From Kyrpidia tusciae DSM 2912 (GTDB lineage: Bacteria; Bacillota; Bacilli; Kyrpidiales; Kyrpidiaceae), in the NCBI RefSeq assembly GCF_000092905.1, contig NC_014098.1, forward strand, positions 62,001 to 126,000: a stretch of DNA of 64,000 nucleotides. The letters are read 5' to 3'. Positions 1 to 64,000 of the stretch are shown here, one piece after another. The first letter of the stretch is position 1, and each line of letters begins with the position of its first letter. The notes beneath the pieces were generated by a model. It was not told where the DNA came from and did not search any database. It worked only from the letters and a program-made list of their open reading frames with translations. The translations under genes and the position numbers were made by a program.

Positions 1-29
1 CCCGAAAGAAATGATATATTTTCCGAGGG

Positions 30-42
30 AATGTTCGGTTTT
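30..42 (-). promoter_or_regulatory. PurBox (PurR operator) upstream of purR
   Basis: Read on the minus strand, this 13-mer is AAAACCGAACATT and matches the published PurBox consensus AWWWCCGAACWWT at every position. A weaker oppositely oriented half (CCGAA at 2-6) lies about 18 bp further upstream, the usual inverted-pair arrangement. It sits directly before the purR start, so autorepression by PurR is likely, as in B. subtilis. The match is seen; binding is inferred. Confidence 0.75.
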
Positions 43-53
43 TAAGATGGGGG

Positions 54-875
54 ATGGCAGGGGTGCGCCGCAGCGACCGGTTGGTTTGTTTGACCCAATT
101 GTTTCTACAGAATCCCCACACCGCCGTGTCGCTGAGCGACCTGGCTGAACGACTGGGGGCCGCGAAGTCCTCGTTGAGTGAAGATTTGTCAATTGTGCGG
201 GCAGTCTTTGAACAGCAGGGACTCGGCACCTTTGAGACCGCAACGGGGGCTGCGGGGGGGATTCGCTACATCCCGGGCGTGAGTGAAGCCTTCGCGGTGG
301 ATTTTGTGCGACGGCTTCAGGGGGAGCTGGCTGACGGGGAGCGCATCCTTCCGGGTGGGTTCCTGTTTATGTCCGACATCCTCGGGAGGCCGGATGTCTT
401 GGATGCCGCCGGAAGGTTGTTTGCCCATCGGTTCGCAGGGGCCGGTGCGGAAGTGGTCATGACGGTGGAGACGAAGGGAATCCCCCTGGCGGTCTCGACG
501 GCGCGGTATCTCGGGCTTCCCATCGTGGTGGTCCGCCGGAATCAACGTCTGACGGAGGGCTCTGCCGTGAGTTTGAACTACGTGTCGGGATCGGACCGGC
601 GAATTCAGACGATGTCGTTGTCCCGCCGGTCCCTGCGAGAAGGCAGCCGGGCCCTCATTGTGGACGATTTTATGAAGGCGGGGGGCACGGCCCGGGCGTT
701 GGTGGAGTTGCTGGCCGAGTTCGGTGGCGAGGCTGTGGGAATCGGCGTGTTTACCGCAACCTTGGAGCCGGAGAAAAAGCTGGTCAGCGAATATGTGTCA
801 TTGGTGGACATCGGGCGCATGGATGAAGAAAAACGCCGGGTGGAGACGGTTCGCGGCACGTATTTTGGCCGCTGA
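54..875 (+). CDS. purR: Pur operon repressor PurR
   Basis: Transcriptional repressor of purine synthesis and transport genes. Residues 1-75 form a winged-helix DNA-binding domain; the rest is a type I phosphoribosyltransferase fold used as a PRPP sensor. The PRPP-binding loop is visible at about residues 202-213 ([13 protein letters not shown]). At 273 aa it is close to the B. subtilis protein, and its start ([15 protein letters not shown]) aligns with the family. In Bacillus, PRPP blocks DNA binding, linking repression to purine demand. A PurBox lies immediately upstream, and ridA follows 32 bp downstream as in Bacillus. The ribosome site is weak, so the ATG is chosen by homology. Confidence 0.96.
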
Positions 876-907
876 TTCGGTCCGCCGGCAGGAAGGGACG
901 ATGGAGG

Positions 908-1297
908 ATGGCAGGACAGATCATTTTAACGCCGAAGGCTCCCGGGGCGATCGGCCCTTATTCTCAAGCGATTCGTTGCGGGTCATTCGTTTTTACATCG
1001 GGGCAAATCCCTCTCACCCCAGAGGGGCAAATGGTGACGGGGGACATCCGCGAGCAGACCCGGCAGGTATTCGCCAACCTAGAGGCGGTATTGAAAGCAG
1101 CTGGGGCGAGTTTTGCAGACGTGGTCAAGGCGACCGTTTTTTTAGCGGATATGAATGATTTTGCCCCGATGAATGAAGTCTATGAGGAAGTGCTCGGCGC
1201 GTATAAACCCGCCCGGACGACGGTCCAGGCGGCGGGGCTGCCGAAAGGCGCGGGGGTCGAGATCGAATTGATCGCCGTGATTTCAGAATCGATTTGA
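908..1297 (+). CDS. ridA: RidA family enamine/imine deaminase (YabJ)
   Basis: A 129-residue RidA/YjgF/UK114 protein. The family forms trimers and hydrolyses reactive enamine/imine intermediates such as 2-aminoacrylate. The signature KPARTTV with the catalytic arginine (about R103) and the C-terminal VEIELIAV are present, as is the N-terminal GPYSQA motif. The start is ATG at 908 with GGAAGGG at 891-897 as ribosome site. It is probably co-transcribed with purR; the Bacillus orthologue yabJ occupies the same place. Length is normal. Confidence 0.95.
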
Positions 1298-1307
1298 ATG
1301 GCGCTAA

Positions 1308-1337
1308 ACAGGTTTCGGATCTGACGCCGTCGAACTC
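1308..1337 (+). promoter_or_regulatory. Possible sigma-H promoter of spoVG
   Basis: ACAGGTTTC (1308-1316) and GTCGAACTC (1329-1337), 12 bp apart, resemble the sigma-H pattern RNAGGAWWW-N11/12-RNNGAATWW with four mismatches in total. B. subtilis spoVG is a sigma-H gene, which raises the prior. The sequence match alone is weak. Confidence 0.35.
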
Positions 1338-1360
1338 TCCGTCTAAAATGGAGAGGGGGA

Positions 1361-1654
1361 GTGACCGTGGAGATCACGTCGGTCCGTTTAGTTCGGCTCA
1401 GCGCCGGGAAGCTGCGAGCGTTGGCATCGGTTACCTTTGATGATGAGTTCGTGGTTCACCAGATTCGAGTGATTCACGGAAGCGCCGGATTGTTTGTGGC
1501 CATGCCGGCTAGGCGGACGGCCTCCGGGGCCTATCGAGACATCGCACATCCTGTGTCCGCTTCGTTTCGGTCGAAGGTTCAGGCGGCGGTGTTGGCGGCT
1601 TACGAGGCGCCCATGGAAGGGGAGCCGTCGGACAAAGTGGAGAGCGAGATCTGA
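1361..1654 (+). CDS. spoVG: Septation/sporulation regulator SpoVG
   Basis: A 97-residue SpoVG protein. The family binds nucleic acids and affects asymmetric septation, capsule and exoenzyme expression. The conserved core is clear: VTSVRL..., FVVHQIRVI, GLFVAMPARRT, YRDIAHPV. A GTG at 1361 follows GAGAGGGG at 1351-1358; a second GTG at 1367 would match the Bacillus N-terminus exactly and cannot be excluded. It lies between ridA and glmU, as in Bacillus, and a sigma-H-like promoter may precede it. Confidence 0.95.
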   Translation: MTVEITSVRLVRLSAGKLRALASVTFDDEFVVHQIRVIHGSAGLFVAMPARRTASGAYRDIAHPVSASFRSKVQAAVLAAYEAPMEGEPSDKVESEI

Positions 1655-1717
1655 AGGGCTGCGGGTCCCGGGCGAAGGATGTCACACCGACGGCGGCCGT
1701 CACCTTTTGTGCGACGG

Positions 1718-1746
1718 TTGAATCCCCTATAGTGATGAGTTATAGT
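1718..1746 (+). promoter_or_regulatory. Sigma-A promoter of glmU
   Basis: TTGAAT (1718-1723), a 17-bp spacer and TATAGT (1741-1746): four of six and five of six matches at ideal spacing. An overlapping TATAGT also occurs at 1728-1733. It would drive glmU-prs-ctc. Confidence 0.6.
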
Positions 1747-1808
1747 GTTTTACCGGAAACGCCAGTGTCCGTGCCGGTCCGGGCGGAGAGGCGACGGGGG
1801 GATGGTCA

Positions 1809-3218
1809 TTGACGCAGCGAAACGCCGTGGTTTTGGCGGCCGGGCTCGGGACCCGGATGAAATCCCGCAGGCACAAGGTGGTTCACGAAGTATGTGGTCA
1901 ACCGATGATTCGGCACGTCGTGGACCATCTGAAGGCGAGTCAAGTGGACCGGATCGTCGTAGTGGTGGGTCACTTGGCGGAGCAGGTCCGGGCCGTCTTA
2001 GGGGATGAGGTGGAGTACGTTTTTCAGGAGCGGGCGCTCGGTACCGGCCACGCGGTCCTGCAAACCGCTCCCCTGCTGGAGGGGACGGAAGGGCAGACCT
2101 TGGTGGTGTGCGGGGATACTCCCCTCATTCGCCCGGAGACGTTCCAGAGGTTGGCCGATGTACAGAAGATGACCGGGGCAGCGGCTGCAGTACTGACCGC
2201 CGTCGTGGATCACCCGGAAGGCTATGGGCGGATTGTACGGGACGGCGACCAGATTCGGGCGATCGTCGAGGAGAAAGACGCGGACGAACAGATTCGTGCG
2301 ATTCGCGAGGTCAACGCGGGGACCTATTGCTTTGACACAGAACAACTGTTCGCTGCCGTTCGCCGCCTCGACAACGGGAACGGCCAAGGGGAGTACTACC
2401 TCACGGATTGCGCAGAGATTTTGCAGAAGGATGGCCGGCGGGTGACCCCGGTATTGCTGGAAGATGCCGGGGAGATGGCCGGGGTCAACGATCGAGTGCA
2501 GCTGGCTGCGGTGGAAGAAAGCATGCGGCGTCGCATTCTGGAGTACTGGATGCGGGAAGGGGTGACGGTGGTCGACCCCCGGTCGACGTACGTGGATTCC
2601 GATGTCGTCATTGGGAGGGACACGGTGATTTTCCCCGGGACGTGGCTCCAGGCCGGGACGCGCATTGGCGAAGACTGCCGGATCGGGCCGGCGGCTCGGC
2701 TGTCCGCGTCGGTGGTGGAGGACGGGGTCCAGGTGGAGCAGTCGGTGGTTCTTGGCTCAACGCTGCGCTCGGGGTGCACGGTGGGGCCTTTTGCCTACGT
2801 GCGTCCGGGTTCCGATGTGGGACCCGGGGCAAAGATCGGAGATTTTGTCGAGGTTAAGAATGCCGTGATCGGCGCGGGAACGAAAGCCGCACACCTCACA
2901 TATATCGGAGATGCCGACGTGGGGGAAGGTGTGGTGTTGGGGTGCGGGACCATCACCGTCAATTACGATGGGGTGCAAAAGCATCGCACAAGAATAGGGG
3001 ATCGAACGTTTGTGGGGTGCAACAGCAATCTGGTGGCTCCCCTGACGGTGGGAGCGGATGCTTACGTGGCCGCCGGATCGACGATCACCGAAGACGTTCC
3101 CGACGGGGCTATGGCGATCGCCCGAGAGCGTCAGATCAACAAGGAAGGATACACAGCGAAGCTGCAGCACAAGTTGCGGGGGCGGCGGATGAAAAGCGAG
3201 GAGTCCCGGGAGTCATGA
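1809..3218 (+). CDS. glmU: Bifunctional UDP-GlcNAc pyrophosphorylase / GlcN-1-P acetyltransferase
   Basis: Makes UDP-N-acetylglucosamine for peptidoglycan: the C-terminal half acetylates glucosamine-1-phosphate and the N-terminal half uridylates the product. The N-terminal nucleotidyltransferase shows [11 protein letters not shown] (residues 8-18), GTGHAVLQT and CGDTP. The C-terminal part has left-handed beta-helix hexapeptide repeats ([25 protein letters not shown]) and ends with the [10 protein letters not shown] region. 469 aa against about 456 in Bacillus. It starts at TTG 1809 behind the GACGGGGGG tract, a weak combination chosen because the ORF aligns from this residue. Its stop overlaps the prs start. 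Confidence 0.97.
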
Positions 3219-4165
3219 GGTATCGCGACGCGAAGTTAAAAGTGTTCACAGGGAACTCGAATCCCGCTTTGGTTCGGGAGGTCGTGGAGCACGTCGGGGT
3301 GGAATTGGGACGGTCCCGGGTGACACGATTTAGCGACGGAGAGATTCAGGTCAAGATCGAGGAAAGCGTTCGGGGATGCGACGTTTTCGTTGTGCAATCA
3401 ACTTCTGCCCCGATCAATGAGAACTTGATGGAATTGCTGATCATGGTGGATGCCCTGAAACGTGCGTCCGCAAAGCGGATCAATGTCGTGATGCCGTATT
3501 ACGGGTATGCCCGGCAAGATCGCAAGGCCAGGCCTCGGGAGCCGATCACGGCAAAGCTCGTGGCAAACCTCATCGAGACGGCGGGGGCCCATCGGGTGAT
3601 TGCCATGGATCTGCACGCGGGGCAGATTCAAGGTTTTTTTGATATCCCGGTGGATCACCTGCTCGCGCAACCGATCCTTGCCAGTTATTTTCAAGATAAA
3701 GGGTTGAAGGACGTGGTGGTGGTGTCGCCGGACATGGGGGGTGTTACCCGGGCAAGGGGGATGGCCCAGCGTCTCGGAGCCTCGATCGCCATTATCGATA
3801 AACGCCGTCCTGAGCCCAATGTTGCGGAGATCATGAACATCATCGGCGACATTGACGGAAAGACGGCCGTGATGATCGACGATATCATCGATACAGCGGG
3901 CACCATCACCCAAGGGGCGAAGGCGTTGCTCGAACGGGGGGCAAAGGAAGTGTATGCCTGCTGCACCCATGCGGTTTTGTCGGGCCCGGCGATGGAGCGC
4001 CTGCGGGAATCCGAGATCCGAGAGGTCGTCGTGACGAACACGATTCCGCTGAAGGAATCGCCTGTTCTGGACAAGCTGGTGGTACTGTCGGTGGCTCCCC
4101 TGATTGGCGATGCGATCATCCGGGTGCACGAAGACCTGTCGGTGAGCACTCTGTTTAATACTTGA
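3215..4165 (+). CDS. prs: Ribose-phosphate pyrophosphokinase (PRPP synthetase)
   Basis: Converts ribose-5-phosphate and ATP to PRPP, the precursor of purines, pyrimidines, NAD, His and Trp. The ATG at 3215 overlaps the glmU TGA (ATGA), with GAGGAG at 3197-3202 as ribosome site; an upstream in-frame extension is out-of-frame glmU sequence. Motifs: [20 protein letters not shown] (flexible loop), [14 protein letters not shown], and the PRPP loop [12 protein letters not shown]. 316 aa, normal length. The usual PDHGG reads PDMGG here. PRPP is also the effector sensed by PurR at the window start. Confidence 0.97.
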
Positions 4166-4244
4166 AAGCCCGATCGGGGCGGACTGGGCCAGTTTGTCGC
4201 CGGTTGCTCTGGTTTGTACCTGTTTGAAGAAAGGAGCGGTTTTT

Positions 4245-4883
4245 GTGAGTGCCCAAGTGTTACCTCTGGAGGCCCGGGCTGATCTGCGCCGCAGTGTACT
4301 GACACATTTGCGCCGATCCGGACGGATTCCGGGTGTCGTGTACGGTAAGGGCCGTGAGCCGGTGCCGGTTGCCGTGGAAGAGGCTCTGCTGGTGAAGATG
4401 CAAACGGGGCAAGAGACGGCGTTGGTGGATATCGAGCTGCCGGGACAGGGGCGGTTGCCCGCGGTGATCCAGGAGATTCAAAGGGATCCCGTAACCCGGA
4501 AGATTTTGCACGTGGATTTTCACGTCGTCATGTTGGACGAACCTGTCGACGTAGAGGTACCGGTGCAAGTTCAGGGGATAGAAGAAGTCGACAAACGGGG
4601 CCTGGTGGCGCAGGTTCTTTTACGGCATCTGCGCATCCGTTGTTTACCGACGGAGATTCCGGAACACTTGCGGGTGGATGTGAGTCGCGCTGAGGAAGGT
4701 GACGTCATCCGCGCGGCGGACGTGCAATTGCCGGACGGGGCTCATCTCCTGGAGGAAGCGGACGAAGTCGTGGTCAATATCAGTGCCGCCGGTGCCGGTG
4801 CAGGCGCCGGAGAGACTTTGCCGGAGGAGCCAAAAGGACCAGAGATGGTTCGCGATACCGAGGGGAAGGGCCGTCGGGAGTAG
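4245..4883 (+). CDS. ctc: 50S ribosomal protein L25/general stress protein Ctc
   Basis: Large-subunit protein of the bL25 (TL5/Ctc) family that binds 5S rRNA. The N-terminal L25 domain (about 1-95) includes LRRSGRIPGVVYG; the C-terminal TL5-type beta domain follows, with a low-complexity Ala/Gly-rich acidic tail (AAGAGAGAGETLPEEPKGPE). The start is GTG 4245 because AAGGAG at 4231-4236 is well placed; an earlier TTG gives an unsupported extension. 212 aa, typical of the long Ctc form. An intrinsic terminator follows before pth. Confidence 0.95.
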   Translation: MSAQVLPLEARADLRRSVLTHLRRSGRIPGVVYGKGREPVPVAVEEALLVKMQTGQETALVDIELPGQGRLPAVIQEIQRDPVTRKILHVDFHVVMLDEPVDVEVPVQVQGIEEVDKRGLVAQVLLRHLRIRCLPTEIPEHLRVDVSRAEEGDVIRAADVQLPDGAHLLEEADEVVVNISAAGAGAGAGETLPEEPKGPEMVRDTEGKGRRE

Positions 4884-4900
4884 GTTGTGCCGGCGGTATG

Positions 4901-4934
4901 GCCGCAGCCCCGGGCGTGGGAGCTGCGGCTTTTC
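4901..4934 (+). terminator. Intrinsic terminator after ctc
   Basis: An 8-bp perfect stem GCCGCAGC/GCTGCGGC (4901-4908 with 4922-4929), which can extend by CCC/GGG around a bulge, is followed by TTTTCT. It closes the glmU-prs-ctc unit. Confidence 0.75.
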
Positions 4935-5003
4935 TCACTGCCTGAGCGCGAGTGGGCTGGTTCGAAATTTCAGAGCCGATCGGCAGAAGGTGGCTGGGCT
5001 GAG

Positions 5004-5558
5004 ATGTGGTTAATTGCGGGGCTCGGCAATCCCGGGCCACAATACGCCCAAACGCGCCACAATGCTGGCTTCATGGTGATAGACCGATTGGCCGCACGAT
5101 GGAGCGTGAGTGTGACGAGCCGGGGCTTTCACAGTCTAACCGCGAGTACCCGGGTGGGCGAAGAGCAAGTGTTGTTGTTGAAGCCTCAAACTTTTATGAA
5201 CGAGAGTGGCCTGGCGGTGGGCGAGGCAGTCAGGTGGTATCGCCTCGGGCCGGAACGTCTGATCGTTGTCTACGATGACCTGGACTTGCCCCTGGGTAAG
5301 ATCCGCTTGCGCTACAAAGGGTCGTCGGGTGGCCACAATGGCATGAAATCAATACTCCAACACCTGGGAACCGAAACCTTTGGGCGGGTGAGAATTGGCA
5401 TCGGCCGGCCGTTGAAAGGCAGAAGTGTGATCGATCATGTCCTTTCTCCGTTTTCCCCGGACGAACTCTCCACCGTTCGTCCCGCATTGAACCGGGCTGT
5501 GGAATTGATCGAGATTGCCGTGCAGGAAGGGTTTGAAAAAGCCATGTCAAAAGTTTAA
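5004..5558 (+). CDS. pth: Peptidyl-tRNA hydrolase
   Basis: Recycles tRNA by cleaving peptidyl-tRNA dropped from ribosomes (SpoVC in Bacillus). The fold is clear from the N-terminus: MWLIAGLGNPGPQY, TRHNAGFM (catalytic His), LLKPQTFMNESG, VYDDLDLPLGKIRLR and GSSGGHNGMKS. ATG 5004 matches the family start; the in-frame extension back to 4887 runs through the terminator and is rejected. 184 aa, normal. GAAGG at 4986-4990 is a distant, modest ribosome site. fin and mfd follow, as in Bacillus. Confidence 0.96.
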   Translation: MWLIAGLGNPGPQYAQTRHNAGFMVIDRLAARWSVSVTSRGFHSLTASTRVGEEQVLLLKPQTFMNESGLAVGEAVRWYRLGPERLIVVYDDLDLPLGKIRLRYKGSSGGHNGMKSILQHLGTETFGRVRIGIGRPLKGRSVIDHVLSPFSPDELSTVRPALNRAVELIEIAVQEGFEKAMSKV

Positions 5559-5599
5559 TATCGACTGGTCTGTCTTCACCCGGTGTTCGTCAAGTGGTG

Positions 5600-5629
5600 G
5601 TATCCCGATTCCTCCCACCGCGCATACTA
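5600..5629 (+). promoter_or_regulatory. Sigma-G/sigma-F-type promoter of fin
   Basis: GTATC (5600-5604), 18 bp, CATACTA (5623-5629). The -10 is a perfect CATNHTA and the -35 matches four of five positions of GHATR. B. subtilis fin is forespore-expressed, so location and sequence agree. Confidence 0.6.
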
Positions 5630-5678
5630 TGAGGGCAACATGGGCGTCCGGTCTGGACGTTTCGGGAGGCGGGAAAAG

Positions 5679-5912
5679 GTGCGAATCATCTATGTGTGTC
5701 GTCATTGTCATCACTATCTCGGGGAAGTGGATGGAAGCCGCGTGTCGCCTTCGGCTTTGGGTTTCCATTCGTTGACACCCGAAGAACGGGCCGATATAAT
5801 GACTACGGATCCCCATGAAGGGTGTATCTATGTCAACACGGTGTGCGAATTCTGCCAACAGGCTCTAGAGGCGAATCCTGAACTGACCTTGATTCGCACG
5901 CCACTCCAGTAG
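5679..5912 (+). CDS. fin: Anti-sigma-F factor Fin
   Basis: A 77-residue zinc-ribbon protein orthologous to Fin (YabK), which inhibits sigma-F in the forespore to help the switch to sigma-G. Two CxxC pairs are present (C7/C10 and C56/C59), together with the family phrases SALGFHSLTPEERADI and VCEFCQQALEANP. The start is GTG 5679 with GGGAGGCGGG at 5664-5673; the longer in-frame extension crosses the promoter and is rejected. It lies between pth and mfd as in Bacillus, and is closed by a terminator. Confidence 0.92.
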   Translation: MRIIYVCRHCHHYLGEVDGSRVSPSALGFHSLTPEERADIMTTDPHEGCIYVNTVCEFCQQALEANPELTLIRTPLQ

Positions 5913-5934
5913 GAATGTGGAAAAGCGGCGCGCC

Positions 5935-5968
5935 AAGCCTTGGCTTAGCGATGGGCTGAGGCTTTTTT
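5935..5968 (+). terminator. Intrinsic terminator after fin
   Basis: AAGCCT (5935-5940) pairs with AGGCTT (5959-5964). The stem continues inward with G-C and wobble pairs, and a T run extends to 5968. Confidence 0.7.
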
Positions 5969-5993
5969 GGTCTTTGTGTGAGGAGGGGACAGG

Positions 5994-8900
5994 TTGGAAC
6001 GATTGATCCAATATGTTTCCGAACATCCGGGATTCCGAACACTGGTGGAGGGTCTGGATGAGCGGGTAGAAGAGCAATGGGTCACGGGGCTGTCCGGGAC
6101 GGCGGCGCACGTCATGATGGCCGCGCTGCGACGGGAAACCGGCAGGCCGATGCTCGTCGTTACCCATAATCTTCAGGAAGCACAACAGTTGTATGATGAT
6201 TGTCTTGAATTTCTTCCGAGCGACCGCGTTCTCCTGTTTCCCGAACGCGAGGCGGCGCTGCTCGATGTGGCGGCTTACAGTCCGGAACTCGCGGCCGAGC
6301 GCATGGACGTTTTGACGCGATTGGCCAAAGGAGAAAACATTTTGTTGATCACTCCGGCCCGGGCCGTGGACCAGCCCCTTCCGGATCTCGAAATATTCCG
6401 TTCCTTCCTCCTGTCTTTAAAGACCGGGGAAGTTTTAAAAAGGGATGAATGGGTGGATCGGCTCCTTCAGATGGGATATGAAGCCGCCGATCGAGTTGAA
6501 GCGCGGGGACAATTTGCAGTCCGGGGCGGCATCGTCGATGTTTTTCCCCTCACGCAAGAACGCGCTTACAGGATCGAATTTTTCGACGACGAGATCGATG
6601 CCATTCGGGTGTTTGACCCAGAAACCCAGCGCTCCGTCGATCAAGTGCCCGCCTGCGAGATCGGACCGAATACTGAGATTCTGGCCCCGAAAGAGCGAAT
6701 TCAAGCGGCGGCCCGGGTCGTGAGAAGCCAGTGGGAGCGACAGCGGGAGAAATTTGCCGACGAAGGCCATCGAGAACGAGTGGACCGGTATATCGGGGAA
6801 GACGTCCGGCGCATGGAGGCCGGCCACCCTTTTACCGGCTTGCTCCGTTACATCCATCTCCTGTATCCGCATCCAGGGGGACTTTTAACCTGGCTGCCCG
6901 CCGAGGCACTCTGCGTCTACGCGGAACCCGTCCGGATTCGGGACAGCCTGAAGCAACGGGAGCGCGAGGAACAGGAGTGGGAACTGCACGGCCTGGAAAA
7001 GGGCGAGTTGCTCCCTGGACTCCACCGTCCTGCCATAACGGGGGATGCCGGTCTCTCAGGGCACCGGCAAAGGGTATTATTCTCCTTGCTCGCCCGGCAC
7101 ACGGCCGCCACCCGGCGCATGATTCCGGTGGCCGCCCGGTCCATGCAGCAGTTCCACGGCCAGATGAACGTCTTGAAACAAGAATGGGACCGGTGGGGGC
7201 GAACGGGCCAGCGAGTGGTCCTGGTGGCAGCGAACGCAGAACGGGCTGAGCGGTTGCGGCGAGTACTGGAAGACTATGGCATGTCGGCAGATCTGACTTC
7301 CGAATGGTCAAAACAGGCCCACCGACCACAAATAGTCCTGGGCGGAATTTCGTCTGGGTTCGAGATGCCAGATCTCAGGTTGGTCGTGGTGACGGAGCAG
7401 GAGATTTTTACGGCTAAACGTCGACATCACCGGGTGTCCACCGTCTCGGATGCCGAAAGAATTAAGAATTACCAGGACCTGAAAGTCGGTGATTACGTGG
7501 TTCACGTGAACCACGGCATCGGGCAGTACATGGGAATCCAAACCTTGGAGATTGAAGGGATTCACAAGGATTATCTGTACATTCGGTATGCCGGAAATGA
7601 CAAGTTGTATGTACCGATCGATCAAATCGATCAAGTGCAAAAATACATCGGCGGCGAAGACAAACAGCCGAAATTGTATCATCTCGGCGGAACCGAGTGG
7701 GCCAAGGTCAAAAACCGGGTCCGTTCCTCCATCCGGGATATCGCAGAAGAACTGGTCAAACTCTATGCTCAGCGCATGGCTTCGCCCGGCCACGCCTTCT
7801 CTCCGGATACGCCCTGGCAGAAAGAGTTTGAAGCAATGTTCCCATACCGGGAGACGCCGGATCAACTCAAGGCCATCGAAGAGATTAAGCGGGATATGGA
7901 GCAGCCTCGACCCATGGACCGACTGCTCTGCGGGGATGTCGGTTACGGGAAAACGGAAGTCGCCATGCGCGCCGCGTTTAAAGCTGTGATGGATGGTAAG
8001 CAGGTGGCCGTGCTCGTGCCCACGACGGTGCTTGCCCAGCAACATTACGAAACGTTTCGGGAGCGTTTCCAAGGTTTTCCGATCTCCATTGATGTGGTCA
8101 GCCGGTTTCGCACCCGCGGCGAAATGAGCCAGGTCTTGAAACAATTGCGAGCAGGCACCGTCGACATCATCATCGGTACCCATCGACTCCTGCAAAAAGA
8201 CGTGAAATTCAAGGACTTGGGTCTCCTGATTGTGGATGAAGAACAACGTTTCGGCGTTACGCATAAAGAAAGGCTCAAGCAACTCAAGACCAACGTGGAC
8301 TGCCTGACCCTCACCGCGACGCCGATTCCCCGGACTCTTCACATGTCCATGCTGGGAGTGCGGGATCTGTCGATTATCGAGACTCCGCCGGAAAATCGGT
8401 TCCCGGTCCAGACCTACGTGTTGGAGTATGACGACTTACTGGCTAAAGAGGCGATCGAACGGGAAATTGGCCGAGGCGGGCAAGTATATTTTTTGTACAA
8501 CAAAGTGCAGGACATTGAACAAATGGCAGATCACGTGAGACGTTTGGTCCCGGATGCCAAGGTGGCGGTGGCCCACGGGCAGATGCCGGAAGATCACCTC
8601 GAACTGGTGATGCTGGAGTTTTTGCATGGAGAACACGATGTTCTCGTGACCACCACCATTATCGAGACGGGCTTGGACATTCCAAACGTTAACACGCTCA
8701 TTGTTTACGATGCCGATCATCTCGGACTGTCGCAGCTTTATCAACTCCGAGGCCGAGTCGGGCGATCGAGCCGGATTGCGTATGCGTATTTCACCTATCA
8801 GCCCGAAAAGGTGCTGACCGAAGTGGCGGAAAAAAGGCTTCAAGCGATCAAGGAGTTTACGGAACTGGGCAGCGGGTTTAAAATCGCCCTCAGGGACCTG

Positions 8901-9518
8901 TCCATCCGAGGGGCCGGGAACCTATTGGGGCCTGAACAGCACGGGTTTATCGCATCGGTGGGGTTTGACCTCTACAGCGATATGCTCGCCGATGCGATTC
9001 GAGAGCTCAAAGGTGAATCCTTACCTCAAGTGGTGGAACCTCAAGTGGAACTGGCTGTGGATGCCTATTTGCCCGAGCGGTACATCCCGGATTCCATGCA
9101 GAAGATCGAGATTTACAAGAAATTCGTGTCGTGTCGGCGGCTGGAGGATGTCGACGATCTCCAGGAAGAGATCGAAGACCGCTTTGGGGATATTCCCCAA
9201 GAGGTCCTTAACCTATTGGCGGTGACCCGCATCAAGATCTGGGCGATACGGCATGATTTCAAGTCGATTTCCCAGCAGGGCAGTGAGGTCACGTTAAAGC
9301 TGCATGAGAGACAAAACAAGCACATCCAGGGCGACCGACTGTTTGACCTGACCAAGCGGTTCCGGGAGCGGATCAAGCTCACCGCAGGGCAGAACATCAC
9401 CATGACGTTGCGCATGCGGGGGTTGACGGCGCAACAGTCGTTGAAATTGCTCCTGGAGTTCATGGAGGCGTTTCAAGACGTTGTCAAAGGGCAGGAGGAA
9501 CTGCAAAATGTCTTATAG
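5994..9518 (+). CDS. mfd: Transcription-repair coupling factor
   Basis: Superfamily 2 translocase that removes stalled RNA polymerase and recruits UvrA. 1174 aa, the family size. Domains in order: UvrB-homologous region (1-350), RNA-polymerase interaction domain around 495-560 (VGDYVVHVNHGIGQYMG), RecG-like helicase with Walker A CGDVGYGKTE near residue 646, Walker B VDEEQRFG near 746, LTATPIPRTLHMS, motif VI LRGRVGRSSR, and a C-terminal TRCF domain. The TTG start at 5994 has AGGAGG at 5981-5986. Its 3' end overlaps the next gene by 11 bp. Confidence 0.98.
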   Translation: MERLIQYVSEHPGFRTLVEGLDERVEEQWVTGLSGTAAHVMMAALRRETGRPMLVVTHNLQEAQQLYDDCLEFLPSDRVLLFPEREAALLDVAAYSPELAAERMDVLTRLAKGENILLITPARAVDQPLPDLEIFRSFLLSLKTGEVLKRDEWVDRLLQMGYEAADRVEARGQFAVRGGIVDVFPLTQERAYRIEFFDDEIDAIRVFDPETQRSVDQVPACEIGPNTEILAPKERIQAAARVVRSQWERQREKFADEGHRERVDRYIGEDVRRMEAGHPFTGLLRYIHLLYPHPGGLLTWLPAEALCVYAEPVRIRDSLKQREREEQEWELHGLEKGELLPGLHRPAITGDAGLSGHRQRVLFSLLARHTAATRRMIPVAARSMQQFHGQMNVLKQEWDRWGRTGQRVVLVAANAERAERLRRVLEDYGMSADLTSEWSKQAHRPQIVLGGISSGFEMPDLRLVVVTEQEIFTAKRRHHRVSTVSDAERIKNYQDLKVGDYVVHVNHGIGQYMGIQTLEIEGIHKDYLYIRYAGNDKLYVPIDQIDQVQKYIGGEDKQPKLYHLGGTEWAKVKNRVRSSIRDIAEELVKLYAQRMASPGHAFSPDTPWQKEFEAMFPYRETPDQLKAIEEIKRDMEQPRPMDRLLCGDVGYGKTEVAMRAAFKAVMDGKQVAVLVPTTVLAQQHYETFRERFQGFPISIDVVSRFRTRGEMSQVLKQLRAGTVDIIIGTHRLLQKDVKFKDLGLLIVDEEQRFGVTHKERLKQLKTNVDCLTLTATPIPRTLHMSMLGVRDLSIIETPPENRFPVQTYVLEYDDLLAKEAIEREIGRGGQVYFLYNKVQDIEQMADHVRRLVPDAKVAVAHGQMPEDHLELVMLEFLHGEHDVLVTTTIIETGLDIPNVNTLIVYDADHLGLSQLYQLRGRVGRSSRIAYAYFTYQPEKVLTEVAEKRLQAIKEFTELGSGFKIALRDLSIRGAGNLLGPEQHGFIASVGFDLYSDMLADAIRELKGESLPQVVEPQVELAVDAYLPERYIPDSMQKIEIYKKFVSCRRLEDVDDLQEEIEDRFGDIPQEVLNLLAVTRIKIWAIRHDFKSISQQGSEVTLKLHERQNKHIQGDRLFDLTKRFRERIKLTAGQNITMTLRMRGLTAQQSLKLLLEFMEAFQDVVKGQEELQNVL

Positions 9519-10425
9519 CCGCTTGGCCGGCGCTCTTTTTGTCACTCTTCTTGCGATCCTGGCTCTGGCGGGTTGCGGAAGTTCGGATGTGGTGGCCACT
9601 TTCGACGGGGGCCAGGTGCACCGGGCGGAGTTGGACAAACAGTTCAAGCTCCAGAGGTTGTTGATTGCGCCTCAGTATCCGGATACTCCGCAAAACCGCC
9701 TGGAAGTGTTGCAGCAGTACATTGTGATGCATGACATCCTGGATCAAAAGGCCAAGCAGGAGGGCATCACCGTCAGCGATAAGGAGCTGGCGGACACCGT
9801 GGCCCAGTATCGGCAACAGTTGATCCAGTACGTGTACGGCAATGCTGACGCTCTTAATAAAAAAATGGCAGAATTGGGATTGCAAGACAACGACCTTCAG
9901 GCGTTGGCAAGGGACGACATATTGGCTCAAAAATATTTCGCGAAACACCTTTCGGTTTCAGACGAGGAAATTCAGGCCTACTATAAGGATCACCCGGCGG
10001 ATTACACGATCGCGAAAGTTGCCCATATCCTCGTTAAAACCAAGCAGGAGGCCGAGCAAGTCGAAGCCCGCATTCTCAAGGGAGAGTCCTTCGCCCAAAT
10101 CGCGAAAGAGGTTTCTCTCGACCCCTCCAAGGATCAAGGGGGCGAACTTCCGGAAGGCCCCCTGTCCCAGTGGGTGGGCCCGTTTCAGGATGCCGCTATG
10201 AAGCTGCCCATAGGGCAGATCAGCGATCCCGTACAAACTCAATTCGGCTGGCATATTCTTCGGGTGGACAGTCGCAGGGTGGAACCGCTGAGTCAGGTGA
10301 AGGATCAGGTCAAGAATAAAGTCATGCAGATGAAGGAACAGCAGTGGTTCAACCAAGCGAAACAGGATGCGCACATCACCCTTGAAGACTCGGCCCTGAA
10401 GCAGGCGGCCGCCGGGGGGCCCTGA
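9508..10425 (+). CDS. Lipoprotein peptidyl-prolyl cis-trans isomerase (SurA/PrsA-like)
   Basis: Extracytoplasmic foldase. The N-terminus has a lipoprotein signal with lipobox LALAGC, so it should be anchored outside the membrane. A SurA-type N-terminal chaperone domain (about 35-165) precedes a parvulin rotamase domain (about 168-255: AHILVKTKQEAEQV, FAQIAKEVSLDPSKDQGGELP, FGWHILRV). 305 aa. The ATG at 9508 lies inside the mfd end, with AGGAGG at 9493-9498, implying coupling to mfd. This position between mfd and spoVT is empty in B. subtilis, whose PrsA is elsewhere. Confidence 0.9.
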   Translation: MSYSRLAGALFVTLLAILALAGCGSSDVVATFDGGQVHRAELDKQFKLQRLLIAPQYPDTPQNRLEVLQQYIVMHDILDQKAKQEGITVSDKELADTVAQYRQQLIQYVYGNADALNKKMAELGLQDNDLQALARDDILAQKYFAKHLSVSDEEIQAYYKDHPADYTIAKVAHILVKTKQEAEQVEARILKGESFAQIAKEVSLDPSKDQGGELPEGPLSQWVGPFQDAAMKLPIGQISDPVQTQFGWHILRVDSRRVEPLSQVKDQVKNKVMQMKEQQWFNQAKQDAHITLEDSALKQAAAGGP

Positions 10426-10546
10426 GCGGCTCTCCCGGGCCGGAGCTGAGGAGGAGTCGATCACGCCCCAGCACCTCAACTCCCGGGGCGCGGGGGTGGT
10501 TACGGGCGGGTGTGCTGCCAGAAAGCGGTATTGTTAAAATCCCTTC

Positions 10547-10558
10547 GGGTGTACACCC
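10547..10558. promoter_or_regulatory. 12-bp perfect palindrome upstream of spoVT
   Basis: GGGTGTACACCC is a perfect dyad lying 92 bp before spoVT. Nothing ties it to a known regulator. It could be an operator, and SpoVT family proteins are DNA-binding autoregulators. The rest of the 224-bp gap shows no convincing sigma-G promoter. Confidence 0.3.
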
Positions 10559-10649
10559 TAATGTTGACGAACCATCCGTTTGTGGTCAGTCCTACCAGAG
10601 TCTCCGGTTTTAAAAGCTAACTCCACTACGCGACAAAGGGGGAACCACC

Positions 10650-11192
10650 GTGAAAGCTACGGGCATCGTTCGTCGCATTGATGACTTGGGCCGCGTCGTG
10701 ATCCCGAAGGAAATCCGTCGGACATTACGGATTCGCGAAGGCGATCCCCTCGAGATCTTTGTCGATCGAGACGGTGAAGTGATCTTGAAAAAGTACTCCC
10801 CCATAGGCGAGCTCGGGGATTTTGCGAAGGAATACGCGGATTCCCTGCATGAAAGCCTCGGGCACATCACCTTGATCTGCGACCGAGATGTGGTCATTGC
10901 CGTGGCGGGTGCGCCGAAAAAGGATTTTCTCGACAAGCCGGTGGGTGCCGATGTTGAACGCGCGGTGGAGGACAGGAGAACGGTTGTGGACGCCGAGTCG
11001 GGGCAATGGTCCATTCTGCGGGACGAGCCTGACACGTACTCTTCCCGGGTCATTGCGCCGATCATCGCTGCGGGCGATCCCATTGGGGCGGTGGTCCTCC
11101 TCTCCAAGAATGAACAGGTCCATATGGGTGAACTGGAAAAGAAAATGGCCGAAACGGCCGCCGCATTCCTCGGGAAACAGATGGAACAATAA
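10650..11192 (+). CDS. spoVT: Stage V sporulation protein T (AbrB-type regulator)
   Basis: Forespore transcription factor that tunes the sigma-G regulon. The N-terminal AbrB swapped-hairpin DNA-binding domain is highly conserved (MKATGIVRRIDDLGRVVIPK), followed by a GAF-like domain (about 60-178). 180 aa, essentially identical in length to the Bacillus protein. The GTG start at 10650 is preceded by AAAGGGGGAA. In Bacillus the next gene is a SpoVB-like flippase; here an IS element separates them. Confidence 0.97.
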   Translation: MKATGIVRRIDDLGRVVIPKEIRRTLRIREGDPLEIFVDRDGEVILKKYSPIGELGDFAKEYADSLHESLGHITLICDRDVVIAVAGAPKKDFLDKPVGADVERAVEDRRTVVDAESGQWSILRDEPDTYSSRVIAPIIAAGDPIGAVVLLSKNEQVHMGELEKKMAETAAAFLGKQMEQ

Positions 11193-11217
11193 ATTTTGCG
11201 TTTTTCAGGGAGTGGTG

Positions 11218-11247
11218 GGCTCGGCTTTTTTTACCCCGAGCCTTTTT
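11218..11247 (+). terminator. Terminator spanning the left IS junction
   Basis: A perfect 7-bp stem GGCTCGG/CCGAGCC (11218-11224 with 11236-11242) is followed by TTTTT. The right arm is formed from the target duplication plus the IS inverted repeat, so the hairpin exists only because of the insertion. Confidence 0.6.
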
Positions 11248-11252
11248 CGATG
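11238..11252 (+). repeat. Left terminal inverted repeat
   Basis: 15 bp, identical to the reverse complement of 12920-12934; the outer flank ACCCC matches the flank at 12935-12939. Confidence 0.75.
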
Positions 11253-11382
11253 CTGAAAAGGCCAAGACAAAGAAGGGGCGAAGAGGAGGGGCCAGAAAAC
11301 TTTCCCCCAATGGGTCCCAGGAAAGACAGGGGTTTTGAGGGGAGTGGGAAGTGGGTTCGGGCAAATTCACCCCAAATCCAAT

Positions 11383-11448
11383 AAGACAGGTGAGTCCTCT
11401 TTTGTTAGAATGGTAGTTGGACAAATGATCCAACAAGGAGGACTCACC
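11383..11448 (+). promoter_or_regulatory. Transposase promoter and ribosome-site-sequestering inverted repeat
   Basis: AAGACA (11383-11388), 17 bp, TGTTAGAAT gives an extended -10 promoter with start expected near 11418. GGTGAGTCCTC (11389-11399) is perfectly complementary to GAGGACTCACC (11438-11448), which contains most of the AAGGAGG ribosome site of the transposase. The left arm lies upstream of the predicted start, so only read-through transcripts would fold the hairpin. An inner GTTGGA/TCCAAC stem extends it. Confidence 0.6.
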
Positions 11449-11450
11449 CT

Positions 11451-12752
11451 ATGGCGATTATACCACAACTCGAACTGTTTTCCTGGGAAGAGATCGAGCC
11501 GCTTGGAGACCTGGAACGCCTCCGGCTGGTTCTGGAACATCTGCCGGACGAAGCGCTCATGGCGCATCTGGAGAAATCGAGAGGTCATGGACGAGATGAC
11601 TACCCGGTACGGGCGATGTGGAACTCGATGTTGGCAGGAATCGTGTTTCAGCACCCGTCGATCGAGAGCTTACGTCGGGAACTGTCTCGAAACGGGCAGC
11701 TGCGGTCGATCTGTGGGTTGCGCGCAGTTCCCAGCGCAGCCGCTTACACCCGATTTCTCCGCAGCTTGATGGAGCACGGATCGTGGATCGAATCGATGTT
11801 CGACGAGCTGGTGAAGGCCCTGAGTGAGGAACTTCCGGAGTTCGGGCGTCGTTTGGCGATGGACAGTAAGGCAATCGCCTCGTGGGCGTCCCGTCCCTCG
11901 AAAGAAAAGAAGGAAGACGGACGGCGGGATCTGGATGCAGCATACGGGGTAAAAACCTATCGTGGGACCCGCGAGGACGGGAGTACATGGGAGAAAGTGG
12001 TCCGGTGGTTTGGCTACAAGCTCCACCTGGTGGTGGATGCTCAGCATGAATTGCCGGTGGCGTATACGGTGACCAAAGGGTCGCGCTCGGACGTCAAAGA
12101 AGGGCATGTCCTGCTGGATGAGATGGAGAAACGCCATCCGGAGATGTTGAAAAAGGCCGAGGTCCTGACGGCGGATCGGGGGTACGACGACTCGAAACTC
12201 CTGAGTCGCTGCTGGGATGAATATGGGATCAAGCCCGTGATCGACACGAGGCGGATGTGGAAAGACGGGGAGCAAACGCGGTTATTACCGGGACACACGA
12301 ATGTGGTGTATGACGAGGGGGGAGCGGTGTACTGTTACTGTCCAGAGACAGGGGCCCGGCAACAGATGAGCAATGGTGGGTTCGAGAAAGACCGGGGGAC
12401 GCTGAAAAAAGTATGTCCAGCCAAGGCGTACGGGATCACGTGTCAAGGGCGGGAACAGTGCCCCGTGGCCGGAGGGGTGCGGGTGGCGCTCGCGGTGGAC
12501 CGGCGGATCTTCACGCCGATTGCCCGGGAGAGCTACAAATGGGCGAAGGAATACCGGTACAGGACTGCGGTGGAACGGGTGAACAGTCGCTTGGACGTCT
12601 CGTTTGGGTTTGAACGGCACACCATTCGAGGGCTAAGGAAGATGCGGATACGTTGCGGTTTGGCGTTGTGCGTGATGCTGGCGATGGCATTGGGGAGGGT
12701 GCGGGAGAAGCAGCAAGAACGCATGAGGAGCTTGGTTCGAAGCGTGTCCTAA
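11451..12752 (+). CDS. IS1182/IS5-like DDE transposase
   Basis: 433 aa, intact. An N-terminal DUF772-like segment (PVRAMWNSMLAGIVFQHPSIESLRRELS) precedes an RNase-H-like DDE core. Candidate catalytic residues are D138 (AMDSKA), D242 (LTADRGYDD) and E375 (TAVERVNSRLD). A Cys-containing insertion (CYCPETGARQQ, VCPAKAYGITCQGREQCP) before the final Glu is typical of IS1182-type enzymes. The start is ATG 11451 behind AAGGAGG at 11435-11441, which lies in a hairpin arm. No frameshift or stop interrupts it, so the element could be active. Confidence 0.9.
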   Translation: MAIIPQLELFSWEEIEPLGDLERLRLVLEHLPDEALMAHLEKSRGHGRDDYPVRAMWNSMLAGIVFQHPSIESLRRELSRNGQLRSICGLRAVPSAAAYTRFLRSLMEHGSWIESMFDELVKALSEELPEFGRRLAMDSKAIASWASRPSKEKKEDGRRDLDAAYGVKTYRGTREDGSTWEKVVRWFGYKLHLVVDAQHELPVAYTVTKGSRSDVKEGHVLLDEMEKRHPEMLKKAEVLTADRGYDDSKLLSRCWDEYGIKPVIDTRRMWKDGEQTRLLPGHTNVVYDEGGAVYCYCPETGARQQMSNGGFEKDRGTLKKVCPAKAYGITCQGREQCPVAGGVRVALAVDRRIFTPIARESYKWAKEYRYRTAVERVNSRLDVSFGFERHTIRGLRKMRIRCGLALCVMLAMALGRVREKQQERMRSLVRSVS

Positions 12753-12919
12753 ACGGCACGCGATCGAAGAAGGTGGAGCTCCTGGGCCAGGTAACCAAGA
12801 ACCTGACCCCGGTTTCGCATGGCCTGAACCATCCAACCTGTGGATGATAAACCAGATAATGGACATACCGAACTCGCCACACCGATGGGATTCGTGCTGA
12901 AGGTTCGGGGAAAAGGGGA

Positions 12920-12934
12920 CATCGAAAAAGGCTC
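12920..12934 (-). repeat. Right terminal inverted repeat
   Basis: Perfect inverted copy of 11238-11252, followed by the ACCCC duplication at 12935-12939. Confidence 0.75.
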
Positions 12935-13000
12935 ACCCCTCGCACATATAGATCCACTCGTGACAGTCTGTTATGATGAGAACGGGCGGAGGGAAAGTGA

Positions 13001-14599
13001 ATGGCGAGGGGGAACCGATTTGTCCGGGGAGCCGCCGTTTTGGCTGGGGCCGGATTGGTCTCGAAAGTACTGGGGTCTGTGTACACCATTTTTTTACAAA
13101 ACATCATTGGGGATCGAGGACTCGGTCTGTACCAGATGGCATACCCGATTTATGCCACCCTCGTGATTCTCGCGACGGCCGGCCTGCCTGTGGCGGTCTC
13201 GAAGTTTGTGGCCGAACGGGCGGCGCAGGACGATGCGGCGGGGGCGTCTCGGGTATTCCGGGTCTCGGCGGCCATCATGGGAGCCATTGGTGCGGCCGGG
13301 TTTTGTTTGTTATTTTTCGGAGCCGAACGTTATGCGGCGTTCGTCGGCAATCCCGATGCCGCTTTGGCCCTACGGGCAGTGGCGCCCGCGATGCTCCTCG
13401 TTCCGGTGATGAGCGTGGCCAGGGGATATTTTCAAGGGTTTCAGGAGATGATGCCGACAGCGGTTTCCCAGGTGGCCGAGCAGACGGTTCGCGTGATCAC
13501 AATCATCGCCCTGTCCTGGTGGATGATGGTTCAGTGGCACTCGCCGGAGTGGGCGGCGGCGGGAGCGGCGTTCGGTGCCGTGACCGGGGCGTTGGCCGGT
13601 TGTGCCGTTCTCTGGGAGAATATGAGCCGTGGGCCAATGATTCGGCACCGGGGTTCCCGGGGTGACAGCCGACTCGACTCCGGCTGGGGCAAGGAAATGG
13701 TTCTCTATGCTTTACCCGTGAGCCTGGGGGCTTTGGCCGTTCCGCTGATCAATAATGTCGATGCGCTGACTGTGGTCAATTCTTTGAAAGCGGCCGGTTT
13801 GTCCAGCGGGGTGGCCACGGAGATGTTTGGGTGGCTCAGCGGACGGGCCTTTAAACTGATGATTTTGCCCGCCACTTTTGCCGGAGCTGTGGCCGTTGCC
13901 CTGTTGCCTTCCCTTACTTCCGCCATAACCCGGCGGGATCTCAAAGCGGCCAATCAACAGGTCGAACTGGGGTTGCGATTGACCATTTGGCTGTCCTTGC
14001 CGGCATCAATCGGCTTGATCTTGCTGGCCGCTCCGGTGGACCGGATGTTGTTTCGGGACACTTCGGGGCTTGCGGCGATTCAAATCACCTCGTTGGCCAT
14101 GGTGTTTAGCAGTCTTCAGGTCACGGCATCATCGATCCTTCAAAGTGTCGGACGTCCGTGGGCGCCGGTCTGGCACCTGGCTGTAGCGGTGGCTGCGAAA
14201 GGTATTTTAAACGTATTGTGGGTTCCGCGCTGGGGAATCGAGGGGGCAGCGGCGGCGACGGTGATGGCTTATGCCGTGGCTGCGCTGTTGAACATCGTGA
14301 CAGTGATGGCATCCACGGGCCTCGTTCTTCACGTTCGGCAACTCTTTTGGCGTCCCATTGTCGCATCGATCGGAATGGCCGCCGTGGTGGTGCTGGTGCT
14401 GCAAACCCTGGGCGGCGAAACGGGAGCGAGCCGGTGGGAATCCGCCGTGGTGGCCCTCAGCGCAGTGGTGTTGGGGGGAGTTGCTTATTTTGTCCTCCTG
14501 CTGATTGTGGGGGGGTTCAGCCGGGGGGAACTGGAGGCCCTGCCCTGCGTGGGTCCAGTGCTGGCTCGGGTGGGGACCCGATTCGGATGGTTGAAATGA
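13001..14599 (+). CDS. SpoVB/YabM-like MOP-family flippase
   Basis: Polytopic membrane protein of the MATE/polysaccharide-flippase superfamily, 532 aa with about 14 hydrophobic segments. The N-terminus (FVRGAAVLAGAGLVSKVLGSVYTIFLQNIIGDRGLGLYQMAYPIY) is characteristic of SpoVB/YabM proteins, proposed to move lipid-linked glycans across the membrane during spore cortex synthesis or in growing cells. The start is ATG 13001 with GGAGGG at 12988-12993. In Bacillus yabM follows spoVT directly; here the IS lies between. YabM rather than SpoVB is inferred from position. Confidence 0.88.
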   Translation: MARGNRFVRGAAVLAGAGLVSKVLGSVYTIFLQNIIGDRGLGLYQMAYPIYATLVILATAGLPVAVSKFVAERAAQDDAAGASRVFRVSAAIMGAIGAAGFCLLFFGAERYAAFVGNPDAALALRAVAPAMLLVPVMSVARGYFQGFQEMMPTAVSQVAEQTVRVITIIALSWWMMVQWHSPEWAAAGAAFGAVTGALAGCAVLWENMSRGPMIRHRGSRGDSRLDSGWGKEMVLYALPVSLGALAVPLINNVDALTVVNSLKAAGLSSGVATEMFGWLSGRAFKLMILPATFAGAVAVALLPSLTSAITRRDLKAANQQVELGLRLTIWLSLPASIGLILLAAPVDRMLFRDTSGLAAIQITSLAMVFSSLQVTASSILQSVGRPWAPVWHLAVAVAAKGILNVLWVPRWGIEGAAAATVMAYAVAALLNIVTVMASTGLVLHVRQLFWRPIVASIGMAAVVVLVLQTLGGETGASRWESAVVALSAVVLGGVAYFVLLLIVGGFSRGELEALPCVGPVLARVGTRFGWLK

Positions 14600-14623
14600 G
14601 AATGTCAAGGGGCGACACTGGGG

Positions 14624-15487
14624 ATGAACGAGCAACACACAAAAACGCAAAGCTCCCTCGATGCGGGACGGCGATTCGCGCATGTGGTGGAACTGGTGGC
14701 GCGGCTGCGGGGGCCGGGAGGTTGCCCTTGGGACCGGGCCCAGACGCATCTTTCCCTTCGCCCCTATGTGATCGAGGAAGCTTATGAATTGGCTGAAGCG
14801 CTGGATGAGCAGGATCCCAGGGCTTTATGTGAGGAACTCGGCGACTTGTTGTTACAAGTGCTCCTACATAGCGAAATCGGCCGGGAAGCGGGTACCTTTG
14901 ATGTCTCAGACTGTATCGATAGCTTGTCCGCGAAGCTGATTCGCCGTCACCCCCACGTCTTCGGCGGCGAACGTGTGGAAGACGCCGCCGGTGTCGAGCG
15001 GCGGTGGGCACAGATCAAAGCCCAGGAACGGAACCGAGCCGTCCAGGAAGGGGAGGAAGGGGGAGCGGGTGGCTGGCTGGAGGGGATCTCTCTTGCCCGA
15101 CCCGCTGTCCAAGTGGCCTATCGGTTAGGAAAGCGGGCGGCGGAGGTGGGATTCGATTGGGAAAACCCCCGGCTGGTAATGGAAAAGGTGCGGGAGGAAC
15201 TCCAGGAGGTGGCCGATGCCCTTCAGGAACAGGAGGGCCCGGACGGGGGAGCCGCGTTCTCGGAGGCCGTGGCGGAAGAAGTGGGTGACTTACTGTTCGC
15301 GGTGGTCAACCTGGCCCGTTTGGCCGGTGTTGACCCCGAAGCAGCCCTCGCCGGGGCGAATCGCAAATTCATCCGGCGGTTCGGTTACATGGAGTCGGAG
15401 TTGAAAAAGCGCGGCATCCCCCTGGAAAATGCCTCCTTGGACGAAATGGAAGCCTTGTGGCAGTCGGCAAAGAAAGTTTGCCGATAG
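14624..15487 (+). CDS. mazG: Nucleoside triphosphate pyrophosphohydrolase MazG
   Basis: Hydrolyses (d)NTPs to monophosphates, a house-cleaning activity. Two tandem MazG domains: the first has GGCPWDRAQTHLSLRPYVIEEAYEL and EELGDLLLQVLLHSEI with the metal-binding Glu/Asp set; the second has VREELQEVADAL and EEVGDLLFAVVNLARL. 287 aa. The B. subtilis orthologue YabN (about 490 aa) carries an extra N-terminal tetrapyrrole-methylase-like domain that is absent here. The start is ATG 14624, 24 bp after the flippase gene, so they are probably one transcript. Confidence 0.93.
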   Translation: MNEQHTKTQSSLDAGRRFAHVVELVARLRGPGGCPWDRAQTHLSLRPYVIEEAYELAEALDEQDPRALCEELGDLLLQVLLHSEIGREAGTFDVSDCIDSLSAKLIRRHPHVFGGERVEDAAGVERRWAQIKAQERNRAVQEGEEGGAGGWLEGISLARPAVQVAYRLGKRAAEVGFDWENPRLVMEKVREELQEVADALQEQEGPDGGAAFSEAVAEEVGDLLFAVVNLARLAGVDPEAALAGANRKFIRRFGYMESELKKRGIPLENASLDEMEALWQSAKKVCR

Positions 15488-15577
15488 CGGATAAAATTCC
15501 TGGAATCGTGCAGGATTCCGTTCAGGAGCAAAGAAATATTTGTGTGAATCCAGGATGAGAAAGGGGTCATACAGGAC

Positions 15578-15850
15578 ATGAACAAGATGGAACTTATCGC
15601 CAAAGTGGCGGAACGCAGTGGTTTGAAAAAGAAAGAAGCCGAGGCCGCTGTCAACAGTGTTTTCGACGTCATCGGCGAGGCTCTTGCCGGGGGTGAAAAG
15701 GTGCAGTTGGTGGGATTTGGTACCTTTGAGCCCCGGCGGCGGGCGGCGCGGATCGGTCGCAACCCGCAGACTGGGGAAGAGATTTCGATTCCCGAGTCGG
15801 TGGTCCCGGCCTTCAAACCAGGAAATAAATTGAAAGAGGTCATGAAGTAA
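15578..15850 (+). CDS. hup: HU-family DNA-binding protein
   Basis: 90-residue nucleoid protein. The complete HU fold is visible: [22 protein letters not shown], the beta-arm region [29 protein letters not shown], and the C-terminal [14 protein letters not shown]. The ATG at 15578 is 20 bp downstream of GAAAGGGG. It lies 90 bp after mazG and directly before the RqcP gene, an arrangement seen in several Firmicutes though not in B. subtilis. Confidence 0.96.
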
Positions 15851-15852
15851 GG

Positions 15853-16128
15853 GTGCGATTGGATAAATTCCTCAAAGTCTCCCGCCTGGTCAAGCGGCGC
15901 ACAGTGGCCAAAGAGTTATGCGACCAAGGGCGCGTACAGATTAATGGCCGGCCGGGCAAAGCGGGATCTGAGGTGAACGTGGGTGATGTACTCACGATCG
16001 CCTATGGCGGGAGGACGATGAAGGTGCGGGTGGTGGACCTGAGGGAACATGTACCCAAAGATGAAAGCAGCGCGTTGTTCACCGTGCTGGAAGACTGGCA
16101 GGCCCAGTCGGGTTCAGGGCCGGAGTGA
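15853..16128 (+). CDS. rqcP: S4-domain RNA-binding protein RqcP (YabO)
   Basis: A 91-residue S4 domain protein. The core (MRLDKFLKVSRLVKRRTVAKELCDQGRVQINGRPGKAG) matches YabO/RqcP, which binds obstructed 50S subunits and supports RqcH-dependent alanine tailing in ribosome quality control. GTG 15853 begins two bases after the hup stop, so translation is probably coupled. Length is normal (B. subtilis about 86 aa). Confidence 0.9.
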   Translation: MRLDKFLKVSRLVKRRTVAKELCDQGRVQINGRPGKAGSEVNVGDVLTIAYGGRTMKVRVVDLREHVPKDESSALFTVLEDWQAQSGSGPE

Positions 16129-16260
16129 CTCGCCTGCACGGTCCAAGGCCAAGGAGGATGGGGCGGGGCGCCGCGTCGCGGCGCCTTTGGTTTGCCCATC
16201 CCTCTGTCCGTTACACCCGGCGGTGGCAGCGGAAATCTGACGAAAAGGGCTGTACATCCA

Positions 16261-17706
16261 TTGAGCGGAATGCGAATCCTCAAGAATGCCGTCTATCTCT
16301 TCGCCAGCAATGTCCTGGTTCGATTGGTGGGGGCAGTGGCAGCGATTCTGGTGGCTCGCTACCTCGGAGCGAAGGATTACGGCATTCTGAGTGTAGCATT
16401 GGCATTTTCTGTAGTAACTGGATATTTCACGGACCTTGGATTATCTCACACTTTTATTCGGGATGGCACAAAGCCCGGTGCGGATCTGGGCCGCCTATTG
16501 GCGGGATTTTTCAAAATCCGGCTGTTGTTCGGCTTGGGCACGGCGGTGGTCTCGGTGGCGGTGGTGCAAAGCCTGTATCCCGATCCGGGAATGCGCCGTG
16601 TCTTGTACTGGGTGGTCATGCCGACGATTCTCGGAGCCGCCTTCCAGGGTGTGGGCGCCGTATATTTTCAAGCGGTGCAGAAAATGCAGTACACGGCGCT
16701 CATTCGCACGGTGGCGGGCCTGCTCTCCGCCGGTGCCCTGTTTCTCGGGATGGCTTTGGGTTGGCCTTTGGATTTTCTGGCCCCGATCTACGGTCTGGCG
16801 GCGGTGGCGGGGGGGCTTCTCAGTTTATGGCTGGTGGGTCGCAGAGTGTCTTTTTTTTCGGGCTGGGATCGGTCTCTTCTTCGGGGTCTGGGATCTTTCA
16901 CCCTTGGGGGGCTGGTGATCATGCTCCTGAACCAGATGGGCCCCCTGGTTTTAGAGCGGGTGACCGATCTGGTCGCCGTGGGGTATTTTGCCGCAGCCTT
17001 TCGCATTCCCTCGGTGTTGTACCAGATCCCCGGGGTATTGGCGGAGGCCTATTATCCCCAACTGTTTGCCCACGGGAATCGACGAGATGAAGATGCGCAC
17101 CTCCGCCTTAACGTTCTGGAATTGAAAATGATGAGTGCTCTTGGGGTGATGATGGCATTGCCTTTTTTGCTTTACCCGGCCTGGTGGATACACCTGTTGT
17201 TTGGGCCGCGGTGGGCAGACGCGGCTTCGGCGCTGTCCATACTTTCCTGGATGGTCTTTATGCAATCCATCAATTACCCCTTGGCGGATGCTTTGACGAC
17301 GAAAGGAATGCAATCCCGAAGGACAGCGGTGCTCGTCGCCGTCCTGGTCGTCGGTGTGGGGGCCTATGCGGTGCTCGGGGCGCGTTGGGGGAGCACGGGG
17401 GGGGCCTTGGCAGCTTTGGTCGTCGAATGTCTGTCGATGATCGGGTATGTACTGATGAACCCCACAGGTTGGCGTCTTCTCCTGCAAGGCGCAGTGAGGA
17501 ACGCGGCGGTGGCGGCGGCTGCCGTGTTTCTAGGGTTCCTCTGGGTACGCGATTGGTCTCCTTTTGTTGGTATTCCTGTCCTTGAAATGGGGGCGGGATT
17601 GGCCATAGTAGCCATGGATTCAGACATTCGGCGGCGGCTGCGGGAAATGTGGGAAAAGGTTCAGGAGAGGATTCGTGGGGTCAGGCGGGAGAGAGGGGGG
17701 CCTTGA
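16261..17706 (+). CDS. Polysaccharide flippase (Wzx-like)
   Basis: Polytopic membrane protein of the polysaccharide-export flippase family. The N-terminus MRILKNAVYLFASNVLVRLVGAVAAILVARYLGAKDYG is typical, and about 12 hydrophobic segments follow, ending in a basic tail. Probably moves an undecaprenyl-linked oligosaccharide outward. The start is uncertain: TTG 16261 has AAAAGGG at 16243-16249 at acceptable spacing, while ATG 16270 starts at the conserved residue. With the ligase-like gene downstream it forms an insertion between yabO and yabP relative to Bacillus. Confidence 0.85.
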   Translation: MSGMRILKNAVYLFASNVLVRLVGAVAAILVARYLGAKDYGILSVALAFSVVTGYFTDLGLSHTFIRDGTKPGADLGRLLAGFFKIRLLFGLGTAVVSVAVVQSLYPDPGMRRVLYWVVMPTILGAAFQGVGAVYFQAVQKMQYTALIRTVAGLLSAGALFLGMALGWPLDFLAPIYGLAAVAGGLLSLWLVGRRVSFFSGWDRSLLRGLGSFTLGGLVIMLLNQMGPLVLERVTDLVAVGYFAAAFRIPSVLYQIPGVLAEAYYPQLFAHGNRRDEDAHLRLNVLELKMMSALGVMMALPFLLYPAWWIHLLFGPRWADAASALSILSWMVFMQSINYPLADALTTKGMQSRRTAVLVAVLVVGVGAYAVLGARWGSTGGALAALVVECLSMIGYVLMNPTGWRLLLQGAVRNAAVAAAAVFLGFLWVRDWSPFVGIPVLEMGAGLAIVAMDSDIRRRLREMWEKVQERIRGVRRERGGP

Positions 17707-17780
17707 ATTTCAAAGTGGAAAACCTTCGGATTCAGGTGGAGGCGGCGATTTCTCGAAAGAGCTTGGCGGGAGTGTCAGAT

Positions 17781-17817
17781 GGCCTCTCTTTCCAAAGAGG
17801 CCGTCTTTCGATAGAAT
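17781..17817 (+). promoter_or_regulatory. Hairpin and possible promoter before the ligase-like gene
   Basis: A 7-bp stem GGCCTCT/AGAGGCC (17781-17787 with 17796-17802) is followed by GTCTTTC, a weak terminator. TTTCCA (17789-17794) and TAGAAT (17812-17817), spaced 17 bp, could be a sigma-A promoter. The overlap makes both calls tentative. Confidence 0.35.
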
Positions 17818-17868
17818 GGAACCCGGCACAGGGCCGGCAAGGGACGGGCAACTAAGGAGATGATCGAT

Positions 17869-19200
17869 GTGGCAATGGATTTCAGGCGCGGCGCCGTACG
17901 GCTGGCTTGGATCATCGTGACGGTGCTGGCCATTTACATCCCTTTGCGATTCTTCCTCATCGATTACGGCCCGCTGGCGTTTACGCCCGTTCACTTGGGC
18001 CGGGTGGCAAGTTTGGCATTCCGCTTCGGCACGGACATCTTAGTGGTCGTTCTCGTGGGGTGTTTATGGGCTGCCAAGGGAATTAAAGGTTTTCGATTCG
18101 AGTGGATCGATTACTCCGTGCTCCTGTTTGTACTTGTGTCTTTCCTTTCGATGGTGGTCAATCACACCTCGTTTCTTCGCTTTGGGGCGACCATGCGCGG
18201 ACTGTTCGTGGTATACGTGGTCGGTTTTGTGATGGCCCGCCTGCCTAGAGATGCCGTGTGGTTCCGCCGGGCGATGTGGGCATCCGGTGTGACGCTGGGA
18301 TTGATCCTCTTCGTGGGGTTCCTGCAGGCTTTGGGGTGGCCTGAGCCCAAGGCTTGGATCGAGGCCATGACAGGCATCAATGCCGGGCGGATGATGTCTC
18401 TGCTGGAGAACCCGAATACATTGGCGTCGTATCTGGTCATCATGTTCTTTCTCGGCATCCTCGTTTTGCCCGAGAAACACCGGCCGTGGATGGCTGCCAT
18501 TTTGCCGGTTCTCTATTATACGTTCTCCCGCAGTGGCTGGCTTGGATTTGTCGTCGGTCTCGTTGCGGCATGGCGGTTATTGCCTTGGAGGCAGTGGGCG
18601 AAGATATTGGGCATCGGGGCGATCATCACGGCACTCATTGTTGCGGTGAACCTGACCTTTGGGCCTCCTCTGGCACATTTCGGCTTTGGTGAGCAGCTGG
18701 GGGCCAACCCTTTTAACCGGGTGACAAAAACCCTGTCTCAACGTGAAATCGGCAACAGTATGTTTAACGGGCGGTTATTTATCCTGAAGATCGCTCTCAA
18801 TACGGTTAAGGAGCGGCCATGGCTCGGCTATGGGTCCGGGACATTCGGGGGCGGTGGGACGGTCGTTAAGGATCTCGCGAAACGTTATCACATGCCCACT
18901 GATATGTATTCGGACAGTCAGTACAACCGGATCATCATTGAGACCGGTCTCTTGGGGTTCCTCTCCTTCGGCTTAATCCACCTCGTTCTGTTGTGGAAGT
19001 CCTGGAAAGCAGGAGGGAAGATTCGCTATGCGGGGTTGGCCCTGATTCTGGCCATCGTTGTGATGGATGCTTTTAACAATCTTTGGGAACTGCAACAGGT
19101 GATGTTTCCCTTCTGGATGCTGGCGGCCCTATCGTACCTTCGTCGAGACGGCTGGTCTCTGGGAGAGCGTTCTGAGTCGTCCAAGCCCGGCATAGGATAA
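17869..19200 (+). CDS. O-antigen ligase/Wzy-type polymerase family membrane protein
   Basis: About 443 aa with 10-12 membrane segments and a large loop containing the Wzy_C signature region (FILKIALNTVKERPWLGYGSGTFGG ... SDSQYNRIIIETGLLGF). Family members polymerise or transfer undecaprenyl-linked glycans. AAGGAG at 17854-17859 is nine bases from GTG 17869, preferred over ATG 17860, which directly abuts the ribosome site; ATG 17875 is also possible. Paired with the upstream flippase it suggests export and assembly of a surface or spore glycan. No glycosyltransferases lie nearby, so the substrate is unknown. Confidence 0.85.
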   Translation: MAMDFRRGAVRLAWIIVTVLAIYIPLRFFLIDYGPLAFTPVHLGRVASLAFRFGTDILVVVLVGCLWAAKGIKGFRFEWIDYSVLLFVLVSFLSMVVNHTSFLRFGATMRGLFVVYVVGFVMARLPRDAVWFRRAMWASGVTLGLILFVGFLQALGWPEPKAWIEAMTGINAGRMMSLLENPNTLASYLVIMFFLGILVLPEKHRPWMAAILPVLYYTFSRSGWLGFVVGLVAAWRLLPWRQWAKILGIGAIITALIVAVNLTFGPPLAHFGFGEQLGANPFNRVTKTLSQREIGNSMFNGRLFILKIALNTVKERPWLGYGSGTFGGGGTVVKDLAKRYHMPTDMYSDSQYNRIIIETGLLGFLSFGLIHLVLLWKSWKAGGKIRYAGLALILAIVVMDAFNNLWELQQVMFPFWMLAALSYLRRDGWSLGERSESSKPGIG

Positions 19201-19231
19201 GGTGACATGTCCGAGTCGGGAGGGAGACGGG

Positions 19232-19534
19232 ATGGCCGAGGAAAAAGGCAGGGTCACCAAGCCGGCGCCGAGGCACCACGTGAACATGGCCAATCGTCAA
19301 TACGTCGAGGTGACCGGCGTCCTGCAAGTGGAGAGTTTCGACAGTGAGCAATTTGTCCTTCAGACACCGTACGGTTTTCTGGCCATACGGGGCGAGAATC
19401 TGCATATTAAGACGCTGAACCTGGAAGACGGCGTCGTCATCATCGAAGGGGTTGTATTCGAAATGGGGTATGATGACGACGGGCCGGGCCCCGCCGAACG
19501 GGCCAAGGGATGGCTGACGAAGCTGTTTCGTTAG
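19232..19534 (+). CDS. yabP: Sporulation protein YabP
   Basis: A 100-residue protein, exactly the length of B. subtilis YabP, with the conserved core RQYVEVTGVLQVESFDSEQFVLQTPYGFLAIRGENLHIKTLNLEDG and the tail AKGWLTKLFR. YabP is a mother-cell sporulation protein needed for cortex formation, probably acting with YabQ. The start is ATG 19232 with GGGAGGGAG at 19218-19226; the longer frame adds only unconserved residues. yabQ starts 23 bp after it. Confidence 0.93.
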   Translation: MAEEKGRVTKPAPRHHVNMANRQYVEVTGVLQVESFDSEQFVLQTPYGFLAIRGENLHIKTLNLEDGVVIIEGVVFEMGYDDDGPGPAERAKGWLTKLFR

Positions 19535-19557
19535 TCCCGAGGCGAGGAGGGCGGGAA

Positions 19558-20142
19558 ATGCCGATTCAGGGTCAGTGGCTGCTGGTGGCCGCATTAGCGG
19601 GGTGCGGAGCTGCCCTCGGTGCAGGGTATGATCTTTACAACACGATTCTCCAAGGGCGCAGGGGATGGCGGTGGTTAACTCCCCTTGCCGATGTGGCTTT
19701 CTGGGCGGCCGCCCTCGCCGGAGTGTTTTGGGTGCTGCTGGCCACGTCGGATGGTGAAATGCGCATCAGCTTTTTTGCCGTGATGGGTTTCGGGTTCGGT
19801 TTGTACCGCGTGTGGTTCCATCCGACGGTCGTCCGTTCGGTGGAGGGGATCGTCAGGGTTCTGACATATTGTGCCCAGGTCGGATACAGACTATGGATGA
19901 TCGCGGTCTGGCAACCCGTACTGGGGATCTTTCGCTTGGTGATACGAACCCTCGAAGGGATCTTGCATATTCTCTCGTTTTTTGAGAATATGATCCTGTG
20001 GCCCCTAGGTTTTGTGATCGGGCGGGTTCAAAAGCGCCGAAAGACTAAAGATCCTACCCGGTCGGCAGAGCGGAGCGGGGGAATTCGCGGCCTGTGGTCC
20101 TGGATCGGACGTTGGATTAAGCGCTCGCTGAGGAAAGGGTGA
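19558..20142 (+). CDS. yabQ: Spore cortex biosynthesis protein YabQ
   Basis: A 194-residue membrane protein. Three N-terminal hydrophobic segments (LLVAALAGCGAALGAGYDLYN, ADVAFWAAALAGVFWVLLA, FFAVMGFGFGLY) match YabQ, which Bacillus needs for cortex assembly in the outer forespore membrane. The C-terminal half is basic and amphipathic. The start is ATG 19558 with GAGGAGGGCGGG at 19544-19555. It is directly followed by divIC. Confidence 0.9.
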   Translation: MPIQGQWLLVAALAGCGAALGAGYDLYNTILQGRRGWRWLTPLADVAFWAAALAGVFWVLLATSDGEMRISFFAVMGFGFGLYRVWFHPTVVRSVEGIVRVLTYCAQVGYRLWMIAVWQPVLGIFRLVIRTLEGILHILSFFENMILWPLGFVIGRVQKRRKTKDPTRSAERSGGIRGLWSWIGRWIKRSLRKG

Positions 20143-20175
20143 ATGTCGCACAGGACGGTGGAAAGAGGTGAGAGG

Positions 20176-20535
20176 ATGACGCGTGAGATGGTTCAACGTC
20201 GCCGCGAGAATGTCATACGCCTGACCCGGCGGAGAAAGGGCCGTCGCTGGCGGTTGCCGCGTCTCAAGCTCCGCTACCTCTTTCTTTTATCTGTCCTCGC
20301 TTGGGCAGGGTACACGGCGGTCTTTGTGCAATGGCCCAAGATGAGGAGCCTGGAAGCCCAACAAGAACAGGCCAACGCAAAGTTGCAGCGGGCACAACAG
20401 CAAAACCAAGCATTAAAGGAGCAGGTGCGTCTTCTTCAGCAAGATCAGTACGTCGCCGATTTGGCCCGCCAACAGTTCCACATGGCCAAACCCGGTGAGA
20501 TTTTATTTATGACTCAGAACTCTGCAACACCTTGA
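20176..20535 (+). CDS. divIC: Cell division protein DivIC (FtsB-like)
   Basis: Bitopic septum protein that complexes with FtsL and DivIB. A basic cytoplasmic N-terminus is followed by one membrane helix (YLFLLSVLAWAGYTAVFV) and an extracellular Gln-rich coiled coil (LEAQQEQANAKLQRAQQQNQALKEQVRLL), then the conserved QYVADLARQQFHMAKPGEILF. The ATG at 20176 has AAAGAGGTG at 20162-20170; an alternative ATG at 20143, touching the yabQ stop, would add 11 residues. About 119 aa. Confidence 0.92.
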   Translation: MTREMVQRRRENVIRLTRRRKGRRWRLPRLKLRYLFLLSVLAWAGYTAVFVQWPKMRSLEAQQEQANAKLQRAQQQNQALKEQVRLLQQDQYVADLARQQFHMAKPGEILFMTQNSATP

Positions 20536-20561
20536 CACCTTTTTCGTCCCCTCGCTATAAT
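20532..20561 (+). promoter_or_regulatory. Consensus sigma-A promoter of the S1 protein gene
   Basis: TTGACA (20532-20537), 18 bp, TATAAT (20556-20561): both hexamers perfect. It overlaps the divIC stop. Confidence 0.85.
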
Positions 20562-20608
20562 TTATACCGGTCATCTTTCTCATTTTCTAAGGAGGAACTT
20601 CCCTTAAC

Positions 20609-21034
20609 ATGTCAATTGAATTAGGCAGCAAACTTGAAGGGAAAGTGACGGGGATCACGCATTTTGGCGCATTCGTCCTTCTTCCCGGTGGCGTCACGGG
20701 CTTGGTGCATATTTCGGAGATCGCCGACACCTATGTTCGAGATATCCGCGACTACTTGAAGATCAATGACACCGTGACGGTGAAGGTCATTCACGTGGAT
20801 CCGAACGGGAAGATCGGGCTCTCCATCCGTCAGGCTAAGGAAGGATCTGCTGCCGAACATCGAGGTTCCCAGGGGGGAAGCGACCATGGGCGAGATCGGC
20901 ACCCGAGGTCGCGGTCGTCCCGTATGTCGTTTGAGGACAAGTTGAATCGGTTTATGAAAGACAGCGAAGAGCGGTTACAGGCGTTGAAGCGCAGTGAAGC
21001 CAAACGTGGCGGCCGCGGCGGCCGGCGCGGGTAA
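20609..21034 (+). CDS. yabR: S1 RNA-binding domain protein (YabR-like)
   Basis: 141 aa. Residues 1-75 are a single S1/OB fold (MSIELGSKLEGKVTGITHFGAFVLLPGGVTGLVHISEIAD ... GKIGLSIRQA) as in YabR/general stress protein 13. The tail is hydrophilic, with RS/HR-rich and RGGRGGRRG segments suited to RNA binding. AAGGAGG at 20589-20595 precedes ATG 20609. It has its own consensus promoter and a terminator, so it is monocistronic. The family's precise role is unsettled. Confidence 0.9.
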   Translation: MSIELGSKLEGKVTGITHFGAFVLLPGGVTGLVHISEIADTYVRDIRDYLKINDTVTVKVIHVDPNGKIGLSIRQAKEGSAAEHRGSQGGSDHGRDRHPRSRSSRMSFEDKLNRFMKDSEERLQALKRSEAKRGGRGGRRG

Positions 21035-21079
21035 TCCTTGATCCGTTTCCTTTCAACTGGTCTCATTCGGCCTTGTTCC

Positions 21080-21102
21080 GGCACCGTGCAGGTGCCTTCT
21101 TT
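21080..21102 (+). terminator. Intrinsic terminator after yabR
   Basis: GGCACC/GGTGCC stem with loop GTGCA (21080-21096), followed by TTCTTT. Confidence 0.7.
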
Positions 21103-21125
21103 ATGGTGGATCGGCTTTTTATATC

Positions 21126-21154
21126 TTGACACGGATTTGGTGCGGCAGTATGAT
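21126..21154 (+). promoter_or_regulatory. Promoter of the tRNA-Met pair
   Basis: TTGACA (21126-21131), 17 bp, TATGAT (21149-21154), ending 15 bp before the first tRNA. Confidence 0.85.
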
Positions 21155-21169
21155 TGATTTTGTGACTGG

Positions 21170-21247
<78 letters not shown>

Positions 21248-21324
21248 GGCGGAGTAGCTCAGGTGGTCAGAGCATGCGGTTCATACCCGCAGTGTCGGGG
21301 GTTCGAATCCCTCCTCCGCCACCA
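21248..21324 (+). tRNA. Elongator tRNA-Met (CAT)
   Basis: 77 nt with encoded CCA, starting one base after the initiator tRNA. The acceptor stem GGCGGAG/CTCCGCC is fully paired, and the anticodon arm TGCGG-TTCATAC-CCGCA resembles elongator tRNA-Met of Bacillus rather than the lysidine-modified tRNA-Ile. Confidence 0.93.
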
Positions 21325-21340
21325 GCATGAGGAAGGCCTG

Positions 21341-21400
21341 CCCCGGGAGGGGTTTTTTTGTTTGTGAGAAGGGCATGGGCAACGCGCTGGTGCCCTTTTT
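21341..21400 (+). terminator. Two terminator-like hairpins after the tRNAs
   Basis: CCCC-GGGA-GGGG followed by seven Ts (21341-21359), then AAGGGCA/TGCCCTT with a 15-nt loop and a T run (21369-21400). They stop tRNA transcription before the next gene. Confidence 0.65.
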
Positions 21401-21434
21401 ATAATCAGTGACCTCAAAATGAGAGATATGCCCA

Positions 21435-21463
21435 TTGCGTCTAAGAGATGTTGATCGTAGAAT
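21435..21463 (+). promoter_or_regulatory. Possible promoter of the DUF2089-DUF4097 genes
   Basis: TTGCGT (21435-21440), 17 bp, TAGAAT (21458-21463). The -35 is weak and the -10 good; no operator is recognised. Confidence 0.4.
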
Positions 21464-21506
21464 AAACAATGTTGAAGGGAAAGATAAAGGATATGGAGGT
21501 CCGGCC

Positions 21507-21908
21507 ATGAGTGGGTGGGTGTCGCAATGTCCCGCTTGTTTTGGAGACTTGAGAGTAGCGGAACTGGAGTGCGGGAGGTGCGGTACCGTGATTCGGGGCC
21601 ACTTCAGTCCCGGACCATGGATGCGCCTACAGCCGGATCAGTGGGATTTTGTCCTGCGTTTCTTGAAAGTCCGGGGCAACCTTCGGGAGATGGAGCGCGA
21701 GCTCGGGGTTTCTTATCCCACCATTCGGGCCCGATTGGAGCAGATCCTCCGGGTTCTCGGGTTGGAAGAGGGGGAGGTTCCGGGCACCGGGGGAAGTGTC
21801 GGAGAGGCGGGGAGTGTCCTTCAAGCGCTAGAGGCTGGCGAATTATCGGTGGACGAAGCGATCCAAAAACTGGAGAACATCGCGAAAGGAAGGGGCACCC
21901 ATGCGTGA
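21507..21908 (+). CDS. DUF2089 zinc-ribbon/HTH protein
   Basis: 133 aa. An N-terminal zinc ribbon (CPAC ... CGRC, about residues 9-29) is followed by a helix-turn-helix-like region (FVLRFLKVRGNLREMERELGVSYPTIRARLEQILRVLG), then a C-terminal SHOCT-like helix pair (LQALEAGELSVDEAIQKLENI). This is the DUF2089 family, probably a DNA-binding regulator. The start is ATG 21507 with TGGAGGT at 21494-21500. It overlaps the DUF4097 gene by 8 bp, the pairing usual for the Bacillus YvlB type. Function is inferred from domains only. Confidence 0.85.
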   Translation: MSGWVSQCPACFGDLRVAELECGRCGTVIRGHFSPGPWMRLQPDQWDFVLRFLKVRGNLREMERELGVSYPTIRARLEQILRVLGLEEGEVPGTGGSVGEAGSVLQALEAGELSVDEAIQKLENIAKGRGTHA

Positions 21909-22827
21909 GGAGCGAATGATGATCCTTCGGATGATGGAGAAAGGGCAAGTCACCGCGGAAGAAGCAGAACGCCTTCTTCGAGCGCTCGGAGAGACGGAGA
22001 AGGAAAGCTCGTGGAGTACTCGGGGTCGCACCTGGGATTTCGGTCCGATGTGGCAGGATGCCGCTCGCAATGTGCGGGATCTCGGAAGGCAGATGTCGGA
22101 GAAATTGGGGAAAGAACTTCAGCAGGCGATGGAGTCCCTGGCTGCATTGCCGGAATGGTTCGGGCGCTGGGAGATCGGGGGCGCCGTGGTGGAACAGGTG
22201 TATCGGGCCCCGGGGCCGCTCGCCGGTCTGGAGATTCGAACTCTTCACGGGAACGTGCGGGTGGTGGCCGAACGGCGCGAAGACGTGGAACTCCATGTCC
22301 GGGCCCAAGTTTCTGACGGCGCCGGCTGGACGGGGGATGGGAACCCCTTGGATGCTTGTTGGCGCACAGAGGGCGGGGAAGTAAAGTTTATCGTCGACGA
22401 TGAGGCGGAAGTGATTCGGGGGGCTCATGTGACCGTCCGGGTTCCGGAGGCACCTTTTGACCGGCTGGCGGTTCGCCAAACGAACGGCAGGATTCGGATT
22501 GAGCTGGTTCAAGCGCAGGTGGTGGAGTTGATGACCACCAACGGCGCCGTAGAGCTGGAGCAAGTTGTGCCAGCGCCGGATGGTCGAGTGGAAATCCGTG
22601 TGGTCAACGGAAGGATTTCCTGGACTGTACCCAAAGGCACTGCCCTGGACGGTACGCTGAAAACGGGAATCGGGGTGGCGGATATTCGCGTGCCTACCCG
22701 ATTGGCAGAAGGCGGACGGATTGTCCGCCGCCGAGGAGAGATCACCCTCCGGGCTCCCCAACAGGTGCCCGCCTGCACACTGGATGTGGATCTGCGGACG
22801 GGACGGCTGGAAATCACGGAAGTGTGA
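21901..22827 (+). CDS. DUF4097 beta-helix protein with SHOCT-like N-terminus
   Basis: 308 aa. Residues 1-35 (ERMMILRMMEKGQVTAEEAERLLRALGE) repeat the SHOCT-like helix pair of its neighbour. An amphipathic linker leads to a repetitive beta-strand domain (about 110-305: GLEIRTLHGNVRVVAE, RLAVRQTNGRIRIE, LMTTNGAVELEQV, EIRVVNGRISWTVP) of the DUF4097/adhesin-like type found in YvlB. No signal peptide or membrane helix is evident. The shared helix pair suggests physical interaction with the DUF2089 protein. Exact role unknown; YvlB-type genes are often linked to envelope stress. Confidence 0.85.
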   Translation: MREERMMILRMMEKGQVTAEEAERLLRALGETEKESSWSTRGRTWDFGPMWQDAARNVRDLGRQMSEKLGKELQQAMESLAALPEWFGRWEIGGAVVEQVYRAPGPLAGLEIRTLHGNVRVVAERREDVELHVRAQVSDGAGWTGDGNPLDACWRTEGGEVKFIVDDEAEVIRGAHVTVRVPEAPFDRLAVRQTNGRIRIELVQAQVVELMTTNGAVELEQVVPAPDGRVEIRVVNGRISWTVPKGTALDGTLKTGIGVADIRVPTRLAEGGRIVRRRGEITLRAPQQVPACTLDVDLRTGRLEITEV

Positions 22828-22867
22828 TTCGTGGTTGGCCCGTAAGCCCCGGCGCGGTGTCCAGGGC

Positions 22868-22987
22868 TCACGGGTCTGCTTCAAGATGGGCCCGGTATTT
22901 ATAAAACACTCGGTTGAGCATAATCACTGACCGCTTGTCTTTCTCCCGGAACGCTTTTGCCAGTTGATTGCGCAGCCAACTGGGCAT
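22868..22987 (-). CDS. cmpA: Cortex morphogenetic protein CmpA
   Basis: A 39-residue ORF on the minus strand, easily missed because of its size. It begins MPSWLRNQLAKAFREKDKR and continues with IMLNRVFYKYRAHLE, matching the CmpA pattern MPxWLxxQ..AF..KD....LN....Y. In Bacillus, CmpA (37 aa) monitors spore coat assembly and restrains cortex formation together with ClpXP. The start is ATG at 22987, seven bases from a strong GGGGAGGG ribosome site. It follows the dCMP deaminase gene by 64 bp on the same strand. Identification rests on recall of the family pattern. Confidence 0.78.
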   Translation of the reverse strand: MPSWLRNQLAKAFREKDKRSVIMLNRVFYKYRAHLEADP

Positions 22988-23051
22988 TGGTATCCCTCCC
23001 CGGGCTGGTCTTACCTGCATATATACGCCGGGGCTTCCGGGAGGGAGCCTG

Positions 23052-23570
23052 TCAGTCGCCAATCCTTTCGGAATGGACGCGGGGAGGTTGATAAGTTTCC
23101 AACCGGCGGAATCCGATCCCTTTTTCCTGGAGAAGGCGGGAGACCTTCTCCAGGTCCTTTTCATAGGGGCGATGGTATACGATTTCGGCAATGCCGCTGT
23201 TGGCCAACATGTTGGCACAGGTCCAGCACGGCGAATCGGTGACATACACTGTAGATCCGAGGCGCTGGGCGCGGTCGGTGAAGAGAATGAGGTTCTGTTC
23301 GGCGTGAATCGTGCGGATGCAGTGTTGCTTCTGAACGATTTCGCCTGCCGCGTTCTTTTCATAAACGTCTACCAGCAGGCATCCTCCCTCGTAGCAATCT
23401 GTTACCCCTGCCGGTGCCCCGTTATAGGCACTCCCCATTAATTTGCGGTCCTGAACCAAGACGGCCCCCACTTGTCGTCGGGGGCACGTCGCTCGGGTGG
23501 CCGCCATGTAGGCAATATCCATAAAATAAAAATCCCACGATTTACGCGAATGTGACGATTGGTGTCGCAC
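23052..23570 (-). CDS. comEB: dCMP/cytidine deaminase family protein (ComEB-like)
   Basis: 172 aa zinc-dependent deoxycytidylate deaminase-like enzyme, probably making dUMP for thymidylate synthesis. The catalytic HAEQN (zinc His and proton-shuttling Glu) and PCWTCANML (two zinc Cys) motifs are both present, with the family segment ATCPRRQVGAVLVQD near the start. The GTG start at 23570 has AAAGAGGG seven bases upstream on the minus strand. It diverges from spoIIE and is probably transcribed with cmpA. ComEB itself lies in a competence operon in Bacillus; that context is absent. Confidence 0.88.
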   Translation of the reverse strand: MRHQSSHSRKSWDFYFMDIAYMAATRATCPRRQVGAVLVQDRKLMGSAYNGAPAGVTDCYEGGCLLVDVYEKNAAGEIVQKQHCIRTIHAEQNLILFTDRAQRLGSTVYVTDSPCWTCANMLANSGIAEIVYHRPYEKDLEKVSRLLQEKGIGFRRLETYQPPRVHSERIGD

Positions 23571-23659
23571 GGTACGGCCCTCTTTCTCTTTTATTTCTCC
23601 TTCATTTTACCGGAATTGAGCCGGTCCTGTCGAGGCAGCGAAATCACGTGTTCCCGGAT

Positions 23660-23780
23660 TGTCGAAGGAAACGGCACAACTCGGCGCGAAATAACGGGAC
23701 CCATCGAGGAAAATGTCGGAACTTTTTTCATTGGCGCCGACGCGGTTTGACACCCTTCTCGCTCCGGCTTGTCCTATAAT
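23660..23780 (+). promoter_or_regulatory. Spo0A-controlled spoIIE promoter
   Basis: A perfect 0A box TGTCGAA (23660-23666) and a one-mismatch box TGTCGGA (23714-23720) precede TTGACA (23747-23752) and TATAAT (23775-23780). Both hexamers are perfect but 22 bp apart, about 5 bp more than ideal. This is the known layout of Spo0A-dependent sigma-A promoters of spoIIE and spoIIG. Confidence 0.85.
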
Positions 23781-23811
23781 GGCCCTACTCTAACAACGGG
23801 TGGTGGAGAGG

Positions 23812-26316
23812 ATGGCAAAGCAAATGGTGAACGATCGCCGGGTGCGCTGGGGCGCAAATTGGGTTAAGGGGATGGTCGACCGGTCCAAGCGAATCAGTCA
23901 GCACTTTTCACTGGTGTGGGGCGTTCGCATTCTGCTTGCTGCGATTGGGTTCTTCCTTGGCCGGGCATGGATTGTCGGCCTTTTGTCGCCTTTTTCCCTG
24001 GCCTGTTACGCTGTAGTCCTGGGAAGCCGCAGAACGGCGGCCCCCTTGGTGTTTCTCAGCACTTTGGCGGGGGTGGCCACGGTTTCTGAGGATCCCCATC
24101 GAGTGTTTGTCGTGTTAACCACGTTGACGGCGTACCGCATGGTTTTTGGGTGGCTGTCCCGGCGGCAACGGCTGGGTTCGGTGGAAGTGCCCGTGGCCGT
24201 CATTGGAACTGACATCCTGGTCAAAGGATTGGACGCGGCCATTACAGGAGGAGGGAATCCCTTCACCTGGGTGGTGGTGGGATTGGACGCCGCGCTCGCG
24301 GGGATCCTCAGCATGATTTTCCTGCAGGCCATCCCGGCCCTGAGCCACCGGGCCCGAGTGCGACCTTTGCGGGCGGAGGAGATTCTGTGCCTCGTGATCC
24401 TGTTTGGATCGGTGTTGACCGGCATGCAGGGGATTGCGGTTCACGGGGTATCTCTTGATGCTGTTCTCAGCCGGTACTTGCTCCTGATTTTCGCGTTGAT
24501 CGGTGGAACCGGCCTGGGGGCAGCCGTGGGCGTGGTCACCGGGATCCTCATGACCTTGGGAAACATGGCGTCGATCTACGAGATCGGGGTCCTCGCCTTT
24601 TCCGGATTGCTGGCCGGATTACTCCAGGAAGGCAAAAAAATTGGCGTCGGTCTGGGGGCGATGATCGGGTCCATTCTGCTGACCGCCTACTCCTCGGATT
24701 GGCATCAGGTGTCCCTGGGGTTGCAGGAGACCGTGGCCGCTTTCCTCCTGTTCGCCTTGACCCCGAGTGCTTGGATCGACTACGCTGCCCGGTTTACCCC
24801 TGGAACTCGGGAGTATGCCGGGGTCCGCCAAGACTACGTGCGCCGGGCCCGGGACATGATGGCCGCCCGAATCCGGGAGGTTTCGGAGGTGTTCGATGAA
24901 CTGGGACAGGCCTTCCGTGGGGCCGAGCGGTCCACCCGGGAACCGGAGGATCTGCTCAACGAAGCGGTGGAGCGGTCGGCGAAGATGGTTTGCGCCTCCT
25001 GTGCCCGGCGAAACGTCTGCTGGGAACGGGACTTTTATGCGACATACCGGGCAATGGCGGATACGATCGCCGTAATGGACATCGATGGGCCGATCCAGTC
25101 CCGGGATGCGCCCGATGATCTTCGGCGACGCTGTATCCGAACGGAACGCATGATTCCCGCCCTTTGGCAGTCCCTGGAGGTCATTCACCGGGATGCTTTC
25201 TGGAACCGGCAAATCCGGGAAAGCCGGGAATTGGTGGGAGCGCAGCTTGAAGGTGTCTCTCAAATCATGACCAATTTAGCTGCTGAGATTCAGCGGGAGG
25301 TGAACACGGCATCGGAGCAAGAGGAGCATGTCCTGGCGGCATTGGAACACATCGGCCTGCACATTCAACAAGTGGATATCATCAGTCTCGAAGAAGGGAA
25401 GGTGAGCATTGAGATCACCCAAGCGATGTGCACCGGCCATGAAGAATCAGCCAAATTGATCGCCCCTCTGTTGTCCGATATCGTGGGCGAACCGATTTCC
25501 GTGGAGCGGATCCACTGCAGCCGGGGGGAGGGGCCGTGTACCGTCTCGTTCACCTCCTCAAAATCTTTCGCGATTCGGGCGGGGGTGGCCTCTGCGGCCA
25601 AGGGTGGTGCCATTCTGTCGGGCGATTCTTACACCCTGCTCGATGTCGGCAACGGCAAGTTCGCGGTGGCGATCAGTGATGGTATGGGGAACGGGGAGCG
25701 CGCCCAGGCGGAGTCCAAAGCTGCCGTTGGCATGCTGGAACAATTGTTAAAAGCGGGGTTTGATGAGCAACTGTCCGTCCGGACAGTGAATGACGTACTG
25801 ATGCTCCGGTCGAAGGAGGAGATGTACGCAACCTTAGACCTGGCCTTGGTGGATCTGTTTACGGCTCGAACCGAATTTCTCAAGATTGGCGCGGTTCCCA
25901 GCTTTGTCAAGCGAGATGGCGACGTCTTTGTGGTCCAGGGCCGGGGATTGCCGATCGGGATTCTCGACAACCTATCTTTCGACGCGATCGAAGAGACGCT
26001 AAAACCTGGAGATCTGTTGATCATGGTCTCCGATGGCGTCTTCGAGGCTGCCCGGCACACGGAAGAACGAGAGGCATGGCTCTTGCGGCAAATTGCGCGG
26101 ATCGAGTCCAGGGATCCCCAGGAGGTGGCCGATCTATTGGTGGAAATGGCGGTTCGGATGAATCGGGGGGAAGTTCCGGACGATACCACCGTGGTGGTGG
26201 CGCGAATCGACCCCGCAGAACCGGAATGGGCCACGATCCATCTTCCCGGGGTGCCAAAATTGCGCCGTCCCAAGCGGCCGACCGATGGTCGCCGGGTGGT
26301 GGGGGTGAGCGGGTAG
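23812..26316 (+). CDS. spoIIE: Stage II sporulation protein E (SpoIIE phosphatase)
   Basis: Membrane phosphatase that dephosphorylates SpoIIAA to release sigma-F in the forespore and helps polar septation. About 834 aa (B. subtilis 827). Roughly ten membrane segments occupy residues 35-320, a regulatory/FtsZ-interacting region follows (with CASCARRNVCWERD), then a PP2C domain from about 590 with ISDGMGNGERA near 621 and MVSDGVFEAARH near 739 carrying metal-binding Asp residues. The start is ATG 23812 using GGTGGAG at 23800-23806; GTG 23800 is possible. The Spo0A promoter is described separately. Confidence 0.97.
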   Translation: MAKQMVNDRRVRWGANWVKGMVDRSKRISQHFSLVWGVRILLAAIGFFLGRAWIVGLLSPFSLACYAVVLGSRRTAAPLVFLSTLAGVATVSEDPHRVFVVLTTLTAYRMVFGWLSRRQRLGSVEVPVAVIGTDILVKGLDAAITGGGNPFTWVVVGLDAALAGILSMIFLQAIPALSHRARVRPLRAEEILCLVILFGSVLTGMQGIAVHGVSLDAVLSRYLLLIFALIGGTGLGAAVGVVTGILMTLGNMASIYEIGVLAFSGLLAGLLQEGKKIGVGLGAMIGSILLTAYSSDWHQVSLGLQETVAAFLLFALTPSAWIDYAARFTPGTREYAGVRQDYVRRARDMMAARIREVSEVFDELGQAFRGAERSTREPEDLLNEAVERSAKMVCASCARRNVCWERDFYATYRAMADTIAVMDIDGPIQSRDAPDDLRRRCIRTERMIPALWQSLEVIHRDAFWNRQIRESRELVGAQLEGVSQIMTNLAAEIQREVNTASEQEEHVLAALEHIGLHIQQVDIISLEEGKVSIEITQAMCTGHEESAKLIAPLLSDIVGEPISVERIHCSRGEGPCTVSFTSSKSFAIRAGVASAAKGGAILSGDSYTLLDVGNGKFAVAISDGMGNGERAQAESKAAVGMLEQLLKAGFDEQLSVRTVNDVLMLRSKEEMYATLDLALVDLFTARTEFLKIGAVPSFVKRDGDVFVVQGRGLPIGILDNLSFDAIEETLKPGDLLIMVSDGVFEAARHTEEREAWLLRQIARIESRDPQEVADLLVEMAVRMNRGEVPDDTTVVVARIDPAEPEWATIHLPGVPKLRRPKRPTDGRRVVGVSG

Positions 26317-26426
26317 TCCCGGATGCAAAGATCTTGGAGCAAAAACGGACCGGTACGACTTTTATTCTGACGGCCTTCCCGTGTACAATAAAAATCGGGA
26401 TCCAGAGGAGACGGGAAGGGAACCAC

Positions 26427-27173
26427 GTGGAGCATATTATGGCCGTCTGCTTACAGGCGGGGTCCATTCTCTTACGAAGCGGGGCGGAAACATCCCGGGT
26501 GGAGGAGACGATCGTTCGTCTGGCCCGGGCGGCCGGGGTGGATCGGGTGGACACCTTTGTCACCCTGACCGGAATTTTTATTTGCCTTGAAAAAGATGGG
26601 ACGTCCTTGACCCGCCTGACCCGGGTCCATGAGGTGGGCACCGATCTGCAGCGGGTGACGGAAGTGAATCACCTGTCTCGCCAGTTCGTTCGCGGGGAAC
26701 TGTCGTTGTCTGAGATTCAGGAGCGGTTGACGGCCCTGGAGAACCGACGCCCCCTCTATCACCCGCTGCTCCGAGCGGCGGCCGCTTTTGTCTCCGCCGG
26801 TTCCTATGGGTTTCTCATGTCCGGGAACTGGCGCGTTTTGCTTCCTTCGGCCCTGGGCGGGGTTGTGGCCCATTTGGTTTCCCAATGGAACACAAGGGGA
26901 CAGGGAGGCAACTTTTTGCGCGTTTTTCTGGGCGCGATGATCGGTTCCTCGGCCGGGGTTGGAGCCGCTTTTCTCGATGGCGACCTGGGCCGGGTCGGCC
27001 AAATCGTGGTGGGCGCCACGATCCCCTTGGTTCCGGGTGTGGCGGTGACCACCGCGATTCGAGATCTATTATCCGGGGACCTCTTGTCAGGCATGGCCCG
27101 GGGAACCGAGGCACTGCTCACGGCGGTGGCCATTGCCATAGCGGTGGGCTTAGTACTGGGGGTCGTACTGTGA
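26427..27173 (+). CDS. Threonine/serine exporter ThrE-type, large subunit (YjjP-like)
   Basis: 248 aa. A soluble N-terminal part (MAVCLQAGSILLRSGAETSRVEETIVRLA ... VDTFVTLTGIFICL) precedes about five membrane segments with the family motif VGATIPLVPGVAVTTAIRDLLSGDLLSG. This is the YjjP half of a split ThrE exporter. The start is GTG 26427 with AAGGGAA at 26416-26422; a longer frame reads back into spoIIE and is rejected. Its stop overlaps the GTG of the small subunit, indicating coupling. Substrate (Thr/Ser or dicarboxylate) is not determined by sequence. Confidence 0.87.
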   Translation: MEHIMAVCLQAGSILLRSGAETSRVEETIVRLARAAGVDRVDTFVTLTGIFICLEKDGTSLTRLTRVHEVGTDLQRVTEVNHLSRQFVRGELSLSEIQERLTALENRRPLYHPLLRAAAAFVSAGSYGFLMSGNWRVLLPSALGGVVAHLVSQWNTRGQGGNFLRVFLGAMIGSSAGVGAAFLDGDLGRVGQIVVGATIPLVPGVAVTTAIRDLLSGDLLSGMARGTEALLTAVAIAIAVGLVLGVVL

Positions 27174-27622
27174 CGGGGCTGACGGCGGCAGGGGTGCTGG
27201 CGAGCTTCCTTTCGACGTTGAGTTACGCTGTACTGTCGGGTGTTCCGCTTCGGGCCCTGTTTCCGGCGGGTCTTGGCGGTGCCTTGGCCTGGACGGTGTA
27301 CAGCATTGGGTCAGCAGCGGGGATCGGCCCTGTGGCGTCAACTTTTGCCGGGGCGCTCAGCTCCGCATTTTTGGCGGAAGGGCTTGCCAGGCGAATGAGG
27401 ATGCCTGCGACGTTGTTTCAACTGAGCGGCATCATTCCGCTGGTTCCCGGGACCACCGCCTTCGCCACTATGCGGGATTTTGTAACGGGGGATTACCAGC
27501 GAGGTTTAGCCGACGGGACCATGACCGGGTTTTTGGCCGGTGCCATCGCGGCCGGATTGGTATTCGCAGGCACAGCGGTTCGGGGGCTGGGGAGGCGAGC
27601 CCGTGATCGACAAGCTCATTGA
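27170..27622 (+). CDS. Threonine/serine exporter ThrE-type, small subunit (YjjB-like)
   Basis: 150 aa, almost entirely hydrophobic with about four to five helices. It carries the second copy of the exporter motif (LSGIIPLVPGTTAFATMRDFVTGDYQRG). It starts at GTG 27170 within GTGA overlapping the preceding stop. It should form one transporter with the large subunit; fused single-chain ThrE exists elsewhere. The 3' end overlaps tilS by 20 bp. Confidence 0.87.
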   Translation: MTGLTAAGVLASFLSTLSYAVLSGVPLRALFPAGLGGALAWTVYSIGSAAGIGPVASTFAGALSSAFLAEGLARRMRMPATLFQLSGIIPLVPGTTAFATMRDFVTGDYQRGLADGTMTGFLAGAIAAGLVFAGTAVRGLGRRARDRQAH

Positions 27623-29096
27623 TTGGTTTGACAGGCATCGGGAGCTCCCGCCGCTTCACCGGGTGGTGCTGGCCGTATCCGGGGGCGTCGATTCCATGGT
27701 CGCCATGGATTTAATCGGCCAGTTGTCCGGCGCCCTGGGATTCAGTGTGGTGGTGTGCCATGTGGATCACCGCATGCGGCCCGAATCCGGGGATGAACAG
27801 CGGTTTGTCGAGGCTGAGGCAGTCCGGCGGGGCTTGGCGTTTCAGGGGGTTGCCGTGGATGTTCCGGGTCGAATTCGAAAAACGGGCGAATCCCCCCAAG
27901 CGGCGGCGCGCGCGTTGAGATATGAGGCGTTGACCCAGTGCGCCCGGGAGGCAGGGGCTGAGGCGGTGATTTTAGCCCACCATCAGGATGACCAAGCGGA
28001 AACGGTATTGCTGCGGCTTCTTCGCGGCACCTCACCCGCGGGCCTCGGGGGGATGAACGAGGTTCGGCGGTGGGGGGATTTGTGGTGGCTGCGCCCCTTC
28101 CTCAAGGTGCCGAAGGCGGAGTTGGTCGCCTATGCAACGGATCACGGGATTCCTTATCGCGAGGATCCTTCGAATTGGTCCACGAAGTATCTGCGCAATA
28201 AAATCCGCCTGCAATTGATTCCTCTCCTCGAAAGGGAGTACCAGCCCCAGATCAAAAATCATTTGGCGCGTTTGGCTCAGATGATACAGGAAGATGAAGC
28301 GGTACTCACCCCGATGGCCCTGGAGGCCCGAGACCGGTGTGTAAGGGGGGGATCAGGTAATTATCGAATCGATATCCCGCGGTTTTCCGACCTGCCAGCG
28401 GCTTTACAACGCAGGGTCCTTACACTAATATTAGATTATCCCTCTGAGCGGTTGCCCGGGTGGGGAGCGATTCAGGTGGAGGCTCTGCGAAACCTGGCCC
28501 TTCACGGCCGCTCGGGAAGCGAGTTGCGGTTGTCCGGTGGTTGGCGGGCACGGCGTGTGTACGACGAGTTGGTGCTTGACCGATTCGGCGAGGCAGGCCG
28601 CATAGGGGTTGGCCCTGTGGGTGTACCCCCCATGCCGTTGTTGGTGCCGGGGCGTACCTCTTGCCCGATCCTGGGCGTGACGATCGATGCAACCGTAGTC
28701 TCCCGGCAGGAGTGGGAGCTGCGGGCAAGGGCTGAAGCGGCAAACGATCCGGGCGTCGGACCGTCAACTCCCGCCGTGGCTGATTTTGATTGGGAGAGGA
28801 TGGAGGGACGCCCGCTTTTCATTCGATCGAGACTTCCGGGGGACCGGTTTGCCCCCTTTGGTCTCGGAGGCACGAAAAAAATCAAAGACGTATGGATTGA
28901 CGACAAGGTCCCCCGGGAGTTGCGGGACCGGTGGCCTTTACTGGCGGCGGGGCGGGAGATCCTCTGGATTATCGGCTGGCGTCGGTCCGACCGTTGGCCG
29001 GTTGCCAAGGACACCCGGCGGATTCTGCACGTGGAGGCAACATGGACAGACGAGGAGATTCGAGAGTGGGCCCACAGGAGAACGAGGAAAAACTGA
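27603..29096 (+). CDS. tilS: tRNA(Ile)-lysidine synthetase
   Basis: Modifies C34 of tRNA-Ile(CAT) to lysidine with ATP and lysine, essential for AUA decoding. PP-loop SGGVDS at residues 26-31, CHVDHRMRPESGDEQRFV, HHQDDQAETVLLRLLRGT, and the substrate loop REDPSNWSTKYLRNKIRLQLIPLLE are all present, followed by the TilS C-terminal domain (LFIRSRLPGDRFAPFGLGGTKKIKDVWID). 497 aa (B. subtilis 472). The start is GTG 27603 with GGGGAGG at 27589-27595, inside the exporter gene. The stop overlaps hpt. Confidence 0.96.
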   Translation: MIDKLIDWFDRHRELPPLHRVVLAVSGGVDSMVAMDLIGQLSGALGFSVVVCHVDHRMRPESGDEQRFVEAEAVRRGLAFQGVAVDVPGRIRKTGESPQAAARALRYEALTQCAREAGAEAVILAHHQDDQAETVLLRLLRGTSPAGLGGMNEVRRWGDLWWLRPFLKVPKAELVAYATDHGIPYREDPSNWSTKYLRNKIRLQLIPLLEREYQPQIKNHLARLAQMIQEDEAVLTPMALEARDRCVRGGSGNYRIDIPRFSDLPAALQRRVLTLILDYPSERLPGWGAIQVEALRNLALHGRSGSELRLSGGWRARRVYDELVLDRFGEAGRIGVGPVGVPPMPLLVPGRTSCPILGVTIDATVVSRQEWELRARAEAANDPGVGPSTPAVADFDWERMEGRPLFIRSRLPGDRFAPFGLGGTKKIKDVWIDDKVPRELRDRWPLLAAGREILWIIGWRRSDRWPVAKDTRRILHVEATWTDEEIREWAHRRTRKN

Positions 29097-29653
29097 TGAT
29101 GAAGGATCTGGAAACCGTTCTTTATACGGAGGAACAGATCCTGGCGCGGATTCGGAACATGGGGGAACAGTTGACGGCGGAGTATCGGGGAAAGTTCCCG
29201 CTGTTGGTCGGCGTTCTCAAAGGGGCGGTCATGTTCATGTCCGACCTGGTCAAACGCATGGCGATCCCTCTGGAGATAGATTTTATTGCAATCTCTAGCT
29301 ATGGAACATCGACCCGATCCTCGGGGGTTGTACGTATTCTCAAAGACTTGGATCAAGATGTGGATGGCCGGCATGTGCTGATTGTCGAGGATATCGTCGA
29401 TACCGGCCTCACTTTGGCTTACCTTCGCGACGTTTTGGTGCGGCGCAACGCGGCCTCGGTTAAGATTGCGGCACTCTTCGATAAACCCGGACGCCGGCAG
29501 GTCCCGATCGAGCCGGATTATTGCGGGTTCACTGTGCCCAACGCGTTCATCGTCGGCTATGGCCTCGATTATGCGGAGCGCTACCGTAATCTTCCGGATG
29601 TGGGGATTTTAAAAGAGAATGTATACCGGGGCTCCGATACGCCGCGTACATAA
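29096..29653 (+). CDS. hpt: Hypoxanthine phosphoribosyltransferase
   Basis: Purine salvage: converts hypoxanthine or guanine plus PRPP to IMP/GMP. 185 aa. The PRPP loop [30 protein letters not shown] and the C-terminal [22 protein letters not shown] are diagnostic. ATG 29096 overlaps the tilS TGA (TGATGATG); ATG 29099 is one codon later. GAGGA at 29084-29088 is the ribosome site. The order tilS-hpt-ftsH is conserved in Bacillales. Confidence 0.97.
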
Positions 29654-29667
29654 ACTCCGGTTCTCGA

Positions 29668-29696
29668 TTGAGAGGGCTGGGGCTCTATGGTACAAT
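29668..29696 (+). promoter_or_regulatory. Sigma-A promoter of ftsH
   Basis: TTGAGA (29668-29673), 17 bp, TACAAT (29691-29696) with an extended -10 TG at 29688-29689. Confidence 0.75.
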
Positions 29697-29727
29697 TGTT
29701 TCCGCCGTGGCCGAGAGGAGGTCAGGA

Positions 29728-31674
29728 ATGAATAAATTCTTCCGGAGCGCCGCATTTTATTTGCTGATATTTTTGGTGACGGTCGGCATCATTAACTTCC
29801 TCACCGCCGGCCAGCAGGACCGGCAGGATATCACATATAGCGATTTGATCAAGTATGTCCAACAGGGTTCCGTTCAAAGCATGGATGTGACGTCCGATGG
29901 TCTCACCCTCAGGGTGCAGGGCACGCTGACCGATGGTCGGACCTTCACCTCCCGGACCTTGTTTAGTGATCAATTTGTTCAGGATTTGAATAAATTGGCA
30001 ACCAGTACCGGCGCGAAAATCAAGATCAATCCACCCCAGAAAGAATCGGTGTGGTTGAGCTTCTTGACGTCCATTGTGCCGATTGTGTTGATCTTCGTGC
30101 TGTTTTTCTTCCTGTTCAATCAAGCCCAGGGTGGCGGGACCCGGGTGATGAACTTTGGCAAAGCGCGGGCCAAGATGTTTACCGACGACAAGAAAAAAGT
30201 CACGTTTAATGACGTGGCGGGGGCCGACGAGGAAAAGGCCGAGTTGGAGGAGGTCGTGGAGTTTTTGAAGGATCCGCGGCGTTTCTCCAGTTTAGGTGCC
30301 CGAATTCCAAAGGGGATTCTCCTGGTGGGGCCTCCGGGGACGGGGAAAACGCTGTTGGCCCGGGCGGTGGCCGGGGAGGCGGGAGTTCCTTTTTTTAGTA
30401 TTAGCGGATCCGATTTTGTTGAGATGTTCGTGGGTGTCGGCGCGTCCCGGGTGAGGGACTTGTTTGAGACGGCGAAGAAAAATGCTCCGTGTATTATCTT
30501 TATCGACGAGATCGACGCCGTGGGCCGCCACCGTGGCGCAGGGCTTGGCGGAGGCCACGATGAACGGGAGCAGACTTTAAATCAACTGCTCGTCGAGATG
30601 GACGGGTTCAGCGGTCATGAGGGGATTATTATCATAGCTGCCACAAACCGCCCGGACATTCTCGACCCTGCCTTGCTTCGACCTGGACGGTTCGATCGCC
30701 AGATTACTGTGGATCGCCCGGATGTGAAGGGTCGGGAACAGATTCTTAAGGTGCATGCCCGCAACAAACCGCTGGGACCCGATGTATCTCTCGACGTAAT
30801 CGCAAGGCGGACTCCGGGGTTTACCGGGGCGGATTTGGAGAACCTGTTAAATGAAGCCGCGCTGTTGGCCGCGAGGCGCAGCAAAAAGACCATCAACATG
30901 ACGGAAGTCGAAGATGCCATAGACCGGGTGATCGCCGGTCCCGAGAAGCGGAGCCGGGTCATCAGTCCGGTGGAGAAAAAGATCGTGGCTTACCATGAAG
31001 CCGGCCACGCGGTTGTCGGGTATTTTCTCAAGAATGCCGATGCGGTCCACAAGGTGACCATCATCCCCCGGGGAATGGCCGGAGGGTATACCGTGATGCT
31101 GCCGAAGGAAGACCGGTATTTTATGACCCGGTCCGAGATCCTCGATCGGGTGTCGGGTCTCCTCGGCGGGCGGGTAGCCGAGCAGATGGTGCTCGGTGAG
31201 ATCAGCACGGGCGCGCATAATGATCTGGAAAAGGCCACGGAAATTGTCCGTCGCATGGTGACGGAGTTCGGCATGAGTGACAAGTTGGGGCCGATGCAGT
31301 TCGGGCACCGGCAGGGGCAAGTGTTTCTCGGCCGGGACATCGCTCATGAACAAAACTATTCTGATGCGATCGCCTACGAGATCGATAAAGAAATGCGCCG
31401 AATCATAGATGAATGCTATCGGCAGACAGAACAAGTGCTCAGCGAACATCGGGATAAGTTGGAACTATTGGCGCAAACCTTGCTGGAGCGGGAGACGGTG
31501 GATGAAGATGAGATTAAACAGTTGATGGAGCACGGGAAGATCATCGATAAGAAAACCGATGTCCGCGTAACCATCCAACCGCGCAATCCTGATCAGGAGG
31601 GCGGCGGGGATCCCGCATCTCCGCATGAGGAGGCGCCGGCAGAGGAAAATAAGACTCCGCCTCGCCAAGGATAA
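29728..31674 (+). CDS. ftsH: ATP-dependent zinc metalloprotease FtsH
   Basis: Membrane AAA+ protease for quality control and sporulation. 648 aa. Two membrane helices (about 7-25 and 110-130) flank an extracytoplasmic domain. Walker A GPPGTGKT near residue 200, Walker B FIDEIDAV, the second region of homology RPGRFDRQ, and the zinc site HEAGH near 422 are present. The hydrophilic tail is rich in Glu/Pro. The start is ATG 29728 with GAGGAGGT at 29715-29722; the longer frame crosses the promoter. Confidence 0.98.
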
Positions 31675-31748
31675 CGCGTAGGGTGCCGACCGAGGCGCCC
31701 TTTGTCATATTGAGGGACAAGCTGGGGTGGGGTGAGGGGGAGCAGGTT

Positions 31749-32834
31749 GTGCGGTTGACGTCTGTGAATCGTCTGGTGCCAGGTGATTGTTTGGCCCGAC
31801 CTGTTTATGACGGGGAGGGACGGGTTCTCGTTGGGGTCGGGGTGCCCCTTACGGCCACGATGATCCGGAGGCTAAAGGAACTGGGAGTGTATGCCTTATA
31901 TCTGGAAGACGCTCGGACAGCCGACGTGGTACTTGGCGACCCCTTGGCCCCTGAGCTTCGCAGGCGGGCGGTAGAGGTGGTGCGGGAGGTCATGCACCGC
32001 CTGACCGAGGGGGACGAAGTAACGAAGCGTTTCGTCCTGCAGAAACAGGCGGCATCCATACGCGGTGTGGTGAATGACCTGGTCGAAGTGGTGCGGGAGA
32101 ATCCCGAGATTCTCCAACAGGTGGCAGATATCTACACCGCAGACGGCTTTCTTTATCATCATTCGGTGCACGTTGCCATTCTGTCCATCGGATTGGGAAT
32201 CGAGGCTGGGCTAACCAATGGGCAGCTCCGGGATCTCGGAATTGGAGCTCTGCTGCACGATGTGGGGAAGCTCCGTATCGCACCAGAAATTTTGAATAAG
32301 CCCACCGAGCTCACCCGTGACGAATACGACCTGGTCAAGCGTCACACGACTTATGGATATGAAATTCTTCAGCGACTGGATGCGATATCGATTCCGAGCG
32401 CCCAAGTGGCTCTACAGCACCACGAGCGTATAGACGGTAGTGGCTATCCCCTGGGTCTGAAGGGGAACGAGCAGCACCTCCTCGGAAGAATTTCGGCAAT
32501 TGCAGACGTCTACGATGCCATGACATCACACCGGGTCTACCGCCCGGGATTATTGCCTCATGAGGCTTATGAACATATCATGGCGGGATGTGGAACCTGG
32601 TACGACAGCGAACTGGTCAAGATTTTTGTTAGGCAGGTTGCAATCTATCCAGTGGGACAAACGGTGCGTTTGAGCACTGGAGAGGTTGGCGTCGTCACGG
32701 AGATTCCCCGAGGGTTTCCCCAGCGCCCCCGAGTCCGTGTCCTCTACGACCCCGAGGGGTGCGAATTGGCTCAGCCCTTTGAACGGGATTTGATTCGGGA
32801 ATTATCTGTGGTCGTTGCCGATGTATTCAGCTGA
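31749..32834 (+). CDS. HD-GYP domain protein, probable c-di-GMP phosphodiesterase
   Basis: About 361 aa. An N-terminal domain (VRLTSVNRLVPGDCLARPVYDGEGRVLVGVG) typical of this group is followed by an HD-GYP domain with HHSVHVAILSIGLG, LLHDVGKLRI (HD near 170), HTTYGYEIL, LQHHERIDGSGYPLGLKG (GYP) and ISAIADVYDAMTSHRVYRPG, then a small C-terminal beta domain. All expected metal ligands appear intact. The start is GTG 31749 with GAGGGGGAG at 31733-31741; GTG 31683 gives an unconserved extension. It sits between ftsH and nadB, a place with no counterpart in B. subtilis. Confidence 0.87.
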   Translation: MRLTSVNRLVPGDCLARPVYDGEGRVLVGVGVPLTATMIRRLKELGVYALYLEDARTADVVLGDPLAPELRRRAVEVVREVMHRLTEGDEVTKRFVLQKQAASIRGVVNDLVEVVRENPEILQQVADIYTADGFLYHHSVHVAILSIGLGIEAGLTNGQLRDLGIGALLHDVGKLRIAPEILNKPTELTRDEYDLVKRHTTYGYEILQRLDAISIPSAQVALQHHERIDGSGYPLGLKGNEQHLLGRISAIADVYDAMTSHRVYRPGLLPHEAYEHIMAGCGTWYDSELVKIFVRQVAIYPVGQTVRLSTGEVGVVTEIPRGFPQRPRVRVLYDPEGCELAQPFERDLIRELSVVVADVFS

Positions 32835-32863
32835 TGAATGAAATCATCGGAGGGGGAGCAGGG

Positions 32864-34522
32864 ATGGTTGTGCCCCGGTATGTGGCATCCGTGGATCCAA
32901 GAGAGGCCCTGGCCCATGAGGTGGATGCTGTGGTGATCGGCGCCGGGATCGCCGGGTTATACGCGGCATTGAAGCTGGCCGTCTGGGGCAAAGTAGCGGT
33001 TCTATACAAAGGCACCCCGGAGGACAGCAACACATTTGCCGCCCAGGGCGGGATTGCCGCCGCGGTGGGTGCCGACGATTCTCCCAATTTGCATGCCCAG
33101 GATACCCTGGCTGCCGGAGCCGGCATCAACGAACCGGAGGCGGTTCGGACGTTGGTAGAAGAGGCGCCTTCTGTCATCCGGGACCTGATTGAGCAAGGTG
33201 CTCTCTTTGACCGATCGGACGGGGAGTATGCTTTGACCCGGGAGGCGGCGCACAGTCGTCGGCGGATTCTTCACTCGGGGGGCGACGCCACGGGGAAAGG
33301 GATTGCTTCCGCGCTCCTGCGGCAGGTTGGCAGACATCCGAACATCACCATGTGGGAACGGACGATGGTTGTCGACCTCTTGACGGTGGGCGGGCGTTGT
33401 GTCGGGGCGGTGGCAGTTCAGGAGCATGGTCGGGAAACGGTTTGGCACGTTTTCGTGGGTGCGGCCACCATCTTGGCCACCGGGGGAGCGGGTCAATTGT
33501 TCGCCCGGACCACAAACCCCGCAGGGGCCACAGGGGACGGGATCGCCCTGGCCTACCGCGCCGGTGCCGAGGTGAGGGATCTCGAATTTGTCCAGTTCCA
33601 CCCCACGGCCTATGCTGGTGAGGGTGCTCCTGTTTTCCTTTTGTCGGAGGCTTTGCGGGGAGAGGGAGCGGTGTTGCGCAATCGGGACGGACATCGTTTC
33701 CTAGAAAATCACCCACAGCGCGAGTTGGCGCCGAGGGATGTGGTGGCGAGGGCGATTGCCAAAGAGTTGAACCGGGGAGAAGAATCGAGGGTGTACCTCG
33801 ATATGACCCATCGGTCCGCAGAGTGGCTGAGGGATCGTTTCCCGAATATCTACAATTTTTTGCTGGACCAAGGAGTGGACATGGCCAGGGATTGGATTCC
33901 GGTAGCGCCTGCCGCCCACTACATGATGGGCGGCGTGGTGACCGATTTAGACGGGCAGACGAAAATTCCTGGGCTTTTTGCTGTTGGCGAAACGGCCTCC
34001 ACCGGTGTTCAGGGAGCGAATCGATTGGCCAGCAACTCCCTGATCGAGGGAGCCGTCTTCGCCCGACGCGCTGCAGAGCGGGCCCGACAAGAAGGGTTCC
34101 GCCAGCGGCGCTCCTTGTTGCTGAACGGACCGGAAGCCGCAGGTGAGGGGTACCCCGGGTTTATTCGCAGCCTGCCCGGTCCGCGGGAGCCAGGGGCCAT
34201 TGAATCGTTTCGCCGGGAGCTACAAAGGCTGATGATGAAAGAGGTCGGTGTCTTTCGGTCCGGGGACTCCATTGCCCGGGCCTTATCAGGGCTTGGCCGG
34301 TGGTTGCCGTCTTTGGTTTACCCGGTTCGAAATCTCGCCGAGGCGGAATGGGTCAACCTGCTGACCACCGCGTTTCTGGTGGCTGAAGCGGCACAGTTGC
34401 GCAAGGAGTCTCGGGGAGCACACTATCGGCATGATTTCCCGGAGACGAACGATACCGAGTGGCGAGCTCATCTCGTGTTTTCTCGGGATCGAGGAGCCTA
34501 CATCCGGGAGGTGGACAGATAG
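32864..34522 (+). CDS. nadB: L-aspartate oxidase
   Basis: Flavoprotein oxidising aspartate to iminoaspartate, the first step of NAD synthesis. Rossmann FAD motif VIGAGIAGLYAALKLA near residues 25-40, AAQGGIAAAVG, HSGGDATGKGIASALL, FVQFHPTAY, the YMMGG active-site segment (AAHYMMGGVVTDLDG) and GANRLASNSLIEG are present. 552 aa from ATG 32864, which has GGAGGGGG at 32849-32856; ATG 32834, overlapping the previous stop, would add ten residues. nadC abuts the stop; nadA is not in the window. Confidence 0.95.
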   Translation: MVVPRYVASVDPREALAHEVDAVVIGAGIAGLYAALKLAVWGKVAVLYKGTPEDSNTFAAQGGIAAAVGADDSPNLHAQDTLAAGAGINEPEAVRTLVEEAPSVIRDLIEQGALFDRSDGEYALTREAAHSRRRILHSGGDATGKGIASALLRQVGRHPNITMWERTMVVDLLTVGGRCVGAVAVQEHGRETVWHVFVGAATILATGGAGQLFARTTNPAGATGDGIALAYRAGAEVRDLEFVQFHPTAYAGEGAPVFLLSEALRGEGAVLRNRDGHRFLENHPQRELAPRDVVARAIAKELNRGEESRVYLDMTHRSAEWLRDRFPNIYNFLLDQGVDMARDWIPVAPAAHYMMGGVVTDLDGQTKIPGLFAVGETASTGVQGANRLASNSLIEGAVFARRAAERARQEGFRQRRSLLLNGPEAAGEGYPGFIRSLPGPREPGAIESFRRELQRLMMKEVGVFRSGDSIARALSGLGRWLPSLVYPVRNLAEAEWVNLLTTAFLVAEAAQLRKESRGAHYRHDFPETNDTEWRAHLVFSRDRGAYIREVDR

Positions 34523-35404
34523 ATGGGACTGGATAAGGAAGAAATCCTGGAGGTGGTGAAGCGAGCCCTCCGGGAGGATATTGGATACGGAGATGTCACA
34601 ACGCGTCATGTGGTTCCTGCAGGGGCTCGAGCCCGGGGTACGTTTCGGGCAAAGAGTTCGGGTGTGATCGCGGGTTTGCCCGTGGCCCGTGAGGTGTTTG
34701 AGGTTCTCGATCCCGAAGTCACCTTCCAAGAATTGCTGCGGGAAGGAGAGTCCGTGGGCCCCGGACAGGCCGTCGCCGTGGTTGAAGGGCGGGCTTCCTC
34801 CATTCTGACGGGAGAGCGGGTGGCACTGAACTTCCTGCAAAGACTTTCGGGGATTGCCACCAAAACGGCCAAATTCGTGGAGTCGGTCCGGTATTATCAT
34901 GCGAGGATTACGGACACTCGCAAGACGACTCCGGGCCTCCGCGCGTTGGAAAAGTATGCCGTCCGGGTGGGCGGTGGGTATAATCACCGTTTTGGTCTGT
35001 TTGATGCCGTGCTCATCAAAGATAATCACATTGCCGTGGCCGGGGGCGTCAAACAAGCGATCATGGCGGTCAGACGCGGGGCTCCCCATACCATGAAGAT
35101 CGAGGTTGAGGTGGAAACTTTCGAGCAAATTGACGAGGCACTGGAAGTAAAAGCGGACATCATCATGTTGGACAACATGACGGTGGAACAGATGAAGGAA
35201 GCGGTGGAGCGCATCAATGGCCGGGCGGTGGTCGAAGCATCCGGCGGAGTAACAGAGGAAAACGTGGTAGACATCGCAAAAACGGGTGTTGATTACATAT
35301 CGGTCGGGGCTTTGACCCATTCATCGACCGCCCTGGATATTTCTCTCGATCTCGATCTGGTTCCCAGCGAAGCTGAGGAGGGCCAGTCGTCGGCGTCCGA
35401 ATGA
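34523..35404 (+). CDS. nadC: Nicotinate-nucleotide pyrophosphorylase (quinolinate phosphoribosyltransferase)
   Basis: Converts quinolinate and PRPP to nicotinate mononucleotide with loss of CO2. 293 aa. REDIGYGDVTT, GERVALNFLQRLSGIAT, the active-site TRKTTPGLRALEKYAVRVGGGYNHRFGL and the closing VEASGGV...YISVGALTHS are intact. The ATG follows the nadB TAG with no gap. The acidic/serine tail after residue 280 is extra. Together nadB-nadC supply two of three steps of de novo quinolinate use. Confidence 0.97.
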   Translation: MGLDKEEILEVVKRALREDIGYGDVTTRHVVPAGARARGTFRAKSSGVIAGLPVAREVFEVLDPEVTFQELLREGESVGPGQAVAVVEGRASSILTGERVALNFLQRLSGIATKTAKFVESVRYYHARITDTRKTTPGLRALEKYAVRVGGGYNHRFGLFDAVLIKDNHIAVAGGVKQAIMAVRRGAPHTMKIEVEVETFEQIDEALEVKADIIMLDNMTVEQMKEAVERINGRAVVEASGGVTEENVVDIAKTGVDYISVGALTHSSTALDISLDLDLVPSEAEEGQSSASE

Positions 35405-35425
35405 ACGGTGGAATGAGGGGTAGCC

Positions 35426-36190
35426 ATGTTATTGACGATGGATGTAGGGAACACCAATATTGTGCTGGGTGTCTATAAGGGTCGCGATCTTCTTTATCAC
35501 TGGCGCATGGCCACTGCCCGGGAAAAAACGGAAGATGAACTGGGCATGATGATTAAAAGCTTATTCGCCGATCAGGGCGTGTCCGTATCGGATATTGACG
35601 GCGTCGTCATTTCCTCCGTGGTCCCCCCGTTGATGCTGGCCTTGGATCGCATGTCGAAAAAATATTTTCATAAAAAACCGTTAATCATAGGTCCGGGGAT
35701 TCGCACTGGCCTTCCGATCAAGATCGAAAATCCCAAAGAAGTGGGGGCGGATCGCATCGTCAATTGCGTGGGCGCCATCGAGCTTTACGGGCCGCCTCTG
35801 GTGATCGTCGATTTTGGAACGGCCACCACCTTTGACGTAGTGAATGAACGGGGAGAATATTTGGGCGGGCCGATCGCTCCAGGTATCGCGATCTCGGTGG
35901 AAGCTTTATTTCAGAGGGCCGCGAAGCTGCCCCGGATCGAGTTGGTCAAGCCCGATCACGTTTTGGGCCGCAATACCATCGACATGATGCAGTCCGGCGT
36001 CATCTACGGATTTGTGGGCCAAGTGGACGGGCTCGTAACGCGGATTCGCCGGGAGCTGGGACTGCCTTTTCGCGTCATAGCGACTGGAGGGCTGGCCGAG
36101 TTGATCAGTTCGGAATCGGAAACCATCGAAGAGGTTAACCCTTATTTAACCCTTCATGGCTTGCGGATCATTTGGGAACGAAATCGCTGA
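35426..36190 (+). CDS. coaX: Type III pantothenate kinase
   Basis: First step of coenzyme A synthesis. ASKHA-fold signature [17 protein letters not shown] at the start, [24 protein letters not shown] and [10 protein letters not shown] with the ATP and pantothenate residues. 254 aa. The ATG at 35426 has GAGGGGTAG just upstream. In Bacillus coaX also lies between ftsH and hslO; here HD-GYP, nadB and nadC are inserted in that interval. Confidence 0.97.
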
Positions 36191-36241
36191 CCGATGGGTC
36201 ATCGGCGCGAGAACCGGGATCGACATTCGGGAGGGAAGACT

Positions 36242-37114
36242 TTGCATGACTACATAGTCCGTGCAGTGGCCCGTTCTGGCAAAGTGCGCGCTTACGCAGC
36301 CAGGACGACGGAATTGGTGGAAGAATTGAGGCGGCGCCACGGCACTTGGCCCGTGGTGACAGCTGCCTTGGGCCGGGCAGCCACCGTCGGCGCGATGATG
36401 GGGGCCATGCTGAAAGGAGATCAGCGTCTCACTGTTCAAGTCATGGGAGACGGCCCCGTCGGAACCATCGTTGTGGATGCTGACGCGGCAGGCCGGGTTC
36501 GGGGTTTCGCGGATCGCCCAAATGTGGATCTCCCGTTGAACGATCAAGGAAAACTTGACGTCGCAGGTGCCGTAGGAAAAGGGGCTCTCTATGTCGTAAA
36601 AGATTTAGGATTCGGGGAGCCTTATCGAGGTAGTGTCCCTCTCGTGTCCGGCGAACTCGGGGAGGATTTCGCGTATTACTTCGCGGTTTCAGAGCAATTG
36701 CCATCCTCGGTGGGCGTAGGGGTGTTGGTGGATACACATGGAAGGGTCAAACAGGCCGGCGGATTTATGATCCAGTCATTTCCGGGCCTGTCTGAAGAGG
36801 AAACCGCGGATCTGGAAGGGGCGCTGACCAGCATCCCATCGGTGACGGCGCTGTTGGACCGGGGTGTGACTCCCGAAGAGCTGTTGGCGCACGTGGTCCC
36901 GGATGTCCGGGTTCTCGATCGGGTACCCGTTGCGTTTCGGTGCAGGTGTTCTCGACAACGGATCGAAAGGATTTTGGTGGCTCTGGGCAAGGAAGAGCGA
37001 GAATCCCTTTGCCAGGAACAAGGCGGCGCCGAAGTTCGGTGCCAGTTTTGTGGGAAGGTGTACCGGTTTAGTTGTGAAGCACTTCGGGCTTTGGACGAAG
37101 GACGATCGGTGTAG
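36242..37114 (+). CDS. hslO: Redox-regulated chaperone Hsp33
   Basis: Holdase activated by oxidation. 290 aa. N-terminal YIVRAVARSGKVRAYAARTT, RRHGTWP, GAMLKGDQRLTVQ; C-terminal zinc/redox site with CxC (FRCRCSRQ) and CxxC (CQFCGK). The TTG start at 36242 aligns with the Bacillus N-terminus and has GGAGGG at 36230-36235; the longer ATG 36194 frame is not conserved. folP starts 13 bp downstream; the Bacillus genes yacD, cysK and pabBAC that normally lie here are missing. Confidence 0.95.
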   Translation: MHDYIVRAVARSGKVRAYAARTTELVEELRRRHGTWPVVTAALGRAATVGAMMGAMLKGDQRLTVQVMGDGPVGTIVVDADAAGRVRGFADRPNVDLPLNDQGKLDVAGAVGKGALYVVKDLGFGEPYRGSVPLVSGELGEDFAYYFAVSEQLPSSVGVGVLVDTHGRVKQAGGFMIQSFPGLSEEETADLEGALTSIPSVTALLDRGVTPEELLAHVVPDVRVLDRVPVAFRCRCSRQRIERILVALGKEERESLCQEQGGAEVRCQFCGKVYRFSCEALRALDEGRSV

Positions 37115-37127
37115 GAGGCGATAGGCA

Positions 37128-38309
37128 GTGGGGGGCAAGGTTCGCGGGGCTTGGGTGGTCTATCTCGACACCCCGGAGTTGTGGCGAGAGGAGTGGCGGC
37201 TAATCGGGGATGATCCGGTGGACACGCCGGCAACCGGGGGACTAACAAGTCTATTTCCCCTGCAGGTACGTTTGGACTGGGAAGATGGGGTGGAACCCGA
37301 CGTCCGGCTGTTGGGGATTTTTTCCGAAAGCGGGTGCCGGGTGAGCGCCGGCCGTCACCACTGGATTGTGACAGCGGCTAAGGAACAGCTCTTCCAGGCG
37401 GCGGATCGTCTTTTAGAAACACCGGGAGACCCAGGGGCGGCCGAGGTTGGCACCGCTCTGCGGGATGCTGTGCAACGGTCGGAAAGAGCGCGAAAACCGT
37501 TGACAGTGGGACCCTGGACCTGGGGTTGGGAGCGTACCCTCGTCATGGGGATCCTCAATGTCACTCCGGATTCCTTTTCGGACGGGGGGCGGTTCAACGA
37601 CCTGGAAAGGGCTTTGGCCCACGCCCGGGAAATGGTGGCTCAGGGGGCGGACATCATTGATATCGGCGCGGAGTCGACTCGCCCCGGCCACTTGCCGGTT
37701 AGCGCCGAGGAGGAATTGCGCCGCCTGTTGCCAGTGGTACGGGCGGTGGCCCGGGAACTTGATGTGCCGATTTCTGTCGATACGTACAAAGCCCAGGTAG
37801 CCGAGGCCGCGATTCGGGAGGGGGCGCACGTGGTGAACGACGTCTGGGGGCTGAAACGGGATCCGCGAATGGCCCCGCTGGTGGCGCGCCTCGGCGTTCC
37901 CGTGATTGTGATGCATAATCGACAGGCGCCTGTGGAGGGCGACCCCATTGGGACGCTCCTACAGGACCTGTGGGAGTCGGTGCAGTTGGCGAGGCGAGCG
38001 GGTGTACGGGAGGAACAGATTATTCTCGATCCCGGCATCGGATTCGCAAAGACTTATGAGCAAAATCTGCTCATCATGCGGCGTCTGCGGGATGTCCGGG
38101 CTCTGGGTTATCCCGTTCTCCTCGGGACATCGCGAAAATCGATGATCGGTCGGACGCTCAATTTGCCCGTTGACTGTCGGGTGGAGGGAACCGCCGCCAC
38201 GGTGGCCTTAGGCGTTGCCTTAGGCATGGATATCGTTCGCGTTCACGATGTGCCGGAGATGGTGCGGACCGTTCGCATGACCGAGGCCATGATCGGAAGG
38301 GGGGCGTGA
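37128..38309 (+). CDS. folP: Dihydropteroate synthase with N-terminal extension
   Basis: Joins p-aminobenzoate to dihydropterin pyrophosphate in folate synthesis. The TIM-barrel starts near residue 135 (MGILNVTPDSFSDGG), continuing with DIGAESTRPG, ISVDTYKAQVAEAA, VNDVWGLK, IVMHN, DPGIGFAKT and LLGTSRKSMIG. 393 aa, about 110 longer than the Bacillus enzyme because of an N-terminal domain (residues 1-130) of unknown function, which also occurs in DHPS of some other Firmicutes by my recollection. The GTG start at 37128 has AGGAGGCG at 37113-37120, so the extension is translated. Confidence 0.94.
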   Translation: MGGKVRGAWVVYLDTPELWREEWRLIGDDPVDTPATGGLTSLFPLQVRLDWEDGVEPDVRLLGIFSESGCRVSAGRHHWIVTAAKEQLFQAADRLLETPGDPGAAEVGTALRDAVQRSERARKPLTVGPWTWGWERTLVMGILNVTPDSFSDGGRFNDLERALAHAREMVAQGADIIDIGAESTRPGHLPVSAEEELRRLLPVVRAVARELDVPISVDTYKAQVAEAAIREGAHVVNDVWGLKRDPRMAPLVARLGVPVIVMHNRQAPVEGDPIGTLLQDLWESVQLARRAGVREEQIILDPGIGFAKTYEQNLLIMRRLRDVRALGYPVLLGTSRKSMIGRTLNLPVDCRVEGTAATVALGVALGMDIVRVHDVPEMVRTVRMTEAMIGRGA

Positions 38310-38310
38310 A

Positions 38311-38676
38311 GTGGACGCAATCAGCCTGCTCGGGATGGAATTTTACGCTTACCACGGCGTGTTCCCCGAGGAACAGGTTCTGGGGCAGAGATTTATCGCA
38401 GACGTACACCTACATTTTTCTACGCGGGCTGCGGGACAGTCTGACGATCTTCGTGATACACTGGATTATGCAGAGGTTTACCGGGTGATCCGGGAAACGG
38501 TGGAAGGGAAAAAATGCCGCTTGTTAGAGACGGTCGCCGAGCGAATCGCCGGCGCCCTGTTGATGCGTTGGCCGGTGGAAGGCGTACGGGTAAAACTCGT
38601 GAAACCATCTCCTCCTTTTCCCGGCACGATGCAGGGGGTGGCGGTGGAGATTGAACGGTTCCGAAACGATTCATGA
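38311..38676 (+). CDS. folB: Dihydroneopterin aldolase
   Basis: Cleaves dihydroneopterin to hydroxymethyl-dihydropterin and glycolaldehyde. 121 aa. LLGMEFYAYHGVFPEEQVLGQRF, DTLDYAEVYRVI, CRLLETVAERIA and VRVKLVKPSPPFPG are diagnostic. The GTG start lies one base after the folP stop, so coupling is likely. The end overlaps folK by 26 bp. Confidence 0.96.
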   Translation: MDAISLLGMEFYAYHGVFPEEQVLGQRFIADVHLHFSTRAAGQSDDLRDTLDYAEVYRVIRETVEGKKCRLLETVAERIAGALLMRWPVEGVRVKLVKPSPPFPGTMQGVAVEIERFRNDS

Positions 38677-39190
38677 CGTGTACTTCGGGCTCGGGGCCAA
38701 CCTTGGCGATCGGGAAACCCACCTCCGCCAGGCCGTGGCCGGTTTACAACGGGGCCTTGAACCGATTCGCATAAAGCTATCCTCTCTTTATGAGACCGAT
38801 CCCGTCGGTGTCGAAGACCAGCCGCTGTTCTTGAATGCCTGTCTGTTTTTGCGGACGGCGGCACCCGTGCAAGTTGTTCATCAAGTCGCCCGGGATACGG
38901 AGACCCGACTCGGCAGGATTCGAACAATCCGATGGGGTCCCCGAACCATTGACATCGATATCCTTTTGTTCGATAACCTGGTGGTGAACACGCCGGAGTT
39001 ACAGATTCCTCATCCCCGGATGCACGAGCGCATTTTCGTGATGGTACCCATGGCAGAGTTAGCTCCCGAACTCCGCCACCCTGTGCTCGGGCAAACGATG
39101 GCCGAGATTGCTGAACAGGTCCGCAAGAAGGGTGGGATTCGCCGGTGGAAAATCGGCTGGGAAGCAGAATACGCGCCTTTCGAAAACTGA
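38651..39190 (+). CDS. folK: 2-amino-4-hydroxy-6-hydroxymethyldihydropteridine pyrophosphokinase
   Basis: HPPK, pyrophosphorylates the pterin before the DHPS reaction. YFGLGANLGDRETHLRQAV, SSLYETDPVG, FLNACLFLRT, RWGPRTIDIDILLFDN and IPHPRMHERIFVMVPMAEL are present. 179 aa from TTG 38651, inside folB; GTG 38678 just before the conserved core is an alternative. The 3' end overlaps the small HTH gene. folP-folB-folK is a compact translationally coupled set. Confidence 0.94.
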   Translation: MNGSETIHDVYFGLGANLGDRETHLRQAVAGLQRGLEPIRIKLSSLYETDPVGVEDQPLFLNACLFLRTAAPVQVVHQVARDTETRLGRIRTIRWGPRTIDIDILLFDNLVVNTPELQIPHPRMHERIFVMVPMAELAPELRHPVLGQTMAEIAEQVRKKGGIRRWKIGWEAEYAPFEN

Positions 39191-39369
39191 AGAATCTCAC
39201 CCAGCGAGAGTTGGCAGATCGGATTCATCTCTCGGTTGCGGTCCTCGGCGCTATCGAGCGGGGGGCCAAGACACCGTCACCGCATGTGTTGCGGGCCATC
39301 GGGGAAGCCTTGGGGATCGACGAAGAGGAGTTAGTCGGCGGCATCCAGGGTGGAGGTGATACCGTTTGA
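39145..39369 (+). CDS. yazB: Small XRE-family helix-turn-helix protein (YazB-like)
   Basis: 74 aa, a lone Cro/C1-type [62 protein letters not shown]. The position between folK and dusB matches yazB of Bacillus. GTG 39145 lies within folK; the end overlaps the dusB TTG by 4 bp. DNA targets are unknown. Confidence 0.9.
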
Positions 39370-40361
39370 TCAAAACCGATCTCCGCATTGGCGATGTGCA
39401 GTTGGATAACAATGTGATTCTTGCTCCCATGGCGGGGGTTTCCAATCCCGCCTTTCGCATTCTGGCGAAAGAAATGGGGGCGGGGATGGTCTGTGCTGAA
39501 ATGGTGGCAACTAAAGGGATCGTGAATGCGAATGCGAAAACGTTGCGCATGCTCCATATTTTGCCGGACGAGCATCCCGTGAGCCTCCAGTTGGTGGGGA
39601 GTGACCTGGATTCTATGGTGCGGGCCGCCGAAACTGTGGGGACCGCCACCAACGCGGATGTGATCGATATTAACATGGGTTGTCCGGTGTTGAAGATTTA
39701 TAAGAACGGTTCCGGCGCGGCGTTGGCCCGGGATCCGGACTATGCCGCTCGAATCGTACGAGCGGTGGTGCAGACGGTGGACAAGCCAGTAACGGTGAAA
39801 TTCCGTAAAGGTTGGGATGACGACCACGTCAACGCGGTGGAGGTTGCCCTGGCTGTGGAGGAAGCCGGTGCAAAAGCTGTCACGGTTCACGGGCGAACGG
39901 CTAAACAGATGTATAGCGGTCACGCCGATTGGTCGATCATTCGGCAGGTCAAAGAGGCGGTGCGAATTCCTGTTATCGGCAATGGAGACGTATCCACCCC
40001 GGAAGCGGCCGTGCAAATGCTGCAAGAAACTGGATGCGACGGTGTCATGATCGGCCGGGGCGCTCTGGGCAATCCCTGGATTTTCCGAGAAACGGTGCAT
40101 TATCTCAAGAAGGGGCAGAAGCTTCCCCCACCAGGCGTCGATGAAAGGATTCGAGTGTGTCTTCGACATCTGGAGTTGCTGGTGGCAGAAAAGGGGCCTT
40201 GGATCGGCGTCCGCGAAATGAGAAAGCATGCTGGCTGGTATATCAAGGGGCTGCCGGACGCGGCATTGATGCGTCAGCAGTTAAACGAGGCAGAAACCGA
40301 AGAGCAGATGAGGAGTTTGTTAGAAGGATATGCCGAACGATTGACCCGCCGGGTCGGCTGA
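39366..40361 (+). CDS. dusB: tRNA-dihydrouridine synthase
   Basis: FMN-dependent reductase of tRNA uridines. 331 aa. [35 protein letters not shown] (catalytic Cys), [33 protein letters not shown] and [21 protein letters not shown] identify the DusB group. The TTG start at 39366 overlaps the previous stop and has TGGAGGTGA at 39350-39358. It ends the folate-linked operon. Confidence 0.95.
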
Positions 40362-40364
40362 CGG

Positions 40365-40394
40365 GTATGCCGCTGCCCGGCCCGGTACATACTA
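40365..40394 (+). promoter_or_regulatory. Sigma-G-like (forespore) promoter
   Basis: GTATG (40365-40369), 18 bp, CATACTA (40388-40394): a full match to the sigma-G pattern GHATR-N17/18-CATNHTA, with the start expected about 34 bp before the downstream GTG codon. Confidence 0.65.
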
Positions 40395-40434
40395 GGGCGG
40401 TCAGATTGAACAAACCTTCCTCTGATGGGAAGGG

Positions 40435-41382
40435 GTGACCACCCTGAGACATGTTGTCAGTGTGAGTCTGGGCTCGTCTCGACGGAATCACCGCGTGATC
40501 ATGGAATGGGACGGCCAGATGTTGGTCATTGAACGAATCGGTACTGATGGGGATGTCCGCCGTGCCATGGCTGCCATTCGGGAATGGGATGGACGAGCGG
40601 CTGCCATCGGGCTGGGAGGGATCGACCGTTATCTGTACGTCGGCGGAAGACGGTATGTGTTCCGGCAAGCCGAGCGGCTGGCGCGCTTGGCTCACAACAC
40701 GCCAGTTGTGGATGGCAGTGGTCTAAAACACACGTTAGAACGCCGGGTGGTCCGTCAGCTGGCGGAAGATCCGCAGGTCGCACTGCGCCGGAAGAATGTT
40801 CTTCTCGTGAGTGCGGTGGACCGTTTTGGTATGGCTGAAACCCTGGTCGCTGAGGGGTGCCGGGTGACGTTTGGAGACCTCATGTTCGGCCTCGGTATCC
40901 CTGTGCCGCTGCATTCTCTTCAAACGCTGAACCGAATGGGCCACGTCCTCGGTCCCGTTGTTACACAACTGCCGATTCACTGGCTGTATCCCACCGGGCA
41001 GCGGCAGGAGCAGATTCGCCCTAAGTACCGCCGAGTGTATCGGAGGGCGGACGTGATCGCCGGGGATTTTCATTATATACGCCGGCATCTGCCCGAAAGG
41101 CTGGAAGGTGTTTGGATCCTTACGAATACGGTGACCCGGGAAGATGAGCAATTGTTGCGTCGGCGGGGCGCGGGAGGGCTCATCACCACCACACCTGAAT
41201 GGGAAGGGCGCTCGTTTGGCACGAATGTGCTGGAGGCTGTTTTTGTCGCCTTGGCGGGGGAACCTCCTGCACTGCTCGGGTCTGGGCGCAACCTGTACCC
41301 GGATGAGTCTTTCTACCACTACTGGTTGGAGCGGCTGGGAGTACGTCCGAGGATTACTTGCTGGGGGGCGGGCGTTGATTGA
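40435..41382 (+). CDS. Uncharacterised conserved protein (family often labelled quinate 5-dehydrogenase)
   Basis: 315 aa. Homologues in spore-forming Firmicutes are annotated as quinate 5-dehydrogenase, a label I recall but consider unsupported: no clear Rossmann GxGxxG is seen at the expected place. Conserved-looking blocks are HVVSVSLGSSRRNHRV, IERIGTDGDVRRA, AIGLGGIDRYLYVGGRRYVFR, TPVVDGSGLKHTLERRVVRQLAED, VSAVDRFGMAETL and RADVIAGDFHYIRRHLPE. GTG 40435 follows GGGAAGGG. A sigma-G-type promoter lies immediately upstream, suggesting forespore expression. Soluble; no signal peptide or membrane helix. Function unknown. Confidence 0.8.
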   Translation: MTTLRHVVSVSLGSSRRNHRVIMEWDGQMLVIERIGTDGDVRRAMAAIREWDGRAAAIGLGGIDRYLYVGGRRYVFRQAERLARLAHNTPVVDGSGLKHTLERRVVRQLAEDPQVALRRKNVLLVSAVDRFGMAETLVAEGCRVTFGDLMFGLGIPVPLHSLQTLNRMGHVLGPVVTQLPIHWLYPTGQRQEQIRPKYRRVYRRADVIAGDFHYIRRHLPERLEGVWILTNTVTREDEQLLRRRGAGGLITTTPEWEGRSFGTNVLEAVFVALAGEPPALLGSGRNLYPDESFYHYWLERLGVRPRITCWGAGVD

Positions 41383-41408
41383 CGATCTAAACATTTCGTT
41401 CGTATAAT
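41379..41408 (+). promoter_or_regulatory. Sigma-A promoter P1 in the greA leader
   Basis: TTGACG (41379-41384), 18 bp, TATAAT (41403-41408), overlapping the end of the preceding gene. A second isolated TATAAT at 41496-41501 closer to greA could be a further -10 but lacks a good -35. Confidence 0.6.
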
Positions 41409-41435
41409 AGGGGCGCGGTCGACCGAGTGCCCTGC

Positions 41436-41470
41436 AAGCACTGTCAACCTCCCATGTGTTGACGGTGCTT
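41436..41470 (+). terminator. 13-bp hairpin in the greA leader, possible attenuator or terminator
   Basis: AAGCACTGTCAAC (41436-41448) pairs with GTTGACGGTGCTT (41458-41470) with one G-U, loop nine bases, followed by TCTAG. It lies about 20 nt after the expected P1 start and 154 bp before greA. It could terminate P1 transcripts early (a short leader RNA) or serve as attenuator. Confidence 0.5.
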
Positions 41471-41623
41471 TCTAGCTCATTGAGGCGTGATACGGTATAA
41501 TGGCACAACAGCGCCGTTCTTGTAAGATTGAATAAAGCCTTCGTTCTTGTCATACGATGCTATACACGTCGACTGGGAGAGCATAAGGGATTTTTCATTC
41601 CGCGTGGAGAAGGAGCGACCTGT

Positions 41624-42100
41624 ATGTCGGAAAAAGAAGTGCTGCTAACCCCTGGGGGGTTGCAGAAGCTGGAAGAAGAATTGGAATATCTTAAATCGGT
41701 AAAACGCCGTGAGGTGGCTGAACGCATAAAAACGGCTATCAGCTACGGGGATATCAGTGAAAACTCGGAATACGAAGACGCAAAGAATGAACAAGCCTTT
41801 GTAGAAGGGCGTATCATTACCTTAGAGAAAATGCTGCGCAACGCGCGGATCATTAAGGATAGTGATGTGGATACCGATGTGGTGAGCATTGGGTCGACCG
41901 TTTCCCTTAAGGATCTCGAGTTTGGTGAGGTGGTGGAATACACCATCGTCGGCTCTGCGGAATCGGATCCGGTAGAAAACCGGATCTCCAACGAATCTCC
42001 CGTGGGCCGGGCGCTGCTTGGGCGGCGGGTGGGCGAAGTCGTCAATGTGGAGGTGCCGGACGGCGTGCTCCAATATGAAATTTTACAGATTAAGAAGTGA
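41624..42100 (+). CDS. greA: Transcription elongation factor GreA
   Basis: Rescues backtracked RNA polymerase by stimulating transcript cleavage. 158 aa. N-terminal coiled coil [50 protein letters not shown] carries the acidic tip residues (DISENSEY), followed by the FKBP-like domain. The start is ATG 41624 with AGAAGGAG at 41608-41615; the longer frame is leader. lysS follows 28 bp downstream. Confidence 0.97.
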
Positions 42101-42110
42101 ACCGATTTAA

Positions 42111-43670
<1,560 letters not shown>

Positions 43671-43698
43671 TGAGCCGTGAAAGTTCCAGGGGGGATAG

Positions 43699-44193
43699 GT
43701 GTTGGATGAAGAACAATTACTAAAAGAGGCAAGGAACAACCCTTGGTTTCCGGAGCTGCTGAAGATTGCCGCACGAAGGCGCCCGACCTTTTTGGGCAGC
43801 TTGTTTGATCCCCAGGTGGAGTATTTGGCCAATGATTCTGTGGTAATCCGGATGAAGATCACGGAGCTTTTATACAATAATCTGCAGATTGTTCACGGGG
43901 GGATCACAGCGACACTCGCGGATACGGCCATGGGGCTGGCTGCCTATCACGCAAGTGGGCGGCCATCGGTGACTTTGTCGCTGACGGTGAACTATTTGCA
44001 ACCTGGTTTGGGCAAGGAATTGGTGGCGAAAGCGTCTGTTGTCCATCGAGGAGGCAGGGTAATCACGACGCGATGTGACGTGTTTAATGACGAAGGGGAA
44101 ATTATCATCCAAGCCACCGGGACGTTCTACGCGCTCAAAGAGGGCCAGATTACCGACGGGTTATCCTCGACCTCGGGTGATGCGACTTTATGA
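43699..44193 (+). CDS. PaaI-family hotdog thioesterase
   Basis: 164 aa. The hotdog-fold acyl-CoA thioesterase motif is clear: NNLQIVHGGITATLADTAMGLAAY, followed by VTLSLTVNYLQPG and AKASVVHRGGRVITTRCDVFNDEGEIIIQATGTFYAL. Substrate cannot be told from sequence. The start is GTG 43699 (or TTG 43702) after GGGGGGAT. It lies 28 bp after lysS and is not part of the usual Bacillus order. Confidence 0.85.
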   Translation: MLDEEQLLKEARNNPWFPELLKIAARRRPTFLGSLFDPQVEYLANDSVVIRMKITELLYNNLQIVHGGITATLADTAMGLAAYHASGRPSVTLSLTVNYLQPGLGKELVAKASVVHRGGRVITTRCDVFNDEGEIIIQATGTFYALKEGQITDGLSSTSGDATL

Positions 44194-44384
44194 GGCATCG
44201 CCGGCCTGTTTATTGCAACACGACCCCGGCAGACGGAGTCTCCCGCCGCCCGGGGTGTCAACGTCGCCTGCTCCGGCGTGTCGTATCGGTTGTAACCGAC
44301 GATGTCCCGCACATGGTGCCGAAGTACTCTCGCCGACTCTGCATGGACATCCGCACCGCGATCCCTTCGGTAAGGTTTCTTCAT
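44127..44384 (-). CDS. Possible small protein, unrecognised
   Basis: An 85-residue minus-strand frame starting MKKPYRRDRGADVHAESARV. A perfect AAAGGAGG (44397-44404, minus strand) stands 12 bases before the ATG, and an in-frame TTG directly abuts it. Third codon positions are moderately GC-rich, as expected of coding sequence here. No family recognised, and it overlaps the thioesterase 3' end by 67 bp. Before the adjacent insertion it would have diverged from the rRNA promoter. Otherwise the 235-bp gap holds only a 13-bp near-repeat TTCGGTAAGRTTT at 44366 and 44403. Confidence 0.3.
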   Translation of the reverse strand: MKKPYRRDRGADVHAESARVLRHHVRDIVGYNRYDTPEQATLTPRAAGDSVCRGRVAINRPAMPHKVASPEVEDNPSVIWPSLSA

Positions 44385-44419
44385 GAAGTGAGCCAACCTC
44401 CTTTCGGTAAGATTTTAAC

Positions 44420-44428
44420 TGAGTGATT
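44420..44428 (+). repeat. 9-bp target-site duplication, left copy
   Basis: TGAGTGATT, repeated exactly at 47095-47103 on the other side of the element. Confidence 0.9.
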
Positions 44429-44449
44429 CAGTGCTGACGCATGAACCGG
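44429..44449 (+). repeat. Left terminal inverted repeat of the DUF4338 element
   Basis: 21 bp, a perfect match to the reverse complement of 47074-47094. Confidence 0.92.
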
Positions 44450-44573
44450 GAAGCCCTTGGGACGCTTGACTTCAGAGCGCGTCTCAAGAAAATTTGATTG
44501 CAAATACGACTGGACAGTTCTGAGCCCATCTGAGATGATAACCTTGGAGATGATGTCGAGAGGTGAGTCTCAG

Positions 44574-45482
44574 ATGGACGTACCCTTTTGGATTGGCGAC
44601 CGAGAGTTTCGCGAGGCGGACCTGGAATTGATTCGAAACACGGTCCAGCGGTTTTCCCGCTTGAGTCGAGAGGAAATCGCGGCGACCTTGTGTGAGAATC
44701 TGCCGTGGAAGTCCCCGAATGGCCGGCTGAAAGTCGAAGCCTGCCACAAGCTGCTTCTAAAACTCGAGCAAAAAGGAGTGATTACTCTTCCGCCCTTGCG
44801 AGCCCAGGGTCCCCGAGGGTGCCGGGAACGAAGAGGGGGGGTGGTACAAACCCAGCTTCAGGCGTGCCTGCGGGATGTCCTTCCGGTCATCGTGGAGCCG
44901 GTCCGTCCGGAAGAACGGGCAGACTGGAACGCGACCATGGCGGCGTATCACCCGTTGGGGTACCTTCGTGGGATCGGGGCCCGCATCCAGTACTGGATCC
45001 GGGCACAGGGACCAAACGGACCGGTCATTGTGGGGGCGATGTTGTTTGGGGCTGCGGCGAAGGCCCTGGCTGCACGGGATCAGTGGATCGGATGGGCGGC
45101 GGAGCAGCGCAGGCGGTATCGCCCACGAATCGTGAACAACAATCGGTTTCTGATTCTGCCGGGTGTACAGATTCCCCATCTGGCCAGTCATGCGCTTGCG
45201 TTGGCGGCCCGGCGGATTCGAGCGGATTGGAAGGCGCGCTATGGGTTTGAACCGGTTCTTTTGGAGACGTTTATCGAACCCCAATATCCAGGAACTTGCT
45301 ACCGAGCGGCCAACTGGATCGAGATCGGGAAGACGGCGGGACGAGGAAGACAGGATCGATTCTTCGAGTATGGAACGTCCGTGAAATCGATCTGGGTCTA
45401 TCCGCTGGTGCGGGACTGGCGGAAGCGGTTGGTCGAACCCTTTCCACAGCTTGTGGAAGACGAGTGGGGGGAATCGAGATGA
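44574..45482 (+). CDS. DUF4338 (DruA-like) protein, transposon-encoded
   Basis: 302 aa from ATG 44574, with GAGAGGTGAG at 44559-44568 as ribosome site. The N-terminal region (FREADLELIRNTVQRFSRLSREEIAATLCENLPWKSPNGRLKVEACHKLLLKLEQKGVI) looks like a winged-helix/HTH module. The DUF4338 core follows: YHPLGYLRGIGARIQYWI, GAMLFGAAAKALAARDQWIGW, NNNRFLILPGVQIPHLASHALALAARRI, LLETFIEPQYPGTCYRAANWIEIGKTAGRGRQD. DUF4338 is the domain of DruA of the Druantia type I defence system, but none of the other Druantia genes is here. It overlaps the transposase start (ATGA). Role in transposition unknown. Confidence 0.85.
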   Translation: MDVPFWIGDREFREADLELIRNTVQRFSRLSREEIAATLCENLPWKSPNGRLKVEACHKLLLKLEQKGVITLPPLRAQGPRGCRERRGGVVQTQLQACLRDVLPVIVEPVRPEERADWNATMAAYHPLGYLRGIGARIQYWIRAQGPNGPVIVGAMLFGAAAKALAARDQWIGWAAEQRRRYRPRIVNNNRFLILPGVQIPHLASHALALAARRIRADWKARYGFEPVLLETFIEPQYPGTCYRAANWIEIGKTAGRGRQDRFFEYGTSVKSIWVYPLVRDWRKRLVEPFPQLVEDEWGESR

Positions 45483-46894
45483 CGCTTCGGAATCCCGAGT
45501 CGATTCACCCCTGGACCCTTCCGAATCGGAAAAGCTCGTATCGAAACAGCGAGGAGGAGCGAGCGGACCGGCAAACGGCCGTGGAAGCCCAGTTGCCGGT
45601 TTGGCGAGCGTTGTTGCCGGGCTTGATGGAGAAGTTTTCACGGATTGCCGACCCCCGACGTCCGGGGAGCATTCGGCACAAACTGACTGTGCTTCTGACG
45701 TTTGGGCTGTTTATGTTTATCTTTCAGTATGCCTCCCGCAGAAGAGCCAATCGGGAACTGACGCGTCCAACGTTTTGGGAACACTTTCGGGAGATCTTTC
45801 CGGAGGTGGAAACCATCCCGCATATGGACACGGTGCAGCGGATCTTGGAACGGATCAATCCGGGGGAGCTCGAGGAGGTGATGACGGCGACGGTGAAGCG
45901 CCTTCTGCGGTCGGGACGACTGAAGGCGCTGTTGGTCGAGAAGCAATACGTGATCGCCATAGACGGCACCCAAAAGGCGAGTCGGGGGCAGCCCTGGGCC
46001 TCGGAGGCTTTGCATCGTCGGCACGGGGAGAACCAGGTCTCGTCCATGGCCTATGCCCTGGAGGCTAGCCTTGTCAGCCCTCAAGGGGTGGTCCTCCCGT
46101 TTCTCACGGAGTTTTGCGAGAATGCGGCTGAGCAGCAGGAGTTCGAGAAGCAAGACAGTGAACTGAAGGCCTGCAAACGGCTGCTGACCCGCCTGCGCAA
46201 GATGTTTCCCAAATTGCGGATCTTGGTGGTGGCCGACGGGCTGTACCCCAACGGGCCGATGATGGCGCTGTGTCGGGATCTGCATCTGGACTTTATGTTT
46301 GTCCTGCCCCAAAGCTGTTTGCCCAGTGTGTGGGAAGAGGTCAAAGGCTTGAGAAAGATCGAACCCAACGAGCGGAGACACCGGTGGGGCAATCGCGAGC
46401 AAATCTTTTGGTGGATCAATCAGATCGACTATGATTTCAGGGAGGCTTCCGGGGCGCACCGTCGGCTTAAGGTGCATGTCGTGGGATGTACAGAGTTTTG
46501 GGAAGAGGGGGGGAAGCAGCAGGAGGCGCATTGGGCGTGGGTGTCCGGGCAGCCGCTGACGGCACAAAATGTGGTGAACCGCTGCAATCGTGCGGCACGC
46601 CACCGATGGGACATTGAGGAACAGATCCTGACGGAGAAGCACCGGGGATACGAGTATGAGCACCTGTACTCCACCGACTGGACGGCGATGCGAAACTGGC
46701 ACGTGCTGATGCACCTCGGCCATCTGGTGAACGTCATGGCCTTGCATACCGAAGGGCTGATGAAGAAAGTGCGGGAACTGGGCTTTAGCGGGACGTTGAA
46801 GTTTCTGTACGAAAGCTGGACGCAGGGGTGGATGGATCGGGACTGGCTGCTGGCGCGTTGCCAAGGTCCTCCGCGGCTGACGATGGCGTTTTAA
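45479..46894 (+). CDS. DDE transposase of the DUF4338 element
   Basis: 471 aa. The N-terminal part (KFSRIADPRRPGSIRHKLTVLLTFGLFMFIFQYASRRRANRELTRPTFWEHFREIFPEVETIPHMDTVQRIL) resembles ISAs1/IS4-like enzymes. The catalytic core shows D162 (IAIDGTQK), D253 (VVADGLYPNG) and a Glu at about 380 in RWDIEEQILTEKHRGYEYEHLYS. ATG 45479 overlaps the DUF4338 stop; an upstream in-frame extension lies inside that gene and is rejected. Intact, so the element may be active. Family assignment is tentative. Confidence 0.85.
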   Translation: MTLRNPESIHPWTLPNRKSSYRNSEEERADRQTAVEAQLPVWRALLPGLMEKFSRIADPRRPGSIRHKLTVLLTFGLFMFIFQYASRRRANRELTRPTFWEHFREIFPEVETIPHMDTVQRILERINPGELEEVMTATVKRLLRSGRLKALLVEKQYVIAIDGTQKASRGQPWASEALHRRHGENQVSSMAYALEASLVSPQGVVLPFLTEFCENAAEQQEFEKQDSELKACKRLLTRLRKMFPKLRILVVADGLYPNGPMMALCRDLHLDFMFVLPQSCLPSVWEEVKGLRKIEPNERRHRWGNREQIFWWINQIDYDFREASGAHRRLKVHVVGCTEFWEEGGKQQEAHWAWVSGQPLTAQNVVNRCNRAARHRWDIEEQILTEKHRGYEYEHLYSTDWTAMRNWHVLMHLGHLVNVMALHTEGLMKKVRELGFSGTLKFLYESWTQGWMDRDWLLARCQGPPRLTMAF

Positions 46895-47073
46895 CAGGAA
46901 TATCTTGCAACATCGTTCTGTGGGGGAGGGGAGCTGTAACCTCTGGGGATCCAATAATCAACAGAAATAGATTTTCCCGTCATTCAGGGCGATTCTCCTT
47001 TACAGGGACACCCTACAGGCAGAAGGGATTCAGAGTCCGGGGCCGCCTCAGCTGCCTCCGAATTTTTTCTACA

Positions 47074-47094
47074 CCGGTTCATGCGTCAGCACTG
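47074..47094 (-). repeat. Right terminal inverted repeat of the DUF4338 element
   Basis: Perfect inverted copy of 44429-44449; the second TGAGTGATT follows at 47095-47103. Confidence 0.92.
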
Positions 47095-47111
47095 TGAGTG
47101 ATTGCGGGCCC

Positions 47112-47140
47112 TTGTCACGAAAGGACCGGAGTGATATAAT
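47112..47140 (+). promoter_or_regulatory. Main rRNA promoter
   Basis: TTGTCA (47112-47117), 17 bp, TATAAT (47135-47140). The inserted element ends 17 bp, and its target duplication 8 bp, before the -35. Confidence 0.8.
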
Positions 47141-47335
47141 AAGTAATGCTCTCAAGGGTGGTTGTACCTAGAGAGCTGGTGGATGGAGCGATGCGCGGCA
47201 GACGTCGCGGGCGTTTCCACGAACTACCGGTTGCATCGTCGGCCGGGATTTGATAAAGTATCTCTTGTCGCCGCTTCAAGCGGCACCTCGATCCTTGAGA
47301 ATCAAACAGTACGCCACTTCAAGCCCGGATGAATC
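47141..47335 (+). other. rRNA leader with second promoter candidate and 16S processing arm
   Basis: The leader contains a GCTCTC/GAGAGC hairpin (about 47149-47177), a weaker promoter TTGCAT-17-TAAAGT (47231-47259), and AGAATCAAACAGTACGCC at 47298-47315. The last is an 18-base perfect complement of 48912-48929 in the spacer, forming the stem processed around 16S rRNA. No gene is seen. Confidence 0.65.
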
Positions 47336-51935
<4,600 letters not shown>

Positions 51936-51973
51936 TGAGCTGTGGTGGCTTTTCGGTTTTGAGGGAACGAGGG

Positions 51974-52090
51974 TCGGGTGACGAGAGCGGAGGGGAAACA
52001 CCTGTGCCCATCCCGAACACAGAAGTGAAGTCCTCCAGCGCCGATGGTACTTGGGCCGCCGGGCCCTGGGAGAGTAGGACGTTGCCGGGC
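51974..52090 (+). rRNA. rrf: 5S ribosomal RNA
   Basis: About 117 nt with the conserved CCCATCCCGAACACAGAAGTGAAG and GCGCCGATGGTACTTGG...GAGAGTAGGACG segments. Ends are set by alignment with Bacillus 5S and may be off by a few bases. Confidence 0.93.
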
Positions 52091-52100
52091 GCGTTCCCGC

Positions 52101-52132
52101 AAGCCCCGCAGGTAACCACCTGCGGGGCTTTG
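52101..52132 (+). terminator. rRNA operon terminator
   Basis: A 13-bp perfect stem AAGCCCCGCAGGT/ACCTGCGGGGCTT (52101-52113 with 52118-52130) with loop AACC. The T tract is short, but the hairpin is very stable. Confidence 0.8.
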
Positions 52133-52177
52133 GTATATGCACGCCGTCCATCGAAGGCGACTGCCATGGGCTCCCAC

Positions 52178-52205
52178 TGTACACCGAGCGTCTATATGTT
52201 ATAAT
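52178..52205 (+). promoter_or_regulatory. Promoter of the amino-acid ABC transporter
   Basis: Extended -10 TGTTATAAT (hexamer 52200-52205) with a weak -35 TGTACA 16 bp upstream (52178-52183). Confidence 0.55.
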
Positions 52206-52248
52206 TACCTACCGGACACAGATATTTAAAATAAAGGGGGTCAGTTGC

Positions 52249-53046
52249 ATGAGAAGACTTGCTCTTGGACTCGGGGCTCTTGTGTTGGGTCTAACCCTGG
52301 CCGGTTGCGGTACTGGATCGTCAACGCCTTCGAACAGTGGTCAGAGTGGGCAAACCCAGCCGGTCACATTGCACGTGGGGGCAGATACGACCTTTCCGCC
52401 TTTTGAAACGGAGAAAAATGGCCAGGTTACCGGTTTTGATATCGATTTAATCAAAGCCATTGCGCAGAAGGAGAATATGCAAGTCGACCTGAAGACGATG
52501 GACTTCCAGGGGCTCATTCCCGCCCTGCAGACCGGGGATATCGACGTGGCCGTCGCCGGTATCACCATTACGGACGACCGCAAGAAGTCTGTGAATTTCT
52601 CGGACCCTTACTATCATTCCGGGCTGTCTATCCTCGTGAAAAAGGATAATACCACAATTAACGTCCCCGATGATCTCACCGGGAAGACTGTTGCCGTAAA
52701 ACTCGGTACCACTGCGGATCTGATGTTTAGCAAGAAACCCGGTGTCAATGTGAAACGGTTTACCAACATCAGCGACGCCTACAGTGAACTGCAGAACGGC
52801 GGGGCAGATGCTGTCGTATTCGACAACCCCGTTAATCTGAACTATATCAGGACGGGTCACGATAACGTAAAGATCGTAGGCCCGCTGTTGACCGGTGAGG
52901 ACTACGGGATTGCTGTGCGGAAGAACGCACCAGACCTGCTTCAGAAAATCAATGACGGTCTGAAACAGGTGATGGCCGACGGCACTTATGACAAACTGTA
53001 TCAACAGTATTTTGGTGACGAACCCAATGGCAAGATTAAACACTGA
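52249..53046 (+). CDS. glnH: Polar amino-acid ABC transporter substrate-binding lipoprotein
   Basis: 265 aa. A lipoprotein signal with lipobox LTLAGC and a Ser/Gly/Gln linker are followed by an SBP family 3 domain (LHVGADTTFPPFETEKNGQVTGFDIDLIKAIAQ, TGDIDVAVAGITITDDRKKSVNFSDPYY, GKTVAVKLGTTAD, ADAVVFDNP). The GlnH-like assignment is by family; the ligand could be Gln or another polar amino acid. AAAGGGGGT precedes the ATG. It is followed by a 9-bp hairpin and the permease gene. Confidence 0.92.
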   Translation: MRRLALGLGALVLGLTLAGCGTGSSTPSNSGQSGQTQPVTLHVGADTTFPPFETEKNGQVTGFDIDLIKAIAQKENMQVDLKTMDFQGLIPALQTGDIDVAVAGITITDDRKKSVNFSDPYYHSGLSILVKKDNTTINVPDDLTGKTVAVKLGTTADLMFSKKPGVNVKRFTNISDAYSELQNGGADAVVFDNPVNLNYIRTGHDNVKIVGPLLTGEDYGIAVRKNAPDLLQKINDGLKQVMADGTYDKLYQQYFGDEPNGKIKH

Positions 53047-53077
53047 GAGGTAAATCTTCACTTGACATGGAATTGGC

Positions 53078-53112
53078 GGCCGTCAGGATCGCTCCGGCGG
53101 GTTCTGACGGCC
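53078..53112 (+). other. Hairpin between binding-protein and permease genes
   Basis: GGCCGTCAG (53078-53086) pairs perfectly with CTGACGGCC (53104-53112). No T run follows. Such hairpins often stabilise or partly end the binding-protein message so it is made in excess. Confidence 0.55.
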
Positions 53113-53168
53113 GATTCATGTTCCCCAGGGGTTGGTTCCGCCGGCTAGAATCTGTAAGGAGGGGAAAC

Positions 53169-53843
53169 ATGGAAGCCTGGCAATCGGTATTTCAGAATTC
53201 CTCCATGCTGATCAAGGGACTGGGTTATACCCTGGAGTACTCCTTGTACGCCGTGGTTCTCGGGACAGTTCTCGGCTTGATCTTCGCTCTATTTCGTCTC
53301 TCGGGCAGTCGCATTCTTCGCGCCTTGGGGACAGTATACGTTGATATTTTCCGGGGCACTCCGCTCCTGGTCCAAATCTTTTTCATTTATTTCGGCCTGC
53401 CCCAGGTCCTCCCCCTGCACCAGTGGTTTGGGGAGTTTTACACGGTACTGGCCGGGGCAGCAGCGTTGGCGCTGAATGAAGGCGCTTATATCACCGAGAT
53501 TATCCGGGCGGGCATATTATCCGTCGACAAAGGCCAGTGGGAGGCGGCAGAGAGCATTGGCATGACGTCGTACCAAAAAATGCGATATATCATTTTGCCC
53601 CAGGCGTTCAAACGAATGATTCCGCCTCTTGTCAACCAGTTTATTCAAACGATCAAAGATACGTCTCTGTTGTCGGTCATTTCCATCACGGAGCTCGTTC
53701 GAGCCGCACAAATTGTCATCGTTACCACTTATTTTGCTCTACAGTTCTGGACGGCGGTGGCGGTATTGTACCTTATAGTTATTCTCCTGCTGACCAAGCT
53801 TTCGCAGTACCTGGAGAGGAGGCTGCAGGTTGATCAGCGTTAA
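53169..53843 (+). CDS. glnP: Polar amino-acid ABC transporter permease
   Basis: 224 aa HisM/GlnP-type permease with about five membrane helices. The EAA loop that contacts the ATPase is visible ([38 protein letters not shown]), as is the N-terminal [25 protein letters not shown]. The start is ATG 53169 with AAGGAGGGG at 53156-53164; the longer frame reads through the intercistronic hairpin. It overlaps the ATPase gene by 14 bp. A single permease gene implies a homodimer. Confidence 0.93.
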
Positions 53844-54552
53844 AAATCTTCGCAAACAGTTTGGGGAGCACGTGGTTTTGCAGGACATTTCCGTGGAAGT
53901 GGCGGCTCAAGAGGTTGTGGTCATCATCGGACCATCGGGTTCAGGAAAAAGCACGTTCCTGCGCTGTCTCAATGGTCTAGAAAAACCTTCCTCCGGCCAC
54001 ATTGTCATCGCTGGCCACGAGTTGACGGGCCATAAAGCGGACCTGATCGAGATTCGAAAACAAGTCGGCATGGTGTTCCAACGCTTTAACCTGTTTCATC
54101 ATTTGAGCGTGATGGATAACATCACCATCGGCCCGATCAAAGTTCTGGGGAAATCAAAGGCGGAGGCCACAGAATTAGCCGAGGAACTTCTTCGTAAGGT
54201 CGGTATTCCAGAAAAGGCCAACGCAATGCCGGACCAGTTGTCGGGCGGACAGCAACAGCGGGTGGCCATCGCCAGGGCTTTGGCCATGAAACCCAAGGTA
54301 ATGCTGTTTGATGAGCCCACTTCCGCTCTCGATCCGGAAATGGTCGGGGAAGTCCTCGCCGTCATGAAAGACCTGGCCAGGGATGGTATGACCATGGTGG
54401 TGGTCACTCATGAGATGGGGTTTGCCAGGGAAGTGGGCGATCGAGTGTTATTCATGGATGGCGGCTATGTTGTGGAGGAAGGCACTCCCGCGGATGTGTT
54501 CGACCATCCTCAACAAGAGCGAACTCGGGCTTTTTTGTCCAAGGTGCTGTGA
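53830..54552 (+). CDS. glnQ: Polar amino-acid ABC transporter ATP-binding protein
   Basis: 240 aa ABC ATPase. Walker [11 protein letters not shown]-loop MVFQRFNLF, signature LSGGQQQR, Walker [14 protein letters not shown] and the H-loop [23 protein letters not shown] are complete. The TTG start at 53830, inside the permease gene, has GAGAGGAGG just upstream. A GC-rich hairpin CGGGCTGG/CCAGCCCG (54571-54595) lies between this gene and the convergent TetR gene and may end both. Confidence 0.95.
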
Positions 54553-54633
54553 CCAGTATTCCAATATCCGCGGGCTGGGTGTGTTTGCCAGCCCGGGGAC
54601 CATTCTGGTGCGCTCCCCAGCCGCCGCTACCCG

Positions 54634-55212
54634 TTACGTCCTTCCCTTTTTGAGGCCGTCTAAAAACAGATTCGCCATCTGATCTGCAATCTCTTCGGCG
54701 GTGTATTTTCCTTCTTCTTTAAACCATCGGTACACCCAGTTGCACGAGCCCAGGATGGTGAGGGCTGCAATTCGGCTGTCCTTTACGGAGAAAACTCCTG
54801 CCGCTACCCCTTCATTGATGATCTGGGTCCAGAGGTTCAGGTAGCGATCGGTCAGATCTCGAATGACCTCGTTATGAGGTTCCCCGAGGGAAAAAGCTTC
54901 CCGGAGAAGCACTGTGGACATGGAAAGGTACTGGGTGATATACTGCATGTGCGTACGGATTCCTTGGCGGAAACGCTCTTCCACGGGCAGGTTCGTGTCA
55001 ATGATCTCCTCCAGCCTGCGCACGAATCCGTTGATGGCTTGGTGGGTGATCTTGAGGAGTAGCTCTTCCTTGCTCGCGATGTAGTGGTAAAGACTGCCCT
55101 TTTGAAGCCCTACCGCATCGGCGATGTCCTGAACTGATGTGGCATGATACCCCTTCTGTTCAAACAGCTGGATGGCCGCTGCAGCGATTTCTTCGTACTT
55201 ATTCCCCGCCAT
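54634..55212 (-). CDS. TetR-family transcriptional regulator
   Basis: 192 aa. The N-terminal HTH is clear (KYEEIAAAAIQLFEQKGYHATSVQDIADAVGLQKGSLYHYIASKEELL). The C-terminal ligand domain resembles regulators of fatty-acid or acyl-CoA metabolism (FadR/KstR type), which is only suggestive. The start is ATG at 55212 (minus strand) with GGGGAG about eight bases upstream; the longer frame overlaps the promoter. It is convergent with the ABC transporter and divergent from ctsR. No adjacent target operon. Confidence 0.88.
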   Translation of the reverse strand: MAGNKYEEIAAAAIQLFEQKGYHATSVQDIADAVGLQKGSLYHYIASKEELLLKITHQAINGFVRRLEEIIDTNLPVEERFRQGIRTHMQYITQYLSMSTVLLREAFSLGEPHNEVIRDLTDRYLNLWTQIINEGVAAGVFSVKDSRIAALTILGSCNWVYRWFKEEGKYTAEEIADQMANLFLDGLKKGRT

Positions 55213-55248
55213 GGTTGGATCTCCCCTACCAATCGTTCGTTTTGCCCC

Positions 55249-55277
55249 AGTGTAATCAAAAATCCCACTTCTTGCAA
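55249..55277 (-). promoter_or_regulatory. Possible promoter of the TetR gene
   Basis: On the minus strand TTGCAA (55272-55277), 17 bp, TACACT (55249-55254). Sequence AACGAACG just downstream could be part of an operator but lacks a clear dyad. Confidence 0.45.
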
Positions 55278-55371
55278 GGGGCATGATGTGCCGCTGATCG
55301 GACGGATATCTTGAAGTATACAACCCATACTAGAAAAGAAACAGGGTGGATAAAAAATTTTCGCCGCCCTC

Positions 55372-55401
55372 TTGCATCATCCGTCAAGAAAAGGTTATAA
55401 T
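55372..55401 (+). promoter_or_regulatory. Sigma-A promoter of the ctsR operon
   Basis: TTGCAT (55372-55377), 18 bp, TATAAT (55396-55401). Confidence 0.75.
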
Positions 55402-55410
55402 GGGGGCGAA

Positions 55411-55433
55411 GGTCAAAGTTAGTCAAAGTCAAA
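55411..55433 (+). promoter_or_regulatory. CtsR operator
   Basis: GGTCAAA (55411-55417), 3-bp spacer, AGTCAAA (55421-55427) matches the CtsR heptad pair. A third partial GTCAAA follows directly (55428-55433). It begins 9 bp after the -10, covering the transcription start, so CtsR would block its own operon. Confidence 0.9.
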
Positions 55434-55468
55434 CGCCTCCATAGGGCGACTCTGAAGGGGGAGGGTCG

Positions 55469-55930
55469 ATGCGTAATATCACAGATCTGATCGAGCAACA
55501 TCTAAAATCGATCCTTCAACAGAGCCGTGATGGCGTCGTAGAGATCCAGCGAGGAGAACTCGCCGAACAGTTCAATTGCGTTCCTTCTCAGATTAACTAC
55601 GTCATCAGCACACGGTTTACGGTGGAACGCGGTTACATTGTCGAATCCAAACGAGGTGGAGGCGGCTATATCCGCATTCGAAAGCTGGAATTCGGCCAGG
55701 ACCGGCCCATTCACGACGAGCTCATTCGCCTCATTGGCGAGGAAGTGACACAACGAGAGGCCCACGATATTATCGATCACCTGTTTGAAGATGGGTTCGT
55801 GACGGAACGGGAGGTGCGCCTGTTGCACGCCGCCGTGTGCCGGGACGTGCTGCGGGGACCGATTCCCTATCGCGATCAATTGCGCGCCAGATTGCTTCGA
55901 GCGATGCTGGTGGAGCTTCTGAGAGGGTGA
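55469..55930 (+). CDS. ctsR: Heat-shock repressor CtsR
   Basis: 153 aa repressor of class III stress genes, inactivated by heat and McsB. The winged helix-turn-helix with glycine-rich wing is evident (IQRGELAEQFNCVPSQINYVISTRFTVERGYIVESKRGGGGYIRI). The C-terminal helical dimer/arginine-rich domain ends LRARLLRAMLVELLRG. GAAGGGGGAGGG precedes ATG 55469. First gene of ctsR-mcsA-mcsB-clpC. Confidence 0.97.
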   Translation: MRNITDLIEQHLKSILQQSRDGVVEIQRGELAEQFNCVPSQINYVISTRFTVERGYIVESKRGGGGYIRIRKLEFGQDRPIHDELIRLIGEEVTQREAHDIIDHLFEDGFVTEREVRLLHAAVCRDVLRGPIPYRDQLRARLLRAMLVELLRG

Positions 55931-55935
55931 GGATC

Positions 55936-56439
55936 GTGATTTGTCAACAATGTGGCAAACGGCCGGCCACGGTGCACATGACGAAGATTGTAAACGGCCA
56001 GAAATCGGAACGACACCTGTGCGAGATTTGTGCCAACGAATCGGGGGAGTTGAAGTTTGTCCCCGGGGCGTTTTCTTTTCCTAACCTACTCGGGAGCTTT
56101 TTTAGCGGGGAGGCGGCCCCTGGGGTTCCCCAGGTTCAGACTCTTCGTTGCCCGACTTGCGGCTTGACTTATCAGCAGTTCACCCAGGTGAGCCGTTTCG
56201 GTTGTCCGAACTGTTACCAGGCCTTTGATCCAGTCTTGGACCCAATGCTCCGTCGTATCCACGGCAGCACCACTCACACCGGCAAGGTTCCGCGCCGCGG
56301 GGGCGGGAAGCTGCGGGTGCGGCGGGAACTGGAGCATCTGAAGGAGCAGTTGCAGGAAAAGGTTCGCTTGGAACAATTCGAAGAAGCGGCTCGCCTACGG
56401 GATCAAATCCGGGCTCTTGAGCAACAGCTCGGCGGGTGA
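55936..56439 (+). CDS. mcsA: McsA, activator of the protein arginine kinase
   Basis: 167 aa. Zinc-binding CxxC pairs CQQC, CEIC, CPTC and CPNC are followed by a UVR coiled-coil motif at the C-terminus (LKEQLQEKVRLEQFEEAARLRDQIRALEQQL). McsA activates McsB and senses redox/heavy-metal stress in Bacillus. The start is GTG 55936 after GAGGGTGAGG; GTG 55927, overlapping the ctsR stop, is an alternative. Confidence 0.95.
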   Translation: MICQQCGKRPATVHMTKIVNGQKSERHLCEICANESGELKFVPGAFSFPNLLGSFFSGEAAPGVPQVQTLRCPTCGLTYQQFTQVSRFGCPNCYQAFDPVLDPMLRRIHGSTTHTGKVPRRGGGKLRVRRELEHLKEQLQEKVRLEQFEEAARLRDQIRALEQQLGG

Positions 56440-56457
56440 ACCGAGGGGGGATGTGGG

Positions 56458-57525
56458 GTGTCATTGGAGGATTTTGTCCATCGGACATCCAGCTATTGGA
56501 TGCGGGCCGACGGTCCTGAAGATGAGATGGTAATGAGTACGAGGGTCAGGCTGGCTCGGAATCTGGCTAACCTTCCCTTCCCCATGTTGGCCACCGAGGG
56601 GCAGATGGATGAGGTTTTGGAGCGGGTGAACCGGGCCCTGCGCCATCCGTCGGTCCAGGCCTTGGGTCACTTTGAGATGTTGCCGATGAATCGAGTTCAT
56701 GAGTTAGACCGAGAGGTGTTGATGGAAAAACATCTCATCAGTCCGGACCTCGTGGAACACCCCGGGCGGAGTGCCGTCGTGCTTCGGGACGATGAAACCA
56801 TCAGTATTATGGTGGGCGAAGAGGACCATTTGCGCATCCAATGCCTTTTCCCCGGGCTACAACTCAAACCTGCCTGGGACCTGGCCAGTCGGGTGGACGA
56901 TGCGCTGGAAGCGACGCTCGATTGGGCATATGATGAAAAAAGAGGATATCTGACTGCCTGCCCCACGAACGTCGGGACGGGAATGCGGGCCTCAGTGATG
57001 ATGCATTTGCCCGCTCTGGTGATGACCGATCAGATTCGCCGGGTCCTCCACGCCATCTCCCAAGTGGGACTCGCTGTGCGGGGGATTTATGGGGAAGGGA
57101 CGGAAGCAGTAGGAAATCTCTTTCAAGTGTCGAATCAAATTACTTTAGGACAGTCGGAAGAGGAGATCGTTCACAATCTGTACGGGGTAACCCGACAGCT
57201 GATCGAACACGAACGGCGGGCCAGACAATTGCTGCTAGAGCAAAACAGGCCTGAGTTAGAAGACCGCATCGGTCGGTCCTACGGCGTCCTGCGGTACGCC
57301 AGGCGCCTCGATTCGAAAGAAACGATGCAACGATTGTCGGATGTCCGTTTGGGGATCGATCTCGGCATCATTACCGGGGTGCCGAAAGGGATTTTGAAAG
57401 AGCTGATGGTGTTAACCCGACCGGCCCTTCTGCAGACTTATGAAGGCCGGGAACTTTCTCCTCAAGAACGCGACGTGCACCGGGCGGCCTTGATTCGAGA
57501 GCGGCTGCGCGCGCTGTCCGCCTGA
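56458..57525 (+). CDS. mcsB: Protein arginine kinase McsB
   Basis: 355 aa, ATP:guanido phosphotransferase fold. It phosphorylates arginines to mark proteins for ClpCP. Motifs: MVMSTRVRLARNLANLPFP, LTACPTNVGTGMRASVMMHLP, and the phosphoarginine-binding RDVHRA near the C-terminus. The GTG start at 56458 follows GAGGGGGGA. It lies 18 bp after mcsA. Confidence 0.97.
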   Translation: MSLEDFVHRTSSYWMRADGPEDEMVMSTRVRLARNLANLPFPMLATEGQMDEVLERVNRALRHPSVQALGHFEMLPMNRVHELDREVLMEKHLISPDLVEHPGRSAVVLRDDETISIMVGEEDHLRIQCLFPGLQLKPAWDLASRVDDALEATLDWAYDEKRGYLTACPTNVGTGMRASVMMHLPALVMTDQIRRVLHAISQVGLAVRGIYGEGTEAVGNLFQVSNQITLGQSEEEIVHNLYGVTRQLIEHERRARQLLLEQNRPELEDRIGRSYGVLRYARRLDSKETMQRLSDVRLGIDLGIITGVPKGILKELMVLTRPALLQTYEGRELSPQERDVHRAALIRERLRALSA

Positions 57526-57627
57526 AGGGCGGTGTCACGACGTGATCTGAAAAGGAATTTGTACCCCGCATCATGCGGTTAGTCGGTATAGGACAGGACA
57601 TACACAAGACGATGGGGGTGTTGACGA

Positions 57628-60072
57628 ATGATGTTTGGACGTTTCACCGAGCGGGCACAAAAAGTCTTGGCCCTGGCGCATGAAGAGGCGAGTCGCCTCG
57701 GGCATTCGGGAATTGGGACCGAACATATCCTCCTGGGTCTCGTCCGGGAAGGGGACGGAATCGCAGCTAAAGCCCTGATGAGTTTGGGGCTGAGCAGCGA
57801 GAAGATTCAGCGGGAAGTGGAGAAGATCATCGGTCGGGGCCCGGGGCAAGGAGCGGCCATGACCTATACTCCCCGGGCGAAGAAAGTGATTGAGCTCTCT
57901 ATCGACGAGGCTCGGAAGCTGGGGCACAACTATGTCGGGACCGAGCATATTCTGCTGGGCTTGATTCGCGAGGGCGAGGGTGTGGCCGCCCGGGTGCTCA
58001 ACAACCTCGGGGTGAGCCTTCCCAAGGCCCGGCAGCAAGTCATTCAGTTGCTCGGCGGGGATTCGGCGGAAACGAATCAGGAGAATCAGCAGTCTGCCAA
58101 TACGCCGACCTTGGACAGCCTCGCCCGGGATTTGACCCAGATGGCGAGGGATGGCAAACTCGACCCGGTGATTGGGCGCAATAAGGAGATCGAGCGGGTC
58201 ATTCAGGTACTGTCCCGGCGCACGAAGAACAATCCGGTGCTCATCGGTGAGCCGGGAGTCGGCAAAACGGCCATCGCCGAAGGTCTGGCCCAACGCATTG
58301 TCGCCAACGAGATTCCCGAGACACTCCGCAACAAGCGGGTTATGGTTCTGGACATGGGAACGGTGGTGGCCGGGACGAAGTACCGGGGGGAATTTGAAGA
58401 TCGCCTGAAAAAGATCATGGATGAGATTCGCCAAGCTGGAAACGTGATCCTGTTCATTGATGAGCTGCACACCCTCATCGGCGCCGGTGGGGCGGAAGGG
58501 GCCATTGATGCGTCCAATATCTTGAAACCGGCTTTGGCTCGAGGCGAATTGCAATGTATCGGCGCCACGACACTGGATGAGTATCGAAAACACATTGAGA
58601 AAGACGCGGCCTTGGAACGGCGGTTCCAACCGATCATGGTGGATCAACCGACGCCGGAGGAAGCTATCCAGATTCTTCACGGCCTTCGAGATCGGTATGA
58701 AGCCCATCATCGGGTAAAGATCAGTGACGAGGCCCTCGAAGCAGCGGTTCGCCTGTCCGATCGTTATATCAGCGATCGTTACCTTCCGGACAAGGCCATC
58801 GACCTGATCGACGAAGCGGCCTCCAGGGTGCGGCTCCGGACCCATACGGCACCGCCGAATCTGAAAGAGCTCGAGGAGCAGCTGGAAGAGGTGCGCAAGG
58901 AGAAAGAAGCCGCGGTCCAGAGCCAGGAATTCGAAAAGGCGGCCGCCTTGCGGGATAAAGAGCAACGGCTGCGGGAAGAACTCGAGAAACGGAAGCAAGA
59001 ATGGCAACAGAAGCAAGCCTCCAAGGATTCGGTGGTCATTGAGGAGGATATTGCGGAGATCGTCTCCAGTTGGACCGGTATTCCCGTGAAGAAACTGGCC
59101 GAAGAGGAGTCCGAGCGGCTGTTGCACATGGAAGAGATCCTGCACAAGCGGGTGATCGGCCAGGATGAAGCGGTGGAAGCCGTGTCCCGGGCGATTCGCC
59201 GGGCGAGGGCTGGGTTGAAAGATCCGAAACGGCCCATTGGTTCTTTTATCTTCCTTGGCCCTACCGGGGTCGGGAAAACGGAGCTGGCCCGGGCTCTGGC
59301 CGAAGCGATGTTCGGCGATGAGAATGCCGTCGTCCGCATCGACATGTCCGAGTATATGGAGCGCCACACGACTTCGCGGTTGATTGGGGCGCCTCCCGGT
59401 TACGTGGGATATGAAGAGGGTGGGCAACTTACCGAAAAGATCCGGCGCAAACCCTACTCGGTGGTTTTGTTGGATGAGATCGAAAAGGCGCATCCCGAGG
59501 TGTTTAACATCCTGTTGCAGGTTTTGGACGATGGGCGCCTGACTGATGGCAAAGGGCGGACCGTGGATTTCCGAAACACGGTGATCATCATGACTTCCAA
59601 CGTCGGGGCCCAGAGCATCCGGCGGGGTGGCCCTCTCGGATTCGCCGCCCGTTCGGAGGAAGAAGACGCCTATAAGGATATGAAAAATAAAGTGATGGAG
59701 GAATTGAAGCGCCAGTTCCGGCCGGAGTTCCTCAATCGAATCGACGAGGTGATCGTCTTCCACGCCCTGACCCAGCAAGACATTATGCGCATTGTCGACC
59801 TCATGGTGGATGATCTGCGGAAGCGGTTGCGAGATCACGATATCGATTTCGAACTCACGGACGACGCCAAGGCATTCCTGGCAAAAGAAGGGTTCGATCC
59901 CACCTATGGGGCGCGGCCGCTCAAACGGGCGATTCAGCGGCATATCGAAGACCGACTTTCGGAAGCGCTGCTGAACGGCACCATCGTGAAGGGCGACCGG
60001 GTCAGGATCGACTTCCAAGATGGCGCTTTGACCGTACGAAAACTTGAGCCGTCGTCTGCGCGCACAGTGTGA
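57628..60072 (+). CDS. clpC: ClpC, AAA+ unfoldase of ClpCP
   Basis: 814 aa. Duplicated N-domain ([33 protein letters not shown] and a second copy near 82-115), AAA-1 with GEPGVGKT near 207, a UVR-containing middle segment ([23 protein letters not shown]), AAA-2 with GPTGVGKT near 544, and the [20 protein letters not shown] sensor-2 end. It recognises phosphoarginine-tagged substrates. ATG 57628 (or 57631). The 102 bp after mcsB hold no second CtsR box that I can see. Confidence 0.98.
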
Positions 60073-60135
60073 TGTCTGGCCGTGGGATCCCCGGTTGGGC
60101 CGGTCCCCGGTTCCGGCGCAGGACTGCGGGTCCGA

Positions 60136-60185
60136 AGGCCGTCCCTCGAGAGGTTCCCCCCTCGTGGGGACGGCCTGTTTCTTCT
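60136..60185 (+). terminator. Terminator after clpC
   Basis: AGGCCGTCCC (60136-60145) pairs perfectly with GGGACGGCCT (60167-60176), followed by GTTTCTTCT. Confidence 0.75.
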
Positions 60186-60281
60186 CTTCGCTTTACATTG
60201 GGATGAAAACTGGCGATCAAATAAAAATGGGTATATATTAGAAACTGGATTTTTGTGCATATAGAGAAAGGACGATACCCC

Positions 60282-61652
60282 GTGGCCAAGGTCAAAACCC
60301 GTTATGTCTGTCACGGGTGCGGATACCAAACGGTCAAGTTTTTTGGACGGTGCCCGGGATGTGGCGAGTGGGGCACTTTAGTGGAAGAATCCATCGAGGA
60401 ACCGACCCCGGGGGATAGGGGCTGGCTCCGCCGGGCCCACCGTTCGGAACCGGTACCCATTACCGAGGTCCCGGCGGCATGTGAAGAACGCTGGTCCACT
60501 GGGTTCGGGGAGTTGGACCGGGTGCTGGGAGGGGGTCTCGTCCCGGGGTCCCTCGTCCTGATCGGTGGGGATCCGGGAATCGGAAAATCGACCCTTCTTT
60601 TGCAAGCCTCGGCGCAAATCGCCCAGGCCAGAGGGCCGGTGCTCTACGTCTCCGGCGAAGAGTCCACCCGGCAAATCCATCTGCGCGCCAGGCGGCTGAA
60701 GGCGATGGAACCTGCCCTTCTGGTGTTGCCGGAAACGGATCTCGGCGCGGTGGAGCGGGTGGTGGAACGTATCGATCCCCGGTGTTTGGTGATTGATTCC
60801 ATCCAGACGGTGCACGATCCCGACGTCTCTTCCGCTCCGGGGAGTGTGGCCCAGGTCCGGGAATGCACCGGGCGTTTGTTGCGCTTGGCGAAGGAACGGG
60901 AACTGGCCACATTGATCGTCGGCCACGTGACCAAGGAAGGGGCGATTGCCGGGCCTCGGTTACTTGAACACATGGTGGACGCCGTGGTGTATTTTGAAGG
61001 GGCGCTCCATCACACCTATCGGATTTTGCGGGCAGTCAAGAATCGATTTGGCTCCACAAACGAGATTGGGATTTTCGAAATGCGGGATGGCGGCCTGCGG
61101 GAGGTACATAATCCCTCAGAACTGTTTCTCCCGGATCGGCAAATCGCCTCGACCGGGTCTGCGGTGGTGGCCGGGCTGGAGGGCACGCGTCCGATCCTCG
61201 TGGAGATCCAGGCCTTGGTGGCCGACTCGGGCTACGCGGTGCCCCGCCGGACGGCGTCTGGGATCGATGTGCAACGGGTGGCGCTCATGCTGGCGGTGTT
61301 GGAGAAGCGATGCGGTCTGTTTCTCAGAAACCAAGACACGTACGTCAACGTCGCCGGCGGGGTGCGTCTGGATGAGCCCGCCGTGGACCTGGGATTGGCC
61401 GTTAGTTTGGCTTCCAGCTTTCGCGACCGACCGGTGTCCCCCCGAGATGTGTATATTGGCGAAGTTGGCCTGACCGGAGAGATTCGTACCGTATCCCGTA
61501 TAGAACAGCGATTGGGAGAAGCGGTCAAACACGGTTTTCAGCGCTGTATCGTTCCCGCCGGGAACGCCCGGGAACTGCACGGGCCACCGGGCATGGAGAT
61601 CATCGCGGTGGAGACGGTGGAGGCGGCTTTTCGGGCCGCGTTTGAGGGGTGA
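60282..61652 (+). CDS. radA: DNA repair protein RadA
   Basis: 456 aa RecA-like branch-migration factor. N-terminal C4 zinc finger ([22 protein letters not shown]), Walker [11 protein letters not shown] near residue 95, the RadA-specific KNRFG near 252, and a Lon-like C-terminal domain ([17 protein letters not shown]). The GTG start at 60282 has AAAGGA at 60267-60272; the longer frame is non-conserved. disA follows four bases after its stop. Confidence 0.96.
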
Positions 61653-61656
61653 AAGG

Positions 61657-62742
61657 ATGCGGGATGACCTCACTGTCAAGCAGGAGAATCTATTGATCAA
61701 GATGTTGCGGTTTATCGCGCCCGGAACGCCGCTGCGGGAAGGGTTGGAGAACGTTCTGCGGGCGAAGACTGGCGCACTGATCGTCGTCGGCAACACGCCG
61801 GAGGTCCTGCAGCTGGTGGACGGAGGCTTTCAAATTAATTCCGAGTTCACCCCTGCGAGTCTGTACGAACTGGCGAAGATGGACGGGGCCATCATTCTCA
61901 GTGAAGATGGAAAGCGTATCCTGTACGCCAATGCCCAGTTGAACCCTGATCCGTCGATTCCTTCTTCGGAAACGGGCACGAGGCATCGCACGGCGGAAAG
62001 GGTCGCGAAACAAACCGGGCAGCTTGTGGTCAGCATTTCTCAGCGCCGGGGTGTCATTACCCTGTACCAAGCCAATCTGCGCTATGCGTTGAAAGACCTG
62101 GGAGTGATTCTGACCAAGGCGAATCAAGCGATCCAGACATTGGAGAAATATAAAGCGGTTTTGGATCAATCCCTCACGAATCTGAGCGCCTTAGAATTCG
62201 AAGAGCTCGTGACATTGCAAGAAGTGGCCCAGGTCATTCAGCGAATTGAAATGGTGTTGCGCATCAAGGCAGAAATCCGCCGTTATATCGTCGAGTTGGG
62301 GACGGAGGGGCGGCTGATCTCCATGCAACTGGAGGAGCTGGTGTCCCGGGTGGATGAGGAAGCGTACCTTCTTGTAAAGGACTATTGCCGTGAAGGGGTG
62401 GACGTCACTCCCCACCACATTCTGACCAATCTGCACGAACTGAGTGCCGAAGAGTTGTTGGACCCCGGTGCCATCGTCCGGGTACTCGGGTATCCGGGTG
62501 GCGTGAATGTGGCGGAAGAGACGGTGTATCCCCGAGGCTATCGGGTACTGAATAAGATTCCTCGGCTGCCCCAGCCGGTTGTGGAAAACTTAGTAAAGCA
62601 GTTTCAGGGTCTGTCTGGTGTCATGGGGGCGACGATTGAGCAATTGGACGATGTCGAGGGAATCGGGGAGGTGCGGGCTCGGGCGATCCGGGAGGGGCTG
62701 AAGCGGGTCCGGGAGTTGGTGCTGATCGATCGACATATGTGA
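61657..62742 (+). CDS. disA: Diadenylate cyclase DisA, DNA integrity scanner
   Basis: 361 aa. The DAC domain carries the DGA motif (MDGAIIL, about 75-81) and GTRHRTAER (about 106-114) needed for c-di-AMP synthesis. A helical linker and a C-terminal helix-hairpin-helix DNA-binding domain follow ([28 protein letters not shown]). ATG 61657 is four bases after the radA stop; the longer frame reads radA sequence. In Bacillus DisA reports DNA damage at sporulation onset and interacts with RadA. Confidence 0.97.
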
Positions 62743-62747
62743 CGATG

Positions 62748-62775
62748 CCGGCCGGAGTACGGCCGGAAATTTTTT
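62748..62775 (+). terminator. Terminator after disA
   Basis: CCGGCCG/CGGCCGG stem with loop GAGTA (62748-62766), followed by AAATTTTTTC. Confidence 0.85.
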
Positions 62776-62797
62776 CGTTGCGTGCCCGGGTCGGACA

Positions 62798-62869
62798 TTG
62801 ACGAATCGTGTCGGAGCGTGATATTATGTAAATTTAAAAATTGACACAAAGAGTCAGATGTGATATGCT
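62798..62869 (+). promoter_or_regulatory. Tandem sigma-A promoters of the carD gene
   Basis: Upstream: TTGACG (62798-62803), 18 bp, TATTAT (62822-62827). Downstream: TTGACA (62841-62846), 17 bp, TATGCT (62864-62869) with an extended -10 TG at 62861-62862. Confidence 0.7.
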
Positions 62870-62906
62870 GGAGGCGTATCCCGTTGAATTCTAAACCCAG
62901 AGGTGC

Positions 62907-63410
62907 ATGCACTTGTTTAATGTTGGGGACCGCGTGGTCTATCCGATGCACGGAGCGGGTGTGATCGAGTCGATTGAAGAACGCGAAGTGTTGGGGAAGA
63001 CAGGACGGTACTACATCATGCGGATGCCGGTGGGAGACATCAAGGTGATGGTCCCCATTGAACAAACCGGGGCTGTGGGGTTGCGGGAGGTCGTCGACGC
63101 CGAAGGTGTTCACAAGATCCTCGACATTTTGTTCGATGAGGGAACCCAGGAGACGGCCGCCTGGAATCGCCGCTACCGAGACAATATGGACAAGATCAAA
63201 AGTGGCGATGCGTTTGCCATCGCCGATGTCGTCAGGCAGTTGGCCTGGCTGGACCGCCACAAAGGCCTGTCCACGGGGGAGAAGCGGATGTATGAGATGG
63301 CCCGGCAGATCTTGCTGAGTGAATTGAGGCTGGCGGCTCCACAGGAAGATGCGGATCGGCTGGAGGAACTCACGGCACGGCTGGGTGGGAACCGGAGAAC
63401 CGGATGCTGA
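62907..63410 (+). CDS. carD: CarD-family transcriptional regulator
   Basis: 167 aa. The N-terminal RNA-polymerase interaction domain (FNVGDRVVYPMHGAGVIESIEEREVLGKTGRYYIMRMPVGDIKVMVP) is of the type also found in Mfd, and a helical C-terminal domain follows. CarD proteins modulate open complexes, mainly at rRNA promoters in mycobacteria; the Firmicute members are less studied. ATG 62907 after GAGGTG, with TTG 62913 possible. It has its own tandem promoters. Confidence 0.93.
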   Translation: MHLFNVGDRVVYPMHGAGVIESIEEREVLGKTGRYYIMRMPVGDIKVMVPIEQTGAVGLREVVDAEGVHKILDILFDEGTQETAAWNRRYRDNMDKIKSGDAFAIADVVRQLAWLDRHKGLSTGEKRMYEMARQILLSELRLAAPQEDADRLEELTARLGGNRRTGC

Positions 63411-63461
63411 AAGGTCGGCGACAAAACCAAAGAGCGAAGGTTGGTGTGCCGCGGCACTGTC

Positions 63462-63467
63462 TATAAT
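63462..63467 (+). promoter_or_regulatory. -10 element upstream of yacL
   Basis: TATAAT at 63462-63467, with only a weak, short-spaced TTGGTG 15 bp upstream. Confidence 0.4.
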
Positions 63468-63488
63468 GGATACGTAGGAGGTGACTTC

Positions 63489-64000
63489 ATGATCAAGCGC
63501 ATCGTCCAACTGTTTTTTATCGTCATCGGCCTTGTGCTCGGGTATGCGTTGATCCCAGTGCTCTTTGAAACAGTGGGAATCAGCCGACCTCCTTTCGACA
63601 ACCCATACTTTGGAGCGGTTCTTGGGGGCAGCATATTTGCGATCGTAACCGGGTGGCTCGTGGGGTACATGATGAGCTTGATCCGCTGGGTGGAGGACCG
63701 ATTTCAGAGGATGCCGTTGCCCGACATGATTGCCGGCATCGTGGGATTGATCGTCGGTTTAATCGTGGCCTATCTTTTGACGCCGACAATGGTCCGGATT
63801 CCGATCGTCGGATCGGTGGTTCAGATATTCATGAGTGTTTTGTTTGGATACTTGGGATTTCGTGTGAGCTACGCCAAGCGCGAAGAGCTGAAACCTTTTC
63901 TGCCGGGAAAGATCGGCAGCAAGGAGAAGAAAACCGGAACGCGCCCGGGAGAACATAAGATTCTCGATACCAGTGTGATCATTGACGGACGAATCGCGGA
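63489..64000 (+). CDS. yacL: PIN/TRAM-domain membrane protein YacL (partial, runs off the window)
   Basis: The first 170 codons are visible with no stop before the window end. Four membrane helices (IVQLFFIVIGLVLGYALIPVLF, AVLGGSIFAIVTGWLVGYM, MIAGIVGLIVGLIVAYLL, VGSVVQIFMSVLFGYLGF) are followed by a basic linker and the start of a PIN nuclease-like domain, HKILDTSVIIDGRIAD. The order disA-carD-yacL is standard in Bacillales. AGGAGGTGA at 63477-63485 lies just before ATG 63489. The missing part should hold the rest of PIN and a TRAM RNA-binding domain. Confidence 0.92.
   Translation, partial: MIKRIVQLFFIVIGLVLGYALIPVLFETVGISRPPFDNPYFGAVLGGSIFAIVTGWLVGYMMSLIRWVEDRFQRMPLPDMIAGIVGLIVGLIVAYLLTPTMVRIPIVGSVVQIFMSVLFGYLGFRVSYAKREELKPFLPGKIGSKEKKTGTRPGEHKILDTSVIIDGRIA

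Follow-up and report, generated by a model that had tools for sequence, protein, structure and literature searches.

Acyl-ACP reductase (AAR) works by a cysteine mechanism. Two further systems that resemble the proteins described here, the thioester-reducing TAD of carmabin (9e50) and the N-terminal domain of PigE (4ppm, NF053554), are parts of larger enzymes, and AroE (PF01488) has a two-domain alpha/beta plus Rossmann arrangement. Linked to our gene by name only, since it carries the same annotation name, is the Deinococcus csCOG deino9.00587, an uncharacterised, low-variability group that occurs in 33/33 Deinococcus genomes and is shared with Thermus (PMC9425974). Kyrpidia tusciae DSM 2912 is a spore-former with a published genome (PMC3236038), which forms a single contig of 3,384,766 bp. 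Within the window (the whole stretch of 64,000 nucleotides that was analysed), a gene labelled quinate 5-dehydrogenase lies between dusB and greA. Our preferred reading, to which we assign a probability of about one half, is that its product is a conserved enzyme of metabolism, or a subunit of such an enzyme, with an AAR/shikimate-dehydrogenase fold, and that the gene was rewired to the forespore in the K. tusciae lineage. The features of the locus are as follows (window coordinates).

39366..40361, + strand, dusB, conserved upstream neighbour (a dusB cluster accompanies the gene at 76 loci)
40365..40369, + strand, −35 element GTATG of a sigma-G-like promoter, from sequence (GT[AT]T[GA] in 7/7 distinct same-layout loci)
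40388..40394, + strand, −10 element CATACTA after an 18-base spacer, from sequence (CATA[AC]T in 7/7)
40430..40435, + strand, Shine-Dalgarno AAGGGG, 8 bases 5' of CTG 40444, from sequence (same in G002 and G003)
40444..41382, + strand, family gene, 312 aa, predicted AAR/shikimate-dehydrogenase-like fold, CTG start by homology
41379..41408, + strand, strong greA promoter of sigma-A type, TTGACG-18-TATAAT, which overlaps the stop codon of the family gene (11/12 matches)
41437..41469, + strand, 12-bp dyad AGCACTGTCAAC/GTTGACGGTGCT within the leader of greA, read from the sequence
41624..42100, + strand, greA, conserved downstream neighbour by locus comparison
42117..43670, + strand, lysS, conserved downstream by locus comparison

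The first-pass annotation had described a 315-residue protein, and an open reading frame of this length does exist (40435-41382) if GTG 40435 is taken as the start. However, homologues begin with ATG, GTG or TTG at the codon equivalent to 40444, and because these starts and the spacing of AAGGGG suit CTG 40444, whereas the spacing is unsuited to GTG, this CTG, which is retained in four Kyrpidia-type genomes, is the probable start codon of a slightly shorter product. Further downstream, the AGCACTGTCAAC/GTTGACGGTGCT dyad is a possible terminator or attenuator; our hairpin scoring covered loops of up to 8. The RNA leader hairpin CCTTCC/GGAAGG was no more stable than shuffled sequences (z −0.75).

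At many Bacillota loci the order is dusB, a 188-residue HTH protein, the family gene, an AAR-like gene, greA and lysS. The commonest setting of the family gene is an operon with an HTH regulator and an acyl-ACP-reductase-like gene. Upstream of the regulator gene, in both Bacillota and Actinomycetota, lies the dyad TGTRCACA-N4-TGTGCACA, positioned at −20 to −60 of the HTH start (for example at L050, L084, L069 and L196, all outside the 64-kb window). The half-site TGTGCACA was found in 50/61 distinct upstream regions, as opposed to 0 of 55-105 before five other genes. As the Actinomycetota dyad follows a TTAAAAT-like −10, the HTH regulator is likely to be a repressor; its C-terminal domain resembled generic Rossmann-like folds only (Z of 7.5 or less). 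A literature search yielded nothing direct on the operator sequence or on the annotation. We also considered a forespore promoter before the HTH gene of some Clostridia and rejected it, the high sigma-G scores having come largely from the operator itself (TGTGCACATAATA and the like). At some loci a 320-aa protein, devoid of a Pfam or NCBIfam match, is encoded between dusB and the HTH gene (L083:315-1274). K. tusciae-type Bacilli have neither the HTH gene with its operator nor an adjacent AAR-like gene at this locus.

What stands before the gene in K. tusciae is GTATG-N18-CATACTA (40365-40394), which had been put forward as a complete match to the sigma-G consensus, correctly placed ahead of the gene. 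Both points held on inspection of the sequence: the coordinates and the 18-base spacer are exact, the site begins just past the dusB stop, and its −10 ends 49 bases 5' of the probable start codon. Counted over the whole genome (3,384,766 bp), the strict pattern GNATR-N18-CATNNTA has 18 occurrences and its reversed control 7, so that ∼2e-4 exact matches would be expected per 110-bp upstream region. A second site, GCATGCCGTCGGCCCGCCGGGTACATACTAGGGGCGGT, near-identical to this promoter around the −10, was noticed at G000:C1:713001-713030 (L123), upstream of a small CxxC-containing protein.

A search of the regions upstream of homologues, a check that the first-pass annotation had proposed, recovered the site as GT[AT]T[GA]-N17/18-CATA[AC]T in 7/7 distinct dusB-gene-greA loci of the K. 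tusciae-type lineage, 32-56 bases 5' of the gene, as opposed to ∼125 distinct homologues outside this layout, where CATACT occurred upstream in 3 and with a −35 at 17-18 in 0. By a sigma-G criterion of −35 GNATR, a spacer of 17-18 and −10 CATNNTA, the match is exact in K. tusciae and G002; in 5/7 site-bearing loci the last base of the −10 departs from CATNNTA. Because the local chance of the site is 1-9% per distant locus, the case for a promoter rests on its recurrence. The proteins of the site-bearing loci are 55-77% identical to that of K. tusciae, and the retention of the site before 7/7 homologues, some of them only 55-58% identical, favours function. In a tree these loci fell into two fully supported clades, compatible with one or two origins of the site, and Bu12 (L007), of the same class, has kept the HTH gene and operator and does not have the forespore-type site. 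SASP genes are present in 7/7 Bacilli genomes examined (K. tusciae, five relatives and Bu12); with a small and noisy matrix learned from the SASP upstream regions of these genomes, the K. tusciae site scored at p ∼0.045 and the conserved site was mostly non-significant in the others.

That the matrix does not favour the site is one of the arguments for the best-surviving alternative, in which the gene is a purely vegetative housekeeping gene and GTATG/CATAC a dyad operator or non-sporulation promoter that resembles a sigma-G site by coincidence. This alternative, which we hold possible though rather unlikely, also gains from the perfect inverted repeat that GTATG/CATAC forms in 4/7 loci and from the family being core in Armatimonadota, which lack SpoIVA. 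Against a dyad operator, (i) the spacing is either 17 or 18, (ii) the left arm drifts (GTATA, GTTTG) and is unmatched by the right arm, and (iii) the conserved T after CATA[AC] falls outside the dyad, so that a promoter fits better. We consider sigma-G-type forespore control of the gene in the K. tusciae-type lineage fairly probable, sigma-G being the factor that would read the GTATG/CATACTA site.

As to the product, no meaningful match to Pfam or NCBIfam was obtained with the K. tusciae protein or 32 relatives (33 members in all), a sequence search of the PDB gave nothing meaningful, and phage and plasmid collections contained no match. Fold prediction and structural search had likewise been suggested at first pass. 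Among solved structures an acyl-ACP reductase came closest to an AlphaFold2 model built from the 33-row alignment (pLDDT 89.9), with Z 14.1 for 251 residues at 4.5 Å, and the four AAR entries (Z 13.2-14.1) stood above other rows near 9-10, which places the model in the AAR fold; the carmabin TAD scored Z 13.1, glutamate dehydrogenase Z 10.2, and shikimate dehydrogenase 2hk9, below both AAR and glutamate dehydrogenase, Z 9.0 over 212 residues.

Despite this likeness, with an E limit of 10 TIGR04058 matched none of the 33 members, and among 133 homologues no column held cysteine in more than 54%; because no cysteine is conserved, the AAR-type cysteine mechanism is unavailable to the family. The missing nucleotide loop noted at first pass was confirmed in so far as the standard GxGxxG is absent: the equivalent stretch is LLVSAVDRFGMAETL, and this loop-equivalent SAVDRFGMAE retains one Gly of the NADP-loop motif. 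The sequence blocks that had been quoted as repeats are indeed present, yet they are single-copy conserved motifs. Across the 133 homologues ∼40 residues are at least 98% identical and cluster in near-invariant motifs (DGSGLK, DRFG, GD, YPTG, TNT and TTTP...GRSFGTN), as expected of an active site, and these motifs argue for a real one. We infer that the family protein binds a dinucleotide or an acyl/aldehyde substrate.

The partner of the family is the AAR-like gene. A reductase-like cluster was present in 81 Bacillota loci, and the AAR-like gene directly follows the family gene in many Armatimonadota and Actinomycetota loci. Within a sample of 398 genomes of the phylum, 190/192 reductase-positive genomes held the family gene (odds ratio 101), the two exceptions being incomplete assemblies. 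The partner bears GATGSIG and ACMAET, matches solved AAR/PigE-type chains, reaches the PigE and TIGR04058 profiles at scores under their equivalog cut-offs, and matches PF01488, 'Shikimate/quinate 5-dehydrogenase'. Because profile comparison of the family with this partner revealed no sequence homology (hhalign probability 0.3%), the likeness of the two proteins is structural only and shared ancestry rests on the model. In K. tusciae an AAR-like gene is found elsewhere, at ∼593 kb (G000:C1:593293-594363, L161), with no evident forespore promoter found there. It follows a class-III-type aminotransferase gene and an SRPBCC/cyclase-like gene, a layout repeated in G037, G016 and G053 that hints at a route from acyl via aldehyde to amine.

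Tight co-occurrence and adjacency with the reductase, together with a related fold from which the conserved cysteine is absent, could describe a non-catalytic pseudo-enzyme that scaffolds or regulates the AAR-like enzyme. We regard this as unlikely, given that the very strong conservation of polar motifs suggests catalysis. Moreover, 100 genomes hold the family gene without a reductase at E 1e-60, a number that speaks against such a scaffold and counts against our preferred reading as well, as do the absence of sequence homology with the partner, the distant position of the K. tusciae reductase-like gene and the outcome with the SASP-trained matrix.

Much less probable is a true quinate/shikimate 5-dehydrogenase, as annotated. 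The resemblance to the shikimate dehydrogenase fold (Z 9.0) and the match of the adjacent partner to PF01488 speak for it, whereas the 33 members are without a meaningful HMM match, an acyl-ACP reductase structure is plainly the better fit, the family lacks the NADP loop consensus, and the neighbouring genes are not aromatic-acid genes. The odd label may plausibly stem from the PF01488-matching neighbour and would be right at most at the superfamily level. The name, which the first-pass annotation had found unsupported, has no HMM behind it, but the doubt that the protein is a dehydrogenase went too far, as the predicted fold is AAR/shikimate-dehydrogenase-like.

It had also proposed an overlooked spore protein and a phylogenetic profile by which to examine the idea. 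The profile showed wide occurrence in non-spore formers, an outcome that the first-pass annotation had itself named as refuting the idea: the gene was present in 143/151 Armatimonadota genomes (95%), of which 0/151 had SpoIVA over the cut-off, and in 20/149 Actinomycetota genomes. In the 398-genome sample of its own phylum the gene was present in 290 (73%) and SpoIVA in 336, with 271 genomes holding both, 19 the gene only, 65 SpoIVA only and 43 neither, an association inflated by kinship. The family is not restricted to spore formers, and a protein dedicated to spores and lost from lineages that form none, for which the 271 co-occurrences (inflated by shared phylogeny) could be cited, is refuted family-wide by the Armatimonadota counts. 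The Actinomycetota genomes with the gene and the 65 SpoIVA-positive genomes without it also speak against this explanation, the least probable of all.

Taken together, our preferred reading is that the family gene would encode a two-domain protein of the cytosol, a conserved enzyme or part of one, which, in its commonest setting, would act with an AAR-like, cysteine-dependent thioester reductase, the HTH regulator binding TGTRCACA-N4-TGTGCACA and thereby presumably controlling the operon. From the locus of K. tusciae and its relatives among the Bacilli, regulator gene, operator and neighbouring reductase gene are gone, and the gene is alone under a sigma-G-type promoter; production of the protein in the forespore is thus probable, where it would be a metabolic enzyme, not a structural spore protein. 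Of all this, the likeness of fold, the distribution, the operon and co-occurrence, the operator and the conservation of the promoter are shown by the sequences, whereas the binding of a dinucleotide or acyl/aldehyde substrate, joint action with the reductase and the reading of the site by sigma-G are inferred. More tentatively, and with considerable doubt, the two proteins may form an acyl-thioester/aldehyde system of at least three bacterial phyla, placed under a dedicated HTH repressor in Bacillota and Actinomycetota, the first protein of which was recruited to the forespore in one branch of Bacilli. If this were true, the forespore would gain a reaction of metabolism that model spore-formers are not known to have. 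Should the forespore promoter prove real, the gene would be a clear example of an old metabolic gene drawn into sporulation, a change visible by comparison with regulator-keeping loci such as Bu12. Operon, operator and co-occurrence are concrete handles on the reaction of the family, and for a gene present in 95% of the sampled Armatimonadota and 73% of the sampled own-phylum genomes, the lack of any Pfam or NCBIfam model leaves a considerable gap in annotation.

Compared with known systems, the family model may share with AroE the two-domain arrangement (Z 9.0), and differs from it in having neither the HMM match nor the nucleotide loop nor the aromatic-pathway context. Unlike the carmabin TAD, the structural score of which is near that of AAR (Z 13.1), and unlike the PigE N-terminal domain, to which the partner gene is most closely related, the family protein is not part of a larger enzyme; the CMAET cysteine of PigE-type chains and of the partner has no counterpart in the family. 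Along its entire chain the family model is structurally closest to the cyanobacterial long-chain AAR (TIGR04058; PDB 6jzq); the protein is 13% identical to this AAR and differs from it in having no TIGR04058 match, conserved cysteine or GATGSIG-type loop.
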